IMG/VR virus record: IMGVR_UViG_3300024496_000028
Coordinates: 20,125-84,124 of that record
Length of the DNA: 64,000 nt
Direction: 5' to 3' (one strand)
From: a virus
The notes beneath the pieces are model-generated. The model was not told where the DNA came from. It worked only from the letters and a program-made list of their open reading frames with translations, and made no database searches. A program made the position numbers and the translations under genes. This document shows, piece by piece, positions 1 to 64,000 of this stretch (position 1 is its first letter; every line of letters starts with the position of its first letter).

Positions 1-989
1 TCCTTAGCTGCCTTCTTCATTGGCTCTTTCTTGTTACCATCTTTGTCTAGATCGATATAATCTGGTTTGGCAGCTTCGTTGGCACGTTGTTTCTTTAACA
101 CAGCGCCGGCAATCTTCTTGCCTTTTTCTCCACCACCTGCTGACTTAGCAATCTTAGAAAAGTTCTTACCTGGCTTACCAATGTCTTTACCAGCGCGAGC
201 TTTCTTGGCAGAATAATCTCCTGTAGAAGCTTCTTTCATCGAACCATGTACTGAGCATTTGGTCTTGCCTACAGTTTCACAGGTACACTTTTTAGTTTCG
301 TTGGTCATAGAATTGGTTACAGCTTGACCCAAACCGCCACCTACGACAGCACCAACTGGTCCACCGACTAGAGCTCCTAGGCCAGCGCCTACTCCTGCGC
401 CGATAACACCTTCTTGTACATTGTATGGTTGACCTTGGTTCATGCCTGCGTGTTGATGGTAGCATTCACCCATTTCACCGTGTGAAATCTTACCACCGCA
501 TTTTTCACAGGATTCTTTGTGATGCATACACATCTCTAGGTTTCCTGCTTTGTGATGCTTGGCATATTCTGAAGCATGGTGATGAGCCATTTCTGCTGTG
601 CTTTCCATACCTTCTGTATATTTGCGCTCATGCTTGACACCAGTCTTGGTCTTGGTCAATGTGCCCTTAGAAGTTTTGACAGTATCACCTGGTTTAGCAC
701 TCTTATCAAATGAATCCTTGTCTTTGTGTTCGGAAGCTTCTTTGACCTTAGCGTCTTTAGCTGCCTTTTTCATTGGCTCTTTCTTGTTGCCATCTTTATC
801 CATATCTAGGAAATCGGGCTTGGCTTTCTTTTCAGCTAGAATTGATTCTGTTAGCGGAGTAACTCCTGCTAGAACCTTGATAGCCATGCTTTCTTCTAGT
901 ACGACGGGATCAGCTAGCTTTGGTGCTGCTACAGGCGTCGCTGGAATATCAATACTGTCTATTTTTTGGATGAGTGCTTTAAAATCCAT
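1..989 (-). CDS. Glycine-zipper and Cys/His-rich phage protein, 3' end outside window
   Basis: Open frame from an ATG at 989 (upstream GGAAAAT) running off the left edge, at least 329 codons. I do not recognise a function. Visible features are two copies of a charged motif, D(M/L)DKDGNKKEPMKKAAK, near residues 66 and 320; a His/Cys-rich stretch (CMHHKES-CEKCGG, then CTCE) that could bind zinc; and a Gly/Ala/Val segment of about 25 residues (GAGVGAGLGALVGG and following) typical of glycine-zipper membrane-active segments. The repeated DKDGN motif resembles modules found in head-associated proteins of marine T4-like phages (from memory). It is the last gene visible of the block of short-tagged proteins and is preceded by a late-promoter motif. 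A virion or ejected protein is an inference. Confidence 0.75.
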   Translation of the reverse strand, partial: MDFKALIQKIDSIDIPATPVAAPKLADPVVLEESMAIKVLAGVTPLTESILAEKKAKPDFLDMDKDGNKKEPMKKAAKDAKVKEASEHKDKDSFDKSAKPGDTVKTSKGTLTKTKTGVKHERKYTEGMESTAEMAHHHASEYAKHHKAGNLEMCMHHKESCEKCGGKISHGEMGECYHQHAGMNQGQPYNVQEGVIGAGVGAGLGALVGGPVGAVVGGGLGQAVTNSMTNETKKCTCETVGKTKCSVHGSMKEASTGDYSAKKARAGKDIGKPGKNFSKIAKSAGGGEKGKKIAGAVLKKQRANEAAKPDYIDLDKDGNKKEPMKKAAK

Positions 990-1048
990 GTTATTTTCCT
1001 TGGGTCTTCATTAACTTGTTGGCTCCATGAGCTTTCTTTTCATACGTA

Positions 1049-1056
1049 TATTTATC
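1049..1056 (-). promoter_or_regulatory. Late-type promoter motif GATAAATA
   Basis: GATAAATA reads toward the gene starting at 989 and overlaps the stop codon of the gene before. It differs by one base from the T4 late promoter TATAAATA, and the same octamer recurs upstream of several genes here. Confidence 0.5.
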
Positions 1057-1243
1057 TTTTGAAAGCCGGACCGCCGAATATGCTTACGTCCTTGGTATCA
1101 AGGGCATTAGCTGTTTTTACTTTTTTCTTAGATCTAGCTATGTTAGGGTTGGCTACAGACGCTATATTTCCTGCGCTAGTAGCACCTGCTGTAGCAGATT
1201 CCTTGATTTTTGATGGTTTTGCTAGTAGTTCTGCTAATTTCAT
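1052..1243 (-). CDS. Short basic phage protein, unknown
   Basis: A 63-residue protein. It starts MKLAELLAKPSK, matching the M-(R/K)-x-x-(E/D/Q)-L start shared by its neighbours. The middle is rich in Ala, Ser and Thr, followed by a lysine cluster (RSKKKVK) and a hydrophobic-glycine end. Its ATG overlaps the stop of the upstream gene by 4 bases, so translation is probably coupled. There are no catalytic motifs. The tag-like N terminus and small size would fit an internal head protein, but that is inference. Confidence 0.7.
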   Translation of the reverse strand: MKLAELLAKPSKIKESATAGATSAGNIASVANPNIARSKKKVKTANALDTKDVSIFGGPAFKR

Positions 1244-1425
1244 TTGATTTCTCGTACATTAGTTACCATAGAGCTGGGCCCGTACATTACTTTAAACAAT
1301 CTCCTAGCCATTTCTCTGTTTTTAGCGTTAACTGCTGTATCAATGTAAGAAGTAGATCCATTAAGTTTTACCTTGATCCTAGCTCCATAATATCTATAAT
1401 CATTTACTAGCTCGCCAAATCTCAT
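1240..1425 (-). CDS. Short phage protein, unknown
   Basis: A 61-residue basic protein starting MRFGELVNDYRYYG, again with the shared N-terminal pattern. The body (ARIKVKLNGST, then AKNREMARRLFKVMYG) looks like a small alpha/beta fold. The start overlaps the upstream HAD gene by 4 bases, and the stop overlaps the next start by 4 bases, so it sits in a tightly coupled chain. An AATAAATA motif at 1445-1452, inside the upstream gene, lies about 20 bases before the start and may be a weak late promoter. Function not recognised. Confidence 0.65.
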   Translation of the reverse strand: MRFGELVNDYRYYGARIKVKLNGSTSYIDTAVNAKNREMARRLFKVMYGPSSMVTNVREIK

Positions 1426-2516
1426 TTCTTTCTACCCCGTCTCATATTTATTTGCCAACGGGCTAGCTGTCCTTTACGTCCTTTAGCGTGTGAGGCTTTT
1501 TCTAATTCAGCCATAGTGGCTTTTTTAGGTATTCCATGGCGTTGGCTATCACCTGGGCGACCTGGTCCTTTGCCATCAGCAAAGTTTTCCGCCACACCTT
1601 GCTTGCTAACTTCTTTAACGTCTAATGCTACATCCGGACTGTCATCTATGAAACCCAGTCTTTCGACAGCACGTTTTACGTGATCGCCCGGTTCGATAAT
1701 CACACTATCAAATTCACCTTTATGATCATTGATAGTTACCTTTACTGGCATGTTAGTCTGTTTGAGATAGTCCAAAGTCTTGCCGACAGCACTTCCGGAA
1801 AACTTAGTAGGACTGCCTATAGGGTCGAATCTATTGTATTTTGTTAAGAACTTGTGTACAGAATAAAACCCAGATCTTCTTGATTCTTCGATACTTTCGT
1901 CTTTGGCAGTAGCGATAGCATTGCTGCCGCCTCTATCTTTGCTGATTAGCTGTTGTGGTTCGTGAGGCTCTTCTCCTTGACCAACACGACGGGCACGTTT
2001 CAACCCATCTAATACTTTTTTAAGTGTATCTTCGTCAGCTTGATATTTGATACCTATACCGCCTGCTGCTTCCCAGGATGAAATGTTGCTACCTCTATCA
2101 TCTATTAAGACATTAGGCATGCCATTGGCATTGACTGCGTACTTGGCTTTGTTAGCTACTATAAAAATATTTTTAGGTTTTACTGCTAGATGTTTTTCTA
2201 TCCAGCGTCTTTTTTGTACACCGGAATTTTCGTGATCGCCTCTGAGAGGGCTTGAACAGATATTATAGCTGCCAGCAGCATCGACAACGATATCTAGTAG
2301 TTTGTCAGCGGTAGGAAACTTAGGCAATCTATAAAAGAAGTCAGTGCCTATCATCTTGTTTAACGTTGGATCTGCTTTAGCTGGAGGAATGTCTCTGTAG
2401 TTGCCTGATTCGATACCGGCTAGTTTGGCATATTCTGAGAAAAAATCTGCGAGGACACCGTCCATGTCAACATAGACTTCCATTCCCTGCGGTAATTTTA
2501 ATTCACTTGCTCTCAT
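1422..2516 (-). CDS. HAD-type 5'-nucleotidase-like protein with phage C-terminal cassette
   Basis: 364 residues. The N-terminal half is a HAD phosphatase: VDMDGVLADFF at about 16-26 supplies the DxD nucleophile and acid/base, CSSPLRGD at about 87-94 is motif II, and a later VLIDDRGSN is motif IV. This combination is typical of phage 5'(3')-deoxyribonucleotidases, which dephosphorylate dNMPs. The C-terminal 150 residues are a separate part ending in GPGRPGDSQRHGIPKKA and a basic AKGRKGQLARWQ tail, a cassette common in marine phage proteins (from memory). It starts MRASEL, like its neighbours. The fusion of a soluble nucleotidase to a basic tail suggests packaging or DNA association, which is inference. 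Confidence 0.8.
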   Translation of the reverse strand: MRASELKLPQGMEVYVDMDGVLADFFSEYAKLAGIESGNYRDIPPAKADPTLNKMIGTDFFYRLPKFPTADKLLDIVVDAAGSYNICSSPLRGDHENSGVQKRRWIEKHLAVKPKNIFIVANKAKYAVNANGMPNVLIDDRGSNISSWEAAGGIGIKYQADEDTLKKVLDGLKRARRVGQGEEPHEPQQLISKDRGGSNAIATAKDESIEESRRSGFYSVHKFLTKYNRFDPIGSPTKFSGSAVGKTLDYLKQTNMPVKVTINDHKGEFDSVIIEPGDHVKRAVERLGFIDDSPDVALDVKEVSKQGVAENFADGKGPGRPGDSQRHGIPKKATMAELEKASHAKGRKGQLARWQINMRRGRKK

Positions 2517-2613
2517 AAATTATTCCTGCTAGGCCACAACCAAATCTAATAATTCCTTCTAGTATGTCTTTAAACAGGGCTATAAGGGTTTCTCGGACGG
2601 TCATAACCATCAT
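2503..2613 (-). CDS. Possible 36-residue hydrophobic peptide
   Basis: A short frame with three ATGs in its first four codons (MMVM), a hydrophobic helix containing [16 protein letters not shown] and GLAGII, and a stop that overlaps the start of the HAD gene by 14 bases. It overlaps the 23-codon frame at 2570-2641. One of the two may be real, and the hydrophobic pattern plus overlap favours this one slightly. No homologue is recognised. Confidence 0.3.
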   Translation of the reverse strand: MMVMTVRETLIALFKDILEGIIRFGCGLAGIIYESK

Positions 2614-2641
2614 CCTCTGGATATACTGGATACTCGTTCAT
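2570..2641 (-). CDS. Possible 23-residue peptide coupled to erpA
   Basis: The ATG overlaps the erpA stop codon as ATGA. The peptide is acidic and Pro/Tyr-rich ([20 protein letters not shown] and three more residues). Coupling favours translation, but the length and lack of known relatives make this tentative. Confidence 0.3.
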
Positions 2642-2961
2642 ACTGAAAAACTGCTCCCGCAACCACATGTGCTTTGCGCATTAGGATTGCTGATAACAAA
2701 TTGACTGCCCATGATATCTTCTTTGTAATCTATGCTGGCACCTTCTAGATACATCATGCTCATAGAATCGATAAGCACTTGCCAACGTCCGATATCTATA
2801 GAAAAATCATCATCGTTTTTTACATCATCAAAAGTAAACCCATAACTAAACCCACTACATCCTCCACCTTGTACAAAGGTACGAAGTTTTAGATTTTCAT
2901 TATTTTCTTCTGAAAGTAAATCTTGTATTTTGACTTTTGCTGCTGGAGTGATTTCTACCAT
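2638..2961 (-). CDS. erpA: Iron-sulfur cluster carrier, ErpA/IscA family
   Basis: 107 residues, the usual length for A-type Fe-S carriers, which bind a [2Fe-2S] or [4Fe-4S] cluster and pass it to apo-proteins. All three cluster cysteines are present at their usual positions: Cys35 in GGGCSGF and Cys99 and Cys101 in TCGCGSSF. The ErpA-like FTFDD segment and the longer insert fit ErpA rather than IscA, although eye comparison cannot separate them firmly. A second A-type protein and an IscU scaffold lie at 31.4-32.2 kb. It sits one base downstream of the stop of the gene before, in the block of virion-like small genes, with no promoter of its own visible. Confidence 0.92.
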
Positions 2962-2962
2962 G

Positions 2963-3307
2963 TTAAACTCCGAAACGATTTCTTTTTACATTAGCTACAG
3001 GACTAGCATTGTTGATGTGTTCGCTTTCTTTTCTTTTGTCGGGACCTATTTTTTGTGTTTTCAAACCAATTCTTTTTGCGCTGTGGTCTATGATTTCTCT
3101 ATCGCCATCACTGAATTGTACAGCTACTAGATTATTAGCGATATCGCTTTCTTTAGCCATGTCATGTAGTGGATCTGGGCTACCAGCTGCAGCCACACCC
3201 CATCTATACATATCATAAGTCCATCCTTTGATCGCAGGAAAGGTTTTAGCGCCATGTACTGTGGTATTTTCTTTTTTCAAACCTTCTGTTATTTCTTTCC
3301 AACGCAT
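2963..3307 (-). CDS. Conserved phage protein, unknown
   Basis: 114 residues starting [13 protein letters not shown], the shared tag pattern. The sequence has a central segment rich in Trp and Tyr ([16 protein letters not shown]) and a C-terminal part reading [17 protein letters not shown], then a basic tail NVKRNRFGV. No catalytic pattern is recognised. It is separated from erpA by one base and from the next upstream gene by one base, so it is co-transcribed with them. Proteins with this layout occur in marine T4-like phages (from memory), with no assigned role. Confidence 0.75.
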
Positions 3308-3308
3308 T

Positions 3309-3512
3309 TTATTTTCCTACAGGTTTTTCACCGGTTAGATAAGGCTTGCTAAACCATAACTGGAACCATTCAGGTGTTCCTGGTTTGATATTGTGTTTTT
3401 TCATCAGTTCGCCTTTTTCATTGCCAGTAATACTTATATTGCTACCGCCGTATGGCTGATAGCCCTTAAATTCTGTTATGCCTGCTAGGCGTTTTAATTC
3501 ACTGAGTTCCAT
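3309..3512 (-). CDS. Short conserved phage protein, unknown
   Basis: 67 residues if it starts at MELSELKRLAG. A longer reading from 3674 is possible but overlaps the next gene almost completely, and its first 54 residues look like out-of-frame translation, so I use the internal ATG. The start overlaps the upstream stop by 14 bases. The N terminus again carries an xxEL motif. The C-terminal part (HNIKPGTPEWFQLWFSKPYL) is distinctive and looks like a small folded domain. Function unknown. Confidence 0.65.
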   Translation of the reverse strand: MELSELKRLAGITEFKGYQPYGGSNISITGNEKGELMKKHNIKPGTPEWFQLWFSKPYLTGEKPVGK

Positions 3513-3684
3513 CTTGAGATTCTTCTGTAGATTTACTTTTATGTTTTTCGTAGCCTTGCTTCTGTTCTTTTTTCTTATCGCGATGAACACCAGCAGCACC
3601 ACTAGTACGCTTGGCCTGTAGAGTTTTCCAATTAGGATCTCTCTTTTTAGGTAAGTCGTTTTCAAATAAGTCACGTAGACGCAT
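3499..3684 (-). CDS. Short highly charged phage protein, unknown
   Basis: 61 residues, starting MRLRDLFENDLPKKRD, one of the clearest examples of the shared N-terminal pattern. The rest is very polar: Lys, Arg, Glu, Gln and Ser dominate, with no hydrophobic core, so it is probably disordered. Its ATG touches the stop of the upstream nucleotidyltransferase (one-base overlap). Basic, disordered and tagged is what T4 internal head proteins look like, but no sequence homologue is recognised. Confidence 0.65.
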   Translation of the reverse strand: MRLRDLFENDLPKKRDPNWKTLQAKRTSGAAGVHRDKKKEQKQGYEKHKSKSTEESQDGTQ

Positions 3685-4775
3685 CAGTATTTCCCCATAT
3701 CTATTTCTCGGCCTCTGCCTATGGGGCGTTTGCCTTGTTTCTGTTTGAATCTATTGTATTGTGCTAACGCTGTTATCATAGATTCCATAGCACCTGCTTT
3801 GTATAATACGTATTCGATATTTTCGTAGTTACCGTATTTGAGAAACTCTTGTATAGATTCAAATTTACGGCTTAGGTTAGATACTAGAGATTTTTCATCC
3901 CAAGTTCCCATACCACCGTCTGGACGGATCTGAGCACCTTTCTCTGGATCATTTACTAATATTGCCTCTGCGGCTTGTCCTGTCATTGGTGCCTGTACTA
4001 CATAGTTTCCTATGGTAGTGTAGTTTTGATGTGCTAATTGTTGCTTGACATTCTCTGGCGGACCTAATCTATATTTTATAGCAGCGGCAGACAGATTCAT
4101 TTTATCTAGTATCTTTCCTGTCTTAGGATCAGATATAACTACAACAGGATCTTTAGTGTTAAGTTCTAATGGACCTTCATTAACTTCTTCTTTGATTTTT
4201 AATCCCGAACGTACAGCATCATATAATTGCTTGGCATACTTGCCTGCACCTGTTATTTCAGTGAATGCTTCTACATCTCCTGCTCTAGCAGCATCACGTG
4301 CGCCACTAGCACTAATTCCTGCTAGTCCCTCGTCATCGGGATCTCTGTCTCCGCTAGTAACAACATTTATTTCTTCAAAGTTGTACATGCCGTTGGGCAT
4401 TTCTACCCCATTATATTTGTCTAGTAGCTCTTTGAATGTGCCAACTCTATCACTGCCACCTACGAATGTGATTTTCCTGTAACCTTCATCGTACAGTTTA
4501 GCAGCGATAGCCATGATAGTGTTTAGGCCAGGATCTGCTGAAACATGTGCGGCATGTTCTGGAAACATCACTCTGATAAATTTGATTTTTGTATCAAAGT
4601 CTAATGGATTATTTTTTAAGGGTTTTTGTGCGGGGCTAATGAATATTCTATAGTTCTTGTTGGTTTTTGCTAGTGTATCAAACACAGCTTTATGCCCTCG
4701 CGTGGGAGGATTCATTCTACCAAAACAGAATGCTATAGAATCTCCCGAATCTTCCCATAACTGCTTTAGTCTCAT
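3684..4775 (-). CDS. Nucleotidyltransferase (NMNAT/cytidylyltransferase superfamily) with phage C-terminal region
   Basis: 363 residues. Residues 13-190 form a Rossmann nucleotidyltransferase: FGRMNPPTRGHKAVF matches the first ATP-binding loop (usual T/HxGH), FVGGSDR the middle strand, and GISASGARDAA the final ISxTxxR-type signature. Such enzymes transfer AMP or CMP to a phosphate-bearing substrate; the substrate cannot be read from sequence. About 170 residues of unassigned C-terminal region follow. The N terminus MRLKQLWED carries the shared tag. It lies back to back with its neighbours (shared stop/start bases). NAD metabolism is a reasonable guess, not shown. Confidence 0.8.
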   Translation of the reverse strand: MRLKQLWEDSGDSIAFCFGRMNPPTRGHKAVFDTLAKTNKNYRIFISPAQKPLKNNPLDFDTKIKFIRVMFPEHAAHVSADPGLNTIMAIAAKLYDEGYRKITFVGGSDRVGTFKELLDKYNGVEMPNGMYNFEEINVVTSGDRDPDDEGLAGISASGARDAARAGDVEAFTEITGAGKYAKQLYDAVRSGLKIKEEVNEGPLELNTKDPVVVISDPKTGKILDKMNLSAAAIKYRLGPPENVKQQLAHQNYTTIGNYVVQAPMTGQAAEAILVNDPEKGAQIRPDGGMGTWDEKSLVSNLSRKFESIQEFLKYGNYENIEYVLYKAGAMESMITALAQYNRFKQKQGKRPIGRGREIDMGKY

Positions 4776-5116
4776 TATTCGTAATCGCCTCGGTCTATAT
4801 ATCTATGTTGTTCTTGAGCCATTCTCTTAGCTAGTTCTAGAATATCATCTTCACCGAATATGTCATCTTTGACATCATCGAGATCATGTTTCTTACAATA
4901 AATCACTATGGTCTTTTTAATGGGTTCAACATAGTGATGATAGTCGTCTGGTGACGCAGTGTCTTTATGTTGTTTTATAGCAGGAAAGAAAAATTTAGAC
5001 AAGATATCATTATCGTTGTCGATGAAAAATTTAAGATCAGCTAGATAGTTTATTTCAGGATCTAGTCTATGATCTTGTTCTTTCTCAAGAGATGCAAAAA
5101 GCTCTTGTAATCTCAT
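4775..5116 (-). CDS. Short acidic phage protein, unknown
   Basis: 113 residues, strongly acidic, starting MRLQELFASLEKEQD with the shared tag pattern. The rest is predicted mostly helical (DILSKFFFPAIKQHKD, DILELAKRMAQEQ). No metal or nucleotide motifs are seen. One-base overlaps with both neighbours place it in the same transcript and suggest coupled translation. Function not recognised. Confidence 0.7.
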   Translation of the reverse strand: MRLQELFASLEKEQDHRLDPEINYLADLKFFIDNDNDILSKFFFPAIKQHKDTASPDDYHHYVEPIKKTIVIYCKKHDLDDVKDDIFGEDDILELAKRMAQEQHRYIDRGDYE

Positions 5117-6264
5117 TACCAGCTCCTACATGACCAGTAACGAGCTTTAGTGCGTGGTCCTGGATTAGCGCAATTATGTCTTGCTCTAAATGACTTACGA
5201 CGAGCAGGATTTGATTTCTTAATACGCATTTTCTTATCACCAAAGTTTACTTTTTTAATGTTGCCGGTCTTTGGATCGCGTACATAGACTTTAGATTTTT
5301 TAACATCACCGGGAAGTTTTTTACCTAGCGGAACTTCCTTGCCATGATACTTGGCTTCATTCTCGATGCTCTCACCGCCTACTAGATCTCCTGCGCTAGC
5401 CGGACGCTTCATGCGGCCTTTCAGTTGACCGGCTGGACCTTCTTTATGCCCAACAGCAGCGCCAGCAAATGGCATGTTCATGGCTTCTGTTTCTTGATGT
5501 GTGGCTTCTTCTGATTCCATATAATCCCACACTGCTACTAGCATATTTTTAGCTACAGCGATCTTTTCCTGGCACCATTCAGGCAAGTTATCGCCTGTCT
5601 GTATAAGATCGTCTAAACCGTCTACAGCACGTCTTAGTGTTTCTAGATTGTTGTCGGCCATTCCGGCTTCATCATCATACTCGGGATTGTAATCTTCAGT
5701 CTTGCCTGCTTTCTTCTTGGCTATAGCAATCGCAGCTTGTTGTGCTGGATTAGCAGCTTCAGGCACACAGTTAGGTACAGTCTTGCCGTTCTTCTTTTTG
5801 GTGCCTACGGGGTGGTAGCCTTTCCAGCACGGATTGTCTTTAGGATCTTTAAGACCTTCAACTAGTTCGCCTTCAAGGAATCTCACTCCCTGTGTTTCTA
5901 ACATCTGTATGGCTTGATCATCTAATTCTACTACGATACCATCTTCGGCAAATCCTACGATATGTGTGCCAATTTCTAGATCTTCACTAAAACTGATACC
6001 AAACTCGTCACCTATAGAAAACCCTTCGTCTGCGTCCTGACTGGTCACGCCTTTGCTAGCAGCTTCTTTATCTAGTTCTGCTTTTCTCTGTTCTATAGCT
6101 TTGGCTATTGTGGGATCACTGCTGGCAACAGGATCTGCTGCTAGATCGTCTAGTGCCTGTTTTTTGGCTGCGTAATCGCCTTGCGGGTCGTTGGGATTTA
6201 ATGCTGTTTCGAACTGTATTACTGACAGTTTTTTTATTGTATTTTGAATATCAGATGTTTTCAT
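5116..6264 (-). CDS. Mosaic phage protein with Cys/basic C-terminal cassette
   Basis: 382 residues made of distinct parts: an acidic helical N terminus; a module with NPCWKGYHPVGTKKKNGK and PNCVPEA at about 145-170; a low-complexity middle; and a basic C-terminal domain with KKSNPARRKSFRARHNCANP and YWSCRSW ends. The last two modules recur in different arrangements in head-associated proteins of marine T4-like phages (from memory). The start ATG follows the late-type promoter at 6294 by about 29 bases, so the gene heads the tagged-protein transcript that runs down to position 1. Structural or scaffold role is inferred. Confidence 0.7.
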   Translation of the reverse strand: MKTSDIQNTIKKLSVIQFETALNPNDPQGDYAAKKQALDDLAADPVASSDPTIAKAIEQRKAELDKEAASKGVTSQDADEGFSIGDEFGISFSEDLEIGTHIVGFAEDGIVVELDDQAIQMLETQGVRFLEGELVEGLKDPKDNPCWKGYHPVGTKKKNGKTVPNCVPEAANPAQQAAIAIAKKKAGKTEDYNPEYDDEAGMADNNLETLRRAVDGLDDLIQTGDNLPEWCQEKIAVAKNMLVAVWDYMESEEATHQETEAMNMPFAGAAVGHKEGPAGQLKGRMKRPASAGDLVGGESIENEAKYHGKEVPLGKKLPGDVKKSKVYVRDPKTGNIKKVNFGDKKMRIKKSNPARRKSFRARHNCANPGPRTKARYWSCRSW

Positions 6265-6293
6265 AGTATGATCCTTGCCGTGAATTCATACTA

Positions 6294-6301
6294 TATTTAT
6301 C
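6294..6301 (-). promoter_or_regulatory. Late-type promoter motif GATAAATA
   Basis: It lies in the short gap before the gene starting at 6264, with about 29 bases to the ATG, a plausible leader for a T4-type late transcript. Confidence 0.55.
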
Positions 6302-6313
6302 GTAAACGAATAG

Positions 6314-6658
6314 TTAGTGATTATATCTAATTTCGCGTATCATGCCTTCGATCAGTGTGCCTTTTGCCCTGATCCATACGAAATTTCCGTAGAAATTAGC
6401 ATATCTGGAAGTTATTTGTGTTGTACTGTCGATAGCTGCTAGGTCTTCAAAGCCCTGTACATCAAACCAATCATTTTCTGTCGGTGATACAGCTAATGTA
6501 GCCTGTATGTATACAGCACCTTTGAAATTGTCAAATAGAAATTGTACGGTGTGTAAACCGTCGCCGGAATTGTAAAATCCGTCGCCCTGTGCGGGTTCGC
6601 TAACGAAATCTCCGTTAGCATGGATCTGTGAAATTAAAACTGTACTTAGTGCTGGCAT
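6314..6658 (-). CDS. Probable small virion protein
   Basis: 114 residues, predicted mostly beta strand (AVYIQATLAVSP, NFYGNFVWIRAKG, GMIREIRYNH). Similar small beta proteins accompany neck, tail or decoration genes in T4-like phages, but I cannot name the family. A GATAAATA motif lies five bases upstream of the ATG, overlapping the stop of the previous gene. That would give almost no leader, so the promoter may serve this gene only poorly or the true start may be internal. No signal peptide or membrane segment. Confidence 0.65.
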   Translation of the reverse strand: MPALSTVLISQIHANGDFVSEPAQGDGFYNSGDGLHTVQFLFDNFKGAVYIQATLAVSPTENDWFDVQGFEDLAAIDSTTQITSRYANFYGNFVWIRAKGTLIEGMIREIRYNH

Positions 6659-6662
6659 GATA

Positions 6663-7343
6663 TTATTTATCGGTTAGCACGTAATCGTAAACGTGCCCTA
6701 CAGCTTCGCCACACCGCAATTTAAGCATTAACAAGGTATGTTCGTCTTTGGCTAGCACGTATCTACGATCCCAGTTCCAGTTAGTAGTGATAAACCATCT
6801 AGATACTGTATCAGTAATCCTGATTTTACCATCTTGTTCTTTAAGCCATTTAATCATTCTGGCTTTTTCTGCCATGCTAGACACTTTGTGTGGTTGTAGA
6901 TAAACCCTGTGCTTATATGTATTATCCGGAAATTTTTTTACCAATATTTTGTTTTTATCGGATAATACTGATTCTGTTCCTTCTTTAGGTGAAACACACA
7001 GTCTCAATACACTGGAAAATTTCTCATTGATCTTTTTAAAAATACTAGGATCGTTGGTATAGAAATCAATATTATCTGATTCTAACCTAAAAGCTAAATC
7101 TTCATTGATGTTATACTTTCCTATAAAATCGATGATCTTAAAAATATCATCCGCATTATTAATGGCCTTAGCATAAAATTTATTTTTTGTGAAAACGTTC
7201 CCGCCGATCAGTCGTATGACTTCATCTAGAGATCTAGACCGTATGATAGAGACGCCGGGGACGTTTAGGCTAGACTTATACAGCCACTTACCGTAAAAAC
7301 TACGAGTTGTTGTTTTGTACTTCGTCATCGAATAGTTTGCCAT
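6663..7343 (-). CDS. Conserved phage protein, unknown
   Basis: 226 residues starting MANYSMTKYKTTTRSFYGKW. A second in-frame ATG five codons later is an equally possible start. It overlaps the end of clpA by 44 bases (29 for the second start). Two similar halves are possible: each has a strand-rich segment with a basic YKxR or RRYV region. The C-terminal WFITTNWNWDRRYVLAKDE is distinctive. No enzymatic motif is recognised. Position directly after clpA suggests co-expression but not a shared role. Confidence 0.65.
   Translation of the reverse strand: MANYSMTKYKTTTRSFYGKWLYKSSLNVPGVSIIRSRSLDEVIRLIGGNVFTKNKFYAKAINNADDIFKIIDFIGKYNINEDLAFRLESDNIDFYTNDPSIFKKINEKFSSVLRLCVSPKEGTESVLSDKNKILVKKFPDNTYKHRVYLQPHKVSSMAEKARMIKWLKEQDGKIRITDTVSRWFITTNWNWDRRYVLAKDEHTLLMLKLRCGEAVGHVYDYVLTDK
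6664..6671 (-). promoter_or_regulatory. Late-type promoter motif GATAAATA overlapping a stop codon
   Basis: The octamer overlaps the stop of the gene ending at 6663 and precedes the ATG at 6658 by five bases. The short spacing lowers confidence that it drives that gene. Confidence 0.35.
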
Positions 7344-9645
7344 CTAATACTTTCTTATGCTGCTTCAACGCACGTTTTTCTAGCTTGGTAAGACCGTCAC
7401 CTAGATTTTTTACTTCGAATACCAGTTGGTCATTTTCTACTCTAACAAATACTCTTCCGCCATCTTTAAGTTCACCGAACAAAATCTTACGGCTCAGCGG
7501 GCTCTTGATTTCGTTATCGATAACTCTAGCTAACGGTCTGGCACCCATCTTGCTATTGTAACCACGGTCTGCTAACCAATCTCTAGCATCATCGTCGATA
7601 ATGATCTCAACATACTTGTCTTTGATCTGTGTGTTAAGATCTTTCATAAACTTGTCAACGATAATACGTACAGTATCTTTAGACAGTTTGTCAAACTTAA
7701 TAACACTGTCGAGTCTATTACGGAATTCAGGGGCAAAGAACTTCTTAACTGCTTTGTCGTCCTCACCGTCCTTGGATAGATCTCCGAAACCAATAGTGTT
7801 CTGTTCGTTGTCAGCAGCACCCAAGTTTGATGTCATGATCAAAATAGTATTTCGACCGTCGGCCATCTTACCATTGCTACCTGTAACAAAACCGTTATCC
7901 ATCAACTGTAACAGAATGTTAGTAACGTCTTGATGTGCCTTTTCGATTTCATCTAACAGCAACACACAGTTAGGTGTTTCCTGTAGTTTAGTAATAAGTA
8001 GACCTGTGTTATCTTCATAGCCTACATATCCTGGAGGAGCACCAATCAATTTTGCTACAGCATGTTTCTCTTGGTATTCGCTCATGTCAAATCTAACTAA
8101 TGGAATACCTAGTGATTCAGACAGCTTCTTGGCAGTTTCTGTTTTACCTGTACCTGTAGGACCAACGAACAAGAAACAGCCCACTGGCTTGTTAGGCAAC
8201 TTCATACCTGCCTGTGCTACAAATATCTTGTCTACTAGATTAGTGATAGCTTTTTCTTGACCAAACACAGTATTCTTCATGTTGCTTTCGAGATTTACAA
8301 GACTGTTGCTTTCTCTTTCAGAAACAGTTTCAAACGGCATCTTGGTCATTTTGCTGACTTCAAACATGATCTGTTCTAGATCAACGATGTTGATATCATC
8401 GCCTTCTGTTTCTGCATCGGGTCTAATTTTAAATCTAGCAGCAGCACAGTCGATGATGTCGATAGCTTTATCTGGCAGTTTCTTTTCTGGCATATATTTC
8501 ATAGATAGTTTAACAGCATTTTCGATAGCAGCATCTGTGATGCGTACTTTGTGATGCTGTTCATAATATCTACGAACGCCCTTCATGATCTTGACGGTCA
8601 ATTCCGGTGTAGGCTCGTCGACATTCACTCTTTGGAATCTACGCATCAATGCGCGATCCTTTTCAAAGTGCTTACGGAATTCTTCCCATGTCGTAGAAGC
8701 AATAACCTTCATAGTGCCTTTAGTCAACATGGGTTTAAGCATATTGGCTAGATCGTTAGCAGAACCATTCGCAGCACCGGCACCACTCATCATGTGCGCT
8801 TCGTCGATGAATAAAATCACCTTGCCTTTCTTTTCTAAAGCTGCCAACACCGCTTTCCAACGTTCTTCAAAATCGCCACGATATTTGCTGCCTGCTAGTA
8901 GTGCTGAAATGTCTAGTGTATAAACTAAGTGATCGTGTAGGAACTTAGGTACTTTCTTTTCAAAGATCTTGCGAGCAAGACCTTCTGCGATAGCAGTCTT
9001 ACCAACACCTGGTTCACCGATCAGTAGTACATTAGACTTGGTTCGTCTAGCCAAAATCAATTGTATATTTTCAATTTCTTCATCACGACCGATGACAGGA
9101 TCGATTTTCTTTTGTTTGGCCATCTGAGTAAGATTTACACAGTAGTTGTTAAGTATCTTGTCAAGCTGTGATGGATGAATATTGCGTGGCATGTTTTCTT
9201 CGTCAGTTTCTTCAAATTTGCCTTGGCAATATTGTATAAATTTTTCTTTGACAATCCCGCCTTTGGTTAGATAATAAAAAGCGAAACTTTTTCTTTCACT
9301 CAAGATCGCAATCAGTACATCTTCTACTTCGATCTTTTGTCTACCGCTAAACAGTGTTTGTGTGAAACTGCGATTTAACACACGTTCTACACTAGCAGTC
9401 CTTCGGGGTTTTTGACCTTTAAGGTCTGTGCGTATTTCATTAAGTTGATTTTTAAGAAATTGTTCTAGATTAGATTTTATAAAATCACTATTGGCTCCAT
9501 ATTCCTTTAGTGCTTTGATCATGTCATCATCGCACATTATGGCAAAGGTAAGATGTTCTAATGTCACATATTCGTGTGACAGTTGTTGAGCTAATCCGAT
9601 AGCACGTTCAAAAATCGCTTGTAACTTTTCACTGGGTTCTAACAT
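7300..9645 (-). CDS. clpA: ClpA-type AAA+ unfoldase
   Basis: 781 residues, close to bacterial ClpA (about 758). It has an N-terminal Clp_N repeat domain (SHEYVTLEHLTFAI), a first AAA+ module with Walker A GEPGVGKTA, then a second module with GPTGTGKTE, IGAPPGYVGYEDN and sensor/arginine region EFRNRLD. ClpA unfolds proteins and feeds them to the ClpP protease. The loop before EFRNRLD contains NTIGFGDL, where E. coli ClpA carries IGL: the tripeptide that docks on ClpP. The phage protein could thus use host ClpP; no clpP lies in the window. The gene is one base downstream of def and in the DnaJ-deformylase-ClpA run. Confidence 0.96.
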   Translation of the reverse strand: MLEPSEKLQAIFERAIGLAQQLSHEYVTLEHLTFAIMCDDDMIKALKEYGANSDFIKSNLEQFLKNQLNEIRTDLKGQKPRRTASVERVLNRSFTQTLFSGRQKIEVEDVLIAILSERKSFAFYYLTKGGIVKEKFIQYCQGKFEETDEENMPRNIHPSQLDKILNNYCVNLTQMAKQKKIDPVIGRDEEIENIQLILARRTKSNVLLIGEPGVGKTAIAEGLARKIFEKKVPKFLHDHLVYTLDISALLAGSKYRGDFEERWKAVLAALEKKGKVILFIDEAHMMSGAGAANGSANDLANMLKPMLTKGTMKVIASTTWEEFRKHFEKDRALMRRFQRVNVDEPTPELTVKIMKGVRRYYEQHHKVRITDAAIENAVKLSMKYMPEKKLPDKAIDIIDCAAARFKIRPDAETEGDDINIVDLEQIMFEVSKMTKMPFETVSERESNSLVNLESNMKNTVFGQEKAITNLVDKIFVAQAGMKLPNKPVGCFLFVGPTGTGKTETAKKLSESLGIPLVRFDMSEYQEKHAVAKLIGAPPGYVGYEDNTGLLITKLQETPNCVLLLDEIEKAHQDVTNILLQLMDNGFVTGSNGKMADGRNTILIMTSNLGAADNEQNTIGFGDLSKDGEDDKAVKKFFAPEFRNRLDSVIKFDKLSKDTVRIIVDKFMKDLNTQIKDKYVEIIIDDDARDWLADRGYNSKMGARPLARVIDNEIKSPLSRKILFGELKDGGRVFVRVENDQLVFEVKNLGDGLTKLEKRALKQHKKVLDGKLFDDEVQNNNS

Positions 9646-9646
9646 A

Positions 9647-10141
9647 TTACCTTCTCTTTTTTAGTTTCTTCATTGCTAAGTCTAACTTCAGTTTACTGAC
9701 TTTGTCAACAAAACATATACCATCTAGGTGATCGTATTCGTGTTGGAAACATTTAGCCAGATAACCGTCTACTTTAATTTCGTGTGTGTTACCTTTGCTG
9801 TCTTGGTATTCAGCTCTGACCCATTCAGGTCTTTTGACCATTAGATATAGTCCTGGATAACTTAGACAACCTTCTTGATCTAGTTTTTCTTCCTGGCTAG
9901 TTTCTAATATCTTTGGGTTGAATAACGCAAAGGGTTCTGGGAATCCTTCTATGTTTTTACTACCCATCACAAATACTCTTTTAGTAATACCAACCTGATT
10001 AGCAGCAAGCCCGATACCATTATTATTAAGCATGAATTCTATCATGGCCTGTTCTAGATATTCGGGATCTTCATCTATGCCGAACGCCCAGTTAGTACTA
10101 GGAGTAACTAGACTTTCGTGTACACCTAATTTAAATTCCAT
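9647..10141 (-). CDS. def: Peptide deformylase
   Basis: 164 residues, near the normal length (about 168). It removes the formyl group from the first Met of new proteins. All three active-site motifs are intact: GIGLAANQVG (residues 42-51), EGCLSYPG with the metal-binding Cys, and QHEYDHLDG with two metal His and the catalytic Glu. Phage deformylases are known in cyanophages, where they may favour processing of particular proteins. The start overlaps the end of the dnaJ-like gene by 11 bases and the gene is followed one base later by clpA, so the three are one transcript. Confidence 0.97.
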   Translation of the reverse strand: MEFKLGVHESLVTPSTNWAFGIDEDPEYLEQAMIEFMLNNNGIGLAANQVGITKRVFVMGSKNIEGFPEPFALFNPKILETSQEEKLDQEGCLSYPGLYLMVKRPEWVRAEYQDSKGNTHEIKVDGYLAKCFQHEYDHLDGICFVDKVSKLKLDLAMKKLKKRR

Positions 10142-10964
10142 TTTTTAATTTCTCTACTAGTAGTTTTTGATCTTCTCTAAGTGTCCTAGGTATAATCACT
10201 TTTATTCTAACTAGTAAGTTACCTCTATGCCCTGACCTAGGATGAGGCAAACCTTCGCCTCTACAACTTAATACTGTGTCGGGTTGTGTTCCTGCTGGAA
10301 CAGATATAGTGAATGACTTATTATCTAATGTAGTAACTGTGAGGCTAGATCCTAATAGTGCTTCCCATACATCTACACTATGATCGCAGACTAGATCGAG
10401 TCCTTCCCTTCGCCATACAGGGTGTGGTATTATCCTTACAGATACTATAAGATCACCCGGTGGAAATCGAGGTATGCTATGATCACCCATACCTGGATAT
10501 CTGATCTGTGAACCATCATCGACACCGGCTGGTATATTGATAGATACTAATTTAGTATCACCATTTCTAAAACTAACCTGTGCGTCTATATTTTTGCCTG
10601 TTAGTACATCTGCTAGTGTGATGTCTACGACGGCTGTTATGTTGGTGTTTCGTTGTGGCTGAGGGCTATTACCAAAATGGAAACTGAAAGGTCCGCTGCC
10701 AAAGAATGATCCAAATATGTCATCTGGATTCATATTATTAAAAGGATTTCCGCCACCGCCCATGCTGTTGAACGGATTGGGATTATCATACTGCCTGCGT
10801 TTTTCGTCGTCACTGAGTGTATCGTAAGCTTCTTGTATCGCCTGAAACTTTTTAGGATCACCACCTCTATCTGGGTGGTGTTTCATGGCTAGCTTACGAT
10901 ACGCAGTTTTAATCTCATCTTGTGACGCGGTTTGCGCAACACCTAATGTACTATAGTAGTTCAT
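10131..10964 (-). CDS. dnaJ: DnaJ/CbpA-type co-chaperone without zinc domain
   Basis: 277 residues. J domain at 1-65 with the essential HPD tripeptide (AMKHHPDRGG), then a Gly/Phe/Asn-rich linker, then the C-terminal substrate-binding domains (VDITLADVLTGKNI, FPPGDLIVSVRI, HRGNLLVRIKVI). No CxxCxGxG zinc repeats, so it is the CbpA (type II) form. It would stimulate a Hsp70 ATPase; no dnaK is seen here, so host DnaK is the likely partner. A GroES-like protein at 16.6 kb makes this a phage rich in chaperone helpers. An upstream SD, AAGGAG, lies unusually far (about 17 bases) from the ATG. Confidence 0.93.
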   Translation of the reverse strand: MNYYSTLGVAQTASQDEIKTAYRKLAMKHHPDRGGDPKKFQAIQEAYDTLSDDEKRRQYDNPNPFNSMGGGGNPFNNMNPDDIFGSFFGSGPFSFHFGNSPQPQRNTNITAVVDITLADVLTGKNIDAQVSFRNGDTKLVSINIPAGVDDGSQIRYPGMGDHSIPRFPPGDLIVSVRIIPHPVWRREGLDLVCDHSVDVWEALLGSSLTVTTLDNKSFTISVPAGTQPDTVLSCRGEGLPHPRSGHRGNLLVRIKVIIPRTLREDQKLLVEKLKNGI

Positions 10965-11008
10965 ACTATATTTTAGCTGATCTCCTTATTAAGATCAAGC
11001 AATCTTGA

Positions 11009-11506
11009 TTAATTTTTGCTCAATGAACTCCTACCAGGCATACCTGTTGTTGGTGCTGGTGCTGCTGTAGCAGGAGCCGAAGTATCAGCTGGTGCTGCTC
11101 CAAAACTGCTAGGTGAACCAAATGAAGGTGCTGCCGGAGCAGGTGAGTTGAAACCGCTAGATGATGGAGTGCTCGGTGGTGGTGTATAGGTTGTACCCAT
11201 TGTAGGTGCTCCGCCATTATTTGCTCCTGCTAGCTTTTCCTGTGTACGACCAAACGCAGCGATACCTAGCACAGCACCCATAGCCACATGGAATAATCCT
11301 GCGCCTTGGAGTGTAAGTGGTTGCCACTGTGTTGATACATTACCATGTCCTAGAGTCTGTACTAAACTCCAAAGGATAGGAGCGACCATGAAGTCGAAAG
11401 TACATACTGACATGTACATCCAGCCCATCATAGGACGCCATTTACTATTCATCCAATCTTCTTTTTTCTTTTCGCTTGCGCTCAATTTTGAATACTCTTC
11501 GCTCAT
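11009..11506 (-). CDS. Probable holin (3TM GTA_holin-like family)
   Basis: 165 residues. The N-terminal 90 residues match a phage holin family: NSKWRPMMGWMYMSVCTFDF, a first membrane segment at about 28-50, then QWQPLTLQGAGLFHVAMG with a second segment to about 85. Holins make the inner-membrane hole that starts lysis. It directly follows the two spanin genes, supporting the call. Odd feature: the last 75 residues are a low-complexity Pro/Ser/Ala/Gly tail, longer than I expect for this family. A short hairpin with arms ATCAAG/CTTGAT follows the stop (10988-11003). Confidence 0.82.
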   Translation of the reverse strand: MSEEYSKLSASEKKKEDWMNSKWRPMMGWMYMSVCTFDFMVAPILWSLVQTLGHGNVSTQWQPLTLQGAGLFHVAMGAVLGIAAFGRTQEKLAGANNGGAPTMGTTYTPPPSTPSSSGFNSPAPAAPSFGSPSSFGAAPADTSAPATAAPAPTTGMPGRSSLSKN

Positions 11507-11525
11507 TTTTCGCTCCTCTAAAAAT

Positions 11526-11804
11526 TTACTTTGTAGCGTCCTCGTGTATCTTTTTCTGTTGATTGTACCAGTCTATCCAAAGATTGTACTTGTTTCTAAG
11601 TTCATAATAATGACCATAATTTTCGTTGACATTTTTTAAGATATCACTTAGTTCTGGTTTTTTACCTTTGGGTAGATCTTTTAAAGGTTCAGCTGGCACC
11701 ATCAATTCCGGTGGTACATCTGGAAATTTATAAGTTACTGGTGCTGTAGTCATACAGCCTGTTAGCAGTAGGCCGATCGCAGGAAGTATTAGAATCTGTT
11801 TCAT
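11526..11804 (-). CDS. Outer-membrane spanin lipoprotein (Rz1-like)
   Basis: 92 residues with a lipoprotein signal: Lys at 3, hydrophobic stretch and lipobox LLTGC with Cys17 as the lipidated residue. The mature part begins with a Pro-rich region (VTYKFPDVPPELMVPAEP) and ends in a charged helix, the layout of o-spanins, which join the inner-membrane spanin to disrupt the outer membrane in the last step of lysis. It overlaps the i-spanin gene by 4 bases and precedes the holin gene by 19. This implies a Gram-negative host. Confidence 0.85.
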   Translation of the reverse strand: MKQILILPAIGLLLTGCMTTAPVTYKFPDVPPELMVPAEPLKDLPKGKKPELSDILKNVNENYGHYYELRNKYNLWIDWYNQQKKIHEDATK

Positions 11805-12253
11805 TTCTTTTCCTCCGCTGGTCCTTTTACTGCTCGTCTGTAAATTTGTTCAGCTTCGTCTGAAATTTTACATTCGGCATTGATAACCTTTTCTTTCTCT
11901 ACTATTCTTTCTTGTATTTCGGTAACAGTTTGTGTTATTACCTTTTGTTTTTTCAATCTTTCTACTTCTAGAGCAGCATTAGCATCAGCCGATTGCTGTT
12001 CTGCTATGGCTAACTTGGCTTGTAATTCCTCGACTCTAGCTCTCCATGCCATTTCAGTAGCATAGCCGCCTTCAAAAAATACGCCAGCTACAAACATCAC
12101 AGCACCTACTATCCTTATCATTAAACCATAGTGTTCGATAAAGATTATATGTCTAGCAACAGAACCTAAAATGATTCCTGCTAGTCCTAGAATTGTTATA
12201 GCATGTACAAAAAATTGTAACAAGCTATCGGGAATAAAGGCAAGCCACCACAT
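11801..12253 (-). CDS. Inner-membrane spanin (Rz-like)
   Basis: 150 residues. Two hydrophobic segments (about 10-31 and 43-62) are followed by a long coiled coil (about 70-130: EELQAKLAIAEQQSADANAA and after) and a charged tail. Rz-type i-spanins usually have one N-terminal anchor, so a second segment is unusual and could mean that the protein doubles as a pinholin-like membrane protein. Paired with the lipoprotein gene immediately downstream (4-base overlap), its role in outer-membrane disruption is well supported by context. Confidence 0.78.
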   Translation of the reverse strand: MWWLAFIPDSLLQFFVHAITILGLAGIILGSVARHIIFIEHYGLMIRIVGAVMFVAGVFFEGGYATEMAWRARVEELQAKLAIAEQQSADANAALEVERLKKQKVITQTVTEIQERIVEKEKVINAECKISDEAEQIYRRAVKGPAEEKK

Positions 12254-12990
12254 TAGAATACGATCCTTATAGACATGGCCTTGTTACCATTTTCTAAAAC
12301 AAATGATTCACCATATTTGTTGATGTTAAAATCGCCAAGAAGTTTAGTTAACCACATGGCTTCTGCGGTGCTCTTGGTATCCATCTTTAATGTTTCATTT
12401 AGATCTCTGGAGATAGAATCCTTATCTCCGAAACCTACAATATCAAAATTCATCTTGATACCAAAGGGTTTTGTGATAGTTACTCTATTGCCTTCTACTA
12501 CTATTTCGTCTTTGTAGGTTTTGTTAAAAAACTTCTGTATGCTTTCCACACGGATGTTTTCCATCATCATGTCGTAGTCGTTGGCACTAGTAGGAACGAC
12601 TTTGTTTACATTATCTTCATTGAGATCGTGTGCTTTGAACTGTTTATAATATTTGAATCGCCAGTTATCAACACCGGTCAATCTTCTCATACCGTCGGCA
12701 AGTTCTGTTATCTGTTTTGCTAAGTTAGGTGTTCTCTTTAATTCAACAAATACATGATATTGCCCGTAACGATCTTCGCCGGCACTGACATCTGAATCTA
12801 AAACAAAATCAAAACCTTTTTCGATGAATTCCATCATGTCTTTAGCTGGTGCTCGATCCCTCACTCGGAAACTTAATACACAGACATCACGGTCATCGCC
12901 CATTTTGCTTTGGAAAGCATCTATCTCGAAAAGAGAAACGACCATGTCTTCTAGGTCGTTGGGTCTAAGACCTTCTCGTAGTTGTCTCAT
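12253..12990 (-). CDS. Conserved T4-like phage protein, unknown (possible virion protein)
   Basis: 245 residues, starting MRQLREGLRPNDLEDMV, close to the tag pattern of the 1-6 kb genes. Domains cannot be named; there are strands such as DVCVLSFRVRDRAP and YHVFVELKRTP and a C-terminal half beginning near VVPTSANDYDMM. It overlaps the upstream gene by 4 bases and the i-spanin gene by one. Homologues are frequent in marine T4-like phages near lysis or head genes (from memory). Probably virion-related, but not shown. Confidence 0.7.
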   Translation of the reverse strand: MRQLREGLRPNDLEDMVVSLFEIDAFQSKMGDDRDVCVLSFRVRDRAPAKDMMEFIEKGFDFVLDSDVSAGEDRYGQYHVFVELKRTPNLAKQITELADGMRRLTGVDNWRFKYYKQFKAHDLNEDNVNKVVPTSANDYDMMMENIRVESIQKFFNKTYKDEIVVEGNRVTITKPFGIKMNFDIVGFGDKDSISRDLNETLKMDTKSTAEAMWLTKLLGDFNINKYGESFVLENGNKAMSIRIVF

Positions 12991-13499
12991 GGTGTAGCTC
13001 CAATGTCTTCGACTGGTTGGTTAGTATTGACCGGAGCAACTGGAATATTAGACATAGGGTCATTTACTTTGTTTTTCTTGAGAGTGCTGTAGCCTTTGTC
13101 AATATCAAACATTAATTTTTTAGGCATACGGATTTCAACTAACCAAACTTTTTTAGTATCAATCTTGCCTTTCCTTGTACCCGGTCTGATGTCATCGGGT
13201 GATTTAATCTTTCTTACTGTTGATACTTCGTCTTCTTGGAAGAATACTCTACAACCGTACTCTAACAATCTTTGTCCACCTTTAGGATTGGGCATTTCTT
13301 TTTCTGGCCACATAAATGTACAGGAGACGAAATATCTGGATTCTACAGGTCCCTCGACGAGCTCGCCGTCTAACCAGTTTTCATACACATATACATCTAG
13401 TTCATCTAGCACCCTCTCAAAATCCTTGAGAATGTTTAATGAATTGTTAGAATCATATATGTTTTGTATGTTTTTTAGGATATCTTTAGTATCGCGCAT
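12987..13499 (-). CDS. Conserved T4-like phage protein, unknown
   Basis: 170 residues. The centre reads YVYENWLDGELVEGPV and FMWPEKEMPNPKGGQRLL, then a strand-rich region and a Pro/Val-rich tail. No known motif. It is the first gene of the leftward operon that ends with the lysis and chaperone genes, with an AATAAATA late-type motif 21 bases before its ATG. Its 4-base overlap with the next gene suggests the two products act together. The same pair is found together in related phages (from memory). Confidence 0.7.
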   Translation of the reverse strand: MRDTKDILKNIQNIYDSNNSLNILKDFERVLDELDVYVYENWLDGELVEGPVESRYFVSCTFMWPEKEMPNPKGGQRLLEYGCRVFFQEDEVSTVRKIKSPDDIRPGTRKGKIDTKKVWLVEIRMPKKLMFDIDKGYSTLKKNKVNDPMSNIPVAPVNTNQPVEDIGATP

Positions 13500-13520
13500 A
13501 GTGTTTTAAGTCCTCACAGT

Positions 13521-13528
13521 TATTTATT
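13521..13528 (-). promoter_or_regulatory. Late-type promoter motif AATAAATA
   Basis: Twenty-one bases upstream of the ATG at 13499, in the divergent gap between the lysis operon and phoH. The rest of the gap up to 13646 holds a small hairpin, ACGGAC/GTCCGT at 13594-13618, and no recognisable strong promoter for phoH. Confidence 0.5.
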
Positions 13529-13646
13529 TCAAAAATCAATGTGTTTATACTTTATTTTGAGCGCACGAACTTAAATAATTTTGTGTTCGGACACGGACAC
13601 TACGGTCTAAAGGTCCGTGCCTAACACTATAACAGGAGGCTATCCT

Positions 13647-14384
13647 TTGAGAAAAAACAGAAAAGCTAGAAATCAAGCGTTACACCAGCAAGATAATGTA
13701 GTCCAACTAAATAAATTCCTTCCAAAAAAGAAAAATCGCGTTCTAATATATCCCAAGAATCTCAATCAAGAGACTTATCTACTCAAACTCCAAAATCCAC
13801 AAAACCACATAGTATTTGCTATCGGACCTGCGGGTACGGGTAAAACCATGTTGGCCTGTCAAATGGCAGTCAAACTGTTCCAGGAAGGAGAAGTAGACAA
13901 GATCGTGGTAACTCGTCCAGCTGTTAGTGTGGACGAGCAGCATGGATTCTTGCCAGGTACCCTACAGCAAAAGATGGAGCCCTGGACTAGACCTATTTTT
14001 GATGTTTTTGAAGAATACTATTATGCCAAAGAAATAGAAAACTTTGTCAAAGAGGGGGTGATTGAAATCAGTCCTTTGGCATATATGAGAGGAAGGACCT
14101 TCAAGAAATCATTCATTATCGCTGATGAAATGCAAAATGCTACGCCCAGCCAAATGAAAATGCTACTTACACGTCTTGGAGATGGTTCCAAGATGGTAGT
14201 AACAGGAGATCTACAACAAGCTGACAGACCTACATCAAATGGTCTGTTAGAATTTTTAAAATTATATGATGATTTTAAAAATCAAAAGTATGTAGATACG
14301 GCTCACTTCACAGTAGAAGATGTTGAAAGACATATCGCTGTGAAAGAAGTGCTAGCAATTTACGGAGACTCAGAGGGAAGATAA
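13647..14384 (+). CDS. phoH: PhoH-like P-loop ATPase
   Basis: 245 residues from a TTG start; a GTG at 13617 would add 10. I prefer TTG because a perfect AGGAGG (13634-13639) lies seven bases before it, while the GTG has no good site. PhoH proteins are ATPases or helicases of unclear role, very common in marine phages. Walker A is GPAGTGKT (about residues 60-67), Walker B FIIADEMQN, plus VTRPAVSVDEQHGFLPG and GDLQQADRP typical of the family. It is the only plus-strand gene between 1 and 31 kb and converges with the clamp loader gene, with 18 bases between stops. Confidence 0.95.
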   Translation: MRKNRKARNQALHQQDNVVQLNKFLPKKKNRVLIYPKNLNQETYLLKLQNPQNHIVFAIGPAGTGKTMLACQMAVKLFQEGEVDKIVVTRPAVSVDEQHGFLPGTLQQKMEPWTRPIFDVFEEYYYAKEIENFVKEGVIEISPLAYMRGRTFKKSFIIADEMQNATPSQMKMLLTRLGDGSKMVVTGDLQQADRPTSNGLLEFLKLYDDFKNQKYVDTAHFTVEDVERHIAVKEVLAIYGDSEGR

Positions 14385-14402
14385 ACTATAATTACCTAGC
14401 AG

Positions 14403-15326
14403 TTAAGCACTGGTCAGCCTAGCCAGTTTGACCAGTGTCGCTGACAGATTGATTTCGGGATCTACGATCAGACCGTGATCCACTAATCCTTGCTTAATGA
14501 TAAGGATGGCGCTATCTTGTTTGGTTTCGTCACCGAAAACTTCTGTGTTGTTATACAACCAAGTAAACACTTCTTCCATTTCTTCGGCACGTAGTTTGCC
14601 GCAGAGCATTTTTCTCGCATCATTTATCTTGCCTGCTTTGAATAATTCAATCATGTCAAAGCGCCAATCATTTTCTCCCGAGTCTCCCTTTTCTGGTTTA
14701 ATCAAAACTCCTTCTGTAGAGTTTTGCTGTAACATATTGATACATTTTCTAAGATCGGGATAGGTTACAGACACATAAGATGCTAGATCTTCAATATCAA
14801 ATTTGATATTTTCCATGGTCAATATGTTTTCTACGCGAGTGATAAAATCCATCTGATCTAGTTTATGAAAGTGGAAAGTCTGACAGCGACTGTGGATAGC
14901 ATCCATGATCATGTGCGGTTTATTACAGGTTAGTATAAATCTCGCAGTATTATGGAATTCTTCCATGACTCCACGCAACGATGCCTGCGCCTGCGGTGTT
15001 AGAAAGTCCGCCTCATCTAATAGAACGACTTTAAATGGACCAAAAGGCATCATGCTAACAAAGTTAGTAATAGTGTCACGTACTTCGTCAATACCACGCT
15101 GACGACTAGCATTTAGTTCTAGCACGTCATACTCTTCGATACCGATTTCGTGTATCAACATCTTGGCCATAGTAGTTTTACCTATGCCGGGACTTCCGCT
15201 TAGTAGCAGATGCGGAATAGACTTGCTCTTGACCCAAGATTCTACCTGCTTCTTTTGATGTTCGTCTCGCCACACATAACCGTCTAGTGTTTTAGGACGA
15301 TATTTTTCTACCCACAGTTCTTTCAT
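14403..15326 (-). CDS. Sliding-clamp loader large subunit (T4 gp44-like)
   Basis: 307 residues, near T4 gp44 (319). An AAA+ ATPase that opens the sliding clamp and loads it on primed DNA. MKELWVEKYRPKTL is the typical RFC/gp44 opening; Walker A GSPGIGKTT at 44-52; Walker B VVLLDEADFL; SRC arginine finger HSRCQTF. The C-terminal collar domain follows (DWRFDMIELFKAGKINDARK). The small subunit gp62, clamp gp45 and polymerase gp43 are not in the window. The start overlaps the stop of the small upstream gene by 4 bases. Confidence 0.95.
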   Translation of the reverse strand: MKELWVEKYRPKTLDGYVWRDEHQKKQVESWVKSKSIPHLLLSGSPGIGKTTMAKMLIHEIGIEEYDVLELNASRQRGIDEVRDTITNFVSMMPFGPFKVVLLDEADFLTPQAQASLRGVMEEFHNTARFILTCNKPHMIMDAIHSRCQTFHFHKLDQMDFITRVENILTMENIKFDIEDLASYVSVTYPDLRKCINMLQQNSTEGVLIKPEKGDSGENDWRFDMIELFKAGKINDARKMLCGKLRAEEMEEVFTWLYNNTEVFGDETKQDSAILIIKQGLVDHGLIVDPEINLSATLVKLARLTSA

Positions 15327-15523
15327 TCTTGAACTCCGAAATGTTTTCTAATAGTTTTGTCTATTCTACGCTGATATTGTTCGTCAGTAAACGTCATAGG
15401 AAATAAGGATGCGCATTCTTCTATGATTAACTCGGCGAATTTTTCTTTACTAAAGATTAATTCGCCTTTATATTCGACGAGACTTTGTACCGCAAGTTTT
15501 TCTAATAATGGTATTGTGCTCAT
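15323..15523 (-). CDS. Short conserved phage protein, unknown
   Basis: 66 residues, helical: KFAELIIEECASLFP, then DEQYQRRIDKTIRKHFGVQE. The ending (I/L)(R/K)xHFGVxE recurs in the mini-frame at 56435-56497 and in many small T4-like phage proteins (from memory). It is too short to be clamp-loader subunit gp62. Four-base overlaps with both neighbours tie it to the replication-related transcript. Confidence 0.65.
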   Translation of the reverse strand: MSTIPLLEKLAVQSLVEYKGELIFSKEKFAELIIEECASLFPMTFTDEQYQRRIDKTIRKHFGVQE

Positions 15524-15786
15524 ACTGTTTCTTCAAATGGTTTGATTTCTATTACATTAGCTACACGAAAACTGCGCCATTCTTTTTTATCAGTACAGAA
15601 AGCTACTACTACATTTTCGTTGATTTCTCTTACTTTCTTTTGTGTTTCTGGTTGTTCTGCCTTAGGCGGCGGAACAAGATCTGCCTTTAGCGTACAAGGC
15701 ATAGAACGTAACTCTCCGCTAACTTTAGTGAACGTAACAGTATATACGCCTTCAGCAAGCAGTGTCAAAATTTCTGATCTCGTCAT
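15520..15786 (-). CDS. DUF2693-like phage protein
   Basis: 88 residues. The pattern VTFTKVSGELRSMPCTL near the start and EWRSFRVANVIEI at the end matches a small SH3-like phage family (DUF2693, from memory) of unknown role, common beside replication genes of T4-like phages. The middle is charged and variable. It overlaps the glycosylase-like gene by 35 bases and the next gene by 4. Confidence 0.7.
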   Translation of the reverse strand: MTRSEILTLLAEGVYTVTFTKVSGELRSMPCTLKADLVPPPKAEQPETQKKVREINENVVVAFCTDKKEWRSFRVANVIEIKPFEETV

Positions 15787-16189
15787 TTAGGTACCTTTTT
15801 AGTTCTTTGTCAGTTGGTTGTACATCATAATTGTTCTTAAAGAAGATTTCATAACTATCGCTGCCGTACTTGCCAATGCCGTATAATTGTTTTGCATCAA
15901 CCCCATCCCAAGACATGAAATCTGCGGTCATGAGTTTGAGTCTTTTAAATCGTACATTGTACATGCCTAATGGCCAGATGATTTCTTTTACATCATCGAT
16001 GGAAGCCCACAAGAATTGTTTGGGAGTAGGCCATTTTTCTAAGAATAGAGGTAGCACATATTTCACTGGCTTGCGTCCAGTTTGGTTAAGCATGATGACA
16101 CCAACCATGTGTTGCCAAGCACGAATCTTTTCGTCCTTAGCCGGCAACTGCTGCTGTACCATCAAATCGTCTCGTAAGGGAATAGCCAT
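15752..16189 (-). CDS. MBD4-like HhH-GPD DNA glycosylase
   Basis: 145 residues. Helix-hairpin-helix-GPD fold of the MBD4 type, which removes T or U from G mismatches: VGVIMLNQTGRKPV aligns with MBD4 LNRTSGKMA; WPLGMYNVRFKRL with the LGLYDLRAKTI segment; LYGIGKYGSDSYEIF (102-116) is the hairpin, nearly identical to the MBD4 GIGKYGNDSYRIF; Asp127 in VQPTDKEL fits the catalytic Asp. No Fe-S cysteines, as in MBD4. Start uncertain: the ATG at 16189 lies seven bases from a -10 (leaderless), while Met10 at 16162 has a weak SD. Substrate is inferred. Confidence 0.8.
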   Translation of the reverse strand: MAIPLRDDLMVQQQLPAKDEKIRAWQHMVGVIMLNQTGRKPVKYVLPLFLEKWPTPKQFLWASIDDVKEIIWPLGMYNVRFKRLKLMTADFMSWDGVDAKQLYGIGKYGSDSYEIFFKNNYDVQPTDKELKRYLNDEIRNFDTAC

Positions 16190-16195
16190 GATTAT

Positions 16196-16224
16196 AGTAT
16201 AGAGGAAAAAAAAGGGTCTGTCAA
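16196..16224 (-). promoter_or_regulatory. Sigma-70 promoter nested in the mazG terminator
   Basis: TTGACA (16219-16224), 17-base spacer, TATACT (16196-16201). The -35 occupies the loop of the terminator hairpin of the upstream gene, and the U-tract lies in the spacer. Predicted start is at or next to the ATG of the glycosylase gene. Confidence 0.7.
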
Positions 16225-16231
16225 GACCCTT
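16206..16231 (-). terminator. Rho-independent terminator after mazG-like gene
   Basis: Perfect 8-bp stem AAGGGTCT/AGACCCTT with a 4-base loop, followed on the minus strand by a run of T. It begins at the mazG stop codon. Confidence 0.85.
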
Positions 16232-16604
16232 ATGCTTGTTTGACTAACAAAGGTCTAAGGTTGGGAGGTTGCCATCCCTCTGGCTTTAAAACCTTGCCGT
16301 CTTCACGCTTGCGAACCTTGCCTGTTTCTGGATCGATCTTAGCAAAGTTTGTGCGCATGACTTCTTTCCACGCACCCTCAGCATCTGCTCCGATACTATG
16401 TATAGCACCGATAGTGACTACCAAGATATCGATCAAAGCGTCTAAGGTTTCTACGCTGTTGTCAGAAGTCATAGCTTGACTGAGTTCGCCCATTTCTTCT
16501 GCTATGAGATTACAGTACATTTGAAATTGAGCTAGATTCAACCCCTGTACTGTTTGGTCACAGGCTGTCATAAACTGTTCTTGATCACGGAACGGATTCG
16601 TCAT
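16230..16604 (-). CDS. mazG: MazG-like nucleotide pyrophosphohydrolase
   Basis: 124 residues. All-alpha NTP pyrophosphatase: EEMGEL (the EExxE metal motif) near residue 36, then TLDALIDILVVTIGA with ExxD-equivalent acidic residues. It also has the C-terminal FAKIDPETGKVRKREDGKVL signature of the phage PRA-PH-like subfamily. MazG proteins hydrolyse NTPs or (p)ppGpp-like nucleotides; phage versions may change nucleotide pools. It overlaps the groES-like gene by 4 bases and is followed by a terminator. Confidence 0.88.
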   Translation of the reverse strand: MTNPFRDQEQFMTACDQTVQGLNLAQFQMYCNLIAEEMGELSQAMTSDNSVETLDALIDILVVTIGAIHSIGADAEGAWKEVMRTNFAKIDPETGKVRKREDGKVLKPEGWQPPNLRPLLVKQA

Positions 16605-16993
16605 TTGTTTTCCAATCTATAAGCGTCTACGGCATTCGGAACTGCGATGCCTTGGTTGATATTTACTGTGTCGTTTGGTTTTTCAGAACTCCACATTAAT
16701 ATGGCTTTGTTTTCTACCAGTCTAATAGTAACAGGTTCGTCACCGCCATTATCATATTCGATACCTCTTGTCCAACGACCGTGTTCGACTAGGATCCAAT
16801 CACCAACTCCGAAATCTTCTTTATGTTCAGGACCAACGGCAAACACCTTACCCCAGCGAGGATAGATACCTTCTACCTTGCCGTCATCACTTTTGATAAT
16901 AATGCCGCTGGCAGTTTTCTGCTCACCGAAATACATATCACTGACCATGATTTTGTCACGGAGGATTCGCAATTTACCTTTGACTACTGACAT
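16601..16993 (-). CDS. GroES-like co-chaperonin (gp31 analogue)
   Basis: 130 residues (GroES is 97). The N-terminal part has the co-chaperonin beta-barrel pattern KLRILRDKIMV and a mobile loop FGEQKTASGIII corresponding to the GroES ETKSAGGIV loop that contacts GroEL. Later strands read WGKVFAVGPEHKEDFGVGDW and ILVEHGRW. In T4, gp31 replaces GroES so the chaperonin can fold the capsid protein; this is the likely role. The stop overlaps the mazG start, and its own start shares a base with the gene before. Confidence 0.82.
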   Translation of the reverse strand: MSVVKGKLRILRDKIMVSDMYFGEQKTASGIIIKSDDGKVEGIYPRWGKVFAVGPEHKEDFGVGDWILVEHGRWTRGIEYDNGGDEPVTIRLVENKAILMWSSEKPNDTVNINQGIAVPNAVDAYRLENK

Positions 16994-17226
16994 TATTCCT
17001 CCGCTTTCTTAGGTGTAGGATTTTCTGCTTTTACTGACCTGGGATTACGATTGTAATATTCTGCCATCAATTCTTCTCTAGTCTTTACGATCTTGCCACC
17101 TGGACCTAATTGGTCACCGCGGGCATTGACTTTAGCGTTGCCTACAGCCTGTACGAGTTCGTTGACTAGGGTGAGTTTTTCCATGTCGATTTCTCTGCCC
17201 TGCATGGTTCTAACTGTTTTACCCAT
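16993..17226 (-). CDS. Conserved small T4-like phage protein, unknown
   Basis: 77 residues. Highly conserved in marine T4-like phages (from memory): MGKTVRTMQGREIDMEKLTL, VNARGDQLGPGGKI, and EELMAEYYNRNP, followed by a basic tail. No known function. Its ATG follows the stop of the 35-residue basic peptide by two bases, and a perfect AGGAGA site within that peptide serves as SD. Confidence 0.75.
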   Translation of the reverse strand: MGKTVRTMQGREIDMEKLTLVNELVQAVGNAKVNARGDQLGPGGKIVKTREELMAEYYNRNPRSVKAENPTPKKAEE

Positions 17227-17228
17227 TA

Positions 17229-17336
17229 TTATCTCCTTTTAATTCTTGTCTTTGGTAGCTTACGTCCTTGTAAGATACGTCTAGCGTTTCTAGCTGCCAC
17301 TACCTTAACCTTTCTTTGTCCATTTCTTTTAGCCAT
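17229..17336 (-). CDS. 35-residue highly basic protein
   Basis: MAKRNGQRKVKVVAARNARR, then ILQGRKLPKTRIKRR: 15 of 35 residues are Lys or Arg. The ATG has a good SD (AAAGGAG, six bases away) and overlaps the stop of the DnaE-like gene, so it is almost certainly translated. Resembles small ribosomal proteins or nucleic-acid-binding tails in composition, but no family is recognised. Too short for routine gene callers. Confidence 0.7.
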   Translation of the reverse strand: MAKRNGQRKVKVVAARNARRILQGRKLPKTRIKRR

Positions 17337-17811
17337 CTGTTTCTCCTTTGAAAAACTCTGTTATAGGTAATTTGTATTTAACGCTGTCTATCTTATGTAG
17401 TCCTATAAGATATAGACAGTAGCTAGAAACGGCACTACCTCGTCCCACACCCCAGACTATATTATTTGCTCTAAGAGTATCGACCAAGTATTTTGATACT
17501 TTTAAAATATCTAATAGATTATGTTTTTTATATAGATCTAGTTCATCGACTAAACGTCCGTAGTTTTCTTTTGGACATTGATTGACTAGGAATCCTTCTA
17601 TATCCATTGTTTGGTAATTGTGTGGAATAAACCAAGAGCGTCCTTTTGGTAATTCGGACATTGGCATAGGATAGTTTAGTTTTTCTTCTAAACAGCGTTC
17701 AATATATTTTTCTAAATTGGGAGATAGGTCTGTGACGAAAGAATCTTCTAGAGCAGAAGGTCCGTATTTTAACAGTCCTTCTATGATGTCTTTGTCTGCG
17801 TTATTCAACAT
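17329..17811 (-). CDS. DnaE-like fragment protein (DNA polymerase III alpha region)
   Basis: 160 residues. The segment VSKYLVDTLRANNIVWGVGRGSAVSSYCLYLIGLHKIDSVKY matches the start of the DnaE catalytic region (G(P/V)[22 protein letters not shown]), and the final PITEFFKG matches the LxFERFL that follows. The catalytic aspartates of DnaE lie after this and are absent, so it cannot be a polymerase by itself. The N-terminal 70 residues are unrelated helices. Not an obvious pseudogene: overlapping genes on both sides (10 and 8 bases) and its own conservation in T4-like phages (from memory) suggest a repurposed domain. Confidence 0.75.
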   Translation of the reverse strand: MLNNADKDIIEGLLKYGPSALEDSFVTDLSPNLEKYIERCLEEKLNYPMPMSELPKGRSWFIPHNYQTMDIEGFLVNQCPKENYGRLVDELDLYKKHNLLDILKVSKYLVDTLRANNIVWGVGRGSAVSSYCLYLIGLHKIDSVKYKLPITEFFKGETDG

Positions 17812-18043
17812 TAATCAATTGATCCAAGTCTTTATCTAGTCCTTTAGACGCATTTGTTCCATTGTTTCTCAAACGTCTAGCTAGCTCTTCTCTGTATATT
17901 GTAACAAAGGTTAAGACTTGTGTCAAGAGATCTCGGTTTCCTAATCTCTGTGCTTGATAATATTTTTTAGTCAGTTCTTGTAACTTCAGCTCTACTTCCG
18001 AATCTTTGAGTGTGCTAAGATCGGCTTGGAACGGATGTATCAT
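17801..18043 (-). CDS. Short helical phage protein, unknown
   Basis: 80 residues starting MIHPFQADLSTLKDSEVE. Mostly helix with a likely coiled coil (LQELTKKYYQAQRLGNRDLL). It overlaps the DnaE-like gene by 11 bases and sits one base below the stop of the fibre-associated gene upstream. Similar small helical proteins lie beside tail genes in related phages (from memory). No motif that points to a function. Confidence 0.65.
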   Translation of the reverse strand: MIHPFQADLSTLKDSEVELKLQELTKKYYQAQRLGNRDLLTQVLTFVTIYREELARRLRNNGTNASKGLDKDLDQLINVE

Positions 18044-18044
18044 A

Positions 18045-18620
18045 TTAGTTGAATACGCCCATACATTCTACCAAATAGCATCTAGCCAATGAACCGGGAT
18101 CTATGCTTTTGGCTCTTGTAGTTACTCTTACCAACATAGCCGAAGTTGCGCTAGTCACTGTGATAGGATTAGCAGGAAAGTTGGCTTTTAATACTGGTAT
18201 AACACCATCTGTAGGGAAAGTGATAGTTCTAGCAGTACCGTCGCCTCTAATTTCTAATATAACTGACACAGAATTGTCTACAGGAAACCCTTCGAAAGTA
18301 AACTGTGCATCGCCGCTTAATGACACATATTGATGATCAGCATTTCCGAAGTTGATAACGATCGCTCCGCTACGTGTACCTAGGTTAAGAAAACTGTGAA
18401 TATTATTTCTTAACACGGCATTGGTGATCGCCTTTTTGTTGAAATCGTTGTCTACATTGATTTTAGCTGTATTAGCCTGTAGGTCTGTAATTTCGGTAGC
18501 TGCTGTAGCTAGTCCGATCTTGGTATAATTGAAATTATCTCTAAATCCTTGAGTATCGTTATCTACTCCTGCGATTGGATAAGTTTCATCAATCTGTGCT
18601 GAATTTATGTTGCTTGCCAT
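18045..18620 (-). CDS. Tail-fibre-associated structural protein
   Basis: 191 residues. The N terminus (NSAQIDETYPIAGVDNDTQG, FRDNFNYTKIGL) is the short attachment motif found at the start of fibre and collar proteins of marine T4-like phages; related motifs open the genes at 23421 and 30988 (NDGxGDxxRxxFxKVNxNF). After a short helix comes a beta-rich C-terminal domain (AQFTFEGFPVDNSVSVILEI). It lies just downstream of the 896-residue Ig-like protein. Likely a baseplate- or fibre-linked virion protein. Confidence 0.75.
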   Translation of the reverse strand: MASNINSAQIDETYPIAGVDNDTQGFRDNFNYTKIGLATAATEITDLQANTAKINVDNDFNKKAITNAVLRNNIHSFLNLGTRSGAIVINFGNADHQYVSLSGDAQFTFEGFPVDNSVSVILEIRGDGTARTITFPTDGVIPVLKANFPANPITVTSATSAMLVRVTTRAKSIDPGSLARCYLVECMGVFN

Positions 18621-18621
18621 T

Positions 18622-21312
18622 TTATATTATTTCTCCACGTTGCGGAAATGCTAGATATTTATCCTGTAGTATTCCGTCGGTAGAATCAATCAGATATCGA
18701 TCTACTTCAAAGTCTATGGTTTTAAAATCGAAATCGCTTAGATTCTTTATGTTTATTATGATGTCATCTGCTGCTCCTGGTAAACAGTAGCAGATAGGCA
18801 TCGCACTAACCCATCCAGGTTCTACGAAACTAGATTCCTGTATGCTTCTCATCCAAAGCGGCAGATAGGTTCGATCATTAAGGCCTGTACTTTTGATACG
18901 TTTTCTCATATTTTTGATACTGTTTGGCCATATTGTCTGTACATCTCTATCACTAGCAAGAAAGTTATTGCTGTCTACTCTGATAGTATCAACATCGACT
19001 CTCACAGGTCGATTTATATTATCTGGAAGATTTATCTGTCTACTGATGCTCTTGCCATTTTTTACTAGATCGTCGACTACATCGACATAGACTACTTCGT
19101 AAATAATTTCTTGTGTCGTAGGATCTTTAGCGACAGCTTTTTTGATGTCACCGAATTTCAATCTTTTGTTATAGTGATTCCTGCTGACAGCTTCAACAAA
19201 CATATCTATGTTAGAACTTTGTATACCGGCATAAACTAACATAGTCAAACTGTCCTGTATACCAAATGCCGGATCCCCATATCTATAAATTTTTTCGGGA
19301 TTGAAAATAGTGGTGTCAGATATAAATGTGTACCAACGATCTCTTTTGCTTTTTTTCTGTAATACCTTGAAACTGAGATTGCTGTAAACTATATCACTGA
19401 TACCTGATACAACTATCTTAAAAGTTTTAGATGAACTGGAATAATTGTAGATATCTCTAGCAGCAACTACAAATGTAAATTCTTTATCAAATGATGTTAA
19501 TGTATTATCAAATGTAACATTAAAATCTCTTTCACTACTACCGTCATAATTATAAAATCTTGTTAAACCGCGTGTAATGTTCGTAGTCGTATTGCCATCA
19601 AGAGTGAGAAAATTTGTTGATAAGGAGTCCCCATTATCTACGGTTATGTTGCCACTACCGGATGCTGAGCCACCATCTAAGTCATAGATAAAACCAGTTG
19701 AATTGAATGTTCCGATTTGTCTAACTTTTCCAATGATTTCGCCAGTTGATAGTAAAGTAAGACCTGGAGGTAAAACTCCTTTTCCGGGTACTAGTTGATA
19801 AGTTACTAGACCGTTTCTTAGTAATGATTCAGCTTCGATTACTAATTGGCTATCTTTATTTGGACTGATTGATCCAAGTTCAGCAGGTGATATCCATTTG
19901 ATACCCGTCTCAAGCTCACCGATAGTCTTGATAGTGAATGTTCTAATACTACTGGCCTGTGTTCCTGATGGATAGGTAGTAGTAGCCACCACACTGAATT
20001 CAAATGTTTCTGTTATTCTGGGTTGATACGGTACTTTGCCTGTTAATTTTCCTTCTATCGTATCTAATACCATGCCTTTAGGCACCACGCTTGGAGTTCC
20101 GAAAAGTATTTCAGATCCTTTGGGTATCTTGCCATTTATTCTTGGATCTACGTAAATTCTATACTTGTTATTGCCTTGATATACGATATTGTCGATAGAA
20201 TATGATCCAAGTGTGCTATCAGTAAATGTGGCTACATCATAGACCGATATCAGTTGTTTTTTATTAGGAACAGGATAATCACCAGCCACGGTTGGTTTTA
20301 TTTGTACATCTAAGTATGTGTCGGTATCTCTAACTATAGATAGAGTTTCTGCTCTTATCTGAGGATTGATATCATTTAATCTAAAAGTGATTGTACCTGG
20401 CCATGTATCTGGGTGGAACACTTCTAGATTTAAAGTAACATAATTATTAGCTCGTCTTGTGCCTAGATCGGGTTCAGTGATCCATATAGGAGCTCTTACA
20501 TATGTGTTGTCGGCTCTGAATATACCAGTTCCTACTTGCATTATGGTATTATCTGATTTCAAGAAATCTTCGCTGACTACATAGATTTTAAAAGTTCTTC
20601 TTTCGTCATGTAATCCATCTGAGGCTACTACAACGAATTGATAAAATCTAGTCAACTTTCTTGGAAACATTACAGCATCAAAGTAATCAAATGTCTGTAC
20701 GTCGAACCCGAAACTATCAAAACCGTTGATAGGTAAAGCACCTAGATCATATGGTTCTGAATCATATAAATTCCTGTCATAGTTAGAATTATAAATTTTA
20801 TTTTCTAGAGCAAAAATTGGTTTTGTAAAACCTGAAATCCTACCAGTTGATGACAATGTGAGACCTGGGGGAAGTTCCCCACCGTCGAATGGTATGTAGT
20901 ATTCTATTTTGTCGCCTGCCGGAATGTCAGGATCTAAAGCTAATAGTTGGAAATCAACTTTGTCGTTATCAAGCACAAAGTATGTGTAATTAGGACCTAC
21001 CGGTAAAAGTCCGTCTGGTGTAACCCAAAATGGTTCATCTGCCCCTAACACTGTTATTTCGAATGTTCTATCTTTTTTATCTACACTGTCACTAGCTCGG
21101 ATAACAAATCTAGAAGTAATTGGTTTCTTAACTTCGAATGGAGTACCTACTATGGTATTATTTTCTAATCGTAGCCCGAGAGGTAATGAACCTGATATCA
21201 GCTTATAAGTGACAGCAGATACGCCAGAGCTGGCAGAAAGAACTATATTTTGTTTAGTTCTTTCATTTAATGTACCTAAGGTACCAGCTGGAGTATTCCA
21301 TGTTACAGCCAT
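18622..21312 (-). CDS. Ig-like/cadherin-like adhesin, tail-fibre region
   Basis: 896 residues. At least four putative-Ig repeats each carry the pattern SLPLGLRLENNTIVGTP, ELPPGLTLSSTGRISGF, VPKGMVLDTIEGKLTGK or VLPPGLTLLSTGEIIGK, followed by strands ending in a FxxxVxAxD-type sequence (FVIRASD, FVVVASD, FSVVATT, FVVAARD). This is the He_PIG type of extracellular beta sandwich. Such proteins are common in tail regions of marine T4-like phages and probably bind host surface sugars or proteins. The C-terminal 250 residues are different and may trimerise or attach to the baseplate. No signal peptide, as expected for a virion protein. Confidence 0.8.
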   Translation of the reverse strand: MAVTWNTPAGTLGTLNERTKQNIVLSASSGVSAVTYKLISGSLPLGLRLENNTIVGTPFEVKKPITSRFVIRASDSVDKKDRTFEITVLGADEPFWVTPDGLLPVGPNYTYFVLDNDKVDFQLLALDPDIPAGDKIEYYIPFDGGELPPGLTLSSTGRISGFTKPIFALENKIYNSNYDRNLYDSEPYDLGALPINGFDSFGFDVQTFDYFDAVMFPRKLTRFYQFVVVASDGLHDERRTFKIYVVSEDFLKSDNTIMQVGTGIFRADNTYVRAPIWITEPDLGTRRANNYVTLNLEVFHPDTWPGTITFRLNDINPQIRAETLSIVRDTDTYLDVQIKPTVAGDYPVPNKKQLISVYDVATFTDSTLGSYSIDNIVYQGNNKYRIYVDPRINGKIPKGSEILFGTPSVVPKGMVLDTIEGKLTGKVPYQPRITETFEFSVVATTTYPSGTQASSIRTFTIKTIGELETGIKWISPAELGSISPNKDSQLVIEAESLLRNGLVTYQLVPGKGVLPPGLTLLSTGEIIGKVRQIGTFNSTGFIYDLDGGSASGSGNITVDNGDSLSTNFLTLDGNTTTNITRGLTRFYNYDGSSERDFNVTFDNTLTSFDKEFTFVVAARDIYNYSSSSKTFKIVVSGISDIVYSNLSFKVLQKKSKRDRWYTFISDTTIFNPEKIYRYGDPAFGIQDSLTMLVYAGIQSSNIDMFVEAVSRNHYNKRLKFGDIKKAVAKDPTTQEIIYEVVYVDVVDDLVKNGKSISRQINLPDNINRPVRVDVDTIRVDSNNFLASDRDVQTIWPNSIKNMRKRIKSTGLNDRTYLPLWMRSIQESSFVEPGWVSAMPICYCLPGAADDIIINIKNLSDFDFKTIDFEVDRYLIDSTDGILQDKYLAFPQRGEII
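18656..18663 (-). promoter_or_regulatory. Late-type promoter motif GATAAATA inside the 3' end of the Ig-like gene
   Basis: Thirty-five bases upstream of the ATG at 18620, a suitable leader length. It lies within coding sequence, so it may be chance. Confidence 0.4.
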
Positions 21313-21321
21313 ACGAATTCC

Positions 21322-22731
21322 TTAGAAGGTTGACGACTGGATAGATATTCTTGACCAAATACTTGTGCTTCCGTCATAAAATCCGCTACAGATATAGAAG
21401 TAAGTATTATCTAGAGTGACCATTCCGGGAACACTGCCTGGATAACCTACTGATGTAGTTGGGACAACAGAACTTACTGTAAGTGTTGGCTGTCCTGGAT
21501 TATAGAATGTAACTTCATCACCATTTAATCCGTGACCTGCGCTGATAGCAAAAGTTTCTGTAGCTGTTATAACATTGCCTACTACCGACAACACAGTTCG
21601 TTCACTTACTCCTGGTAAGCTGAATACAGCACCTGGTAATATGTTTGTAGGATCGTCGACTGTAAATGTGGTCCTAGATCCTGCTGGGATATTACCCGAC
21701 AATGTGGTCGTGATAGGTAAAGCGTTCCACACACCGTTTTTAACTACGATGTGATTGCTGTTTTCGTCAATTTTAATATCAAGGCCGTATTGTCTTACGA
21801 CGCCTATATCTTTTTCTACTCCGAGATTGATTCTATCTGATAGATATACTCTTTTGAATTTTTGGTAAGCTATAGAACCTAGATTAGTAACTCCATCTAC
21901 TTTTGGAATGACATCGTCTACGATTGTATTTCTTAGATTAATACTAACATCGTTACCATCTATTAATGGTGCTCCTCCCAAACCTGAATTATTTGGAAAT
22001 ACAGAACCATAATGATCGCCTCTGGTCTGTCCGCCGAAGGCAGCATCTGTACCATCGGTTCCTGTAGTCATCACAGTTTGACCGCCTGTAGATTTTAACA
22101 GTCCTGTTAGATTTCCGCTAACATTGCCAGTTACGTTTCCGATTACAGGACCAGTATGTGTGCCATTGCTGCTACCAGTTAAGTTACCACTAACATCACC
22201 AGTCAAGTTTCCATAAAATGTACCGTAGATCTTTCCGCTGGTGCCATCTACTATAAGTGTACTATCATCAGCAAACACAGAACCATTTAGATCACCGTGA
22301 ACATTGCCTTGTAGATTTGACACTACGTTGGTTGCGTTGACAGTATTGGCCCAAAGATTTTGCCAACGCTTGCTGGTAGTACCTAGGTCGTATGTGTTGT
22401 TAGTATTTGGGATTATGTCTGAATTAATGTCTGCTTGAAATACCACATTGTCTGTACTCGCATTACCTAATGTAATATCACCATCGGCAGTGATAGTGCC
22501 GCTGGCATGTATGTTACCACTAATGTCGATATTACCAGTACCTACAATATCATGACCATTTAGGTTGATATCGTTGATGATGCTGCTACCTGATGATAAA
22601 AATTTTCCACCTACAGTAGATCCGTCACCTATGTATAACGACTTTGTATCTGTCGTAAAAATTAATTCACCTGCCGCTGGGGTAATGGTTAACCTTTCTG
22701 CGTTGGTTCCTCTGCGTATCTTTAGGGCCAT
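21322..22731 (-). CDS. Tail fibre protein with repeat shaft
   Basis: 469 residues. It opens with MALKIRRGTNAERLTITPAA and GELIFTTDTKSLYIGDGSTV, an N-terminal module typical of phage fibres that attach to the virion. The middle is a shaft of short beta repeats (GNITGDVSGNLTGSSNGT-like, about 10-12 residues each) expected to form a trimeric fibre. The C-terminal 130 residues are a more complex beta domain, the probable receptor-binding tip. It is followed by the Ig-like gene nine bases later and preceded by another fibre gene. Confidence 0.82.
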   Translation of the reverse strand: MALKIRRGTNAERLTITPAAGELIFTTDTKSLYIGDGSTVGGKFLSSGSSIINDINLNGHDIVGTGNIDISGNIHASGTITADGDITLGNASTDNVVFQADINSDIIPNTNNTYDLGTTSKRWQNLWANTVNATNVVSNLQGNVHGDLNGSVFADDSTLIVDGTSGKIYGTFYGNLTGDVSGNLTGSSNGTHTGPVIGNVTGNVSGNLTGLLKSTGGQTVMTTGTDGTDAAFGGQTRGDHYGSVFPNNSGLGGAPLIDGNDVSINLRNTIVDDVIPKVDGVTNLGSIAYQKFKRVYLSDRINLGVEKDIGVVRQYGLDIKIDENSNHIVVKNGVWNALPITTTLSGNIPAGSRTTFTVDDPTNILPGAVFSLPGVSERTVLSVVGNVITATETFAISAGHGLNGDEVTFYNPGQPTLTVSSVVPTTSVGYPGSVPGMVTLDNTYFYICSGFYDGSTSIWSRISIQSSTF

Positions 22732-22743
22732 CCTTTTTCTCCG

Positions 22744-23421
22744 TTAAATCGTTCCGAGATCGAGTTCATAGGTACCTGGACTTGTTACTGTACCAAAATC
22801 CCAATCGAGCTGTGAAAATAAAAATTCTGTTGCGTTTATATAATTTCCTTGAGTTATCGAACCAAAGTTATAATCGAATACTCCTGAAATTAATGCTTGG
22901 CTGTTGTAGCCTAATAGATTACCGAATAAATTTGTAGCGGTAATATTTCCTGTTATGTTTATATTACCTAAACCTAATAGACTGTGTCCGTTTAAATTTA
23001 GGTCTTCTTCTAGATTGACTGCTACTAGGTTAGCATCGAACACTATAGTATTTCCAGACTTAGTGATTACAATATTGTTTCCGCCCTGGAAAGTAACCTC
23101 TGTAGTTGGACTGATAGCATCCACATTACCGTTACTAGTTACTATACTATTAAATGTGTTTTGTAAAGGAGAATTAATAGTGATGTTATCAGTATTTTCT
23201 ACAAGATTAATATTAGTTCCAGCTACTAATGATCTCATTTCGAGATTATAATTAGACTTTTGCTTGAAGATCCTAGCACCTGAACCTAGGTTTTTTCCAG
23301 TAACACTCAGTTGGTTATCTAAAGTCGCGAAATTAGCATTGACTTTTTGGAAAGCCGCACGAAGATCGTCTCCGAGACCGTCATTGACAAAATTACCTAT
23401 GTTGATCGATGTTATGCTCAT
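22744..23421 (-). CDS. Short tail fibre protein
   Basis: 225 residues. N terminus INIGNFVNDGLGDDLRAAF, KVNANFATLDNQL is the same attachment motif as in the 2510-residue protein just upstream, so both probably dock on the same virion site. The middle carries GTNINLVENTDNITI and GGNNIVITKSGNTIVF strand repeats; the C terminus is Asp/Gly/Tyr-rich. It has its own late-type promoter 18 bases before the ATG. May compete with or cap the long fibre; inference only. Confidence 0.78.
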   Translation of the reverse strand: MSITSINIGNFVNDGLGDDLRAAFQKVNANFATLDNQLSVTGKNLGSGARIFKQKSNYNLEMRSLVAGTNINLVENTDNITINSPLQNTFNSIVTSNGNVDAISPTTEVTFQGGNNIVITKSGNTIVFDANLVAVNLEEDLNLNGHSLLGLGNINITGNITATNLFGNLLGYNSQALISGVFDYNFGSITQGNYINATEFLFSQLDWDFGTVTSPGTYELDLGTI

Positions 23422-23439
23422 TTTATTACCTTTACCCTA

Positions 23440-23447
23440 TATTTATC
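23440..23447 (-). promoter_or_regulatory. Late-type promoter motif GATAAATA
   Basis: In the 34-base gap between the giant fibre gene and the next gene, 18 bases upstream of the ATG at 23421. One of the best-placed copies of the motif. Confidence 0.6.
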
Positions 23448-23455
23448 CTAGTTTT

Positions 23456-26400
23456 TTATAACCTGCCTACGGCAACTTCGATCGTACCAATTCTATCGCT
23501 GTCGTAATTTTCTAGGGCTTTACCTATGATTGTTCCTGGTTTAGCTTCTTCGCCGGAAGAAATAGCTACACCCGGAATCTGGCTAGAAACTATGAGATCT
23601 CCTTTGGAAATTTTGCCTACTACCTTACATGGCACACGGCCTTGTAGTGCGACACATACTCTAGTGCCTGGGCATTCTCCGTTCATCACATAAGCCGGAT
23701 TAGTAGAAACCACACCGGCTATTCTAGTAGTAGCTGCTTTGCTGCTCTTAGTGACTTCGGCAGAGCCTCCAAATTCTACTATCGTACCTGGTTCGTATTC
23801 TTGATCACTTGTATACCATTCTGCTAAGTCGGCCCATGTGGCTGAGAATCTACTGCCCGAACCTATAGACCAGTTACCGACAATCTGTCCAGTATTTGCT
23901 GCTGCGCCTGTTGATAATGTTCCGCCATTATTAACATTAATTGTACCTGCGTTACTACCGGTGGCATCCCAAAAATTGTGAATAGTAGCATAATAAGCAT
24001 TGTATTGATATGCTGCCGATGTACCGGTGTTTAATCTTATAGCAGTATTACCGTTACCATCTCTGAGAGCAACATAATATGCTTGAGAACCTGCGTTATC
24101 TAATACTCGAGATAGTACAGTTGATGTTGTGCTGTTAACAGTCATCTTGATACCAAGTGAACCGACAGCATTAATTGATCCACCACCTGCCAGCGTAATT
24201 TCACCACTACTGGTCAATCCTGTAACAGATACAGCGCCTGCCGAAAATCCGTTTGAAGCATCTCTTTGTACTAGATTCAAACCACCTACAGCAGTTGTAG
24301 AACTGTAACCGATTGTGCTAAATTTGCCAGAGCCAGTACCAGTAGCTGTTCTAACCACAGCACCTACTGATGGAACTTCTGCTCTGCTTAGACCGTCGCC
24401 GTCTTCTACGATAGTTCTAGCGTCAACGGGAACCGGAGCTCCGATAGCGGTTCCACTAGCAGGTGTTGCTCTTCTTGCCAACACCTTTGTGCTGTTTCCA
24501 GACAATGATTGATTGTCAGTGGCATCATAAACACTAGGATCGATGTATGCCAGCTTGGTAAATCTAACACCACTAGTAGTAGAAGTCGAATCATTCAAGC
24601 TCAAGAAACCGTTAGCACTAACTGTGAACACAGCCGAATCGGCAGCTGATAACAGACCGAACGATCTTACTCGTATAGTAGAACTTAGTGTGCCAGACGG
24701 TATAGCTAGTGCTATATCGAATGTGTTAGTAGTCACATTGTAAACGGTCCATTGACCGTTTAAAGAAGTTATTGAAGTCTCACCTGAAATGACAACGCTT
24801 TCTCCATTAACAAATCCGTGTAATGTGGCTGTCAGTGTTACTCGAGGAGCTCCTACTGTTTGATTGGTGTAAGAAGTTATCTGTAGACCATCCGCAGCTT
24901 TTGCTTTTAGAGTGTTAAGATTTAACTTGTATTGACCGATAGCAGCAGTGTAAGCTATATTGTTATCAGTAACATAATTTGAAGCAAGGGTAGATGTTAA
25001 TGTAGTTCCGCTTCTGTTTAGAGTTATAGCACCAGTAACAGTGGCTTTTGTAAAGCCGGCAGCAGTACCAGTGAATGTCAATAGGTCACCGCTGCTTGCT
25101 CCAGTAGTCGTACCATCCTCTAGATTCAACAGCTTCATGTAATTTCTTGGAACAGCATCATTCGCTGATGTTGGACTAGCAACATTTATGATTCTGTTGT
25201 TGTTAAGGTCCATAGGACCTTTCATGCCCAATGTACCATCTAGAGCCATATACCCCGGACCAACCAAACCTGTAGTTACTATGGTGCCGCTGTTAGATAG
25301 ACCTAGTCTAGAATCGATATAGGTTCTAACAGCATTAGATGTAGGTGTAGAAGTAGATGGAGCAGGTCCTGTTCCACCTAAGGTTGTATCGTTTGAGAAC
25401 TCGTTAATTTCAACGCCGCTCTTCAATCTTAGAGTTTCGATACCAGCCAAGTTGATTTTGGCGCTCAGGGTCAAATTACCTGTACCTTGATCAACACCGA
25501 AGAAGTCACCGACTTTGAATGTACCGTTTTGGTCTGTGCTTACATAGAACACACGACCCTTGTTTTGTTCTAGAACTTGTTTAGCTACATCAGGGGTGTT
25601 AGCCGGCGGACCAAAAATATCTGATGGATAGTTAGTGTCTGCGTAGCTACCAGTTCCTATATCCAAGAAGTCCACGCTAGTGGCTCTCATAGTAGAAATA
25701 TTAACGGTGACAGTTCCTGTAGCACCACCTCTTATACCTGCGTTGAGTGACACATTGCTGGCACTGTTATTGATGCTGTAAGTTAATCCGCCCATGGCAC
25801 TGACAGTACCACCGCTGGTAAATGTAGTATATCCGGTACTGTTGACTGCGGTTGTTAACGCACTATCTGAATACAATTCAAAACTATCAAATGATCTGAT
25901 CACTGTAGAAACAGAACCAGTAGCGTTGCTAAGTGTAGCAGTAGTACCACCCCAAATATATCCGGAAGCAGTAGTCAATGTCACTGGGGTCGTACCGCTG
26001 ATAGTGGCAGTTATCGTAATATGTGTAGTATCTGGTATAGATAGAACATAATATGTAGTACCACTAACGATACCGCCAAACCCTGTACCATAGAAGATGA
26101 TAGCTTGATTCAGCGATAGCTTGCTGGTATCGTCGACTACTATCTGATTAGGTCTTGATGGGTCTGTAGAAACGATTGTTGCCGTAGCATTGATCCTGTA
26201 CGTGCTCACTGTGATTGTTGTAGAATTAATCACACGATGGACGAAATAGTCTTGTATGCTGACCAATCCGCCTATAGATCCAGAAACTATCACAGCCTGT
26301 CCAGTAGCCAGCGCAGGTGTAGACACTGCTGATCCTAAAGTTACATAATTAGTTCCGGCAGCAGTGGCAGTTATATTGACAGTGTTAGTCTGTCTCTTGA

Positions 26401-29400
26401 TATAGTAATAGTTTGAACCTGAGAAATTCAACTCTGTCATACCACCGACGCCGGTGAATTTGACCTTCTTGCCGTCTGTCATCATGTGGGCCTGTGTAGT
26501 AGTGACTACAGCAGGATTGGCCTTGGTAACCGCGCTGACCGTTCCTCGAGCAGTAGCAGCATTAGGATTAGTGACGTTGTTAAATGTAACCTTGGCATAA
26601 GCATTTGGTAGACCGGTATTAACCAGCGTATATCCTGTTATTTCGTATATAGAGTCTTGATAACCAAATATCTGTCCTCCTGTTCCTGTTGTACTAGGAT
26701 ATACAGTATAACCTGTAGTTTGATAAGTCAGTCTCGCAGCGTTAGCTGTGCTTAAAGGTTGGATAGCTATATAATCATCGCCAGCATTGCCGAAACCTGG
26801 AGGTATAGTAAATGTTGTATCATTTTTCTTGACAGGTAACGAAACATAACTGAATCCGTCTCTAGTGGTCACTAACACATCTTTGTCTGCTGCTCCGACA
26901 TCTAGATATGGGTTAAACGCAGTTACTCTGATAACGTTGGCAGTTGATTCTGAAAATACTAGAGCAGTGCTTGGTCTTGTGCTTACGATGGCATCTTTAC
27001 CACTAATGACCAATTCACCGCTTTGTCTTATGATCAATGATTTGCTGGTCAAATCGTTGGCGATACCAGTGACTCCCGAAGCACTAGTCACATTAGCTAA
27101 TGAAAGCGCAGCAACACCGGTTGGTAAACCTGTTGTGGATACACCTACTACGTTGTATGTTCTCCAACCTAATGTAACTCCTGCTCCAGAATCGCCTGTA
27201 TGATCAATGTCGACGACACAGCCATTTCGAGGTAGATATGAATAATTGGTCACATAAAGAGTTAACGATCCCTTGGCATTGCTAATAGACAGTAGAGCAT
27301 TTTCATAAGATGTAGCTGTCTGGGCTAGCGGAAATTTTAGATTGACTGAATCTGGTACTTCATTAGGGTCAGCACCTTCTGCCCTTAAACCATACACACC
27401 GTTACAGCATGAGCCACCCACTGAACGTATCTGACCACCGTTGAGTGAGTAGTAGGCTGTGTAGCAGTAATAGGTAAACAGCGACACAGATTCGATCAAA
27501 CCGTTATTGTTGGCAAAAATTCCATAGCCCAAGTCATTGACCTGTGTAAAGTCGTTGTTCAACATTGACTTGTTACCAGGTGTTCTTAAGATAACTTTAC
27601 CACCGACCATGGCATTATATGGAGTATCTAACACGCAGTTATATTGTGGATAGATATCAGGCACAGTGGTACTATCACCGCCTGCTGCGATAGTATTAAT
27701 ATAACCTACAGCAGTGTCTATAGTACCTGTGCTAGTTCCTGTTAGTACTTTAGCGTTGGTTAGATCTACACCTGATAGTGTTAGGTCTTTAGTCTGGTAG
27801 AACTGAATAGTATGGCTGGACCCACTGCCTGATCCTGTGATATTGATTGCCAATGCTGTAGAAAGACCTTTTTCTGCGGCTACTATCAGATCAAATGATT
27901 CGAACAGTTGAATAGTGTCAGCATCTATCACATAAACATAATATGGATCTACAGTTGATAAGGTACCAAAATCTGTGGTAATAGAAGACCCACCGCCGTT
28001 GCTATATTGTACCTTAGATCCATTAGTAAATGGGTGCGAAGGTAGTGTTATTGTATTTGCTGATATAGAAACAGCAGATGAGGGATTGAAAGTCTGTTTG
28101 CTACGTAAAGGACTTATGGTGATGTTCTGTATAATATCGGTTATAGTAGAACCTATAAAATTAACAGCATCTGTTTCGGCAGGAATTTGATCCTGCGCAT
28201 ATACCAATACTCCTTGTCTGTAGTAAGAATATCCTGCTCTTAGAGATTCTGTAAAATCTCCAAACATGTCTATAGCAATAGCATCAACTATAAGTCCAAC
28301 ATCTCGCTTACAAGTGTCTTTAAGATAATTTAGTGAAGGATAATATTGATCGACAAATTTAACAGTTTCTACCTGTATGAGTTCTTTGTTAGCCTGTATC
28401 AAGGCCTTGGCCTTATACATAGCTTCTCCGTATTGAACAATATTAGCTATGATTTCAAAACAGTTGTCAACGATAGTTTGAGCAGTGGCACCATCAGTGA
28501 TCGACGGAATAGTAGTTTGTCCTGCGCTGCCTAGCACAGGTGTAAACAGTTCTTGTTTGATACATTTTATCGCGATATCTCTAGCATGTCTTATAGCTGC
28601 GGCAGTCTGTGTTACTTGACCGGCAATGATAGTAGAACCACTAGAAAAATATAGTCTACCTGCTTGTGAGCTATGTCTATAACCGCCATATAGAAGGTCT
28701 TCCATGACAGCATCAACGATCAGTCCTACATCTCTATAACAAATATCTTCGTCATAGTTTAGATTAGGAAATCCACTAGGTGAATTGATCCATGCTATGG
28801 TTTCTGTTTGTATGAATGTTTTGTTAGCAGCCAGCAGAGTCTTAGCGCCAAAATATGGTGTTTCTACTCTAGTCGCTAAGGTAATCCTATATAAATCACT
28901 GCCGAACACAAATGATGTTGGTAGCTGAGGTTCTCTGTAAAGACCACCGATAGTGATCTTATATCCGTCATCGCTCTTATCTAGTAGCACACCGGGCATG
29001 TTAGCTACGAATCCATCGACGTATTGTCCACCAGCAAATCTCTTGGCATTAGTGCTGCCAGTAAAACTTGATCCAACTTGCATGTATGGTGACTTGGCAG
29101 ATATCTGACCTTCGGGGTCAAGTACCATCATGAATCCGCCGTGACCTTGAACACTCATGTTACGTACAACAACAGCGTCATTGGCTAAGAACACATCCAT
29201 TTCGTCGTTATTCTTGGGAGTGCTTGAGTAGTCCAGCGGATCTGTTAGATAGTGATAACCGTATTCTGTGGTCGAGACACGGATTCCGTCGATGATAGGA
29301 TCTCTACGGAAATATAATCTAGCCCAAGGGGATCTGCTGATTCCTGGTTTTGGTCTGATCTGGACACGTCTAAATTCTGTTCCTTTGATAGAAACGTTAG

Positions 29401-30988
29401 CTGCTAGACGTATAGGAAAATGTTCGTAATAGATACCACTTTCTACTTCAATAGTAACTTGTACGTTCTTGGTAGCTTGGCCGTATTCTATTTCTTCTCC
29501 TACAAGAAGATTACCAGTAAGTGTTTGTATATCAAATATTTCGTTGCCTAGATTATCTATTTCGGCAGCAAAGTTAACGATTCTAGCTACAGCACCTGAA
29601 GTTAATCCTCGTAATAGTTGACCATCTGATAGATCGTTGTCAAAGTCGGAACCTAGATTTTCTGTAGTTATGGTTATTCTTGGTAGATAGATATCGATAG
29701 TTGGAATAGATGTATATCCAGAACCATTGCTTACGATATTCACATCCTTGATAACTCCACCTACTTCTATAGGAGTGGCTTCTGCTCCTAATGTAGGAGA
29801 TCCTCCTGAGAATATGGCAGAAGCAGAACCGTAATTGCTACCTCCATTAGTAACTATGATGCTACTGACTTTCCAGGTAGCCGATATCCTAGCACCGTTA
29901 CCGGTTCCTCCTACGAGAGTGATATTGGTTATATTATCAGGTAATGCGCTATAGACACCTGCTTCTACGATAGAAAGTTGAGTAATGCCGCCTGTGATAT
30001 CTTTGGCTTCTACACGCACCTGTGCTGGAATAACAGGAGTACCTCCAGATAGCGTTAACACATCTCCGAGTTCGTACCCAGTTCCTACGATAGGGATAGT
30101 GAAAGAATCGACGCCCATCCTTGCTACTGCTGTAGCACCTACTCCTGACAAGGGAGAAGCAGCAAACGAATAAAGTGTTGAATTCTTGGTACCAAAATCG
30201 TAGGTAAGTTTCTTTCTATAAGGACCTAGTTCAAATGGAGCACTGTTAATGATCTGCTCTGCTACTTGAGCAGCATAGCTAACAGTAGCATAGGCAGCTG
30301 ACCAAGAACGTCCTCTTTGGTTTTCTGGAATATCTGTTCTATTGTCGCTACCATTTTTAGCAACAAAGATGTTATTAGCACTGGTAAATGTTTTGCCATC
30401 TACATAAGATTTTGTAGCAGCGATTAACCCATTGTAGTTGGCATCATCGCTTTGTATAGGATTTCTGCTTAGGATCAGCGGACCAGTCATAGTTCCCCAT
30501 TCTGTCCTAATAGCATTAGTGTTTGGATCTCTAGCATTTACGCCAGCTAGAGATAATTTTCCGTCTACATATCCTTTTGTAGCAGCATCTGTATCTAATT
30601 GAGCTGGACTAAGATTTGTTAGACGTTTGAAATTAGAGTTTAAGTTGGCAGCAAGTGTTGGAGTGGCATCGTTGATCAACGCAGAAGCTAGAGAACTAAA
30701 ACGGATAACTCCTGGATCTACTTGGTTGATAACTAGAGTAGCATCACCTACTAGTTCTTTAAAAACAATTTCTTCAGTTACACCATCAACGACCAGTATT
30801 TTATTTGAATCAGCTAGGCGTATCTGGCTAGGTGTGTCAGATAGCCCAGTAAAGGACAGTTTACCTTCTTGTCCTAGAATAGCATATAGTTCTGTGAAAT
30901 TTTCGTTGACTTTCTTAAAACTGTCACGAATACTGTCGCCGGTACCGTCATTGCCTTCGATACCAATATTAATCTCTTGTCTAGCCAT
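23456..30988 (-). CDS. Giant tail fibre/tailspike protein, 2510 residues
   Basis: Largest gene in the window. It opens with the attachment motif NIGIEGNDGTGDSIRDSFKK. At about 450-700 a beta-helix-like region (YYEHFPIRLAANVSIKGTEF) suggests a pectate-lyase-type spike fold. Two related blocks around 740-900 share ANKxxIQxET and CxRDVGLIVDA, an internal duplication. Thr/Ser/Asn-rich shaft repeats follow. The end (ADLAEWYTSDQEYEPGTIVE, VVSTNPAYVMN, ALQGRVPCKVVGKISKGD) matches the self-cleaving peptidase_G2-type chaperone domain seen at the end of many marine phage fibres, which may be cut off after assembly. Host recognition, possibly with polysaccharide cleavage, is likely. A weak GCTAAATA lies at 31021-31028. 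Confidence 0.85.
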   Translation of the reverse strand: MARQEINIGIEGNDGTGDSIRDSFKKVNENFTELYAILGQEGKLSFTGLSDTPSQIRLADSNKILVVDGVTEEIVFKELVGDATLVINQVDPGVIRFSSLASALINDATPTLAANLNSNFKRLTNLSPAQLDTDAATKGYVDGKLSLAGVNARDPNTNAIRTEWGTMTGPLILSRNPIQSDDANYNGLIAATKSYVDGKTFTSANNIFVAKNGSDNRTDIPENQRGRSWSAAYATVSYAAQVAEQIINSAPFELGPYRKKLTYDFGTKNSTLYSFAASPLSGVGATAVARMGVDSFTIPIVGTGYELGDVLTLSGGTPVIPAQVRVEAKDITGGITQLSIVEAGVYSALPDNITNITLVGGTGNGARISATWKVSSIIVTNGGSNYGSASAIFSGGSPTLGAEATPIEVGGVIKDVNIVSNGSGYTSIPTIDIYLPRITITTENLGSDFDNDLSDGQLLRGLTSGAVARIVNFAAEIDNLGNEIFDIQTLTGNLLVGEEIEYGQATKNVQVTIEVESGIYYEHFPIRLAANVSIKGTEFRRVQIRPKPGISRSPWARLYFRRDPIIDGIRVSTTEYGYHYLTDPLDYSSTPKNNDEMDVFLANDAVVVRNMSVQGHGGFMMVLDPEGQISAKSPYMQVGSSFTGSTNAKRFAGGQYVDGFVANMPGVLLDKSDDGYKITIGGLYREPQLPTSFVFGSDLYRITLATRVETPYFGAKTLLAANKTFIQTETIAWINSPSGFPNLNYDEDICYRDVGLIVDAVMEDLLYGGYRHSSQAGRLYFSSGSTIIAGQVTQTAAAIRHARDIAIKCIKQELFTPVLGSAGQTTIPSITDGATAQTIVDNCFEIIANIVQYGEAMYKAKALIQANKELIQVETVKFVDQYYPSLNYLKDTCKRDVGLIVDAIAIDMFGDFTESLRAGYSYYRQGVLVYAQDQIPAETDAVNFIGSTITDIIQNITISPLRSKQTFNPSSAVSISANTITLPSHPFTNGSKVQYSNGGGSSITTDFGTLSTVDPYYVYVIDADTIQLFESFDLIVAAEKGLSTALAINITGSGSGSSHTIQFYQTKDLTLSGVDLTNAKVLTGTSTGTIDTAVGYINTIAAGGDSTTVPDIYPQYNCVLDTPYNAMVGGKVILRTPGNKSMLNNDFTQVNDLGYGIFANNNGLIESVSLFTYYCYTAYYSLNGGQIRSVGGSCCNGVYGLRAEGADPNEVPDSVNLKFPLAQTATSYENALLSISNAKGSLTLYVTNYSYLPRNGCVVDIDHTGDSGAGVTLGWRTYNVVGVSTTGLPTGVAALSLANVTSASGVTGIANDLTSKSLIIRQSGELVISGKDAIVSTRPSTALVFSESTANVIRVTAFNPYLDVGAADKDVLVTTRDGFSYVSLPVKKNDTTFTIPPGFGNAGDDYIAIQPLSTANAARLTYQTTGYTVYPSTTGTGGQIFGYQDSIYEITGYTLVNTGLPNAYAKVTFNNVTNPNAATARGTVSAVTKANPAVVTTTQAHMMTDGKKVKFTGVGGMTELNFSGSNYYYIKRQTNTVNITATAAGTNYVTLGSAVSTPALATGQAVIVSGSIGGLVSIQDYFVHRVINSTTITVSTYRINATATIVSTDPSRPNQIVVDDTSKLSLNQAIIFYGTGFGGIVSGTTYYVLSIPDTTHITITATISGTTPVTLTTASGYIWGGTTATLSNATGSVSTVIRSFDSFELYSDSALTTAVNSTGYTTFTSGGTVSAMGGLTYSINNSASNVSLNAGIRGGATGTVTVNISTMRATSVDFLDIGTGSYADTNYPSDIFGPPANTPDVAKQVLEQNKGRVFYVSTDQNGTFKVGDFFGVDQGTGNLTLSAKINLAGIETLRLKSGVEINEFSNDTTLGGTGPAPSTSTPTSNAVRTYIDSRLGLSNSGTIVTTGLVGPGYMALDGTLGMKGPMDLNNNRIINVASPTSANDAVPRNYMKLLNLEDGTTTGASSGDLLTFTGTAAGFTKATVTGAITLNRSGTTLTSTLASNYVTDNNIAYTAAIGQYKLNLNTLKAKAADGLQITSYTNQTVGAPRVTLTATLHGFVNGESVVISGETSITSLNGQWTVYNVTTNTFDIALAIPSGTLSSTIRVRSFGLLSAADSAVFTVSANGFLSLNDSTSTTSGVRFTKLAYIDPSVYDATDNQSLSGNSTKVLARRATPASGTAIGAPVPVDARTIVEDGDGLSRAEVPSVGAVVRTATGTGSGKFSTIGYSSTTAVGGLNLVQRDASNGFSAGAVSVTGLTSSGEITLAGGGSINAVGSLGIKMTVNSTTSTVLSRVLDNAGSQAYYVALRDGNGNTAIRLNTGTSAAYQYNAYYATIHNFWDATGSNAGTINVNNGGTLSTGAAANTGQIVGNWSIGSGSRFSATWADLAEWYTSDQEYEPGTIVEFGGSAEVTKSSKAATTRIAGVVSTNPAYVMNGECPGTRVCVALQGRVPCKVVGKISKGDLIVSSQIPGVAISSGEEAKPGTIIGKALENYDSDRIGTIEVAVGRL

Positions 30989-31060
30989 TATAAACTCCGG
31001 AAAAAGCTACTTGCTCCTAATATTTAGCCCAAAATTCTATAAGCCGAATGTAAATATCTT

Positions 31061-31348
31061 ATGTACTTGAAACAACTGACACGTACCACAGAATACACTA
31101 GACCTAGCAAGCTAGGTAAGGATCATGTCTATACGAGAGAAAAGACTGTGGCGGTATTCCGTTGCGACAGTTGTGATGAAGAATTTGAAAGAGATCTAAA
31201 ACACATAGACCATAGGCGTCTAAGTAACAATTATTTCCATTGCTGCTCAAAGTGCGATGTTAAACGTTTCGCACAGAAAAAAGGAGTAGATAGGAAAAAG
31301 ATATGGGACATGCCCGCTAGCAGTCTGTTACCTGTTAGCAAATATTAA
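31061..31348 (+). CDS. Small zinc-binding phage protein
   Basis: 95 residues. Two CxxC pairs, CDSCDEEFERD and CCSKCDVKRF, with His between (KHIDHRRLSN, NYFHCC), make a single zinc-finger-like domain, perhaps an HNH-like or rubredoxin-like knuckle. The C terminus RKKIWDMPASSL is conserved in related phage proteins (from memory). Plus strand, divergent from the giant fibre gene. The stop is followed by the structured gap at 31349-31445. Could bind RNA or DNA; no activity can be assigned. Confidence 0.7.
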   Translation: MYLKQLTRTTEYTRPSKLGKDHVYTREKTVAVFRCDSCDEEFERDLKHIDHRRLSNNYFHCCSKCDVKRFAQKKGVDRKKIWDMPASSLLPVSKY

Positions 31349-31445
31349 TGCTCACTTAAGGATGCCCTCGGGCACGACTCCTACTATCATCCTCGCCCAG
31401 CAGCCGGGCACACCTATGTAACGATAACGTCCTAAGGTAGGTGTT
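31349..31445 (+). other. Structured non-coding gap with 23S-rRNA-like sequence
   Basis: 97 bases between convergent genes, no ORF. Bases 31418-31440 read GTAAC-G-ATAACG-TCCTAAGGTAG, which matches the universally conserved 23S rRNA helix-69 segment GTAACTATAACGGTCCTAAGGTAG (also the core of the I-CeuI site) with one substitution and one deletion. It sits in a stem ACACCTA/TAGGTGT (31410-31416 with 31438-31444). Just before it are a GCCC/GGGC hairpin whose loop region holds CCAGCAGCCG (31397-31406, as in the 16S 530 loop), a TGCCC/GGGCA hairpin and ACTCCTAC (31377-31384, as in the 16S 340 region). May be an RNA in the 3' UTR of the zinc protein gene. Confidence 0.5.
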
Positions 31446-31766
31446 CTATACTTTGAAACTTTCCCCACACCCGCAGCGAGCAGTTTCGTTGGGGTTTTTA
31501 AAATCAAACCCTTCGTTAAGTCCGTTTTTGATCCAATCCATTTCTAAACCTAGCAGGTACACTAGAGATTTCTTATCTGTGTAAATGTTAACACCATTGC
31601 TTTGCCAAACGTCATCATGCTCGTTTGGAGTGTCGACATATTCTAAAACATAAGCAAGACCTGAACATCCGGAGTTTTTTACTCCTACTCTTATGCCCAA
31701 TCCTTTGCCTCTGCGTTCTAACTGTGTCTTTACTTTTTCAGCTGCTAGTTCCGACAGTGTTATCAT
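31446..31766 (-). CDS. iscA: A-type iron-sulfur carrier IscA
   Basis: 106 residues, normal for IscA (107). The three cluster cysteines are present: Cys34 in NSGCSGLAY and Cys98 and Cys100 in ARCGCGESF. The sequence between ([20 protein letters not shown]) fits IscA more than ErpA. It accepts clusters or iron and hands them to target proteins. The start overlaps the end of iscU by 29 bases, so the two are made together, in the same order as bacterial isc operons. A separate ErpA-like gene is at 2.6 kb. No iscS, hscA or fdx in the window. Confidence 0.93.
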
Positions 31767-32157
31767 TTAATTCAGTTTCTCTTTGCTTTCTACGATAATC
31801 TTCAATGGCTGATTTAATAGCATCTTCTGCGAGGATAGAGCAGTGGATCTTGACGGGGGGCAAAGCGAGTTCTGCTGCGATAGCCGAATTTTTAATCGTA
31901 CCCGCTTGGTCGAGCGTCTTACCTTTAAGCCATTCGGTAACGAGCGAGCTACTCGCAATCGCCGAACCGCACCCGTAGGTTTTAAACTTTGCGTCTTCGA
32001 TGATTCCATTTTCATCTACCTTTATTTGAAGTTTCATCACATCGCCGCAAGCAGGTGCCCCAACCATACCAGTACCAACGGTAGGATCAGACTTATCAAG
32101 ACTACCCACATTGCGGGGGTTTTCATAATGATCAATAACCTGGTTGCTATATGCCAC
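31738..32157 (-). CDS. iscU: Iron-sulfur cluster scaffold IscU
   Basis: 139 residues from a GTG start, with AAGGA seven bases upstream. IscU is the platform on which the desulfurase IscS builds [2Fe-2S] clusters. Every key residue keeps its E. coli number: Cys37 and Asp39 (GAPACGD), Cys63 (TYGCGSA), His105 and Cys106 ([12 protein letters not shown]). The LPPVK motif at 99-103, the binding site for the chaperone HscA, is also intact. So the protein should work with host IscS and HscA/HscB. C-terminal 15 residues are a polar extension. It overlaps iscA. Confidence 0.96.
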
Positions 32158-32159
32158 GA

Positions 32160-32276
32160 TTAGTCCTTAATAAAAAAACCTTTGACTTTATCTTCCAAAG
32201 CCTTAGCCCAAGATGGCTGTGGAATATGCCAGCCCACGAATGCACCTACTAAAATCCAAAATACTGTTTCTAACAT
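32160..32276 (-). CDS. 38-residue membrane peptide, conserved in phages
   Basis: MLETVFWILVGAFVGWHIPQ followed by PSWAKALEDKVKGFFIKD. One membrane helix at the N terminus, then the Trp-Pro motif WxxPQPxWA, which I recognise from a family of tiny membrane proteins in marine T4-like phages. SD GGAGA lies upstream. The stop precedes the iscU GTG by two bases, so it heads the Fe-S operon. Role unknown. Confidence 0.7.
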   Translation of the reverse strand: MLETVFWILVGAFVGWHIPQPSWAKALEDKVKGFFIKD

Positions 32277-32292
32277 GTTTGGTCTCCTTTAG

Positions 32293-32850
32293 TTATTGTA
32301 ATCTATCATTTACTATGGCCCAATCTATTATGCGCCAAAAGTTATTCATATATTTGTCTTTGTCTGCTTGGTAATCTAATGCCCAAGCGTGTTCCCACCA
32401 ATCTACTAACAGTGCTATCCTAGTAGGATCACCGGTGATATTATGATTTTTTATAGTCTTTATTTCACCTTGTCTGTCCATAAACACCCAACCGCTGCCC
32501 TGTATAGTCATAGCAGTTTTTAAAAATTCTTCTTTAAAACTGTCGAACGATTTGTATTTTCTTTCTATAAGTTCTTCACTAGCACCGAATGGGCGATTAG
32601 CACCACCGGGCGGCTTTAGCTGTGAAAAATAAATGTTATGTAGTACTGCTCCGCCTTTATTAAAATCTGAATCACCTTCACCTTTATTGTAACGTTCTAC
32701 GTAGGCTTTAGCTAGCTTACCATAATGATAATCCAGAGTTTTTTCACTCAAAACAGGATCTAGCTCGGTTCTTTTATAAGGCAGTGGCTCTTGCCTGAGC
32801 TGTTTGTCTGCTACTTCTATTAAATTGATATAGGTCTTTATGTCCTTCAT
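32293..32850 (-). CDS. Fe/Mn superoxide dismutase, divergent
   Basis: 185 residues, near the usual 195. Converts superoxide to H2O2 and O2. The four metal ligands can be placed: His42 (DYHYGK), His71 (LHNIYF), Asp150 and His154 in LVDWWEHAWALDY. Tyr50 matches the gateway Tyr34. Odd: the His-His pair after YHYGK in ordinary SODs is Leu-Ala here and the Asn before His71 is Leu, so the active-site entrance is altered. Activity is likely but not certain. N-terminal 20 residues are extra. Just upstream of the iscU operon in the same direction; a weak GGTAAATA lies before it at 32856-32863. Confidence 0.85.
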   Translation of the reverse strand: MKDIKTYINLIEVADKQLRQEPLPYKRTELDPVLSEKTLDYHYGKLAKAYVERYNKGEGDSDFNKGGAVLHNIYFSQLKPPGGANRPFGASEELIERKYKSFDSFKEEFLKTAMTIQGSGWVFMDRQGEIKTIKNHNITGDPTRIALLVDWWEHAWALDYQADKDKYMNNFWRIIDWAIVNDRLQ

Positions 32851-32890
32851 GACTATATTTACCAGCTAAATAGGCTGTAAGGAGATTAAC

Positions 32891-33160
32891 ATGATTAAAT
32901 TTCTAAAACAGCTTTTTGGGTTTGGTACAACTGTATTACCGGCAGGCAGTCCTACTACAGATAGTTCTGCGGTAGCTGTAGCTAATTCTACACCAGTAGC
33001 CCCATATAAAGTTGAACCACCAGTTAGCGTAGCTGAAGCTGCTACAGAAGCTGCTGTAAAGAGCATTCCTACTCCAAAGAAAAAGGCTCCTGCTAAGAAG
33101 CCTGCTCAGAAGAAAGAAGGAACGCCTAAACGCGGCCGTAAACCAAAATCAGCAGCCTAA
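32891..33160 (+). CDS. Small basic AT-hook-like protein
   Basis: 89 residues on the plus strand, SD AAGGAG seven bases before the ATG. An amphipathic N terminus (MIKFLKQLFGFG) is followed by an Ala/Val/Pro/Thr linker and a basic tail with KKKAPAKKPAQKK and KRGRKPKS, an AT-hook-like core. The end overlaps the UV endonuclease gene on the other strand by 12 bases. Composition is like histone H1 tails. DNA binding is a reasonable inference; it could condense the genome or act as a regulator. Confidence 0.65.
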   Translation: MIKFLKQLFGFGTTVLPAGSPTTDSSAVAVANSTPVAPYKVEPPVSVAEAATEAAVKSIPTPKKKAPAKKPAQKKEGTPKRGRKPKSAA

Positions 33161-34177
33161 CTGTTGCGCTTCTTCGTATAGTGCGAAACTAGCTAGATTT
33201 TTAGCTTTGCTCTCGCACATGATATCGAAGTTGTCTCGGAAACTCAGAGCCCATTCGTTTGCTGGTTGATTCCAGTAAAAGTTAGAATGAGCTCTGAGTT
33301 TTTGTTTTTTGTATCCTTGGCTCAGCAGTTGGGCCATATCAGGAAGGGTATACATGTCGTGTCCAACCAATATATCTTCACGGCTGACAGAGTAATGAAG
33401 CACAGGGCGGCTAGCACCCCGCCAGCTATCAATAATCCTTTTAACACGGTCGTCATTAGCATCGATATATTCTCCTGAGTTTACCCAATGATGATGTATA
33501 TCTAGTACAAGGGCACAATCGTTGACTAGCTCGATGCTGTCTTCTATGCCCCAAGTCATTTCATCATTTTCGATAGTTAGCGTGTTACGGGCCTCGGGAG
33601 TCATCCTAGCCAACGCAGCACGTATTCCCATTGGGCCTTGTCGGCCTGCGATATGAACATTGATTTTAAAGTCTTGAAACGTTTTGCCATATCCCATCCA
33701 GCGAGCCATGTCCACATGATATTCGAACTCCTCTATAGAGCGACTAACAACGTCATCATTATCACTAGCCAACACACAAAATTGACCAGGGTGAAAGCTA
33801 AGGCGTACCCCCCGACTGCGTCCCAGATCGCCCACACTCGAAAAGGCTCTTTCAAGATGTAAGCGGACATCAGGCTGACGATAATAGTAAGACCAGCTAG
33901 GCTCAGTGTAGACAGGAAGAATATCACTGCTAAGGCGGACCATACGGAGTTCATCGGGTAATTCTCCTACACGTTCGACAAGTTTACGAGTAGCTTCGAT
34001 ATTAGCATTAGCTAGATCCCATAGCTTTTGTTCTGCTACTTCTCTCGTCTGTCTATTTAACCATGCCACAGTGGTGCTACCTGTATTGTACTGCTTACAG
34101 TCGTCCTTCTGTTTGATGCCGTCGATTTGGCTAGGACCGTCGATCCATTTACAGGCAAACCCTATACGTTTAGTCAT
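33149..34177 (-). CDS. uvdE: UV damage endonuclease (UVDE family)
   Basis: 342 residues, TIM-barrel AP-endonuclease-like fold. Motifs in order: MTKRIGFACKW; MVRLSSDILP; VRLSFHPGQFCVL; FKINVHIAGRQG; NTLTIENDEMTW; CALVLDIHHHWVN; and ARPVLHYSVSRED. The His, Glu and Asp residues bind three metals. UVDE nicks DNA 5' of pyrimidine dimers and starts repair without photolyase, useful for a phage in sunlit water. Overlaps the cytidylyltransferase gene by 4 bases. With the MBD4-like enzyme this gives the phage two base-damage repair entry points. Confidence 0.95.
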   Translation of the reverse strand: MTKRIGFACKWIDGPSQIDGIKQKDDCKQYNTGSTTVAWLNRQTREVAEQKLWDLANANIEATRKLVERVGELPDELRMVRLSSDILPVYTEPSWSYYYRQPDVRLHLERAFSSVGDLGRSRGVRLSFHPGQFCVLASDNDDVVSRSIEEFEYHVDMARWMGYGKTFQDFKINVHIAGRQGPMGIRAALARMTPEARNTLTIENDEMTWGIEDSIELVNDCALVLDIHHHWVNSGEYIDANDDRVKRIIDSWRGASRPVLHYSVSREDILVGHDMYTLPDMAQLLSQGYKKQKLRAHSNFYWNQPANEWALSFRDNFDIMCESKAKNLASFALYEEAQQLGC

Positions 34178-34584
34178 TTGTTGCTTTCTGCGTCAACTAC
34201 ACGCTGTCTTAATTCGGTTGTGGAAAAACTGTGCCTGCGTCTATTGAAATGATATTCCATCGGTAGACCGCTGCCAGTAAAATCTTTGTCTATGTATTCT
34301 TCTCCTAATATTCTAACATCAATAGGAAAAGAATTCAAGATATCGTAGAGCTCTTGTTCTGTAGCATATGGAACGATCTGATCCACATGCTTACAGCCAT
34401 TAAGCTGTACCCACCTTTCAAATACACCTTGTACAGGTTTATTCTTGTGTGGCCGATCTAGTGTGGGATCGGTCTGTAATCCCACAATTAGATAATCGCA
34501 TTTTGTTTTAGCTTCTTCTAGCATCATCACATGACCTGCGTGGAACAGATCAAACGTAGAGCAAGTAAAACCAATCTTAGTCAT
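34174..34584 (-). CDS. Cytidylyltransferase (TagD/GCT-like)
   Basis: 136 residues, typical of glycerol-3-phosphate cytidylyltransferase (about 130). GFTCSTFDLFHAGHVMMLEE holds the HxGH nucleotide-binding motif; GLQTDPT and ERWVQLNGCKHVDQ match the substrate region; RRRHSFSTTELRQRV is the RTxGISTTxLxxRI-type end. It would make CDP-glycerol or a similar activated alcohol. The sugar-transferase-like genes nearby suggest a role in surface or virion decoration. Overlaps at both ends (8 and 4 bases). Confidence 0.88.
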   Translation of the reverse strand: MTKIGFTCSTFDLFHAGHVMMLEEAKTKCDYLIVGLQTDPTLDRPHKNKPVQGVFERWVQLNGCKHVDQIVPYATEQELYDILNSFPIDVRILGEEYIDKDFTGSGLPMEYHFNRRRHSFSTTELRQRVVDAESNK

Positions 34585-35038
34585 TTTTATCCTTGGTAAG
34601 TTCGCACATTAGCATAAAATGTTCATATGCCTTGCGAACACTTTCGTTTTGTAAAAGTTTTTCAGCTTCTTCTACCATAGCAGCGACTCCGACTTCAGCA
34701 ACTTCTCTAGCAGATGGGTGAACAAGGCCACGAGCTTCTTCTCCCCATACTTTGATAAGATTGTTCCAAGCATCTATTTCTGCCTGGGTCATAGCTTTGC
34801 GTTTTGGTCGGACTTCTGTCGCTTGATAGACAGCACGACTGATAGCATCTTCGGCAATTCGGCCTGCTGCGATCATAGCAGCGTAGTTTGGATTGATATT
34901 GAATCTTCGACTAGAACCTCCCGGATATACACTGACCAAATGATTTCCTTTTGGAAAGCTATCCAAATATTCGCTGTCATATTCCGAAACCGGAACATAA
35001 CGGCGTCCTACTTTTTTATAGAAGATAGTCTTAGTCAT
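34577..35038 (-). CDS. Conserved phage protein, unknown
   Basis: 153 residues. The N-terminal third is strand-rich and basic (FYKKVGRRYVPVSEYDSEYL, GNHLVSVYPGGSSRRF). The rest is helical with a charged end (KLLQNESVRKAYEHFMLMCE). Similar proteins with the FYKKVGRRYVPV opening occur in marine T4-like phages (from memory), with no known role. Headed by a strong sigma-70 promoter, so probably early; the cytidylyltransferase and uvdE follow in the same transcript. Confidence 0.7.
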   Translation of the reverse strand: MTKTIFYKKVGRRYVPVSEYDSEYLDSFPKGNHLVSVYPGGSSRRFNINPNYAAMIAAGRIAEDAISRAVYQATEVRPKRKAMTQAEIDAWNNLIKVWGEEARGLVHPSAREVAEVGVAAMVEEAEKLLQNESVRKAYEHFMLMCELTKDKND

Positions 35039-35044
35039 AGTCTT

Positions 35045-35073
35045 ATTATACTATCAACAGAGCTATAAGTCAA
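35045..35073 (-). promoter_or_regulatory. Sigma-70 promoter
   Basis: TTGACT, 17-base spacer, TATAAT, immediately before the ATG at 35038. The -10 lies seven bases from the start codon, so the leader would be very short. Confidence 0.7.
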
Positions 35074-35083
35074 TATATACAGT

Positions 35084-35917
35084 ATGAAATTTGATCTCTA
35101 CACCAATTTCGGGGCCATGAATAGTCCGCCCATATTCGAATCCTTTGCTCGAGGTTTGAAAAAATTTCGACACGAAGTCGTTTATAATTCCGGAGACGGT
35201 GACGTAGCCGTTATCTGGAGTGTGCTTTGGTATGGTCGTATGAGATTCAACAAAGCTGTTTTTGATTCATATAGAGCCCAAAACAAGCCGGTAGTAGTTT
35301 TGGAAATCGGCGGACTGAAAAGAGATATCACTTGGAAGATAGGAGTCAACGGCATAAACGCAGGACACTATTTTGTACAAGGTCCAAAAGATTCGACACG
35401 TAGAAAGAAATTAGGAATAGAACTACAGCCTTGGAAGAACAATGACGGAAAGATAATCATATGTTCTCAACACGCACACAGCCAACAGTGGGCAGGTCAG
35501 CCTGATCCTATTACCTGGACCAAAAATATAATAGAAGAAGTTCGAAAGTATACAGACAGGAATATAGTGTTGCGCCAACATCCTAGATTTAAGTTTGCGG
35601 TTAGTGGAGTGGAAGTTGACGATTCTAAACCTTTCCAACAAGAACTTCTGGATGCCTATTGTGTTATTAACCATAATAGCAATCCTGGTATCGAATCTGT
35701 TATAGCAGGAGTTCCGGCTATAGTAGATAGAAGCAGTTTGGCAGCACCTGTTTCTGCTACTGATATTTCTTTGATCGAAAATCTACCAAGATTGGATAGA
35801 GAACAATGGGCTAATGATATTTGTTGGTGTGAATGGACTGAAGATGAAATGAGAGAAGGCATTCCTCAGAGCCTGCTTTCGCCCTATCTCCAATTGTCTA
35901 CGATAATAGGATCTTGA
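35084..35917 (+). CDS. Glycosyltransferase-like protein (GT-B type, tentative)
   Basis: 277 residues, plus strand. The pattern resembles the GT-B or KpsC/KpsS type: a second Rossmann-like half with IVLRQHPRFKFA, then AYCVINHNSNPGIESVIAGV and PAIVDRSS, a run that in capsule transferases binds the nucleotide sugar. The first half has strands VAVIWSVLWYG and PVVVLEIGGLKR. Substrate unknown. The last 34 bases overlap the 3' end of the gene on the other strand, a notable antisense overlap. Probably modifies virion or host surface glycans. Confidence 0.6.
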   Translation: MKFDLYTNFGAMNSPPIFESFARGLKKFRHEVVYNSGDGDVAVIWSVLWYGRMRFNKAVFDSYRAQNKPVVVLEIGGLKRDITWKIGVNGINAGHYFVQGPKDSTRRKKLGIELQPWKNNDGKIIICSQHAHSQQWAGQPDPITWTKNIIEEVRKYTDRNIVLRQHPRFKFAVSGVEVDDSKPFQQELLDAYCVINHNSNPGIESVIAGVPAIVDRSSLAAPVSATDISLIENLPRLDREQWANDICWCEWTEDEMREGIPQSLLSPYLQLSTIIGS

Positions 35918-36582
35918 ACTTCGTGTACCATAGGATACCCGTGGAAGGCCAACACAGCAGTTTCTTTTAAAACTTTGGGATTAGATACGAATTTAAATTT
36001 TGAATTCTTACCGAAGCCTAAAATTTCATCCCTAGTTCGTACTTCCCATTTATAACTTTTGATCCATTCGTCTGGATAGAAGTAAATGTTATTTTTGTGT
36101 AGATCATATATCCAATCTTGATCTCCGTGTAGTCTAGCGCAGATAGTTTCAAATTTGACTACAAAATCATCCCATATATTAGAAAATTTTCCTGCTGGCC
36201 AACGCATGACTGCGCTGCCTAATTTTTGATAATCTCTCCTAAACACACGACCAGGGTCTCTCAGTCCTACAAAATCTCCTGACCTATAGGAAATCAAATG
36301 ATCGATGTTTCGTACAATGACCATATCTAGATCTATAAAGAAGCAAGTATCTCCTTCTGGAAAATGATCTTTTTTGAATACATATGGTTTCCACCACCAA
36401 CCTTGTAGGTGATTGTCTGGCAGCATACGTATTTCGATAGCTGTGTTTAGATTTGAAGGATCGTCTGTGAAGCAGACAAAACGATGAGGCACCGTTAGAT
36501 GCCTCTCGATCATGTTATACAATCTGTTTACATAATCGGAACTGTACTTGGTTCCGTGTTTTAAACAGATCACATTGAGCAT
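35884..36582 (-). CDS. Glycosyltransferase-like protein (GT-A type)
   Basis: 232 residues. TCFFIDLDMVIVRNIDHLI contains the DxD metal motif of GT-A sugar transferases, with YVNRLYNMIERHLT and RFVCFTDDP before it and VLAFHGYPMVH near the end. The order fits GT8-like enzymes that use UDP sugars. The substrate is unknown. Likely works with the neighbouring transferase-like genes. Two bases separate it from the QueD-like gene upstream, so it belongs to that late transcript. Confidence 0.72.
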   Translation of the reverse strand: MLNVICLKHGTKYSSDYVNRLYNMIERHLTVPHRFVCFTDDPSNLNTAIEIRMLPDNHLQGWWWKPYVFKKDHFPEGDTCFFIDLDMVIVRNIDHLISYRSGDFVGLRDPGRVFRRDYQKLGSAVMRWPAGKFSNIWDDFVVKFETICARLHGDQDWIYDLHKNNIYFYPDEWIKSYKWEVRTRDEILGFGKNSKFKFVSNPKVLKETAVLAFHGYPMVHEVQDPIIVDNWR

Positions 36583-36584
36583 GA

Positions 36585-37124
36585 TTAACCTTCGTAGATC
36601 GCGGAATTACCTGCGTGTTCGAATACTTCTGCGCTCTTGATCCTCACACCGCTGCCTACAGGATAGCGAGGTTCGAACGCTTTTAGGTAATTGTTTCTAT
36701 GATCAGTGTAACGCCAAACTTTACCTGCTTGGAACGTTTTCAAGATATCGTCCATTGTTTTGTATGCCAATTCGGCAAACTTTTCACAACCGACTCCGTC
36801 GACTACACGTAGATCGCAGATCCCTCCTACATCATTCAAACCCAATTCTGCTAGCGTTTGAAATTTTTCAAGATGAGGATCATCATGGGCGACTACCAAG
36901 GTATGATCAAACATAAATTCTGACCATTCTTTGAATGCCTTTAGACCTCCAAAGTCCATGACCCAATTGCGATCATCTAGGGTTTCACTTTCAAAAATCA
37001 GTTTGATTCCGATAGAGTAACCGTGTAATAGTGAACAATGGCTATGTGTTGAACGCCATTGTCTAAAACAGCATGACAGCCCTCTGTCATTGCCGTAAGT
37101 TTTTGTTGAGTAATATTTTGCCAT
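36585..37124 (-). CDS. QueD-like 6-pyruvoyl/6-carboxy-tetrahydropterin synthase homologue
   Basis: 179 residues from the ATG at 37124, chosen because AGGAG lies eight bases before it; an upstream GTG at 37163 would add 13. THSHCSLLHGYSI (26-38) is the QueD/PTPS core: Cys30 is the nucleophile and His34 one zinc ligand, but the second ligand of HGH is Tyr36. VMDFGGLKAFKEW, MFDHTLVVAHDDP and VGCEKFAELAY follow. QueD makes the first 7-deazaguanine intermediate; phages use the pathway to modify DNA. No other pathway gene is in the window, and the changed ligand means activity could differ. Late-type promoter upstream. Confidence 0.8.
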   Translation of the reverse strand: MAKYYSTKTYGNDRGLSCCFRQWRSTHSHCSLLHGYSIGIKLIFESETLDDRNWVMDFGGLKAFKEWSEFMFDHTLVVAHDDPHLEKFQTLAELGLNDVGGICDLRVVDGVGCEKFAELAYKTMDDILKTFQAGKVWRYTDHRNNYLKAFEPRYPVGSGVRIKSAEVFEHAGNSAIYEG

Positions 37125-37224
37125 CTCTAGTCTCCTGTAACAAATGAGCAAGTTTGATGACACGCAGAGTATTTAAAGAGGGGTGAGCGTCTTAGTCCTC
37201 GTAACATTTAATAATGTTACAGGA

Positions 37225-37232
37225 TATTTATA
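37225..37232 (-). promoter_or_regulatory. Late promoter, exact T4 consensus TATAAATA, followed by hairpin
   Basis: The only exact TATAAATA I found, 100 bases before the QueD-like start. A perfect 8-bp stem GTAACATT/AATGTTAC (37201-37220) lies directly downstream, where transcription should begin, so the mRNA would start in or next to a hairpin. A weaker GACGC...GCGTGTC pairing covers part of the leader. Confidence 0.65.
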
Positions 37233-37238
37233 ACATGG

Positions 37239-37829
37239 TCAAGAGAAATCTTTAAAACTGATTAGTTCCACATTGGGCAGTCGCCATTCTAATGGATTAG
37301 GCCAATCATCATCGTTGACTATCACAAATGTTAACTCTGGAAAACTTTCGAATACTTTTTTGGTTTGATGTATCCAATAACTAGGATCTATAGCATGAGA
37401 ATCGTCTTTGACATAATTGGATGTACCTTTGTACACGTTGTTGACCTTGTCTACTTTTCCATATAGATCAAAAGACATCATGTATACTGTGTCTGTACAT
37501 AGATTGGCAGCTAGCAATATAGCATAAGGTCCACTACCCCATTGGAATGGCTCGTCTGCTCTTTGATCACCTTTATAAGGCAATTTGGGTACCGTAGTTA
37601 CTTGGGGATATGATTGAAATTGATCGATCCAATCTGGTCTAGTATAGATGCGACATTGTTTGTTTAATGCTACTGCTTCCGTGACCATTCTTCGATCTAC
37701 ACAGACCAGATGATCGACATCGTAGTCTCTGATCAGAGCATTACAACCTACTGTGAGATATTTTTTAGTATACGGTGTTAGATCTATGTTTGTTCGGCTT
37801 TCACCGTTTCCTATCGCTAGGACTGGCAT
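37239..37829 (-). CDS. Rossmann-like protein, possibly glycan-related
   Basis: 196 residues. It opens MPVLAIGNGESRTNIDLTPY, then TVGCNALIRDYDVDHLVCVD and YMMSFDLYG: a Rossmann-like order reminiscent of DUF115/MptE or sialyltransferase-like proteins, which share a GNGxS start. I cannot assign a reaction. It is two bases below the fibre gene at 37832 and upstream of the late promoter at 37225. Context with transferases and fibres suggests surface decoration, as inference. Confidence 0.55.
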   Translation of the reverse strand: MPVLAIGNGESRTNIDLTPYTKKYLTVGCNALIRDYDVDHLVCVDRRMVTEAVALNKQCRIYTRPDWIDQFQSYPQVTTVPKLPYKGDQRADEPFQWGSGPYAILLAANLCTDTVYMMSFDLYGKVDKVNNVYKGTSNYVKDDSHAIDPSYWIHQTKKVFESFPELTFVIVNDDDWPNPLEWRLPNVELISFKDFS

Positions 37830-37831
37830 CT

Positions 37832-39274
37832 TTATCCGATCATACCAAACTTGGCCCAGATACCAGGGCTACCGTCTGCTACACATACCCAACCTATGGG
37901 TTGATTGATAGCAGGTTCTGAATTCCAAACAATATCACCTTTCTTGTAAGTACCATAGATAGGTGCTGCTGAACCATATGACTGTAGTCGATCTGCGATC
38001 CTGATAGGTCCGTCGACATGTAGTGAAACTGAAGGATCTGGATTCTTGATACCTATACTAACCTTGCCAAATATCTTGACCTGTTTTGGATTATTGGCAT
38101 CGCCCACTGTGGTATTACCAGAGCCGTCAATCACGATCCTTGAAGTATCATCTGTGACTAGATGTAATTCATTGCTGGCAAAAGTTCCGATCACAGCCTT
38201 GCTTTGATCTTTAGTGCCTACCATGATTTCTACATTATGCTCGAATACAGATAGCTTGCTGTGTCCTTGTTCTATGCCTATACCAATCCTATCGCTGACA
38301 GAATTGTAAACGAATACATCATTGAAGTTTACATCTCCCAACACTGTTAGTTTATTAAGATTGCCGACTTCTTTGAGTCTGCTCTTGGAAACTGTGGGCC
38401 CAAGTTCTTTTACACTCAGCACAGACACACTGTCTATCATGTAAGAACGTTCTTGTGCTAGATCTATATTTTGTGAAGACCAAATAGTTTCTTGATCTTT
38501 TAATATCAGTTGTTTAGGACTCTTACCGCTTTTCCAAACTAGCCCTTTTCCTATGATAGGACTGTCTGCTGTCTCTACGAATTCTAATGGTGTAGATCTT
38601 TCAATCCTGATATCAGTTCTTAATTCTTTTACAGTAATTACTTCAGCAGTAAGTGTGCCAGTAATCCTGGCATCTTTGACTGTGAGTGAGTTTTCTACAG
38701 CGACATCGCCTTTGATTAAAGGAGTCTTGAGTGCTTCTATCGCTACAGCATCATCTTGGACTACGATCTTTGGACTAGTAGCTACATCTCGTATACCGGT
38801 ACTAGCAAAGTTTCTTATAGTACCGCCTGCGATCATATCGCCTGTAAAGGCTCTTTGCGGAATCTGATTGAGTATTTTTTTGTAGTCTACTTCTAAATTG
38901 GCTCTTAAAATGCCTGATACTGTGAGATCGTTGACTACTACTAGCTCGTTGGCAGTCAATGTTTTAGATACATTTAGATTGGAATCAACGTTGTCGATGC
39001 TGGCATTTCTAGTTTTGATTCCTGTGTCGTCGATAGTCAGAACAGTTTTTGTAGCAGAATCTCTTATACCAGAGCTGCTGAAATTTTTGATTTTTCCGCC
39101 TTCTATGTGGTCTCCGCTCAATGAACCGTAGGGTACATTCCTGAAAAGACTAGCTAGATTCTGTTCAATAACAGCTAGTATTTCTCCGGGCGCAGTGACT
39201 TTGTTAGCAGCAGAAATGGCTTTTAGCTCATCAGCCAAGCCACCGAGTATTTGATCAATGTTGGTTTGTTCCAT
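37832..39274 (-). CDS. Tail fibre/structural protein with internal duplication
   Basis: 480 residues. Two similar blocks near 55-100 and 143-190: LSGDHIEGGKIKNFSSSGIR and FTGDMIAGGTIRNFASTGIR, each followed by ATxxxxxVxDD. Strand-rich shaft repeats (LTVSGILRANLEVD) follow, then a C-terminal region with NSVSDRIGIGIEQG and WVCVADGSPGIWAKFG, a typical fibre end. Its promoter is a GATAAATA eight bases before the ATG. It is divergent from the 1229-residue fibre gene, so the two share a 57-base intergenic control region. Confidence 0.78.
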   Translation of the reverse strand: MEQTNIDQILGGLADELKAISAANKVTAPGEILAVIEQNLASLFRNVPYGSLSGDHIEGGKIKNFSSSGIRDSATKTVLTIDDTGIKTRNASIDNVDSNLNVSKTLTANELVVVNDLTVSGILRANLEVDYKKILNQIPQRAFTGDMIAGGTIRNFASTGIRDVATSPKIVVQDDAVAIEALKTPLIKGDVAVENSLTVKDARITGTLTAEVITVKELRTDIRIERSTPLEFVETADSPIIGKGLVWKSGKSPKQLILKDQETIWSSQNIDLAQERSYMIDSVSVLSVKELGPTVSKSRLKEVGNLNKLTVLGDVNFNDVFVYNSVSDRIGIGIEQGHSKLSVFEHNVEIMVGTKDQSKAVIGTFASNELHLVTDDTSRIVIDGSGNTTVGDANNPKQVKIFGKVSIGIKNPDPSVSLHVDGPIRIADRLQSYGSAAPIYGTYKKGDIVWNSEPAINQPIGWVCVADGSPGIWAKFGMIG

Positions 39275-39282
39275 AGTACGAA

Positions 39283-39290
39283 TATTTATC
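39283..39290 (-). promoter_or_regulatory. Late-type promoter GATAAATA, leftward of a divergent pair
   Basis: Points to the 480-residue fibre gene. Only eight bases separate it from the ATG. Confidence 0.5.
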
Positions 39291-39303
39291 CTTTGTCAAA
39301 AAC

Positions 39304-39311
39304 AATAAATA
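39304..39311 (+). promoter_or_regulatory. Late-type promoter AATAAATA, rightward of a divergent pair
   Basis: Twenty bases before the ATG at 39332, with an AGGACAGG site between. Thirteen bases separate it from the opposing motif. Confidence 0.5.
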
Positions 39312-39331
39312 CTTGGTAAAAGGACAGGATA

Positions 39332-42300
39332 ATGCCAGCGATTTCAACTAGCCCGATAACGTTTAACCCTGCTACAGCGGTTAACATTGGTACAGACGTA
39401 ATTACAAAGAACAGCCACGGATTCAATAATTATCAAGGTGTTATATATTATAACGGTGGCGGAACCAGTATAGGCGGATTAGTAGACGGACACAAGTATT
39501 ACATTATCTATCTCACAGCCAACACATTTAAACTGGCAACCACTGAGCAAAATGCTAGGGAAATCGTTCCTATAGATCTGCTGTCAGTTGGATCTGGGTC
39601 GAATCATTTGCTAGTAGCTGATTATACTTTTCCTTATGATACAGCCTATATAGACACCTTTAGGACTGTGAGATTTTTCCATCCTACACTGCCTGTTGTT
39701 GGATCTACCCTGGAAGCCAAAAGTGTCAGAGACAGCCTAAACATAACTTTAGGTGCTGGTATGTTTGTCAACGGTATCGATCAAGATACAGGATCTGTGA
39801 ACATTAACTCTGCTGAATACAGCATGACTGTTCCTTTAGCAACTACAGATATCAACCTTAGCAGCACAGCAGGTGCTAATCAAAGCATCACTATAACTCC
39901 TGTGCGTGGTATTTCTATCACACGCGGCGGCCCACAAGAATTAAAATTCGAAAGTTTCGGTGTTACAGAAACTGACAATCTACAGTCTGTGACTACTAGA
40001 GGCAACATAACCAGCAATACCATTTATGTAAAAAATTTAGTAGTCGCTGATATCGAAAGCAGCGACGGCGGGCTATCTGGTATCACAATCAGTGCTGGTG
40101 ACAACGTTACAGGTACTGGTACCATTGGCAATCCACTATTGCTCAGTCCCGATGAAACACAAAGCTCGTCGGCTGCTAGGACTGTTACTATCAACTTCAC
40201 AGCAGCCGGTGACGGTATGCTAGATTATACCGCTGTTTATAAAGTATTAGATAGTATAGTATCAGGATCTGTCGTACTACAAAGGCAAGATCCTAGCACA
40301 TTGATTTGGTCAAATCTAGACAGCGCCAGCGGTGTGGTGGCTTTACAAAGTTATCAAATCAGTAACATATATTCAGAAGTTTATAATGGAGCAGTAAATT
40401 ATAGGATAATCATTGATTGGACTGGCAATACTGGCAATGTTAGTTATAGGATAAGAGTTTCATTCAATCCTGCGCCTGTAACTGGTGTTACCATGTTGAC
40501 CACCGACACTGACAATCAGACACTGACATTGGGCAGCAGTGGCGGCACTATCTATCTTAACAGTCGTGTTGACACTAATGGTCTAAGGATTTTTGAAAAT
40601 AACATCATAGGTACTAATTCCAATGATGATATAGTTATAGATCTAAACGGAACAGGTGCTTTAGAGCTAAGAGCTACTACATTAAAGACCGATCAGACTT
40701 CGTTTAATCTGATCAATACTACAGCTACTACATTGAATATAGGTGGTTCTGCTACTACCATAACGATGGGAGCAGCAACAGGCACTTTCAATATCAACAA
40801 TCCTACACTGACCACTCCTAACCTGAGCACGTTCAATATGAACGGAGCAAATCCTAGTGTCAGTACTACTAGCACAGGTACTGCTTCAGTATTCAATACT
40901 AATGCTCTTACCGGTAATCTATTTGGAGCGGCTACGGCAGTTAACATAGGAGCCAACAGCGGAACGCTGACTATTGGCAATCCTACAATTACCGGAACGA
41001 ATGCTACATCATTGAATCTAAATGGTTCATCGCCATCTATCACGACAACATCGACAGGCACAGTGTCTGTGTTTAATACTAATGCAGTGACTGGAAACCT
41101 GTTTGGCGCAGCTACTACGATTGACATTGGTGCGTCGGGAGGAGCAGGAACATTAACGATCAAAAATGACAACGTTGTTATAAATGGTGATCTACAGGTT
41201 AAAGGTGGCGATATAACCACTAACCAAACTTCGTTTAATTTAATCGATGGCACAGCAACAACAGTCCAGGCATTTGGCGCAGCCACTACATTGACGTTCT
41301 CAACAGCTGGCGGTACAACTACATTTAGAAGTGATGTAGTGATCAACCAAGATCTACAGATCAAAGGTGGCGATCTAACCACTAACGCACTTACATTCAA
41401 TTTGTTGAACACTGATGCTACTACGATCAATGCCTTTGGCGCAGCGTCAACAGTTAATCTTGCTACAGTTGGAACGACTATAGAGATTGGAAATTCTAGT
41501 GGTACGACAAATATCAATAACAATCTTGTAGTAGACCTTGATCTACAGGTCAAAGGTGGTGATATAACCACAGACCAAACTTCGTTTAATCTGTTGAATA
41601 CCACAGCGACAACAGTTAATGCCTTTGGAGCAGCCACTACAGTAAGCATCGGTGCTGCTACAGGTACAACAACTGTTAATAACGCATTGACAGCAAGTCC
41701 AGCAAATTTAAATGTGACATTTAGTCCCACAGGCACAGGTACTGTGACAGTAAATCCTGCCACAGCTGGTACAATCAATAATATGAGCATTGGTGTAACG
41801 ACCGCGGCAGCAGGTCGTTTCACTACACTAAAAGTAAAAGATACAAGTGCTGCGTTTGACTTATCAGTTATTCCTACAAGTTCTACAGCGTTAACGGCAG
41901 GACGTTCTCTAACAGTTGACGTTATTAATGCCGACCGCACAGTTAAATTAAACGGCAATATTGATTTAGGCGGAAACCTAACAACTGCTAACGCTCTTAC
42001 AACTAGTGGAAACTTTGCTCTTACACTGACAACAACAAACACTACAAACGTCACATTGCCTACAACTGGCACCCTAGCCACACTAGCAGGATCTGAAAGT
42101 CTTACAAACAAGAAACTAGGAAGCCTAACTTCAAACGGTATTGTGACTACATCTGGCGGAGATGGTACATTAAGTGTAACAGCAACCACAGGTAGCGGTA
42201 GTGTTGTTCTCGGAACCAGTCCTACTATCAGCGGCACTTCAACTAGCATCACGAATGTAGGAACGTTTGCCTTACGCGATACTAGTGCTGCTTTTGATCT

Positions 42301-43021
42301 AACGATAGCTGCGACTAGTTCGACAGCGTTAACCGCAGGTAGGACATTGACACTAGATGTCGTAAATGCTGCTCGAACAGTTAAACTAGCTGGCAATATC
42401 GATATTGCCAATAATCTAACTACATCTGGTAATTTTGCTCTTACCTTAACGACTACAGCATCTACAAGTGTAACACTGCCAACTACGGGTACATTGGCCA
42501 CACTAGCAGGATCAGAAAGTCTAACTAACAAGAAACTTGGTAGTTTGACTTCGAATGGTATCGTAACTACTTCAGGTGGTGATGGCACCCTCAGTGTGTT
42601 GTCAACAACAGGTACCGGCAACGTTGTATTGGGATCAAACCCAACATTAGTTTCACCAACTTATGGCAATTCTAGTTCGACTTCTGATGCCGATGCTACG
42701 GTTGATGCTTCGACAACGACTTTCTATGCTTATGTCCAGAGCGCATCTGGTACAGCAAGAACTATCAATATCAGTAATCTTACAGCCGGTAGAGAAGTCA
42801 GGATCTATCTAAGAAATACTAACGCAGCTACTAAGGCTATCACGATTACAGCTAGCACTACTGCTTCTGGTTTTGCCAACGTAGCGATGGCAGGAAGTTT
42901 TGTAGGAGCCAATGCTGTAGGTCAAGTCAGTGCTAGTACAATAACTCTAGCAGCCACTAGTGGTACAGCTATGGTTACCGTGTTTAATGCCAACGGCACC
43001 ATAGCTGGTTCAGCAGTTTAA
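39332..43021 (+). CDS. Repeat-rich tail fibre/adhesin, 1229 residues
   Basis: Thr, Ala, Asn and Ser make up most of the second half. The N-terminal 450 residues are non-repetitive beta-rich domains. From about 450, repeats of roughly 60 residues share KGGD(I/L)TTxxxxFNL and INAFGAATTVxxG-like sequence. At about 836-1105 a block of about 140 residues (TSAAFDLxxxxTSSTALTAG up to TSNGIVTTSGGDGTLSV) is present twice. A final 120-residue domain follows. This is a long trimeric fibre with swappable repeat modules. Plus strand, converging on the gene at 43018 with a 4-base overlap. The opposite strand has a long open frame that is only a codon-bias shadow. Confidence 0.8.
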   Translation: MPAISTSPITFNPATAVNIGTDVITKNSHGFNNYQGVIYYNGGGTSIGGLVDGHKYYIIYLTANTFKLATTEQNAREIVPIDLLSVGSGSNHLLVADYTFPYDTAYIDTFRTVRFFHPTLPVVGSTLEAKSVRDSLNITLGAGMFVNGIDQDTGSVNINSAEYSMTVPLATTDINLSSTAGANQSITITPVRGISITRGGPQELKFESFGVTETDNLQSVTTRGNITSNTIYVKNLVVADIESSDGGLSGITISAGDNVTGTGTIGNPLLLSPDETQSSSAARTVTINFTAAGDGMLDYTAVYKVLDSIVSGSVVLQRQDPSTLIWSNLDSASGVVALQSYQISNIYSEVYNGAVNYRIIIDWTGNTGNVSYRIRVSFNPAPVTGVTMLTTDTDNQTLTLGSSGGTIYLNSRVDTNGLRIFENNIIGTNSNDDIVIDLNGTGALELRATTLKTDQTSFNLINTTATTLNIGGSATTITMGAATGTFNINNPTLTTPNLSTFNMNGANPSVSTTSTGTASVFNTNALTGNLFGAATAVNIGANSGTLTIGNPTITGTNATSLNLNGSSPSITTTSTGTVSVFNTNAVTGNLFGAATTIDIGASGGAGTLTIKNDNVVINGDLQVKGGDITTNQTSFNLIDGTATTVQAFGAATTLTFSTAGGTTTFRSDVVINQDLQIKGGDLTTNALTFNLLNTDATTINAFGAASTVNLATVGTTIEIGNSSGTTNINNNLVVDLDLQVKGGDITTDQTSFNLLNTTATTVNAFGAATTVSIGAATGTTTVNNALTASPANLNVTFSPTGTGTVTVNPATAGTINNMSIGVTTAAAGRFTTLKVKDTSAAFDLSVIPTSSTALTAGRSLTVDVINADRTVKLNGNIDLGGNLTTANALTTSGNFALTLTTTNTTNVTLPTTGTLATLAGSESLTNKKLGSLTSNGIVTTSGGDGTLSVTATTGSGSVVLGTSPTISGTSTSITNVGTFALRDTSAAFDLTIAATSSTALTAGRTLTLDVVNAARTVKLAGNIDIANNLTTSGNFALTLTTTASTSVTLPTTGTLATLAGSESLTNKKLGSLTSNGIVTTSGGDGTLSVLSTTGTGNVVLGSNPTLVSPTYGNSSSTSDADATVDASTTTFYAYVQSASGTARTINISNLTAGREVRIYLRNTNAATKAITITASTTASGFANVAMAGSFVGANAVGQVSASTITLAATSGTAMVTVFNANGTIAGSAV
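41839..42650 (+). repeat. Two direct repeats of about 420 bases inside the fibre gene
   Basis: The block starting near 41839 and the one starting near 42277 encode nearly the same protein sequence, including LATLAGSESLTNKKLGSLTS in both. DNA differs mainly at third codon positions, so the copy is old or under coding selection. Three shorter repeats around KGGD(I/L)TT begin near 41200, 41362 and 41550. Confidence 0.75.
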
Positions 43022-44226
43022 GCTACCTTAAGCAGGATAGTGTCTTCGTTGATACGTCCGTTGAGCTTGATGTCCACAGCCTTGATATCTTCCAAGAACT
43101 TGCGCAGTGCTACCTTGCCTGCTGCCTTAAACTCTTTCAACTGTTCTTCGGGTTTACGCAGAGTTTTTTGTACGCTCTTGTTCTCATCGAACCCGATGAT
43201 GGTCGTACCTTTGACACGCAGATCATTGTAAGCTGCCGCTACATATTTGCCCAACTTGCGAGTCTTGGTGTTGAACACCCAAACTTCTTGACTACCAATG
43301 ATATCCGCAGGATTGATAGACACTAGTTTGAGCTGGTCGTCAGTCTTTTTGTACTTCATCTTAGCGACCAACTTGTCCTTAGGCACAGCCTTCTTGACAC
43401 GTGGCTTGCGATTGACTTTGCCTTCTTGCTGTAGCATATCACAAGCACTGATGATCTCTTGGTAAAAATCATGAAGCTTCTTGATATTCTTTTTGCCTAA
43501 CCAAGCATATCCTTCTTTCAGCTGCTCGTCTTTGCCTGCCATAGCTTCAACGACTTCGTCGAACGGGCGTTGATAGATTTCTTTGATCACACGAGCATGA
43601 GCACCTTTACACTCTTTGCCCTTGAGTAGGTTAACGATCTTGATAGCCTTGGGGTCAAACCCTTCAGGATCCATCAAGAAGCTTTCGTGAGCATCTTCGA
43701 TTTCCTCGGTCATCTTAAACGCAGCTTCACGCAATCGATCTTGGATGCTAGGCTGAGGCGCAGTAGAAACTTCTTTCTTTTCTTCTTCGGGTTCTTTGAC
43801 GTCACGACCGCGTTCAATAGCATCTGCGATACGCTCCCGGAGAAAAATAGTTACAGGTTTAAGTTCGCCCATGGTGCCTGGAAGTTCTTCCCAATGCTTG
43901 GCTTCTTTCTCGTTGAAGTCTGGCATACCAGTACGCAGACAACGAGCGATTATAGCAGCCTGTGTTAGATTGAATCCATTGGCTGCTTTTGCCATACGGA
44001 TATCTTCTGACGAGTATTTGTTTTCTTTCATCCACGCATACAGATCAGGAAGAAGATCTGCGGTCTTGTATTCGGCATAGTAATAGGCTACAGCGTTACG
44101 GCGAAAACGGTGATACTGTTCGCCAGTCATCTTTTCCCAATCGGTCCACTTTGGATCAGGATTGGCACCTCGACGTGTGCCGGCTGATACGACAACTTTT
44201 TTGGGTTTGGCTTTAGTAACGGCCAT
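43018..44226 (-). CDS. Conserved phage protein, unknown
   Basis: 402 residues. Basic start (MAVTKAKPKKVVV) then DPKWTDWEKMTGEQYHRFRR. A helical central part has acidic linkers, and the C-terminal domain is strand-rich (EVWVFNTKTRKLGKYVAAAY, VKGTTIIGFDENKS). Found in other marine T4-like phages (from memory), where its role is unknown. The C-terminal part looks like a nucleic-acid- or ribosome-binding beta domain, but that is only impression. A perfect sigma-70 promoter precedes it, so it is probably early. Confidence 0.72.
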   Translation of the reverse strand: MAVTKAKPKKVVVSAGTRRGANPDPKWTDWEKMTGEQYHRFRRNAVAYYYAEYKTADLLPDLYAWMKENKYSSEDIRMAKAANGFNLTQAAIIARCLRTGMPDFNEKEAKHWEELPGTMGELKPVTIFLRERIADAIERGRDVKEPEEEKKEVSTAPQPSIQDRLREAAFKMTEEIEDAHESFLMDPEGFDPKAIKIVNLLKGKECKGAHARVIKEIYQRPFDEVVEAMAGKDEQLKEGYAWLGKKNIKKLHDFYQEIISACDMLQQEGKVNRKPRVKKAVPKDKLVAKMKYKKTDDQLKLVSINPADIIGSQEVWVFNTKTRKLGKYVAAAYNDLRVKGTTIIGFDENKSVQKTLRKPEEQLKEFKAAGKVALRKFLEDIKAVDIKLNGRINEDTILLKVA

Positions 44227-44260
44227 CTATTGCTCCTATGCTGTGTTTAACAATACTATT

Positions 44261-44289
44261 ATTATATGCTCAAATGATAGTGCTGTCAA
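44261..44289 (-). promoter_or_regulatory. Sigma-70 promoter, consensus
   Basis: TTGACA, 17-base spacer, TATAAT: perfect -35, spacing and -10. Thirty-four bases upstream of the ATG at 44226, with AGGAG before the start. Confidence 0.85.
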
Positions 44290-44292
44290 CCA

Positions 44293-44448
44293 CTACCAAT
44301 GGCGTATGACCCCTGCTATGATAAAAGCATTGGTAATTATATAGCATAATATTATTAAAGTCCTAATCAAGGCTACTATATCGGCTTCTTTGTCTGTCTT
44401 GCCCGATTTTTCACCTAATGCTTTAGCCCAAAGTCTCCAAAATTTCAA
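44293..44448 (-). CDS. Small membrane protein, conserved in phages
   Basis: 51 residues from a TTG start with GTGAGG five bases before it; a longer reading to 44487 lies inside the upstream gene. LKFWRLWAKALGEKSGKTD then KEADIVALIRT and a membrane helix LIILCYIITNAFIIAGVI. The KFWRLWxxALGEK and EADxVAxIRT motifs mark a family of tiny membrane proteins in T4-like phages (from memory). Role unknown. Confidence 0.7.
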   Translation of the reverse strand: MKFWRLWAKALGEKSGKTDKEADIVALIRTLIILCYIITNAFIIAGVIRHW

Positions 44449-44780
44449 TACAACCTCACTGTATCTTCTTCGATAGGACCTCTCCAAACGATAGCTTTGA
44501 TGCTTTCCAAATCACTGACTGGATTTAATTCCAAATCAATTTGAAGTTGATCTGAGAGATAAGGGTCCATTTCACCATCACCATCGATATGAAATAGCAA
44601 TTCTACTTCGCTAGATTCATCAAAACTTCCAGCTTGGATGACATCTCCTACAGCATAAATGCCTATCAATAGTTCTCCCTCTAGGGAATCTTCTGCGATA
44701 TTTCTTATAGCTTTAATGTTGGCTCGCAATCTTTCCAACACATGCTTTCTGTAACCGTCGTCGATAATCATATCAGTCAT
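44445..44780 (-). CDS. Acidic phage protein, unknown
   Basis: 111 residues, strongly acidic: helix YRKHVLERLRANIKAIRNIA followed by strands ELLIGIYAVGDVIQAGSF and VELLFHIDGDGEM. The G-D/S-x-x-Q-A-G-S-F segment followed by an acidic strand recalls small nucleotidyltransferase folds, but the usual GS and DxD are not convincingly present. It overlaps the next gene by 4 bases and the upstream one by 8. Unknown function. Confidence 0.65.
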   Translation of the reverse strand: MTDMIIDDGYRKHVLERLRANIKAIRNIAEDSLEGELLIGIYAVGDVIQAGSFDESSEVELLFHIDGDGEMDPYLSDQLQIDLELNPVSDLESIKAIVWRGPIEEDTVRLY

Positions 44781-45297
44781 CGTTATCTAGGACAACCCAT
44801 CCTAGCTTTTTCAGATCCTCCTTGATTTCATCAGTTACTACGCTTTCTGCCACATATCCTTTTGTGCCATCTTCGTCACCATTACCCAGACCATCACCGA
44901 TACCAGAACAGTACCAGTCAATGTAATCTCCTTGCTGTCGCATGTCTGCGATGATGCCGCCCGCATACCTCCATGAGCAACTCCAAGACTGTTCTTTTAG
45001 GATTGGCAGTACATCTAGTTTTTGGAAATCATTATTACACATGGCAGCATAAAGATTTTGAGAATAAGTTTCGCTAGCACGAGCTTTTTCTAAAATCCAA
45101 TCAGTGGTTAGGAGATCGTATTCCATGTTGTTGACACGGCTTTCTGGATCGTCAAACTTGTGCTTATGATCTTCTAAGATTTGTTGGAAGTAATCTAGAT
45201 AAGCTTCGTTAGGCTTTTCTCCCTTTTCTTCCATACGTTTGATATAACCATCTTTTTGGAAGGTATGCCTATGCGGGCTCTTGCTTGGGTCACTCAT
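44773..45297 (-). CDS. Conserved T4-like phage protein, unknown
   Basis: 174 residues from the ATG at 45297, two bases after the upstream stop; a TTG at 45309 would overlap it. SDPSKSPHRHTFQKDGYIKR, then DYLLTTDWILEKARA-type helix, SWSCSWRYAGGIIADMR and WYCSGIGDGLGNGDEDG. Very recognisable and conserved among marine T4-like phages (from memory), yet without known role. Cys and Trp richness and the RYAGGIIADMRxxGDYIDWYCSG segment suggest a binding domain. Early operon context. Confidence 0.75.
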   Translation of the reverse strand: MSDPSKSPHRHTFQKDGYIKRMEEKGEKPNEAYLDYFQQILEDHKHKFDDPESRVNNMEYDLLTTDWILEKARASETYSQNLYAAMCNNDFQKLDVLPILKEQSWSCSWRYAGGIIADMRQQGDYIDWYCSGIGDGLGNGDEDGTKGYVAESVVTDEIKEDLKKLGWVVLDNDD

Positions 45298-45299
45298 GA

Positions 45300-45773
45300 T
45301 CAGACGCAATCTTGTTCGCTAGCTGCTCTTACAGCTTCAACGTTTTCCTTTTTAGATTGTCTTTGTTTTTTAAATTCTTTTACATCTGCTACAGCAGATT
45401 TAAGTGTTTCTGCGTAGTTCAATGCCTGTTGTTCAGTCATGATGATAGTAGCCTGATATTTGATATGACCTTTAGTCAATACTTGCCATACTAGTTTAAA
45501 TCGACGATACCAATCATTAAACAGTCCAACGAAGAACCAATGTATATTCTGATAGATTTCGTTATTGATATCATAACGAGTTTCTAATTTTTGTGACCAG
45601 TAATCGGTAGTTTGTTCTGTATGAGTATGAACAGTGACGCCAGTATCTTCGGATTCAACCCAGATGTGATGAGAATGATCGCTGTCCCCGCACTCGCAGG
45701 TTACGGTGTAGTTTTTAGCATCACCGTAATCTCTGTTGATCAAAATACCTTCAGCTGGCTTTTGTGCTTTCAT
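45300..45773 (-). CDS. Conserved phage protein, unknown
   Basis: 157 residues. The N-terminal half is strand-rich with CECGDSDHSHHIWVESED, a Cys/His cluster that could bind metal. Then come an aromatic stretch (IHWFFVGLFNDWYRRFKLVW) and a helical Lys/Glu-rich tail. Related proteins in other phages keep the CxCxxxDHSHH segment (from memory). Four-base overlap with the upstream acidic gene. Function unknown. Confidence 0.7.
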   Translation of the reverse strand: MKAQKPAEGILINRDYGDAKNYTVTCECGDSDHSHHIWVESEDTGVTVHTHTEQTTDYWSQKLETRYDINNEIYQNIHWFFVGLFNDWYRRFKLVWQVLTKGHIKYQATIIMTEQQALNYAETLKSAVADVKEFKKQRQSKKENVEAVRAASEQDCV

Positions 45774-46021
45774 TGTAGATTCCTCGGTGGTAGATCATCA
45801 AATCCTAACGACCTCATAAGGCGAATCTGTTCTTCTTCGCTCATGTCATCAAAGAGGTCATCATCCATTGGACGACCCATAGATTCGATTTCTTCACGAG
45901 TCTTGCCTTCGAACATGGCTTTGACTTCTGCGATCAACTCGTCAAGTTCTTCTTGTGTGCCTTCGAATCCATCAAAAGCACCGGGAGCAAATTCCACTTT
46001 CATTTTCTTTTCTTCGGTCAT
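45770..46021 (-). CDS. Short acidic phage protein, unknown
   Basis: 83 residues, about a third Asp or Glu, with little hydrophobic core (VKAMFEGKTREEIESMGRPM, DDDLFDDMSEEEQ). Such acidic mini-proteins in phages can act as DNA mimics or inhibitors of host enzymes; this is only a possibility here. It overlaps both neighbours by 4 bases, in the operon behind the promoter at 47251. Confidence 0.65.
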   Translation of the reverse strand: MTEEKKMKVEFAPGAFDGFEGTQEELDELIAEVKAMFEGKTREEIESMGRPMDDDLFDDMSEEEQIRLMRSLGFDDLPPRNLQ

Positions 46022-46236
46022 TGTAAAATAGGTCCTGCGAATGTTTTCACTTTGTCTTTACAGTTTACGATGTTTTCTACCATGCTGTCAAACTCGTCTG
46101 GTTTTAACGCAGTCTTATAGATGCTCAAAGCCTGTGCCATCATGACACCTGCGATAGCCATGGCAGAATATTCTCCAGCCATTTTGTCTGTGAATTTCAA
46201 ATATTCAACATAGACATTTTCTAATTTATCATCCAT
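46018..46236 (-). CDS. Short helical phage protein, unknown
   Basis: 72 residues, helical throughout: YVEYLKFTDKMAGEYSAMAI, AGVMMAQALSIYKTAL and DSMVENIVNCKDKVKTF. The second helix is Ala/Met-rich and could pack in a dimer. Conserved beside its neighbours in related phages (from memory). It overlaps by 8 and 4 bases with neighbours. No function assigned. Confidence 0.65.
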   Translation of the reverse strand: MDDKLENVYVEYLKFTDKMAGEYSAMAIAGVMMAQALSIYKTALKPDEFDSMVENIVNCKDKVKTFAGPILQ

Positions 46237-46420
46237 TGTTTCTAACCTTTAGTTGTTGGTCTCTGAATTTACTTCTAACGAACCATTTATACATTTGCCA
46301 ATATTGGCTCATAGTTAATTTTGGTTCGTTGAACACGTCATGTTCTTCGCAATTGGCCATATAAAATTGATGTACCCAAAGTCTGAAGAATGAAGGTTTT
46401 TTCTTTTCAGTTAAGTCCAT
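46229..46420 (-). CDS. Short aromatic-rich phage protein, unknown
   Basis: 63 residues with many Trp, Phe, Tyr and basic residues (SFFRLWVHQFYMANCEEHD, MSQYWQMYKWFVRSKF). It starts within the end of the 271-residue gene (10-base overlap) and ends within the next gene. Probably a small partner of its larger neighbour, which is also rich in Trp. Unknown function. Confidence 0.65.
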   Translation of the reverse strand: MDLTEKKKPSFFRLWVHQFYMANCEEHDVFNEPKLTMSQYWQMYKWFVRSKFRDQQLKVRNNG

Positions 46421-47226
46421 AGGCTTTGACGGATTTTAATTAAACGGATCATCATCGCTTCATCTTCTTGTTCGTATTTGCGTTCTAATTTGTGTAATAC
46501 GTCAAGTGCTTTGCGAGATTCAGCTTTTTCCTTTTTGTTCTCATCTTCTGGAAAAATTTCGTCGGGATACTTTACACGACGACGTTCGCAGATAGCTGAC
46601 CAACCGCTGACATCATATGGATCTGGACGTTGTGGACGTTCGTACTTCCACCATTTATAAAGGATTTCGATTTCCTTTGCGGCTTCTGCTTGTGCTGTAG
46701 GAACAGCTTCATGCTTCTTATCTTCGTCCAAAAACTCTGCGTTGGTTAATGTTTTGGCCCAATTGAGATACTCCATGGCAGCTTCTTCACAGCGCCAGTT
46801 GCGATACCATCGACGCCACCAAGGATAGCTATACTTTTTACGTGCTTCATCGCTCCAAAGACAATTAGACCATGCTAGTTCGATTTCGACGAAGTCAACA
46901 AGTTCATTAAAGAGACATGGCAAAAAGCGATTACCCACATCACACCAACTACCAGGTTTGATATCACGACCATGAGCAGTGAGGCAATGAGTACGAGTAA
47001 TCCAACGGTTGTTGATATAATAGCGGACATCATTAATCCTATCAGGAACAAACATCCAAACATCTTGGATGTAATCGAGACCTTCTTCGGCAATCCAATA
47101 GCGGACAGGATGCTTGGCTTTGGCTTCCTTTTTCCAAGTAGCCCAACCTTTAGAAGTTTCGGCAGATGGCTTCATAGTACCACGAAGCCAATCAGCAAAT
47201 TTTGAACAGGTCCAATAGTTACGCAT
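46411..47226 (-). CDS. Trp-rich conserved phage protein, unknown
   Basis: 271 residues with unusually many Trp (WTCSKFADWLRGT, ARKKYSYPWWRRWYRNWRC). DRINDVRYYINNRWITRTHC and RDIKPGSWCDVGNRFL follow, the latter recalling a segment that anchors other phage proteins. A charged helical tail ends it. First gene of an early operon of seven small genes (to 44293), directly behind a perfect sigma-70 promoter. Conserved in marine T4-like phages (from memory), role unknown. Confidence 0.72.
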   Translation of the reverse strand: MRNYWTCSKFADWLRGTMKPSAETSKGWATWKKEAKAKHPVRYWIAEEGLDYIQDVWMFVPDRINDVRYYINNRWITRTHCLTAHGRDIKPGSWCDVGNRFLPCLFNELVDFVEIELAWSNCLWSDEARKKYSYPWWRRWYRNWRCEEAAMEYLNWAKTLTNAEFLDEDKKHEAVPTAQAEAAKEIEILYKWWKYERPQRPDPYDVSGWSAICERRRVKYPDEIFPEDENKKEKAESRKALDVLHKLERKYEQEDEAMMIRLIKIRQSLWT

Positions 47227-47250
47227 CTTTGAGTCCTTTATCTAATTTAG

Positions 47251-47279
47251 ATTATAGAGCAAATTACTTATACTGTCAA
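47251..47279 (-). promoter_or_regulatory. Sigma-70 promoter, consensus
   Basis: TTGACA, 17-base spacer, TATAAT, 24 bases before the ATG at 47226. Perfect match in both hexamers; the -35 overlaps the stop of the oxygenase gene at 47276. Confidence 0.85.
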
Positions 47280-47851
47280 CCTATTTCTTTGATATATTTG
47301 GTGTTAAAACTGACCGTTATTCTAGATTCAGTTTGGTTTGGAAGTGTGCTATGTTCTAACCAACTAGGAAATAAAACCAGTTGTCCAGTGTAACAGGGCA
47401 TCACCCAAAAATTGCTGTTGATGTCATTCACCTTTTCTGCGAATTCATACATACGCATAGGAGCCAGCGGACTGTGTAATCTTAATCCAACACTACCAGG
47501 ATCTGCCTTGACATAAAAGGCACCTGATATCACACTCAACTCATGTCTGTGAGCATTGACTCTACCTCCCTGTCCTAGAATATTAAACCACGATCCAGTT
47601 ATCTTTACTTTTCTAAGTCCCAGCAGTTCGGTATAGTTGTCGACTTCTACCTGTATTCTTTTTTTCAAACCTTCTAGTTTGATGTCATCTAACACATTGA
47701 TATATGTACCATAACTACTAGGTGATTCGTCGACTAGACTATGTGGGTTAGTTTTTTGTCTTTCTATAATTTTTAAAAGCACAGGAATATCTAAATCTTT
47801 GCTAAAATCAGATGTAGCTACTACTGTTGGGAAAAGAGCCTGTGGAGTCAT
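47276..47851 (-). CDS. 2OG-Fe(II) oxygenase-like protein
   Basis: 191 residues. Jelly-roll dioxygenase: GSWFNILGQGGRVNAHRHEL gives the first metal His (NAHRHELSVISGAFYV) and GQLVLFPSWLEHSTLPNQTE with TESRITVSFN supplies the distal His and the 2-oxoglutarate Arg. This pattern matches the putative 2OG-Fe(II) oxygenase subfamily common in marine phages (2OG-FeII_Oxy_5 type, from memory). The second metal ligand is not the usual HxD, so one position is uncertain. It hydroxylates or oxidises an unknown substrate. Overlaps the upstream gene by 4 bases. Confidence 0.82.
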   Translation of the reverse strand: MTPQALFPTVVATSDFSKDLDIPVLLKIIERQKTNPHSLVDESPSSYGTYINVLDDIKLEGLKKRIQVEVDNYTELLGLRKVKITGSWFNILGQGGRVNAHRHELSVISGAFYVKADPGSVGLRLHSPLAPMRMYEFAEKVNDINSNFWVMPCYTGQLVLFPSWLEHSTLPNQTESRITVSFNTKYIKEIG

Positions 47852-48228
47852 ATCTTTCTTTGATATCCTGCTAGATTCAATAGCATGGAATACTGTTCGT
47901 AGGCTTTTTTGACAGCTTCGTTTGTATTCCTAAAATTTCTTTCTTCACGTTCTTTTTCCATCAGCATATCGAACATGTCTTTGCCCTGTCCGTGTTCTCT
48001 AGCACGGAAAAACATTTCTTCCATTTCTACTAGAGTCTTTAAACGGCTTTCGGGAATCTGTACTGTGTACAATCTTTCTTCATAAAATTCCGAAGCGATA
48101 TCGATAACATCGGCATCGAGCGGATATGCGAAAAAATTAGGACGCCTATATCTCTGTGTGCGATTCTGATCGTTCAAGATTTGAACTTCGTAATGTTCGC
48201 AGAATTTTCTCAGTTTATCTTTTTCCAT
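47848..48228 (-). CDS. Helical phage protein, unknown
   Basis: 126 residues. Basic opening (MEKDKLRKFCEHYEVQIL, RTQRYRRPNFFAYPL), then charged helices with VEMEEMFFRAREHGQGKDMF. It ends VKKAYEQYSMLLNLAG, a motif also present (KKAYENYKLLEKL) in the protein encoded at 48781-49197, so the two may share a partner. It sits between two oxygenase genes, overlapping each (4 and 14 bases). Confidence 0.65.
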   Translation of the reverse strand: MEKDKLRKFCEHYEVQILNDQNRTQRYRRPNFFAYPLDADVIDIASEFYEERLYTVQIPESRLKTLVEMEEMFFRAREHGQGKDMFDMLMEKEREERNFRNTNEAVKKAYEQYSMLLNLAGYQRKI

Positions 48229-48784
48229 TTGAAGTGTGTAGATCGTAGTTTACGATACAACGAGGGCCTTTCTTAGGTATACCACCTCCGTGTAGTATAC
48301 GGCCATCGAAGATCACGACTCTTCCTTTCTTTGGGCTGACACGTTTGATGATGTTTTTACCTGATTGATCAAAGAACACAGTATCGCCATCTGCGTCGTT
48401 GACGTAGTAAATTACCACAGTATGCTCACCAGGATAATCTACATGCGGAGCATAATGATCTAATTCTGTATCGTATGGCAATGTTATAAAAACTCTTGCT
48501 ACAGGTATACTGTTTATGATAAGATTATTTTCTTGGCAAACTGCCATGGGCACTAGACCGAAGTTATCCATGTGAGTAGAAGTCGCTGTGCTCGATTTAA
48601 GGATGTGTACGAAACTCAGCGGAGCATAAGATCGTTCATCTTCCTTTGCTGTGGTTTCGTACTTACATCTAAAATCTACTGCGGGATGTATGAGCTGATC
48701 ACCTGACTTACCTAAACAGATCATCTCTAGATAATCCTGTAAGTGTTGAGGTATCAGATCATCATAGACTCTTAATAACATCAC
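48215..48784 (-). CDS. 2OG-Fe(II) oxygenase, prolyl-4-hydroxylase type
   Basis: 189 residues. HYAPHVDYPGEHTVVIYYVN carries the HxD metal pair (PHVDYP) and the double strand after it; GRVVIFDGRILHGGGIPKKG gives the distal His; PRCIVNYDLH the 2-oxoglutarate Arg. This is the P4H-type arrangement, complete. Phage P4H-like proteins are common in marine phages; substrates are unknown, with proposals including proteins and nucleic-acid bases. Part of an early-type operon with another oxygenase. Confidence 0.9.
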   Translation of the reverse strand: MMLLRVYDDLIPQHLQDYLEMICLGKSGDQLIHPAVDFRCKYETTAKEDERSYAPLSFVHILKSSTATSTHMDNFGLVPMAVCQENNLIINSIPVARVFITLPYDTELDHYAPHVDYPGEHTVVIYYVNDADGDTVFFDQSGKNIIKRVSPKKGRVVIFDGRILHGGGIPKKGPRCIVNYDLHTSNGKR

Positions 48785-49197
48785 TTATCTTTTTCTTCTT
48801 GGCAAAGTTTTTCTAGCAATTTGTAATTCTCGTAAGCCTTTTTTAATGCTGCGAATTTTTCTAATTTCTCTGGATCAGGATCCATTAAAATAGCTAGACG
48901 GTCTTCCATCTTTTCTAAAAGTTTCATCAGACTATGACCTTTGATTTTTACATCGCCATCAAACTCGGCATCGCCTGTTACCTTTATTGAACTACCATTA
49001 CTGCCAGTGGTATAGATAGGAGAAGTAGTCCATGTTGTTCCGCTACTATACGTGTAAGGGCTATTACCACTACCTATAGTAACATTTCCAATCGGTATAG
49101 TAGTAATACCTCCGACAGTAGCACCAGCAGTAGTGTAGGTAGTGCTACCGGTAGCACCACTACCGACTGTGATAGTATTTGGGTAACATGTGCTCAT
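48781..49197 (-). CDS. Repeat-rich protein with helical C-terminal cassette (structural)
   Basis: 138 residues. First half is a Gly/Thr/Ser/Ile repeat (TGSTTYTTAGATVGGITTIP, IGNVTIGSGNSPYTYSSG) resembling fibre shaft. The second half, SIKVTGDAEFDGDVKIKGHS then LMKLLEKMEDRLAILMDPDP, is a cassette seen in many marine T4-like structural proteins (from memory). Four-base overlap with the oxygenase gene downstream, odd for a structural gene and suggesting that the oxygenase could act on the virion. Inference. Confidence 0.7.
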   Translation of the reverse strand: MSTCYPNTITVGSGATGSTTYTTAGATVGGITTIPIGNVTIGSGNSPYTYSSGTTWTTSPIYTTGSNGSSIKVTGDAEFDGDVKIKGHSLMKLLEKMEDRLAILMDPDPEKLEKFAALKKAYENYKLLEKLCQEEKDK

Positions 49198-49207
49198 GTC
49201 GTCTTGT

Positions 49208-49399
49208 TTACTTTGCCTTAGCTTCTTTGCGGGCGTTCTTTTCTGCCGTGATTTCGTTACGGCGTGCCTTGATCAACTTGCTAAGTTCTGCTAGTGCCTT
49301 GCGAGCACGAGTACCTGCGGCACCATTGCCTGCGGTGAACTTGTCATCTTCTGCTTTCCATGCTGTTACTGCTTCTGTGATTTGATTTACTGTTGACAT
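49208..49399 (-). CDS. Small basic histone-H1-like phage protein
   Basis: 63 residues. VTAWKAEDDKFTAGNGAAGT, RARKALAELSKLIKARRNEI matches a family of tiny helical basic proteins (similar to Hc1-like histone H1 pieces, with the GTRARKAL signature, from memory) common in marine phages and bacteria. Probably binds DNA. Its ATG lies 41 bases from the tRNA-like element upstream; SD AAGGAA. Confidence 0.72.
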   Translation of the reverse strand: MSTVNQITEAVTAWKAEDDKFTAGNGAAGTRARKALAELSKLIKARRNEITAEKNARKEAKAK

Positions 49400-49440
49400 A
49401 ATTTTTCCTTAAGTTATGTGTATCTACTTATAGTAGTAAT

Positions 49441-49551
49441 TGGTGTGGCCGGTAGGATTCGAACCTACAAAGACGGCGGCTATGCCTGTGTCCCTTTCCC
49501 GAATGCGTTTCACAACGGATTGGAGGTCTGCCATATTCCACTCACGGCCAC
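49441..49551 (-). tRNA. tRNA-like gene with abnormal anticodon arm, identity unclear
   Basis: Clear acceptor stem GTGGCCG/CGGCCAC, T arm GTAGG-TTCGAAT-CCTAC and encoded CCA. At 111 bases it is about 20 longer than a class II tRNA. In place of a 7-base anticodon loop, the middle forms a long stem AATCCGTT/AACGCATT (one mismatch) closed by GTGA, and a further CAGGC..GCC stem lies where a variable arm would be. If the loop TTGTGAA is read as an anticodon loop it would be GTG (His), but the stem then does not pair. May be a tRNA-derived RNA or decayed gene. Confidence 0.5.
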
Positions 49552-49599
49552 AAATTTAGTATAGCAGGAAAGTATTTAAAGTACAACGGTATTTTAGTC

Positions 49600-49632
49600 A
49601 AAAAAAAGCCCTAATCGCTTAGGGCCTTTTTT
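49600..49632. terminator. Bidirectional terminator downstream of pqqA
   Basis: Perfect 7-bp stem GCCCTAA/TTAGGGC with TCGC loop, flanked by eight A on the left and six T on the right, so it can end transcription from either side. It follows the pqqA stop by two bases. Confidence 0.9.
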
Positions 49633-49634
49633 GG

Positions 49635-49706
49635 TTATCGATTCATCACGTACATAGTGATTTCGAAACCATATCGCATTTCAACTGCTTCTGGTTTGGT
49701 CCACAT
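49635..49706 (-). CDS. pqqA: PqqA, pyrroloquinoline quinone precursor peptide
   Basis: 23 residues: MWTKPEAVEMRYGFEITMYV then MNR. This matches the PqqA family along its whole length: the MW(T/K)KP start, (L/M)RxGFE(V/I)TMY core and xNR end. PQQ is made from the Glu (15) and Tyr (19) of the ExxxY motif, both present with correct spacing. A strong SD (AAAGGAG, six bases before ATG) and a terminator right after the stop argue for a real expressed gene. The pattern resembles beta/gammaproteobacterial peptides more than alphaproteobacterial ones. No pqqB-F genes in the window, so the host must process it. It would raise PQQ supply for dehydrogenases such as methanol dehydrogenase (inference). Confidence 0.88.
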   Translation of the reverse strand: MWTKPEAVEMRYGFEITMYVMNR

Positions 49707-49724
49707 AATATTCTCCTTTATGAA

Positions 49725-49758
49725 ACATACTTGTGTACAGTATGTATCGTAATATTAC
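49725..49758 (-). promoter_or_regulatory. Two dyads in the pqqA leader
   Basis: A 10-base palindrome GTAATATTAC (49749-49758) and an inverted repeat ACATAC/GTATGT (49725-49730 with 49740-49745) lie between the upstream hairpin and the pqqA SD. Candidate -10/-35 pairs here are weak. They could be operator sites or a leader hairpin. Confidence 0.4.
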
Positions 49759-49808
49759 AGGAAAACCAACTTCAAAAACATAGTGAAAATCATGAAAATG
49801 ATATAAAG

Positions 49809-49834
49809 GAAATAGCGACTCTCGCCGCTATTTC
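49809..49834 (-). terminator. Hairpin after the outer-membrane protein gene
   Basis: Perfect 9-bp stem GAAATAGCG/CGCTATTTC with an 8-base loop, seven bases beyond the stop at 49841, followed by CTTTATAT rather than a long T run. A moderate terminator or mRNA-stabilising structure. Confidence 0.6.
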
Positions 49835-49840
49835 AGTTAA

Positions 49841-50518
49841 TTAGAAAGAAACCTTAAGTCCCATTTCTACACCATTGTCAGTGACATTGAAACCGCTGTC
49901 TAGGTTACGGTAGACATTGGCATAGATGGCCTGATTCTGCGTGTAGTTGAAAGTCATACCAGTGCCGATTTGGTGGCTCTGATAGTTGTTGGTAGTGTCG
50001 AACGCATTACGATAACGATATTGAGCAGCGTTCAATGTGATCGAGTCGGTCAGCTTATAGTCTGCGCCAGCACGAGCAACATAGTAAGAAAAGTTATTGC
50101 CATCGGTATAACGTTCACCGACACCTAAACTTCCCTTGACAGATACAGGACCCATTGGCAGCTTGTAGCCGCCGATGACTTCGATGTTCTGCTTGATAGC
50201 ACCATTGTTTGGTTGTGTTTGGCTGGTTTGGAAATTACCACCAACAAACGCACCACCGCCGATGTTACGCTCAACAGCTACCTTATAGGCATACTTGTTA
50301 GCGGTGTCGTAAACACCGTCATTAGATTCCATTCCGAATCCAAGAGCGATAGTGGTATCAGCACTGGCTACTTGTACTGGTTTTTCAGTAGGCACTGCTG
50401 ATACGACTGGAGCAGCCGCAGCAGGCTCAGTCTTCTTCTTCTTTGGTAGATCAGCAGCGATACCGGCAGACGCCAGTGCGATAACTGCTACCGCAGACAG
50501 TAGTAAAGTTTTCTTCAT
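49841..50518 (-). CDS. Outer-membrane beta-barrel protein with signal peptide
   Basis: 225 residues. Signal peptide MKKTLLLSAVAVIALASAGI-AA, cleaved before or near ADLPKKKK; AADLP-type mature starts are typical of alphaproteobacterial Omp25/Omp31-like porins. A Pro/Ala linker is followed by alternating strands (ADTTIALGFGMESND, AYKVAVERNIGGGAFVGGNF, PVSVKGSLGVGERY, SITLNAAQYRYRNA, AIYANVYRNLDSG) ending VEMGLKVSF, the C-terminal Phe needed for barrel insertion: an 8-10 strand barrel. A phage-made surface protein could block superinfection or replace a host porin. It has both a sigma-70 promoter and a GATAAATA upstream. Confidence 0.85.
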   Translation of the reverse strand: MKKTLLLSAVAVIALASAGIAADLPKKKKTEPAAAAPVVSAVPTEKPVQVASADTTIALGFGMESNDGVYDTANKYAYKVAVERNIGGGAFVGGNFQTSQTQPNNGAIKQNIEVIGGYKLPMGPVSVKGSLGVGERYTDGNNFSYYVARAGADYKLTDSITLNAAQYRYRNAFDTTNNYQSHQIGTGMTFNYTQNQAIYANVYRNLDSGFNVTDNGVEMGLKVSF

Positions 50519-50593
50519 TTTACTTCCTCTAGTTGCTATAGTCCTTGACTATAGAATATTGACACGCATAGCAGTATTGCTATGGAGTAATGT

Positions 50594-50622
50594 ATTATAG
50601 TGTGACTGTAAATCTAGTCCAA
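50594..50622 (-). promoter_or_regulatory. Sigma-70 promoter before the outer-membrane protein
   Basis: TTGGAC, 17-base spacer, TATAAT, about 75 bases before the ATG at 50518. Confidence 0.6.
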
Positions 50623-50623
50623 C

Positions 50624-50631
50624 TATTTATC
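50624..50631 (-). promoter_or_regulatory. Late-type motif GATAAATA beside a sigma-70 promoter
   Basis: Next to the -35 of the sigma-70 promoter, so the outer-membrane protein gene may be expressed both early and late. It overlaps the stop of the gene ending at 50627. Confidence 0.4.
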
Positions 50632-50821
50632 TTACCAAACCGCTCTTAGCCTGTTCAATTGCTCTAGCGATTCGTTCTTGCTCCAGGCGAAAGTCTTCGT
50701 CTGTGCGAGATTCTTTAGGCGGGGTCTGGCCCGGACCATATGTAGGCCAACTTTTTCCTACACTTATATAGTCCGGACTTCTCCCTGTGCTTTTATAGAC
50801 TCTGATACGTTTTACATTCAT
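50627..50821 (-). CDS. Short basic phage protein, unknown
   Basis: 64 residues: MNVKRIRVYKSTGRSPDYIS, then a Pro/Gly linker and a charged helix (DEDFRLEQERIARAIEQAK). Probably small and partly disordered. Its ATG overlaps the ahpD stop by 4 bases, so it is the last gene of the peroxiredoxin-SGNH-AhpD operon. Unknown role. Confidence 0.65.
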   Translation of the reverse strand: MNVKRIRVYKSTGRSPDYISVGKSWPTYGPGQTPPKESRTDEDFRLEQERIARAIEQAKSGLVR

Positions 50822-51333
50822 GAATTTAATACTCTTGCCACTGATGTAATTACTGCGGCAATGCGTCCTATGTCTCGAAGTTGTTCTACTGTGTAGCCTT
50901 CCTTCTTGAGTGTTTCATAGTGCGCCTTGACGCAGAAATGACATTTGCCTACGATACTGGCAGCAAGGCTATATGATTCAAAACGAGCCTTGGTAGTACC
51001 GCCGTGGCTGGCAATAGCATTCATGCGTAGCTGTGCTGGCAAACCTTTGAGGTTTGCATCATCAGCCATTTCAACATATGGATACCATACGTTATTCTGT
51101 GCCATGATAGCGGCAGCAGTCAACGCAGCATCGCGCTCAACAGTGTCTTCAATCCCAGACTGAATGAATGTAACCAGCTTTCCATTGCCGGTAGCCATGG
51201 CTGCGGCGAGTGCGCAACCGTTTGCCTCGATTGGATCCAATGTGCTGCGATTAATAACCGCGTCCAGATTAAGTCTAGTGTCTTTGGCATAATCTGGCAA
51301 TGCCTCTTTGATTTGATCTACCCATGTTGTCAT
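50818..51333 (-). CDS. ahpD: AhpD-like alkylhydroperoxidase
   Basis: 171 residues, same length as mycobacterial AhpD (about 177). KCHFCVKAHYETLKK contains the redox pair Cys131-x-x-Cys134 and His138, in the position of the AhpD active site. The all-helical Ala-rich body (AIMAQNNVWYPYVEMADD) also fits. AhpD passes electrons to AhpC-type peroxiredoxin and can reduce peroxides itself. A peroxiredoxin gene is two genes upstream in the same operon, the natural pairing. The SGNH hydrolase gene lies between them. Confidence 0.93.
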   Translation of the reverse strand: MTTWVDQIKEALPDYAKDTRLNLDAVINRSTLDPIEANGCALAAAMATGNGKLVTFIQSGIEDTVERDAALTAAAIMAQNNVWYPYVEMADDANLKGLPAQLRMNAIASHGGTTKARFESYSLAASIVGKCHFCVKAHYETLKKEGYTVEQLRDIGRIAAVITSVARVLNS

Positions 51334-51737
51334 TTTAGTGTCTCTGCTATTTCTTTGTAACCTTTGCCTGTAGGATGTACGCCGTCTTTAGAAAGAGTGC
51401 GGATCGGTAGGACAGTATCGCCATACCTACCCGCAACCTTTTGTACGATCGCTTGTACATCTGGTTTGATAGCAGGAAGGATCCAGTAAACGTGTTTAGC
51501 GATTACCTTTTCTCTGATAGCAAGTATTTCCTTTTCTGTGTTGACACCTTTGTGATCGTTCGAACCTAGACTGATCACAACAAACTTATATTCCATTCCG
51601 TCCAGTGCCGGACGATCGCTGAATTGTTTGTTCCATTGCCAACTGTTGATGCCACCTTTGGCCATTTCAACACAACCAGGTCTAGCCTGGATAGTACCTA
51701 CTGCTATGCTGTCACCTAATATCAAACACTCAAGCAT
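51330..51737 (-). CDS. SGNH/GDSL hydrolase
   Basis: 135 residues, short for the family. Block I ILGDSIAVGT gives the catalytic Ser; block II AKGGINSW the oxyanion Gly; block III SLGSNDHKG the Asn; block V KDGVHPTGKGY the Asp and His. All are in place, so it should be an active esterase or lipase-like enzyme. Substrate unknown; phage SGNH proteins can deacetylate surface sugars, yet a lack of signal peptide puts this one in the cytoplasm or on the virion. Overlaps ahpD by 4 bases. Confidence 0.85.
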   Translation of the reverse strand: MLECLILGDSIAVGTIQARPGCVEMAKGGINSWQWNKQFSDRPALDGMEYKFVVISLGSNDHKGVNTEKEILAIREKVIAKHVYWILPAIKPDVQAIVQKVAGRYGDTVLPIRTLSKDGVHPTGKGYKEIAETLK

Positions 51738-51747
51738 GGTTCACCTA

Positions 51748-52287
51748 TTAAAGAGTTTCGCCACCAACCTTACGATTACATGCGCACAACTCGCCAGTTT
51801 GGAGAGCGTCGAGGATACGTAGAGTTTCCTCTGGGCTACGACCAACGTTCAAGTTGTTAACAGTAACGTGTTGGATCTCATTGTTTGGATCAACAATGAA
51901 AGTGGCACGAAGTGCGGCACCTGCTGGAGCATAAAATACACCAAGCTGTTCGATCAAACTGTTTTCGCCACGCTGTGTATCAGCAAACTGTGTGTGAGTA
52001 ATCTTCTTGAGATCTTCGTGTGCGTTCTGCCAAGCTACCTTACAGAACTCATTGTCTGTTGAACCAGTTAGCAATACAGCATCACGGTCTTCGAAATCTT
52101 TAGACAATTTGTCGTAGGCTACGATTTCAGTAGGACATACGAATGTAAAGTCCTTTGGGTAATACACGATTACTTTCCACTTGCCTGGAAATGATTCGTG
52201 TGTGATATCGAAGAAAGCATCTTCGGGTTGACCAGGCTTGACGCCAGTGATCACAAATGGGTCTAGTTTATTACCAACGGTTTTCAT
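51748..52287 (-). CDS. ahpC: AhpC-type peroxiredoxin
   Basis: 179 residues. DFTFVCPTEI contains the peroxidatic Cys51; SFPGKWKVIVYYPKD and ALRATFIVDPNNEIQHV are the family core; GELCACNRK near the C terminus holds Cys168 and Cys170 as resolving candidates. Reduces H2O2 and organic peroxides. Followed by SGNH and AhpD genes, with AhpD as the likely electron donor. Together with the phage SOD it covers superoxide to water. A promoter nested in a terminator lies upstream. Confidence 0.95.
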   Translation of the reverse strand: MKTVGNKLDPFVITGVKPGQPEDAFFDITHESFPGKWKVIVYYPKDFTFVCPTEIVAYDKLSKDFEDRDAVLLTGSTDNEFCKVAWQNAHEDLKKITHTQFADTQRGENSLIEQLGVFYAPAGAALRATFIVDPNNEIQHVTVNNLNVGRSPEETLRILDALQTGELCACNRKVGGETL

Positions 52288-52339
52288 ATTTTCTCCTTGT
52301 GTGTGTTAAAACCTGATAGAACTTTTGCTCTATACAGTT

Positions 52340-52369
52340 ATTATATAGTCTATTAAAAACCTAAATCAA
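52340..52369 (-). promoter_or_regulatory. Sigma-70 promoter nested in a terminator
   Basis: TTGATT (52364-52369, the loop of the hairpin next to it), 18-base spacer, TATAAT (52340-52345). About 52 bases before the peroxiredoxin ATG. Confidence 0.6.
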
Positions 52370-52378
52370 TAGGTTTTT
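52355..52378 (-). terminator. Terminator hairpin after the gene ending at 52424
   Basis: Perfect 9-bp stem AAAAACCTA/TAGGTTTTT with a 6-base loop, so U-rich on one arm in both directions. A second hairpin GTTATTGA/TCAATAAC (52398-52419 region) lies just before it. Confidence 0.7.
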
Positions 52379-52423
52379 TCTAAAAATATTTCTATGAGCG
52401 TTATTGAAAAAATCAATAACGTA

Positions 52424-52645
52424 TTATTGGCTGTCTACGGCTTTGACGGCTAGTTCTTGCCAAATCGCGACATCTTCTACATCTGGACCAAATATTGAAC
52501 CGTAACTGAGACCTACGGTTTTTTCTAAAAGTACAGACTTGGACTCACTATTAGTTACCTTGAGCAGACCAGTACGTTCGTCGATCCTGGTAACTTCACA
52601 ATCATATATGCTGTCTAGTGTTGAATTCCATATTAGGTTAGACAT
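52424..52645 (-). CDS. Short phage protein, unknown
   Basis: 73 residues, strand-rich: SIYDCEVTRIDERTGLLKVT, KSVLLEKTVGLSYGSIFGPD, then a helix. An OB- or SH3-like small barrel is possible. It overlaps the membrane-protein gene by 8 bases and is followed by two hairpins. Conserved in T4-like phages near this position (from memory). Unknown function. Confidence 0.65.
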   Translation of the reverse strand: MSNLIWNSTLDSIYDCEVTRIDERTGLLKVTNSESKSVLLEKTVGLSYGSIFGPDVEDVAIWQELAVKAVDSQ

Positions 52646-52862
52646 TTTTCTTTTCCTTTTCCTGTTCTATTTGTATCAGTTCTTCTTGTGTAACAAATCT
52701 TACTGTAGGAAATAATCCGTGTTGTGTATAGAAAAATGTAACTGGTTTCCAAAATCTGTGGATCAAATTATTAATGACGATAACAGCCGCCATGATAACA
52801 ACTACGCCTAACGAAAACAGTACGCAACCGGCTAACCAAACAGCCAGTGAATTCATGTCCAT
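52638..52862 (-). CDS. Small membrane protein, unknown
   Basis: 74 residues. A strong membrane helix at about 5-32 (LAVWLAGCVLFSLGVVVIMA and following), then a basic-aromatic segment (HRFWKPVTFFYTQHGLFPTV) and a charged cytoplasmic tail. Promoter TTGACA-N17-TACACT lies 29 bases upstream, so expression is early. Could alter the host membrane or block another phage, but nothing proves that. Confidence 0.68.
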   Translation of the reverse strand: MDMNSLAVWLAGCVLFSLGVVVIMAAVIVINNLIHRFWKPVTFFYTQHGLFPTVRFVTQEELIQIEQEKEKKNV

Positions 52863-52890
52863 AATAAAACCTTTGTAACTTTATTAGACT

Positions 52891-52919
52891 AGTGTACTAT
52901 CTGTTAGTTAGCCTGTCAA
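52891..52919 (-). promoter_or_regulatory. Sigma-70 promoter
   Basis: TTGACA, 17-base spacer, TACACT, overlapping the stop of the amidotransferase-like gene and pointing to the membrane protein gene at 52862. Confidence 0.65.
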
Positions 52920-53541
52920 CAAAATCAAGCAGTAATTGGTGATGAACACCGTTATGATATTTGCCTTTCATCCAGCTCTGTAATTCAAACCAGTGTGGTT
53001 CGCTTTCAGGGTGACACCCGATGACTCCTATACGATTTTGTATGATAGCCATAGGATCACCGTTGCTGTATGTGGCTATGGTTTGGAATTTATTTCTATT
53101 GCCTACTAGTGCGCAGCCATCGTAGAAATACATATTGGTTTTTTGACCGTTCCAAACTACGGGCATATTTTTTGGGTGAGGCCTTCTTGTGTCTGTGTTT
53201 GGGCGTGTGATATATTGTTCAGCATCTACATCTTCTAGTATATCAAAATATCTGCTGCCAGCCCAATAGGCGCCCATACATATGCCCAAATAATATCCGC
53301 CGTTGTCTATAAATTCTTTGACTCGTTCACCGTTTTCTTTGAAAAGTTTGAAGAAGCTGTCGGAATCACCTATGCCTCCGGGCATGGCGATTATATCGAC
53401 ATCGTCGAAGAAGTCATCTTCTAGACTGTGTTTGCTGAAAATTTTGAAATCGTAATGTGGGCTTAGGGCCCTGATCATGCCGTTGCCGCATTGAATCGAA
53501 CATTTTGGGTGGCTGAGAAAAAGAGCTATACGTTTGCGCAT
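52897..53541 (-). CDS. Class I glutamine-amidotransferase-like protein (BPL_N type)
   Basis: 214 residues from the ATG at 53541, chosen for GGTGG six bases before it. Flavodoxin-like fold: IALFLSHPKCSIQCGNGM, DIIAMPGGIGDSDSFF, YYLGICMGAYWAG with the nucleophile Cys in its elbow, and VIGCHPESEPHWFE with the catalytic His. This closely follows the biotin-protein-ligase N-terminal-like (BPL_N) family, related to class I glutaminases. The substrate is unknown. The -10 TATACT with TG one base upstream at about 53593 and the GATAAATA at 53575 could both drive it. Confidence 0.8.
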   Translation of the reverse strand: MRKRIALFLSHPKCSIQCGNGMIRALSPHYDFKIFSKHSLEDDFFDDVDIIAMPGGIGDSDSFFKLFKENGERVKEFIDNGGYYLGICMGAYWAGSRYFDILEDVDAEQYITRPNTDTRRPHPKNMPVVWNGQKTNMYFYDGCALVGNRNKFQTIATYSNGDPMAIIQNRIGVIGCHPESEPHWFELQSWMKGKYHNGVHHQLLLDFVDRLTNR

Positions 53542-53574
53542 AAATCCACCAATCAAGGACGCTCCGTCCAAAGT

Positions 53575-53582
53575 TATTTATC
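53575..53582 (-). promoter_or_regulatory. Late-type motif GATAAATA
   Basis: Thirty-three bases before the chosen start of the amidotransferase-like gene. An extended -10 (TGCTATACT) lies a little further upstream. Confidence 0.45.
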
Positions 53583-53625
53583 TGAGGTATGATTTAGTAT
53601 AGCACACGCCAAAATTTAAAACGAG

Positions 53626-54177
53626 CTAAGAATAATCGTAGTTCACCATAATCCCCCAGCTTTCTTCCAAACGTTTTGGACTAGAATCGGCTGCGAAATT
53701 AACACCAGCTAAACGAGCACCATTGCCCAAATGGAAACGAGCTACAGGATCTTTACGAGCTTGTATGTATTCTCTAATTTCTTCTTCTGTGGGCATTTCG
53801 ACGAAATTTTTCCTGAGGCTAGGGATTGGGCTTAGAGTGTAAAGTTGTTCTACACCTTGAGATTTACAGTATGCGATAGCCTGATTGATGATATCGGCTC
53901 CGACACTGCCTGCTGCTCCAGGCAAACGGAATACGGTATAGAACATAGCTACCATTTTCTGTTGGCTAGGGCTAAGGATATCAGTCATTGATTTGTTAAT
54001 ATGATCTGATAGTTTGGCACAGACCATAGCTACCGGAGTGCCTTCTGGTGCGAAAGCAAACACAGTTCGACCATCGATCAAACGATCATGTATAGGTATA
54101 TCGGGATGTACGGGATCATTTTTCAAAAGGTCTAACCATTCTTGATTAAACCTGAGGTCATCAAGGCCAAGCAGCAT
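53626..54177 (-). CDS. Malonyl-CoA-decarboxylase-like protein (catalytic C-terminal part)
   Basis: 183 residues; full-length MCD is over 400. The sequence tracks the MCD catalytic, GNAT-like domain: FAPEGTPVAMVCAKLSDHIN, then AMFYTVFRLPGAAGSVGADI, YTLSPIPSLRK (MCD: TLSPIPGF) with Ser116, and RFHLGNGARLAGVNFAADSS then SWGIMVNYDY (MCD: FHLxNGARLxxLNWxAD and GIMVNYLY) with His149. Both catalytic Ser and His are kept. MCD turns malonyl-CoA into acetyl-CoA. The shorter size lacks the N-terminal helical domain used for oligomerisation, so another acyl-CoA role is possible. Late-type AATAAATA precedes it. Confidence 0.8.
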   Translation of the reverse strand: MLLGLDDLRFNQEWLDLLKNDPVHPDIPIHDRLIDGRTVFAFAPEGTPVAMVCAKLSDHINKSMTDILSPSQQKMVAMFYTVFRLPGAAGSVGADIINQAIAYCKSQGVEQLYTLSPIPSLRKNFVEMPTEEEIREYIQARKDPVARFHLGNGARLAGVNFAADSSPKRLEESWGIMVNYDYS

Positions 54178-54201
54178 TTTATTTCTCCAGGATTATATGC
54201 G

Positions 54202-54209
54202 TATTTATT
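54202..54209 (-). promoter_or_regulatory. Late-type motif AATAAATA
   Basis: Twenty-four bases before the ATG of the MCD-like gene, with GGAGA between. Confidence 0.5.
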
Positions 54210-54227
54210 GATTTCCAAAAAAAAGTC

Positions 54228-54254
54228 AAAAAAAAAGGACCCTAGGGTCCTTTT
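54228..54254 (-). terminator. Strong terminator after the kinase-like gene
   Basis: Perfect 14-base palindrome GGACCCTAGGGTCC extended by AAAA/TTTT, followed on the minus strand by nine T. It begins at the stop codon of the gene at 54253. Confidence 0.9.
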
Positions 54255-54717
54255 ATTGAGCGTACCAAATTTCTTTAAATCCTTCTTCCTCAGTTGGATC
54301 TTCCCATCCGTCGATCATGCTAGTAATAACGTGTTCGGGAATTTCTTTACCAGGTCGACTCATCAGCCGACGCATGAGTTCTGTATGCTCGGGTGTACGG
54401 AATACTACAGCAATATGCTCATATTCTGGCAACATATTGAATTTTCGGGCACGACTTTTGACAGTAGTACTAGTCTGATCCCAAATAATATCTATACCAT
54501 CTTGACGGCATTTGACAACATGATCAGCCATTAGCTTTACTGCTACAGGCATGTATTCAGTAAAAACTTCTGAATAAGTTTTTCCCATTCGTTTTGCGTA
54601 ATCTTCTACCCATGCATCGGTGGATACAATACTACAATCTTTGGCCCACTCTTGATTGGAAACCCAGGTAGATTTTCCACTACCTGGGACTCCGATAAGT
54701 TGATAACATTTTGGCAT
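54253..54717 (-). CDS. P-loop kinase, polynucleotide-kinase-like
   Basis: 154 residues. CYQLIGVPGSGKSTWVSNQE is Walker A; IVSTDAW the substrate Asp; GIDIIWDQTSTTVKSRARKF the middle motif; ELMRRLMSRPGKEIPEHVI the lid with two Arg. This pattern is typical of the 5'-kinase domain of T4 polynucleotide kinase and related phage kinases, although the phosphatase domain is missing. It shares one base with the phosphoesterase gene upstream, so an end-healing pair is plausible. The substrate could also be a small molecule. Confidence 0.82.
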   Translation of the reverse strand: MPKCYQLIGVPGSGKSTWVSNQEWAKDCSIVSTDAWVEDYAKRMGKTYSEVFTEYMPVAVKLMADHVVKCRQDGIDIIWDQTSTTVKSRARKFNMLPEYEHIAVVFRTPEHTELMRRLMSRPGKEIPEHVITSMIDGWEDPTEEEGFKEIWYAQ

Positions 54718-55322
54718 TACATCTCCGGACCGTTGCCGTTTCGAAATCCAACACTTCCACCTTCTGCTTCGATGTTCTTGATAACATCTTCAAACAATAT
54801 AGGCGCAAAGTCCGGAGTCTGTTCTACGCAGACGCAATGATAACGAACATCGTTTTCCTCGCTGTACAAGATTTCTCCTGTGCGAGCATCAACGCCACGA
54901 GCTTTCTTAACGCGGTTTGCGTGTAAGTGTCCGTGAATGTTAACACCAAAACGTCCCAAGCTGTCACTGTGTACAGGAATATGGCTTAAGATCATCCCGT
55001 TCATAACATGATATGCTCGTAACTCACGGAAGTACTGTCTGTACTCGTCGTCACGGAAGATATCGTGGTTACCACGGATCAAGACCTTGTCACCGTTCAA
55101 CCGAGCCAATGTCTTCATTGCCTTGCGGTTTATAACCACGTCGCCTAAATGATAGACCTTGTCCGTGGGCTTGACACGTTCGTTCCAAGCCTTGACCATA
55201 GCTTCATCCATTTCGTCTGGATCAGTCCATGGACGCAACTTTGTAACACCGTCGTTACGTGTGAAGCGGCACACACCTGCGTGACCAAAGTGCGTATCGC
55301 TAACTAAAAATACACTAGGCAT
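54717..55322 (-). CDS. Calcineurin-like metallophosphoesterase
   Basis: 201 residues. All metal motifs are present in order: SDTHFGH, VYHLGDVVIN, LIRGNHD, MILSHIPVH and NIHGHLHANR. Enzymes of this class remove phosphates from nucleic acids, nucleotides or proteins. In the phage context, next to a kinase-like gene, 2',3'-cyclic or 3'-phosphate removal during RNA repair is a reasonable idea (T4 uses a different fold). Starts with SD AAGGAGG six bases from the ATG, a strong site. C-terminal 40 residues unique. Confidence 0.88.
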   Translation of the reverse strand: MPSVFLVSDTHFGHAGVCRFTRNDGVTKLRPWTDPDEMDEAMVKAWNERVKPTDKVYHLGDVVINRKAMKTLARLNGDKVLIRGNHDIFRDDEYRQYFRELRAYHVMNGMILSHIPVHSDSLGRFGVNIHGHLHANRVKKARGVDARTGEILYSEENDVRYHCVCVEQTPDFAPILFEDVIKNIEAEGGSVGFRNGNGPEM

Positions 55323-55336
55323 TGTGCCCTCCTTTC

Positions 55337-55771
55337 TTAAAAATCTTCTAATACTTGTTTGAAGTTGTCGATATCTGAAACACCTTCGTTTTCTTGGAAC
55401 TCGATGTCGCCGCCGTAGTAACCATTGTGGCTGTTACGAACTTCGATATCGATATAACCTCGGTCGGTCTTGATAGTCCAGAAGCCATCTTGGATGACTT
55501 CGTAACCGTCTTCGTCGTCGCTTCGGTTCTCACCCCATCCTTTGTCTTCGGTGTCGATAACAAGAGCACCTTTGATGATGTCAAAGGAGTCGCCTTTACC
55601 CACACAGTCGACACCAGTGATATGATTTACCCACACACTGTTACAGCAATCATTTCTAGTGTCGTAACGATAGAACTTACCATCGGTCGTACGGAACACA
55701 AGGCTCCAGTTTTCGTTACCAACGAACACTCCGTTGATTCTTTTTCCGATCAAATCTTTGAATACTGACAT
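55337..55771 (-). CDS. Conserved phage protein, unknown
   Basis: 144 residues, acidic and strand-rich: LIGKRINGVFVGNENWSLVF, RYDTRNDCCNSVWVNHITGV and FWTIKTDRGYIDIEVRNSHN. DCCNSVWV and the Gly-Tyr-rich end (HNGYYGGDIEF) mark a phage family I think is uncharacterised. Preceded by a TTGACA-N17-TACAAT promoter, so early. An SD GAGGGCG lies before the start. No catalytic pattern. Confidence 0.68.
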   Translation of the reverse strand: MSVFKDLIGKRINGVFVGNENWSLVFRTTDGKFYRYDTRNDCCNSVWVNHITGVDCVGKGDSFDIIKGALVIDTEDKGWGENRSDDEDGYEVIQDGFWTIKTDRGYIDIEVRNSHNGYYGGDIEFQENEGVSDIDNFKQVLEDF

Positions 55772-55806
55772 ACTCGCCCTCTTTCTTTTACTTTCATTCT
55801 TTGTCT

Positions 55807-55835
55807 ATTGTAGCACCAAAAAGAAACCCTGTCAA
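55807..55835 (-). promoter_or_regulatory. Sigma-70 promoter nested in a terminator
   Basis: TTGACA, 17-base spacer, TACAAT. The -35 is in the right arm of the terminator of the phosphatase gene; the U-tract lies in the spacer. Confidence 0.75.
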
Positions 55836-55853
55836 CCAAAATAGGTTACAGGG
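55816..55853 (-). terminator. Terminator after the phosphatase gene
   Basis: Stem CCCTGTAACC with GGTTGACAGGG (one bulged G), loop TATTTT, followed on the minus strand by TTTCTTTTT. Confidence 0.75.
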
Positions 55854-55874
55854 CTGTTGTAAAAAAGCCACAGT

Positions 55875-56438
55875 TTAAATATCGCCTTCACGCTGTCTAC
55901 GCTCACGACGTTCTGCCGCTAGTGTAAAGACCTTTTCGTTATCAGTATCCCAGTCTATGGTCTTAGGAAGAACGATCCCCGCATCAGTAGTATAACCATT
56001 GATGGTATGAGGTTCATTCTCGTCGTAGGTCCAACCTAACTGTTTCATCATGCGATGCTTGACTAGAAGATTAGGGCTACGGAAAGCTTCTGTGTCTCGG
56101 AAGCCCATCATGACACCGATTTCACAGACAGCACCCGAACGACAGACTCCGGCTACACAATGGACAACTACATTCATATGCTGTTCCATCGCATGTTCTA
56201 GCAGTCGTACTAGTTCAGCTGCCTGCTCATGCGAGCATCGCATGGCTTCTTCCAAGACCTCATCTTTTTCTTCGACATCCAAGAATTCAAATTGATGGAC
56301 CTCGCGGAATTGATAAGAAGGTGTAGGAAACTCCATACCGGGATCTACGATCTGGATCAACATAGAATTGATACCAGCGTCGATGTGGAATCCCTTACGG
56401 ACATCGCTAAGGCTTACGTTCTGTATCCACGGTTTCAT
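55875..56438 (-). CDS. Dual-specificity-type protein phosphatase
   Basis: 187 residues. VVVHCVAGVCRSGAV (91-104) is the HCx5R(S/T) active site of cysteine-dependent phosphatases, with Cys94 and Arg100. The rest follows the small PTP fold: YQFREVHQFEFLDVEEKDEV as the general-acid region and a helix of AAELVRLLEHAMEQHMNV before the P-loop. It could act on phosphoproteins, lipids or RNA 5' ends. Phage-encoded PTP-like enzymes are uncommon but known. Terminator directly downstream. Its start overlaps a mini-frame (4 bases). Confidence 0.88.
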   Translation of the reverse strand: MKPWIQNVSLSDVRKGFHIDAGINSMLIQIVDPGMEFPTPSYQFREVHQFEFLDVEEKDEVLEEAMRCSHEQAAELVRLLEHAMEQHMNVVVHCVAGVCRSGAVCEIGVMMGFRDTEAFRSPNLLVKHRMMKQLGWTYDENEPHTINGYTTDAGIVLPKTIDWDTDNEKVFTLAAERRERRQREGDI

Positions 56439-56497
56439 TCTTCAACTCCGAAATGTTCTTTAATCAGCCGTGCCGCTGTCGACCTACCTGCCGCCAT
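56435..56497 (-). CDS. 20-residue mini-frame or remnant ending KEHFGVEE
   Basis: MAAGRSTAARLIKEHFGVEE, stop overlapping the phosphatase start as ATGA. Its C-terminal motif matches the last residues of the 66-residue protein at 15.3 kb. No clear SD. Either a coupled leader peptide or the remains of a longer gene. Confidence 0.35.
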   Translation of the reverse strand: MAAGRSTAARLIKEHFGVEE

Positions 56498-56506
56498 ATT
56501 CTGGCG

Positions 56507-56722
56507 TCATTTTCTAAACCTTGGCATTCTTGCTCTAGTTCCAGCGTATTGAAAACAGTCCAGCATGGGTAACAGAGATTCGAGATCGTTTACATCGTGT
56601 CGCAACACCGTACCAGTAATACCTGAGTCAGGCGTAAATGCGTCTACTAACATATAGTAGAGTTTGGTTGTGCCTTCGTCAATCTGAGGCTGAAAAATAT
56701 GTTGTAAATCTTCTATAGTCAT
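56507..56722 (-). CDS. Short phage protein, unknown
   Basis: 71 residues: EDLQHIFQPQIDEGTTKLYY, a strand segment (YMLVDAFTPDSGITGTVL), then a helix with LLPMLDCFQYAGTRARM. Looks like a small alpha/beta protein. The 30-residue Cys peptide ends one base before its start. No function recognised. It is in a run of short co-transcribed frames. Confidence 0.6.
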   Translation of the reverse strand: MTIEDLQHIFQPQIDEGTTKLYYMLVDAFTPDSGITGTVLRHDVNDLESLLPMLDCFQYAGTRARMPRFRK

Positions 56723-56723
56723 T

Positions 56724-56816
56724 TCAGCACCTATGATTCACGTGCCACACACCGTTCTGCCGGAAACGAGCGAAGGGTCCAAAACAAGTCACACAATACA
56801 GTTTATTCTTGTTCAT
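56724..56816 (-). CDS. 30-residue Cys-containing peptide
   Basis: MNKNKLYCVTCFGPFARFRQ, then NGVWHVNHRC. A CxxC pair and a final Cys with His nearby could bind zinc. The ATG overlaps the end of the upstream gene by 14 bases. Composition and coupling support a real gene; function unknown. Confidence 0.45.
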   Translation of the reverse strand: MNKNKLYCVTCFGPFARFRQNGVWHVNHRC

Positions 56817-57015
56817 TTTTTATTCCAAATAAAATATCTCCTACATCGCTAGGAAATGTAGCGCCATACGCAGAGATGTATTCGATATCCACAGCTTCGT
56901 CGTCACCGTTTCCTGAACCTATGTAATATTTGATACCTTCATATGGAACATCGACTCGAACGATGCCTACCACATGACCACCACTAAACCACCTAACGTC
57001 TAAGACTTTCATCAT
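56803..57015 (-). CDS. Short conserved phage protein, unknown
   Basis: 70 residues: MMKVLDVRWFSGGHVVGIVR, YEGIKYYIGSGNGDDEAVDI, EYISAYGATFPSDVGDILFG. The order of a strand pair, acidic loop and GATFP motif matches a family common in marine phages (from memory), unknown in role. It overlaps the gene upstream by 4 bases. A start at the second Met is equally possible. Confidence 0.68.
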   Translation of the reverse strand: MMKVLDVRWFSGGHVVGIVRVDVPYEGIKYYIGSGNGDDEAVDIEYISAYGATFPSDVGDILFGIKNEQE

Positions 57016-57461
57016 GAGATCCTTACGTTGTTTAAAACTTTCAATACTCCAAATAGTTCCTTGCTGTTGTCAGGGCAGAGACGCTGAGGAGGATCATCGT
57101 AATTGCCGTTGTAGCGAGAAACTTTCTCCAATTTCTTGGGCACGAATCTAGTACCTGGCTTAGTGATAGTGACTTCCCAAGCCCATGCTGATTCGTAATA
57201 GTTGGTCTTGCGCTTGAGTTTGATCTTGTTGAACTCATAGTTCACACCATCTTGATCAACGATTTTCCAACCATTGGTCTGCTTGCTATAAGAACGTCCT
57301 TCCATCAGACGATTGATCAGTTCTTTTTGCTCGCGTTCGATATCAATGGCTCGCAGGCGATTACCGATACGGATCATGTTAGCAGTAGTAAGACCCATCA
57401 ACTGACTTTGGATCAGGATTCGTTCTTCCTTTTCGCTCAATTTCGCACGTTCTCTAGCCAT
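57012..57461 (-). CDS. Conserved phage protein, unknown
   Basis: 149 residues from the ATG at 57461, with AGGGG seven bases before it; a Met five codons upstream is weaker. The N-terminal half is charged helix (ARERAKLSEKEERILIQSQL, REQKELINRLMEGRSY), followed by strands with WKIVDQDGVNYEFNKIKLKR. Could be an RNA- or DNA-binding protein by composition. Ends with a 4-base overlap to the next gene. Transcribed from the promoter at 57763. Confidence 0.65.
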   Translation of the reverse strand: MARERAKLSEKEERILIQSQLMGLTTANMIRIGNRLRAIDIEREQKELINRLMEGRSYSKQTNGWKIVDQDGVNYEFNKIKLKRKTNYYESAWAWEVTITKPGTRFVPKKLEKVSRYNGNYDDPPQRLCPDNSKELFGVLKVLNNVRIS

Positions 57462-57472
57462 GACGGCCCCTT

Positions 57473-57733
57473 TCATTTAGCAGTTAGTTTGCTCAGTCGT
57501 TCATTTCGATCTTGGCAGTATACGCAGTGTGTGACACCAGGTATAGCCAATCTACGCGGTTCTGGAATTTCATCGCCACAGCCTTCGCAGAACTCAGCGG
57601 AAGGTTGCGAACGTTGCTTTTCCAATTTGTCACGCAGTGCTCTCTCTGCGTTCATATTCATCACTAAGCTGTTGATCTGTGCGATCTCAGCTTCTTCTTC
57701 ATTGTTATACTCAAAATGCTCATCGCGATTCAT
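57473..57733 (-). CDS. TraR/DksA-type C4 zinc-finger protein
   Basis: 86 residues. CEGCGDEIPEPRRLAIPGVT followed by HCVYC: Cys49, 52, 70 and 73 make the C4 finger with the 17-residue spacing and EPRR-A-PG core of DksA/TraR. The N-terminal helix is acidic (DEHFEYNNEEEAEIAQINSL), as in TraR, which lies in the RNA polymerase secondary channel and acts like DksA plus ppGpp. A consensus promoter lies just upstream, so it is made early, fitting a job in redirecting host transcription away from rRNA promoters (inferred). Confidence 0.87.
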   Translation of the reverse strand: MNRDEHFEYNNEEEAEIAQINSLVMNMNAERALRDKLEKQRSQPSAEFCEGCGDEIPEPRRLAIPGVTHCVYCQDRNERLSKLTAK

Positions 57734-57762
57734 AAAAGTCCTTAAGAATTGAACATGTGTTT

Positions 57763-57791
57763 ATTATACACAAAAACGATCGAAAAGTCAA
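57763..57791 (-). promoter_or_regulatory. Sigma-70 promoter
   Basis: TTGACT, 17-base spacer, TATAAT, between the tRNA-Leu 3' end and the TraR-like gene. Confidence 0.8.
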
Positions 57792-57792
57792 G

Positions 57793-57869
57793 TGGTGCCC
57801 TAGGCGGGATTCGAACCCGCAAAACCTACGACCTCAACGTAGTGCGTATACCGATTCCGCCACCAGGGC
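57793..57869 (-). tRNA. tRNA-Leu(GAG), short variable arm
   Basis: 77 bases with encoded CCA. Acceptor GCCCTGG/CTAGGGC, anticodon arm CTACG-TTGAGGT-CGTAG, T arm GCGGG-TTCGAAT-CCCGC. The variable arm is only GTTTT, whereas tRNA-Leu is normally class II with a long arm. The 5' base overlaps the stop codon of the CHAP gene. Confidence 0.85.
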
Positions 57870-58372
57870 TAATTCATTTTGGGAGAATAATTTGGTGCTC
57901 TAAATGCTAGGACATAATTAGTCGGAAAGTATCCGATCGCGACACTCTTGTCAGTATTGCCTCCCAATACCTTGACATAAGTGACGCCATCGACTACTTC
58001 ATATCCTTTGAAGAATCCCACATGACCACTCCATTCGGCTCGACCTCTACGCAGAACCACGATGTCGCCTTCTTGTGGATTATGTGTAGGATGACCCCAT
58101 TTCAAGAAACTGCGAGCCATTAGACTATGAGTTCCTTGTACTCCATTATTCTGTAATACGGCATTTGCCCAACCAGCACACCAAGGAATATGTAAAGGAT
58201 CTACGGTGCCTGTTCTGGCCGAATTCATATAATGCTTGAGTTCTTTACGATTAGTTTTAGCATCCATGCCCTCCATACGATGTGCTTCTTCCATGTAGGG
58301 TCTAGCTGCTTGTGTTGTAGTCTGACAGCCACCTAATAACAGGGCAACACAGACTATTGCTATGTTTCTCAT
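57869..58372 (-). CDS. CHAP/NlpC-P60-like amidase lipoprotein
   Basis: 167 residues from the ATG at 58372 (GGAGG six bases before). Lipoprotein signal: RNIAIVCVALLLGGC, Cys16 lipidated. The catalytic domain has IPWCAGWANAVLQNNG with the nucleophile Cys, GDIVVLRRGRAEWSGHVGFF with the His, and VKVLGGNTDKSVAIGYFP, as in TIGR02594-type CHAP domains that cut peptidoglycan. It may be the lysis enzyme of the phage or a cell-envelope factor; a lipoprotein endolysin that stays on the membrane is unusual. It is far from the holin and spanins (46 kb). No other lysin was seen. Confidence 0.8.
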   Translation of the reverse strand: MRNIAIVCVALLLGGCQTTTQAARPYMEEAHRMEGMDAKTNRKELKHYMNSARTGTVDPLHIPWCAGWANAVLQNNGVQGTHSLMARSFLKWGHPTHNPQEGDIVVLRRGRAEWSGHVGFFKGYEVVDGVTYVKVLGGNTDKSVAIGYFPTNYVLAFRAPNYSPKMN

Positions 58373-58382
58373 AATAACCTCC

Positions 58383-58436
58383 ATGTTTTTAAAGGCCAAC
58401 TTATTACTTATTTTGGACAAATACCTTTAAAAACAT
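58383..58436. repeat. 13-bp perfect inverted repeat upstream of the CHAP lipoprotein
   Basis: ATGTTTTTAAAGG (58383-58395) and CCTTTAAAAACAT (58424-58436), with 28 bases between. AT-rich, between the tRNA cluster and the lipoprotein start. Could be an operator or a processing hairpin. Confidence 0.6.
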
Positions 58437-58447
58437 ACAGATAAAGA

Positions 58448-58522
58448 TGGTGCTCCCAACAAGAATTGAACTTGTAATTCATCCTTACCAAGGATGTGTT
58501 ATACCACTTAACTATAGGAGCC
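58448..58522 (-). tRNA. tRNA-Thr(GGT)
   Basis: Acceptor GGCTCCT with AGGGAGC-type partner, anticodon arm CATCC-TTGGTAA-GGATG, T arm ACAAG-TTCAATT-CTTGT, CCA encoded. Confidence 0.85.
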
Positions 58523-58524
58523 TT

Positions 58525-58607
58525 TGGTGCGAGCGGTGGGACTCGAACCCACAAGCCGAAGCGGGAGATTTTAAGTCTCCTGAGTTTACCGATTTCTCCA
58601 CGCTCGC
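58525..58607 (-). tRNA. tRNA-Leu(TAA)
   Basis: Class II with a long variable arm. Anticodon arm GGAGA-CTTAAAA-TCTCC, T arm GTGGG-TTCGAGT-CCCAC, acceptor GCGAGCG/CGCTCGC, CCA encoded. Confidence 0.92.
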
Positions 58608-58610
58608 ATT

Positions 58611-58686
58611 TGGCCTCCCCGGGCTGACTCGAACAGCCATCTAAACCTTAGGAGTGTCTTGTTCTATCCTGTTGAACTACGGAGAG
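58611..58686 (-). tRNA. tRNA-Arg(CCT)
   Basis: Acceptor CTCTCCG/CGGGGAG, anticodon loop CTCCTAA, T arm GGCTG-TTCGAGT-CAGCC, CCA encoded. The anticodon stem has G-T pairs and a last A/G mismatch. Confidence 0.78.
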
Positions 58687-58689
58687 TAG

Positions 58690-58767
58690 TGGCCTGCCCG
58701 GAGGGATTCGAACCCCCGACCCACAGCTTAGAAGGCTGTTGCTCTAATCCGGCTGAGCTACGGGCAG
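58690..58767 (-). tRNA. tRNA-Arg(TCT)
   Basis: Acceptor CTGCCCG/CGGGCAG, anticodon arm ACAGC-CTTCTAA-GCTGT, T arm with TTCGAAT, CCA encoded. Three bases from tRNA-Arg(CCT). Confidence 0.92.
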
Positions 58768-58773
58768 ATGTTT

Positions 58774-59343
58774 TTAACTGTATTCGATATCTCCTGCTAA
58801 TACGAATCTATAGTTGTTACTCTGTACTATTCCCGGGCGGTGCCATATCCTGCTTGGATATATCAACCAAGTATAATTATATGGTCTAATAAACAGTCTG
58901 TCATCTGATTCTAGACCGTTTGGAGCCATTTCTGTTCCGCAGGTATCCCGATTGGTAACATCGTCGGGTATATGAAGATACATTATGCCACTGAGCATGT
59001 TAGTATTTGTTTTATGGTGATGATGATGCCAAAGTTTATCTCGATCCTCGGCACCGTGTAGATTGGTCATAAATGACCAAGCCATCATATTTGATATCTT
59101 TGCTTCACGTCCTAGATACATGAACACACTGAATATAAAGCTCATACGAAACTTCAACCAACAGGATTCTGGTCTTTGGAATATGTTTTCTTTGGTTTGG
59201 AACTTGGGACTATTTTCAAAATAGTTACCATCTGCTATGACACGCTCGATACTAGAAATAGCCTGATCGACATCCTGTTGTGTTATGACAGAACTGAAAT
59301 CATATGTCTTAAAGATGTCGTTACTATCGATGACCGGTATCAT
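58774..59343 (-). CDS. 2OG-Fe(II) oxygenase-like protein
   Basis: 189 residues. KLWHHHHHKTNTNMLSGIMY supplies the first metal His region, followed by an IPDD segment; TWLIYPSRIWHRPGIVQSNN gives the distal His and YRFVLAGDIEYS the 2-oxoglutarate Arg. Same family as the proteins at 47.3 and 60.9 kb (2OG-FeII_Oxy_5 type, from memory), with an unknown substrate. The five-His run is notable. Genes in this stretch alternate with tRNA genes and are probably co-transcribed with them. Confidence 0.75.
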   Translation of the reverse strand: MIPVIDSNDIFKTYDFSSVITQQDVDQAISSIERVIADGNYFENSPKFQTKENIFQRPESCWLKFRMSFIFSVFMYLGREAKISNMMAWSFMTNLHGAEDRDKLWHHHHHKTNTNMLSGIMYLHIPDDVTNRDTCGTEMAPNGLESDDRLFIRPYNYTWLIYPSRIWHRPGIVQSNNYRFVLAGDIEYS

Positions 59344-59354
59344 AGAAAAAATCC

Positions 59355-59430
59355 TGGAGCGGGCGACGAGGTTCGAACTCGCGACATATAGCTTGGAAGG
59401 CTATCACTCTACCAACTGAGTTACACCCGC
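59355..59430 (-). tRNA. tRNA-Gly(TCC)
   Basis: Acceptor GCGGGTG with CGCCCGC partner, anticodon arm ATAGC-CTTCCAA-GCTAT, T arm CGAGG/TTCGAAC region, CCA encoded. Confidence 0.92.
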
Positions 59431-59437
59431 ATTTTTA

Positions 59438-59785
59438 TTAATCTTCTTTGATATAGCTGGCTGCGACTTTGCGATCGCTTAGTTTCTTTTCTTCCCATTC
59501 TGCTAGCTTGACTCGATAGTCTTCTTCGGTCAGTCCATGCCAACCGATACACTTACCAGTGGGGCTGCGACCACAACCACATTTACCAATTTCATCTGCG
59601 TTTTCTTCTACAGGCATCTGCATTTCATTCTCCAAATCGTAGTATTCATCTTTCATGACAGCTTCATCAAACAGTTCTGCGTCTGTTTTCTTTTTTCTGT
59701 TAAAGATATTATCCCAGTTATTATCGAATGTCTTTTGATCAACACTAAATGGTCTTGGTTTACTACCTTTGCCGCCGTCACTCAT
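59438..59785 (-). CDS. CDGSH-like Cys/His protein, possible Fe-S
   Basis: 115 residues. GKCGCGRSPTGKCIGWHGLT contains CxC-x7-C-x3-H, one residue shorter than the CxC-x8-CDGxH motif of CDGSH [2Fe-2S] proteins; the DG is replaced by IG. The N terminus (GGKGSKPRPFSVDQKTFDNN) and C-terminal helix match a small phage family (from memory). If it binds a cluster, it would be a client of the IscU/IscA/ErpA genes. Zinc binding is equally possible. Confidence 0.65.
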   Translation of the reverse strand: MSDGGKGSKPRPFSVDQKTFDNNWDNIFNRKKKTDAELFDEAVMKDEYYDLENEMQMPVEENADEIGKCGCGRSPTGKCIGWHGLTEEDYRVKLAEWEEKKLSDRKVAASYIKED

Positions 59786-59800
59786 ATATACCTCAATAAA

Positions 59801-59877
59801 TGGTCGGAGTGGAGAGATTCGAACTCCCGACCCACTGGTCCCAAACCAGTTGCGCTACCAGGCTGCGCTACACTCCG
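59801..59877 (-). tRNA. tRNA-Pro(TGG)
   Basis: Acceptor CGGAGTG/CACTCCG, anticodon arm ACTGG-TTTGGGA-CCAGT, T arm with TTCGAAT, CCA encoded. Confidence 0.93.
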
Positions 59878-59881
59878 AAAC

Positions 59882-59956
59882 TGGTTGCAGGGGGTGGAAT
59901 CGCACCACCGATCTCCAGGGTATGAACCTGGTGAGTTACTGCTTCTCTACCCTGCT
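59882..59956 (-). tRNA. tRNA-Met(CAT), atypical D and T loops
   Basis: Anticodon arm CCAGG-TTCATAC-CCTGG, CCA encoded. The T loop reads TGCGATT instead of TTCxAxT, and the D loop AAGCAGTAA lacks the usual GG, so the D-T elbow contact is changed. The first acceptor position is A opposite A. Could be initiator, elongator or Ile-CAT type. Confidence 0.78.
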
Positions 59957-59962
59957 ATAAAC

Positions 59963-60535
59963 TTACAGTAGATTTTCTACTTTCAATGTTTCTGCGACAT
60001 CGTCGCTCAACGGAATTTCTGTCTTGATGTTAGCTTCCAAGATAGAATCGTTGATCTTTTGCTTCTGCTTCTTGAGATTCAAGATCTCAGCCTTGACCTT
60101 GTCGATCTGTTCCTGGCTGAGCACAGAAGTAGCGACAGTATCGCTGTAGCCGTAAATGCGGCTACGATGTTCGCCCTTGTCATTCTTGATCTTTTCCAGC
60201 TTGCCTGTGAGCACAGCGACATCAGTCACTGGCTTTTGGTTAGCCATTTCTTCCAACTGGCCGATGCGCTTGTCGATGAACGCAGCCTTGGTTAGGTTGA
60301 GATCGATGTCATTAGTAGCGTTGGCTGCGGCTACTAGACCGCGGATGTTGTAAAGAGCCAACAGCAACTTCTGTCTACGAGCATCGCTGGCAAACAGTTG
60401 GTCATTGGCAGCTTTCAATTCTGCTGCTACATCTTGGAATTCGTTCAGTTCGATCGAAGTTTCGACCTTGATGCTACGGATAGCATCATTGATTGCTGTT
60501 TGTAGTGCGTTTGCCTTGCGTAGAGTGATGTTCAT
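59963..60535 (-). CDS. Coiled-coil phage protein, unknown
   Basis: 190 residues, nearly all helix with heptad patterns (LNEFQDVAAELKAANDQLFA, QEQIDKVKAEILNLKKQKQK). It has no enzymatic motif. It begins MNITLRKANALQTAINDAIR. Homologues are found in marine T4-like phages (from memory), unknown in role. A consensus promoter lies 290 bases upstream, so its mRNA carries a long structured leader. Confidence 0.7.
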   Translation of the reverse strand: MNITLRKANALQTAINDAIRSIKVETSIELNEFQDVAAELKAANDQLFASDARRQKLLLALYNIRGLVAAANATNDIDLNLTKAAFIDKRIGQLEEMANQKPVTDVAVLTGKLEKIKNDKGEHRSRIYGYSDTVATSVLSQEQIDKVKAEILNLKKQKQKINDSILEANIKTEIPLSDDVAETLKVENLL

Positions 60536-60820
60536 TTCTTTTTCCTTTGATTAATAACGGGTTGGTAAAAGGTCAAGTAATAGACCGGACAACTGACAGG
60601 GGCGGATCAACGATAACGCCTTTGACAAACCTCAATGTACATAGCACAGAGGCCTGCTTATTTCCGACTATCAACAGACATTCTATTTTGGTATCGGAAC
60701 ACACAAGCACGGACAGTTTTCAAGACTGTTTGCCAGTATTGGAGCTCGGCATGAAGCCGAACGATTGTCTATCCTCATCTACCCTTTACCTCGCCGGCTG
60801 CGCAGTTTCCTACGCAACAA
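60536..60820 (-). ncRNA. Structured leader or non-coding RNA
   Basis: About 285 bases between a sigma-70 promoter and the coiled-coil gene, with no convincing ORF. It contains successive hairpins, e.g. TGCG/CGCA, TCGGC/GCCGA (5 bp with 5-base loop), ACAGT-CTTGAAA-ACTGT, TCCGA/TCGGA (enclosing 26 bases), CCTC/GAGG, GGCG/CGCC and GGTC/GACC. The length and number of stems suggest a regulatory leader or an independent RNA. No known family was recognised; a tRNA-associated phage RNA is possible. Confidence 0.45.
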
Positions 60821-60824
60821 CTCT

Positions 60825-60853
60825 ATAATACGATATTTTGTGTATGCTGTCAA
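60825..60853 (-). promoter_or_regulatory. Sigma-70 promoter for the structured leader
   Basis: TTGACA, 17-base spacer, TATTAT. The -35 overlaps the stop codon of the oxygenase gene at 60850. Confidence 0.82.
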
Positions 60854-61467
60854 GCCATTTTTGGCTTTAATTTCACGTCCCATGCCAAAATAGTTCTGTG
60901 TCCTTGTCCATTCCACGGGTATACTGTATGTGGAAGATAGCTAGGAAACATGACCATCATCATGGGTCGCGGAGAAAATCTCAATTGATCTATAAAAGTA
61001 AACTTGCTGGGATCCTTGACCACAGGAAATCTAAATTCTAGATTGGCATCTGAAGATTGACTTCCTGGATCTAGGTCTGGAACATCTATGTAGATGTTGC
61101 CGCTGATATGTGCGTTATGTGTATGTAAGGCCTGATAGTTACCAGCTGTTTGTCTGATAGTCCAGGCACTCACAAGTTCTGGTTCAAGATTGACTAGATC
61201 AGGTTTACCCGATTGTCTAGTCAGTGTATCCATGTAATCATAGCATCGTTGTTCCACGAAACTTTTCAATACAGTGACATCCTGACCAAAGTCGTTAGGC
61301 AATAGCTGTATCTGTTGACCGCCTCTAATGCTAATGGATTGATCTCCAGCATCGTTGAACTGAGTCATTTGATGCGCTGTATCTACCATGTTCTTGAGAT
61401 AGGCAAAGACATCTGCTGGCAGGTCGTCTACAGCTATCACAGTTGGATTGATATAAGCGTATTTCAT
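60850..61467 (-). CDS. 2OG-Fe(II) oxygenase-like protein
   Basis: 205 residues. ALHTHNAHISGNIYIDVPDL has the metal His region, MMVMFPSYLPHTVYPWNGQG the distal His, and HRTILAWDVKLKP the 2-oxoglutarate Arg. Same subfamily as the 47.3-kb protein. The starting segment (MKYAYINPTVIAVDDLPADV) and the middle (SELVSAWTIRQTAGN-like) are also shared by marine phage members. Substrate unknown. Followed by the promoter of the structured leader, with its stop inside the -35. Confidence 0.85.
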   Translation of the reverse strand: MKYAYINPTVIAVDDLPADVFAYLKNMVDTAHQMTQFNDAGDQSISIRGGQQIQLLPNDFGQDVTVLKSFVEQRCYDYMDTLTRQSGKPDLVNLEPELVSAWTIRQTAGNYQALHTHNAHISGNIYIDVPDLDPGSQSSDANLEFRFPVVKDPSKFTFIDQLRFSPRPMMMVMFPSYLPHTVYPWNGQGHRTILAWDVKLKPKMA

Positions 61468-61483
61468 CTATTGCCTTATTATG

Positions 61484-61559
61484 GTGCTGCTTGTCGGATT
61501 CGAACTGACGACCTACTGCTTACAAGGCAGTTGCTCTACCGGCTGAGCTAAAGCAGCGT
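61484..61559 (-). tRNA. tRNA-Thr(TGT)
   Basis: Acceptor GCTGCTT/AAGCAGC, anticodon arm ACTGC-CTTGTAA-GCAGT, T arm with TTCGAAT, CCA encoded. Confidence 0.93.
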
Positions 61560-61580
61560 ATTCTTACTTATATTTGAACT

Positions 61581-61672
61581 TGGCGGTGAGGGCGGGATTC
61601 GAACCCGCGGTAGACATTTCTGCCTACGACAGTTTAGCAAACTGCTGATTTAAGCCTCTCATCCACCTCACC
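61581..61672 (-). tRNA. tRNA-Ser(GCT)
   Basis: Class II, 92 bases, long variable arm (GTAGGCAGAAATGTCTAC). Anticodon arm CAGT-TTGCTAA-ACTG, acceptor GGTGAGG/CCTCACC, CCA encoded. Confidence 0.93.
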
Positions 61673-61681
61673 AATGTTCTA

Positions 61682-62101
61682 TTATAACACTGAAACAGAA
61701 TCTTTGTCTACAGCATTTGCTCTAGAATAAGGTTCTGGTTCTTCTTTTTTCTCTTCTTTGCCGGGAATAGGTTGTAACCCAGCATTGATAAGAGCATTCA
61801 GTTTATTTGCTGCTTCGAAAGCAGCGTCTTCGACTTCTTGTGCCAATCTTTGTGCTTCAGCATTGGCTTTTTCATATGCGTCGACTGCGGCTGAATGGGC
61901 AGCATCGGCGTGTTGATATGCCTTCTTCATGGCATCTTCTAGTTTGGCCTTGGCTTTGTCTACGTCCTTGGCCGACTTGTCGGCTAATTCTTTAGCATCA
62001 CTATAGACAGTTGCGGCCGCGTGTAAAGCACGATGAGACAGTCTTCTAGCAGCAGTTTCACTGACTTGTTCTATCTTATGGATAAAGTCCATGATACTCA
62101 T
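61682..62101 (-). CDS. Ala-rich coiled-coil protein, unknown
   Basis: 139 residues with strong helix and heptads: RALHAAATVYSDAKELADKS, DKAKAKLEDAMKKAYQHADA, EKANAEAQRLAQEVEDAAFE. A Pro/Glu-rich tail follows. Composition resembles phasins or LEA-like proteins; could bind surfaces or nucleic acid, but no homologue is recognised. A perfect SD (AAGGAGG, seven bases) precedes the ATG. Between a tRNA-Ser and the sulfotransferase gene; no terminator seen between. Confidence 0.68.
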   Translation of the reverse strand: MSIMDFIHKIEQVSETAARRLSHRALHAAATVYSDAKELADKSAKDVDKAKAKLEDAMKKAYQHADAAHSAAVDAYEKANAEAQRLAQEVEDAAFEAANKLNALINAGLQPIPGKEEKKEEPEPYSRANAVDKDSVSVL

Positions 62102-62162
62102 GATAGTCCTCCTTGTTTTTTACCGCACTGCGGAACAATGATACTTATCGTGGTATAAGATT

Positions 62163-62804
62163 TTAGAAACTGTATCTGAATGTGTCTATGTCTTCTTGGA
62201 AGAACGCAGCTACTATGGCTTTAGTCCTATCGTTGTAGTATGATCTATAGTCATTATTTTCGGAAGTATTGATCATGGGCAATGGCACATCACAATCATA
62301 GATCTTTTGTATCTGTTTGAAATCTTCTTCGATATTTTCATATCGCAATATCAAATTTACACCGTCAACATACTGCTTCTGTGTCACGGCACCTTTAGGC
62401 CATGTAGGAGGATATGGAGACAGCATAGGATATAACACAGACCACATTTCGTCTTGTGGAAATTCGTTCATAAACTGATCGAAAGATGGAAACGGAGATC
62501 TATTAAAATAGTCTCGGACAAAATTTAAATTGTCTTGGCTGGCTTTTCCTGGATTATCATACCATCTACGCAGTTCATAGTAACCACTGACCATGCGGTC
62601 CCAAGGGTTTCTAACTATGCTAAAGCTAAATGGCAAATTGTCTACTGTGTTTTTTAGATCATTGAACGTTACTTTGAGATCAAATTCTTGATACGTGCTG
62701 TTCTTTCTGTTAGATATCAACCAACTCTTGATACTCATACCAGCCACTTTGGGATTGTGTACGAACGCTATGTTCTTTTCACCTGTAACAACAACGCTAC
62801 TCAT
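62163..62804 (-). CDS. Sulfotransferase family protein
   Basis: 213 residues. FVHNPKVAGMSIKSWL supplies the 5'-phosphosulfate loop (PKxxGxS) and FSIVRNPWDRMVSGYYELR the 3'-phosphate motif (RNPxxRxxSxYY), both of PAPS-using enzymes of the sulfotransferase_2 type. It would transfer sulfate from PAPS to a carbohydrate or protein. It is one base downstream of an APS-kinase-like fusion, which could supply PAPS. Target unknown: fibre glycans or host surface are candidates. Confidence 0.9.
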   Translation of the reverse strand: MSSVVVTGEKNIAFVHNPKVAGMSIKSWLISNRKNSTYQEFDLKVTFNDLKNTVDNLPFSFSIVRNPWDRMVSGYYELRRWYDNPGKASQDNLNFVRDYFNRSPFPSFDQFMNEFPQDEMWSVLYPMLSPYPPTWPKGAVTQKQYVDGVNLILRYENIEEDFKQIQKIYDCDVPLPMINTSENNDYRSYYNDRTKAIVAAFFQEDIDTFRYSF

Positions 62805-62805
62805 A

Positions 62806-63594
62806 TCAATCCTTCTTGATATTCAACGATTCTCTTATCTTTGTAGCAGAGATATCAGTGATAGATTGATCAAAATGTTCTTGTTCGATCTTGTAACCTA
62901 CATCCCTACCATACGTGATGTTCACGATATTAGGCACAAGCACGATTTGGAATTGACCTTGATACAAAGGATCTAGATCTCTCTTGATAAATCTAGCCAC
63001 ATCGTAGAAGTTGAACGGATTACTATCATTCCAACCTTGGCAATCACGCACCATGATACAGACTTGACCAGTCTTGGCCAACGCTCTTTCGAATAGAGCA
63101 CGATGCCCATCATGCCATGGTTGCCAACGACCTAACATCTGTACAGTTTCTTTGCGATTATTCCATACAGGACGTCTGCGATCGGCCAATATATGATCAG
63201 AGATAAACGCTGCCCATTTTTCAGCATCTTGTTCAGTGATACGGAAATCATATATGTCTGGTTCTTGGAACATCTTGTTGGTATCTTCATATCTGCCTTC
63301 GCGGATAGTGTCAACCCAAATGGTCCAATCTGCTGAATAGTTTTTTCTAGTAGCTTCTAGAGGTGCTATGAAGTCGGCGATCACGTAACGTGCTTCGCTT
63401 TCATCTGACAGCAGTTTCATCCTGAAGCTTTGCCTGATTCGTCCTTCTTCACTGAAGTCCCAATCATCAAACCGTTTTCTAACAGCATCTGCTTCTAGGT
63501 GTTCGGTATCACCTAATCTAGATTGTAATGCTTTAGCCAGTGTTGTTTTACCTGCTCCTGGCAGTCCGCAGATCAGTATCTTTATAGCTTTCAT
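62806..63594 (-). CDS. APS-kinase-like protein fused to a nucleotidyltransferase domain
   Basis: 262 residues from the ATG at 63594; a longer reading to 63675 would run through tRNA-Ser and is rejected. N-terminal P-loop kinase GLPGAGKTTLAKAL (10-23), HLEADAVRKRFDDWDFSEEG (APS kinase LDGDNVRxxL..FS), then ADFIAPLEATRKNY and WTIWVDTIRE as in APS kinase. The C-terminal half, GRWQPWHDGHRALFERAL (HxGH at 161-164) with ISATKIRESL, is a nucleotidyltransferase, the class that includes ATP sulfurylase and NMN adenylyltransferase. Next gene is a sulfotransferase, so PAPS formation is plausible. Whether the second domain is a sulfurylase is untested. Confidence 0.82.
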   Translation of the reverse strand: MKAIKILICGLPGAGKTTLAKALQSRLGDTEHLEADAVRKRFDDWDFSEEGRIRQSFRMKLLSDESEARYVIADFIAPLEATRKNYSADWTIWVDTIREGRYEDTNKMFQEPDIYDFRITEQDAEKWAAFISDHILADRRRPVWNNRKETVQMLGRWQPWHDGHRALFERALAKTGQVCIMVRDCQGWNDSNPFNFYDVARFIKRDLDPLYQGQFQIVLVPNIVNITYGRDVGYKIEQEHFDQSITDISATKIRESLNIKKD

Positions 63595-63608
63595 GATACT
63601 ATTTAATA

Positions 63609-63698
63609 TGGCGGAAGCGGTGAGATTCGAACTCACGGAACCTTTCGGTTCGACGGTTTTCAAGACCGTTGCCATAAACCAGACTCGACCACACTTCC
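63609..63698 (-). tRNA. tRNA-Ser(TGA)
   Basis: Class II, 90 bases, variable arm with GAACCGAAAGGTTC. Anticodon arm ACGGT-CTTGAAA-ACCGT, acceptor GGAAGTG with CGCTTCC, CCA encoded. Confidence 0.93.
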
Positions 63699-63703
63699 AT
63701 AAT

Positions 63704-63778
63704 TGGTGGGTGATGAGAGGGTCGAACTCCCGACATCCTCGGTGTAAACGAGGCGCTCTACCACTGAGCTAATCACCC
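63704..63778 (-). tRNA. tRNA-Val(TAC)
   Basis: Acceptor GGGTGAT/ATCACCC, anticodon arm CCTCG-TTTACAC-CGAGG, T loop TTCGACC, CCA encoded. Confidence 0.93.
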
Positions 63779-63786
63779 TAAACTTT

Positions 63787-63934
63787 CACCATTAGTTAGT
63801 AGCATAGTTTACTATCCTCTTGCTACCTATTGTTGATCTGTTACACAGACCAGTTACTAGTATCATAGGCTTCCCGCTTCGGACAAGGTTAGCCTTGATC
63901 GTAGGCCGACGAGCTATGCTACTAACTAATGGTG
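63787..63934. repeat. 21-bp perfect inverted repeat enclosing 106 bases, between two tRNA genes
   Basis: CACCATTAGTTAGTAGCATA plus G (63787-63807) is the exact reverse complement of 63914-63934. The right arm includes the CCA end of tRNA-Leu(TAG). The enclosed 106 bases hold smaller hairpins (GATCTGTTACACAGACC; AAGG-TTAG-CCTT) and no ORF. Long perfect stem plus inner stems suggests a folded RNA or a tRNA-processing structure. Confidence 0.7.
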
Positions 63935-64000
63935 CCCCAAGCGAGACTCGAACTCGCACACCGAAGTACTGGCTTCTAAGACCAGCGTGTCTACCAATTC
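63930..64000 (-). tRNA. tRNA-Leu(TAG), 5' part outside window
   Basis: Class II. Anticodon arm CTGGT-CTTAGAA-GCCAG, variable arm TACTTCGGTG, T arm GCGAG-TTCGAGT-CTCGC, CCA encoded. The acceptor 5' strand is cut by the window edge. Confidence 0.88.

Follow-up and report, generated by a model that had tools for sequence, protein, structure and literature searches.

A phage gene for the PQQ cofactor precursor PqqA and a candidate control site shared with host pqqA genes

PqqA is the peptide that methanol-eating bacteria use up to make the cofactor PQQ, and a viral version of it is already in print. The Lake Baikal virus VP_266, assigned to Methylophilaceae, carries a PqqA peptide together with a methanol dehydrogenase and was proposed to use it as an auxiliary metabolic gene for methanol oxidation (PMC7678222), and virus-encoded pqqA, pqqE and pqqD were listed in 2026 among phosphorus-cycle genes of reservoir sediments (PMC13188868). 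On the bacterial side, Methylophilaceae genomes have 3 to 12 copies of pqqA while the other pqq genes are typically single (PMC4109929), and in a PQQ-producing strain the five pqqA copies are expressed unequally (PMC9851590). Extra pqqA copies are thus already how these bacteria are built, and a phage copy adds one more. Here we describe a pqqA gene of a large phage and compare it with these systems.

A 23-codon pqqA in a jumbo-phage lineage

We analysed a stretch of 64,000 nucleotides (hereafter the window) of an 84,124-base virus record (IMGVR_UViG_3300024496_000028). The initial annotation of positions 49635-49706 as a phage-encoded PqqA is confirmed; the frame lies on the minus strand, and the plus strand does not give it. 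The features of the locus are as follows.

49635-49706, minus strand: pqqA, 23 codons plus stop TAA, encoding MWTKPEAVEMRYGFEITMYVMNR
49713-49718, minus strand: Shine-Dalgarno sequence AAGGAG, six bases before the ATG
49600-49625, minus strand: terminator of pqqA, a stem-loop (49608-49625) and eight T (49600-49607); also terminator-like on the plus strand
49752-49757, minus strand: -10-like TAATAT (4 of 6), 22 nt after the core of the control site, weak by itself
49778-49798, minus strand: candidate control site TTTTCATGATTTTCACTATGT, shared with host pqqA genes
49809-49834, minus strand: terminator-like hairpin after the upstream gene

The peptide matches two curated profiles from the first to the last model position, Pfam PF08042 PqqA (E 8.8e-9, 35.6 bits, cut-off 21.1) and NCBIfam TIGR02107 (E 1.2e-8, 34.6 bits, cut-off 20), and it carries Glu15 and Tyr19, from which PQQ is built. 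It is the only PF08042 match in the record, and a chance ORF is rejected. No PHROGs family matched it and no PDB relative was found by sequence, the search giving two chance-level rows. As the hairpin at 49809-49834 follows the gene before it, pqqA is probably a transcription unit of its own. That upstream gene (49841-50518, minus strand) encodes a 225-aa protein with sub-threshold similarity to DUF2490 and opacity porins, perhaps a phage-encoded outer-membrane beta-barrel. Rfam gave no cis-regulatory or sRNA match at the gene at its gathering score; the only match at that score is a borderline tRNA beside it (49444-49551, minus strand, 108 nt, 29.7 bits, gathering 29), which ARAGORN did not find with or without introns and which is possibly a tRNA with an insert or a decayed one.

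The window is phage DNA. It has twelve ARAGORN tRNAs, a further tRNA cut off by the window end (63933-64000, minus strand), a ClpA-like ATPase, a DnaJ protein and a protein with a major-tropism-determinant N-terminal domain (21322-22731, minus strand). After two records labelled Acinetobacter phage MD-2021a, the ClpA-like protein is nearest to jumbo phages such as Phosso and Atu_ph07. One window gene (43018-44226) is matched at 100% in six records, the longest 238 kb, and at 88% in a record of 363,943 bases. Of these seven records six carry PqqA, and the seventh, of 26.5 kb, ends before the place where the gene would lie. In the 364-kb relative pqqA lies about 76 kb from this marker gene, whereas in the window lineage it lies 5.4 kb from it, so the gene has moved.

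Distribution and selection of phage pqqA

A tblastn search of 50,697 phage records with three PqqA peptides (that of the window, a host-type one and an Acinetobacter one) returned the same 12 records each time: MEP301, MEP401, MEP402, Venkman, four Melnitz strains, P19250A, an environmental phage from Manatee Spring, and two records labelled Acinetobacter phage MD-2021a. The last two raise the possibility of host contamination or recent neutral capture of a host gene, as one of them (CAKLQF020000010.1) holds a bacterial-type pqqBCDE operon; the other (CAKLQH020000055.1) was set aside because it carries the identical peptide. However, PqqA is present in complete genomes of cultured phages and in virus records up to 364 kb, and no pqqB, C, D or E was found in the DNA examined for 163 viral loci. 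Contamination is rejected for the cultured phages, and we regard this explanation as very improbable overall. None of the ten other records has the gene annotated as PqqA, probably because it is only 23 codons long: five have no feature there and five a 'hypothetical protein', which lies on the opposite strand in the two that we opened. The papers on MEP301, MEP401/402 and Venkman contain no 'pqq' in their main text. Mosig and HTVC008M, SAR11 phages that the Melnitz paper (PMC9004378) calls related to Melnitz, have no PqqA even at E 10, in contrast to six of six methylophage-type records, which had been picked as hits; as the Mosig stretch read has another gene order, only presence or absence was compared. 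The Melnitz paper argues for a host transition between SAR11 and OM43, which would fit a gain of pqqA with the new host.

Pattern scans of viral DNA widened this set. A scan restricted to the glycine codon GGA added 90 loci to the 163, of which 89 are full-length and one is cut by the contig end, making 253 viral loci, and the true number is larger. Each of 31 larger records, chosen because they had PqqA, has exactly one. Nonetheless carriage is patchy. Of 19 records related to MEP402 by terminase (the contigs of 15 kb or more among 80 loci) two have PqqA; the others are of 15-43 kb and may be fragments, but a 42.8-kb one lacks it. Of 42 more distant relatives of the window phage (52-59% identity; 49 of 79 loci were tested) one has it. 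Accordingly, while loss of Glu or Tyr or a frameshift was not seen, the gene is absent from many more distant relatives and is an accessory gene. Grouping loci by shared neighbour genes gave 26 groups of 170 loci but chained unrelated isolates together and was not used.

When codons 15 and 19 were left free, the other codons being fixed by the search pattern, 120 of 120 viral matches keep Glu15 and Tyr19, the Tyr codons being 62 TAT and 58 TAC. On codons not fixed by the pattern dN/dS is about 0.18 over 94 distinct genes, indicating purifying selection, although synonymous sites are near saturation and the value is rough. SD words precede 152 of 162 viral and 120 of 128 host genes, against 145 of 1630 random ATGs. 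Of 163 viral peptides 62 are identical to a host peptide seen here, the window peptide shares 18 of 23 residues with its best host match, and P19250A carries exactly MWTTPAATEMRFGFEVTMYVMNK, the commonest peptide of the host scan. That scan asked for Tyr-[Val/Ile]-x-Asn-[Lys/Arg], so other tails could not be seen in host genomes. In a megablast of 25 of Venkman's 38.6 kb the only match to the Manatee Spring phage is the pqqA region, 85 bp at 90.6%.

PqqE is over the cut-off in 0 of 38 phage records (for which 31 of the 163 viral loci were used, from larger contigs), suggesting that host enzymes process the peptide; three records have weak sub-threshold matches (17-28 bits, cut-off 381), probably other radical-SAM proteins. 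In contrast, among 150 Methylophilaceae genomes drawn from a larger group PqqA is found in 149, mostly in several copies, and PqqE over the cut-off in 140, and a PQQ alcohol dehydrogenase was found in 14 of 14 tested. As the peptide alone, without enzymes, would be enough for a decoy that occupies PqqD/PqqE unproductively and lowers PQQ, such a role was considered; yet a decoy would be expected to lose Glu or Tyr at times, whereas both residues are invariant when left free and many viral peptides equal a host peptide, which makes it improbable. It is also conceivable, though unlikely, that the phage supplies PQQ for something other than methanol dehydrogenase, such as other PQQ dehydrogenases, redox protection or PQQ released at lysis. 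Three contigs with phage terminase and portal or head-tail genes carry PqqA with other tails (for example ending FKTR or INASN), so hosts other than Methylophilaceae may be involved, and only 1 of the 38 phage records, of 72 kb (locus L053; C1:34049-35731), carries a PQQ alcohol dehydrogenase of its own. Against this, every named phage with PqqA infects Methylophilales/Methylophilaceae, the two records labelled Acinetobacter phage aside.

A candidate control site shared with host pqqA

Against 12 kb of the window around pqqA, stretches of three other loci align only over 162-188 bp, that is the gene and about 100 bp upstream; a fourth aligns there and in two other pieces, and a fifth stretch, which lies elsewhere in its record, in many. 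Reading the upstream regions revealed a recurring word, and TAATGATT is in 32 of 136 phage upstreams against a mean of 0.9 in shuffles. A matrix trained on phage upstreams (consensus aTTTAATGATTTTCctTATgg) passes the threshold in 105 of 133 of them and in 63 of 111 host pqqA upstreams, but in only 10 of 800 upstreams of other host ORFs and 8 of 800 of other phage ORFs. A host-trained matrix (gacTCATGAATTTCcTTAGgc) passes in 74 of 133 phage pqqA upstreams and 6 of 800 others; as its training started from a seed taken from phages, the control upstreams, which are random draws, carry that argument. Near-duplicates and genes too close to a contig end had been dropped. On loci fetched later 63 of 86 phage upstreams pass, 60 of 75 with a Methylophilaceae-like peptide and 3 of 11 others, as expected if the site belongs to that host group. 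The sites approach an inverted repeat, TMATGA-WWW-TCATKA. The site is not universal, as 28 of 133 phage upstreams, that of L053 among them, stay below the threshold even of the matrix trained on them.

In the window four sites pass the phage matrix, and the one before pqqA scores 22.1 bits and the next 10.9; it is also the best under the host matrix (15.3, next 13.0). An exact site pattern had no match in the window because its site departs from it by one base. The distance from the site to a good -10 box is sharply set. After removal of near-duplicates it is 21-22 nt in 44 of 105 phage upstreams and 2 of 79 host ones, whereas it is 43-45 nt in 42 of 79 host upstreams and 19 of 105 phage ones, and of the other two-nucleotide windows examined none exceeds 5 in phages or 2 in hosts. 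The two classes differ by two helical turns, as expected for a DNA-bound activator that must keep its face. The -10 of the window stands at the spacing that phages favour, yet it is weak.

In four host genomes an exact pattern gave 23 distinct sites (30 strand hits; the reversed control pattern gave 8). Matched by hand to the 12 pqqA places of these genomes, six lie 96-149 nt upstream of a pqqA, so that only 6 of 12 pqqA have an exact-pattern site, one lies 184 nt before pqqB in Methylophilus methylotrophus (G001:C1:182166-182180), and 16 are unexplained. A palindromic site in the same species beside the end of a PQQ alcohol dehydrogenase gene (G001:C6:110159-110173) and the one before pqqB are hints of a wider PQQ regulon. 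However, of 30 PQQ alcohol dehydrogenase loci (seven below the family cut-off) four have a site over threshold with one matrix or the other within 500 nt, indicating that the site is not general before these genes.

One could argue that the control site is the point and that the cassette titrates a host regulator, the peptide being incidental, since the upstream region is conserved together with the gene and one site stands far above the rest of the window. We find this improbable, as the coding region is under purifying selection and has a good SD and some phage pqqA genes lack the site.

Based on these data we propose, with fairly high confidence but from sequence alone, that this is a working pqqA carried by a jumbo phage as a stand-alone metabolic gene. 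We infer that during infection a so far unidentified host factor binding the site, with host RNA polymerase, transcribes it, and that host PqqE/PqqD cross-link Glu15 and Tyr19 and the later host enzymes finish PQQ; that the site acts as an activator site is inferred from its place. As PqqA is probably consumed one for one, its supply may cap PQQ, although a rise of PQQ and a benefit to the phage remain inferences. The methylotrophic host suggested in the initial annotation also stays an inference for this very phage, strengthened by the restriction of PqqA, among named phage records, to methylophages and by the site shared with Methylophilaceae pqqA. It is conceivable, and in our view slightly more likely than not, that unrelated phages of methylotrophs, from 35-kb phages to jumbo phages, carry a portable cassette of host-type control site, promoter and pqqA that plugs into an undescribed host regulon for PQQ synthesis. 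The shorter spacing in many phages would turn a distant-acting activator site into one at the -35 edge and so retune the gene for infection.

Comparison with described PqqA systems

Methylophilaceae (OM43, Methylopumilus, Methylotenera) are important methanol consumers in sea and lake, and if their phages often bring the consumed precursor of the methanol dehydrogenase cofactor, PQQ supply may limit infected cells. The gene may also serve as a marker of methylotroph phages in metagenomes, and the shared site gives a handle on an undescribed PQQ regulon. The claim of the initial annotation that a phage-supplied precursor would be a new kind of metabolic gene does not hold, since a viral PqqA was reported in 2020. 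In the open-licence literature searched, which included no preprints and was mostly seen as listings, we found no report of pqqA as a common gene of cultured methylophages, nor of the shared site.

The Baikal virus VP_266 represents one population and has a methanol dehydrogenase, whereas here PqqA comes without a PQQ alcohol dehydrogenase in 37 of 38 records tested and is in cultured phages. The same paper states that phage P19250A encoded none of its putative AMGs (PMC7678222), yet P19250A does encode a PqqA, identical to the commonest host peptide found here; no control site is described in the section consulted. The viral pqqA of reservoir sediments was read as phosphate solubilisation, with no methylotroph link or control site in the passages seen (PMC13188868). 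The extra pqqA copies of Methylophilaceae belong to the same peptide family, often have no pqqB-E alongside (96 of 120 cellular loci, which are cut at 8 kb) and share the upstream site in 63 of 111. As only 24 of 120 of these cellular loci show the pqq neighbours, their absence from the viral loci does not set the phage genes outside the family. Unlike the bacterial copies, the phage copies lie in phage genomes, one per record in 31 of 31 records chosen because they had it, and more often have the site two helical turns nearer the -10.
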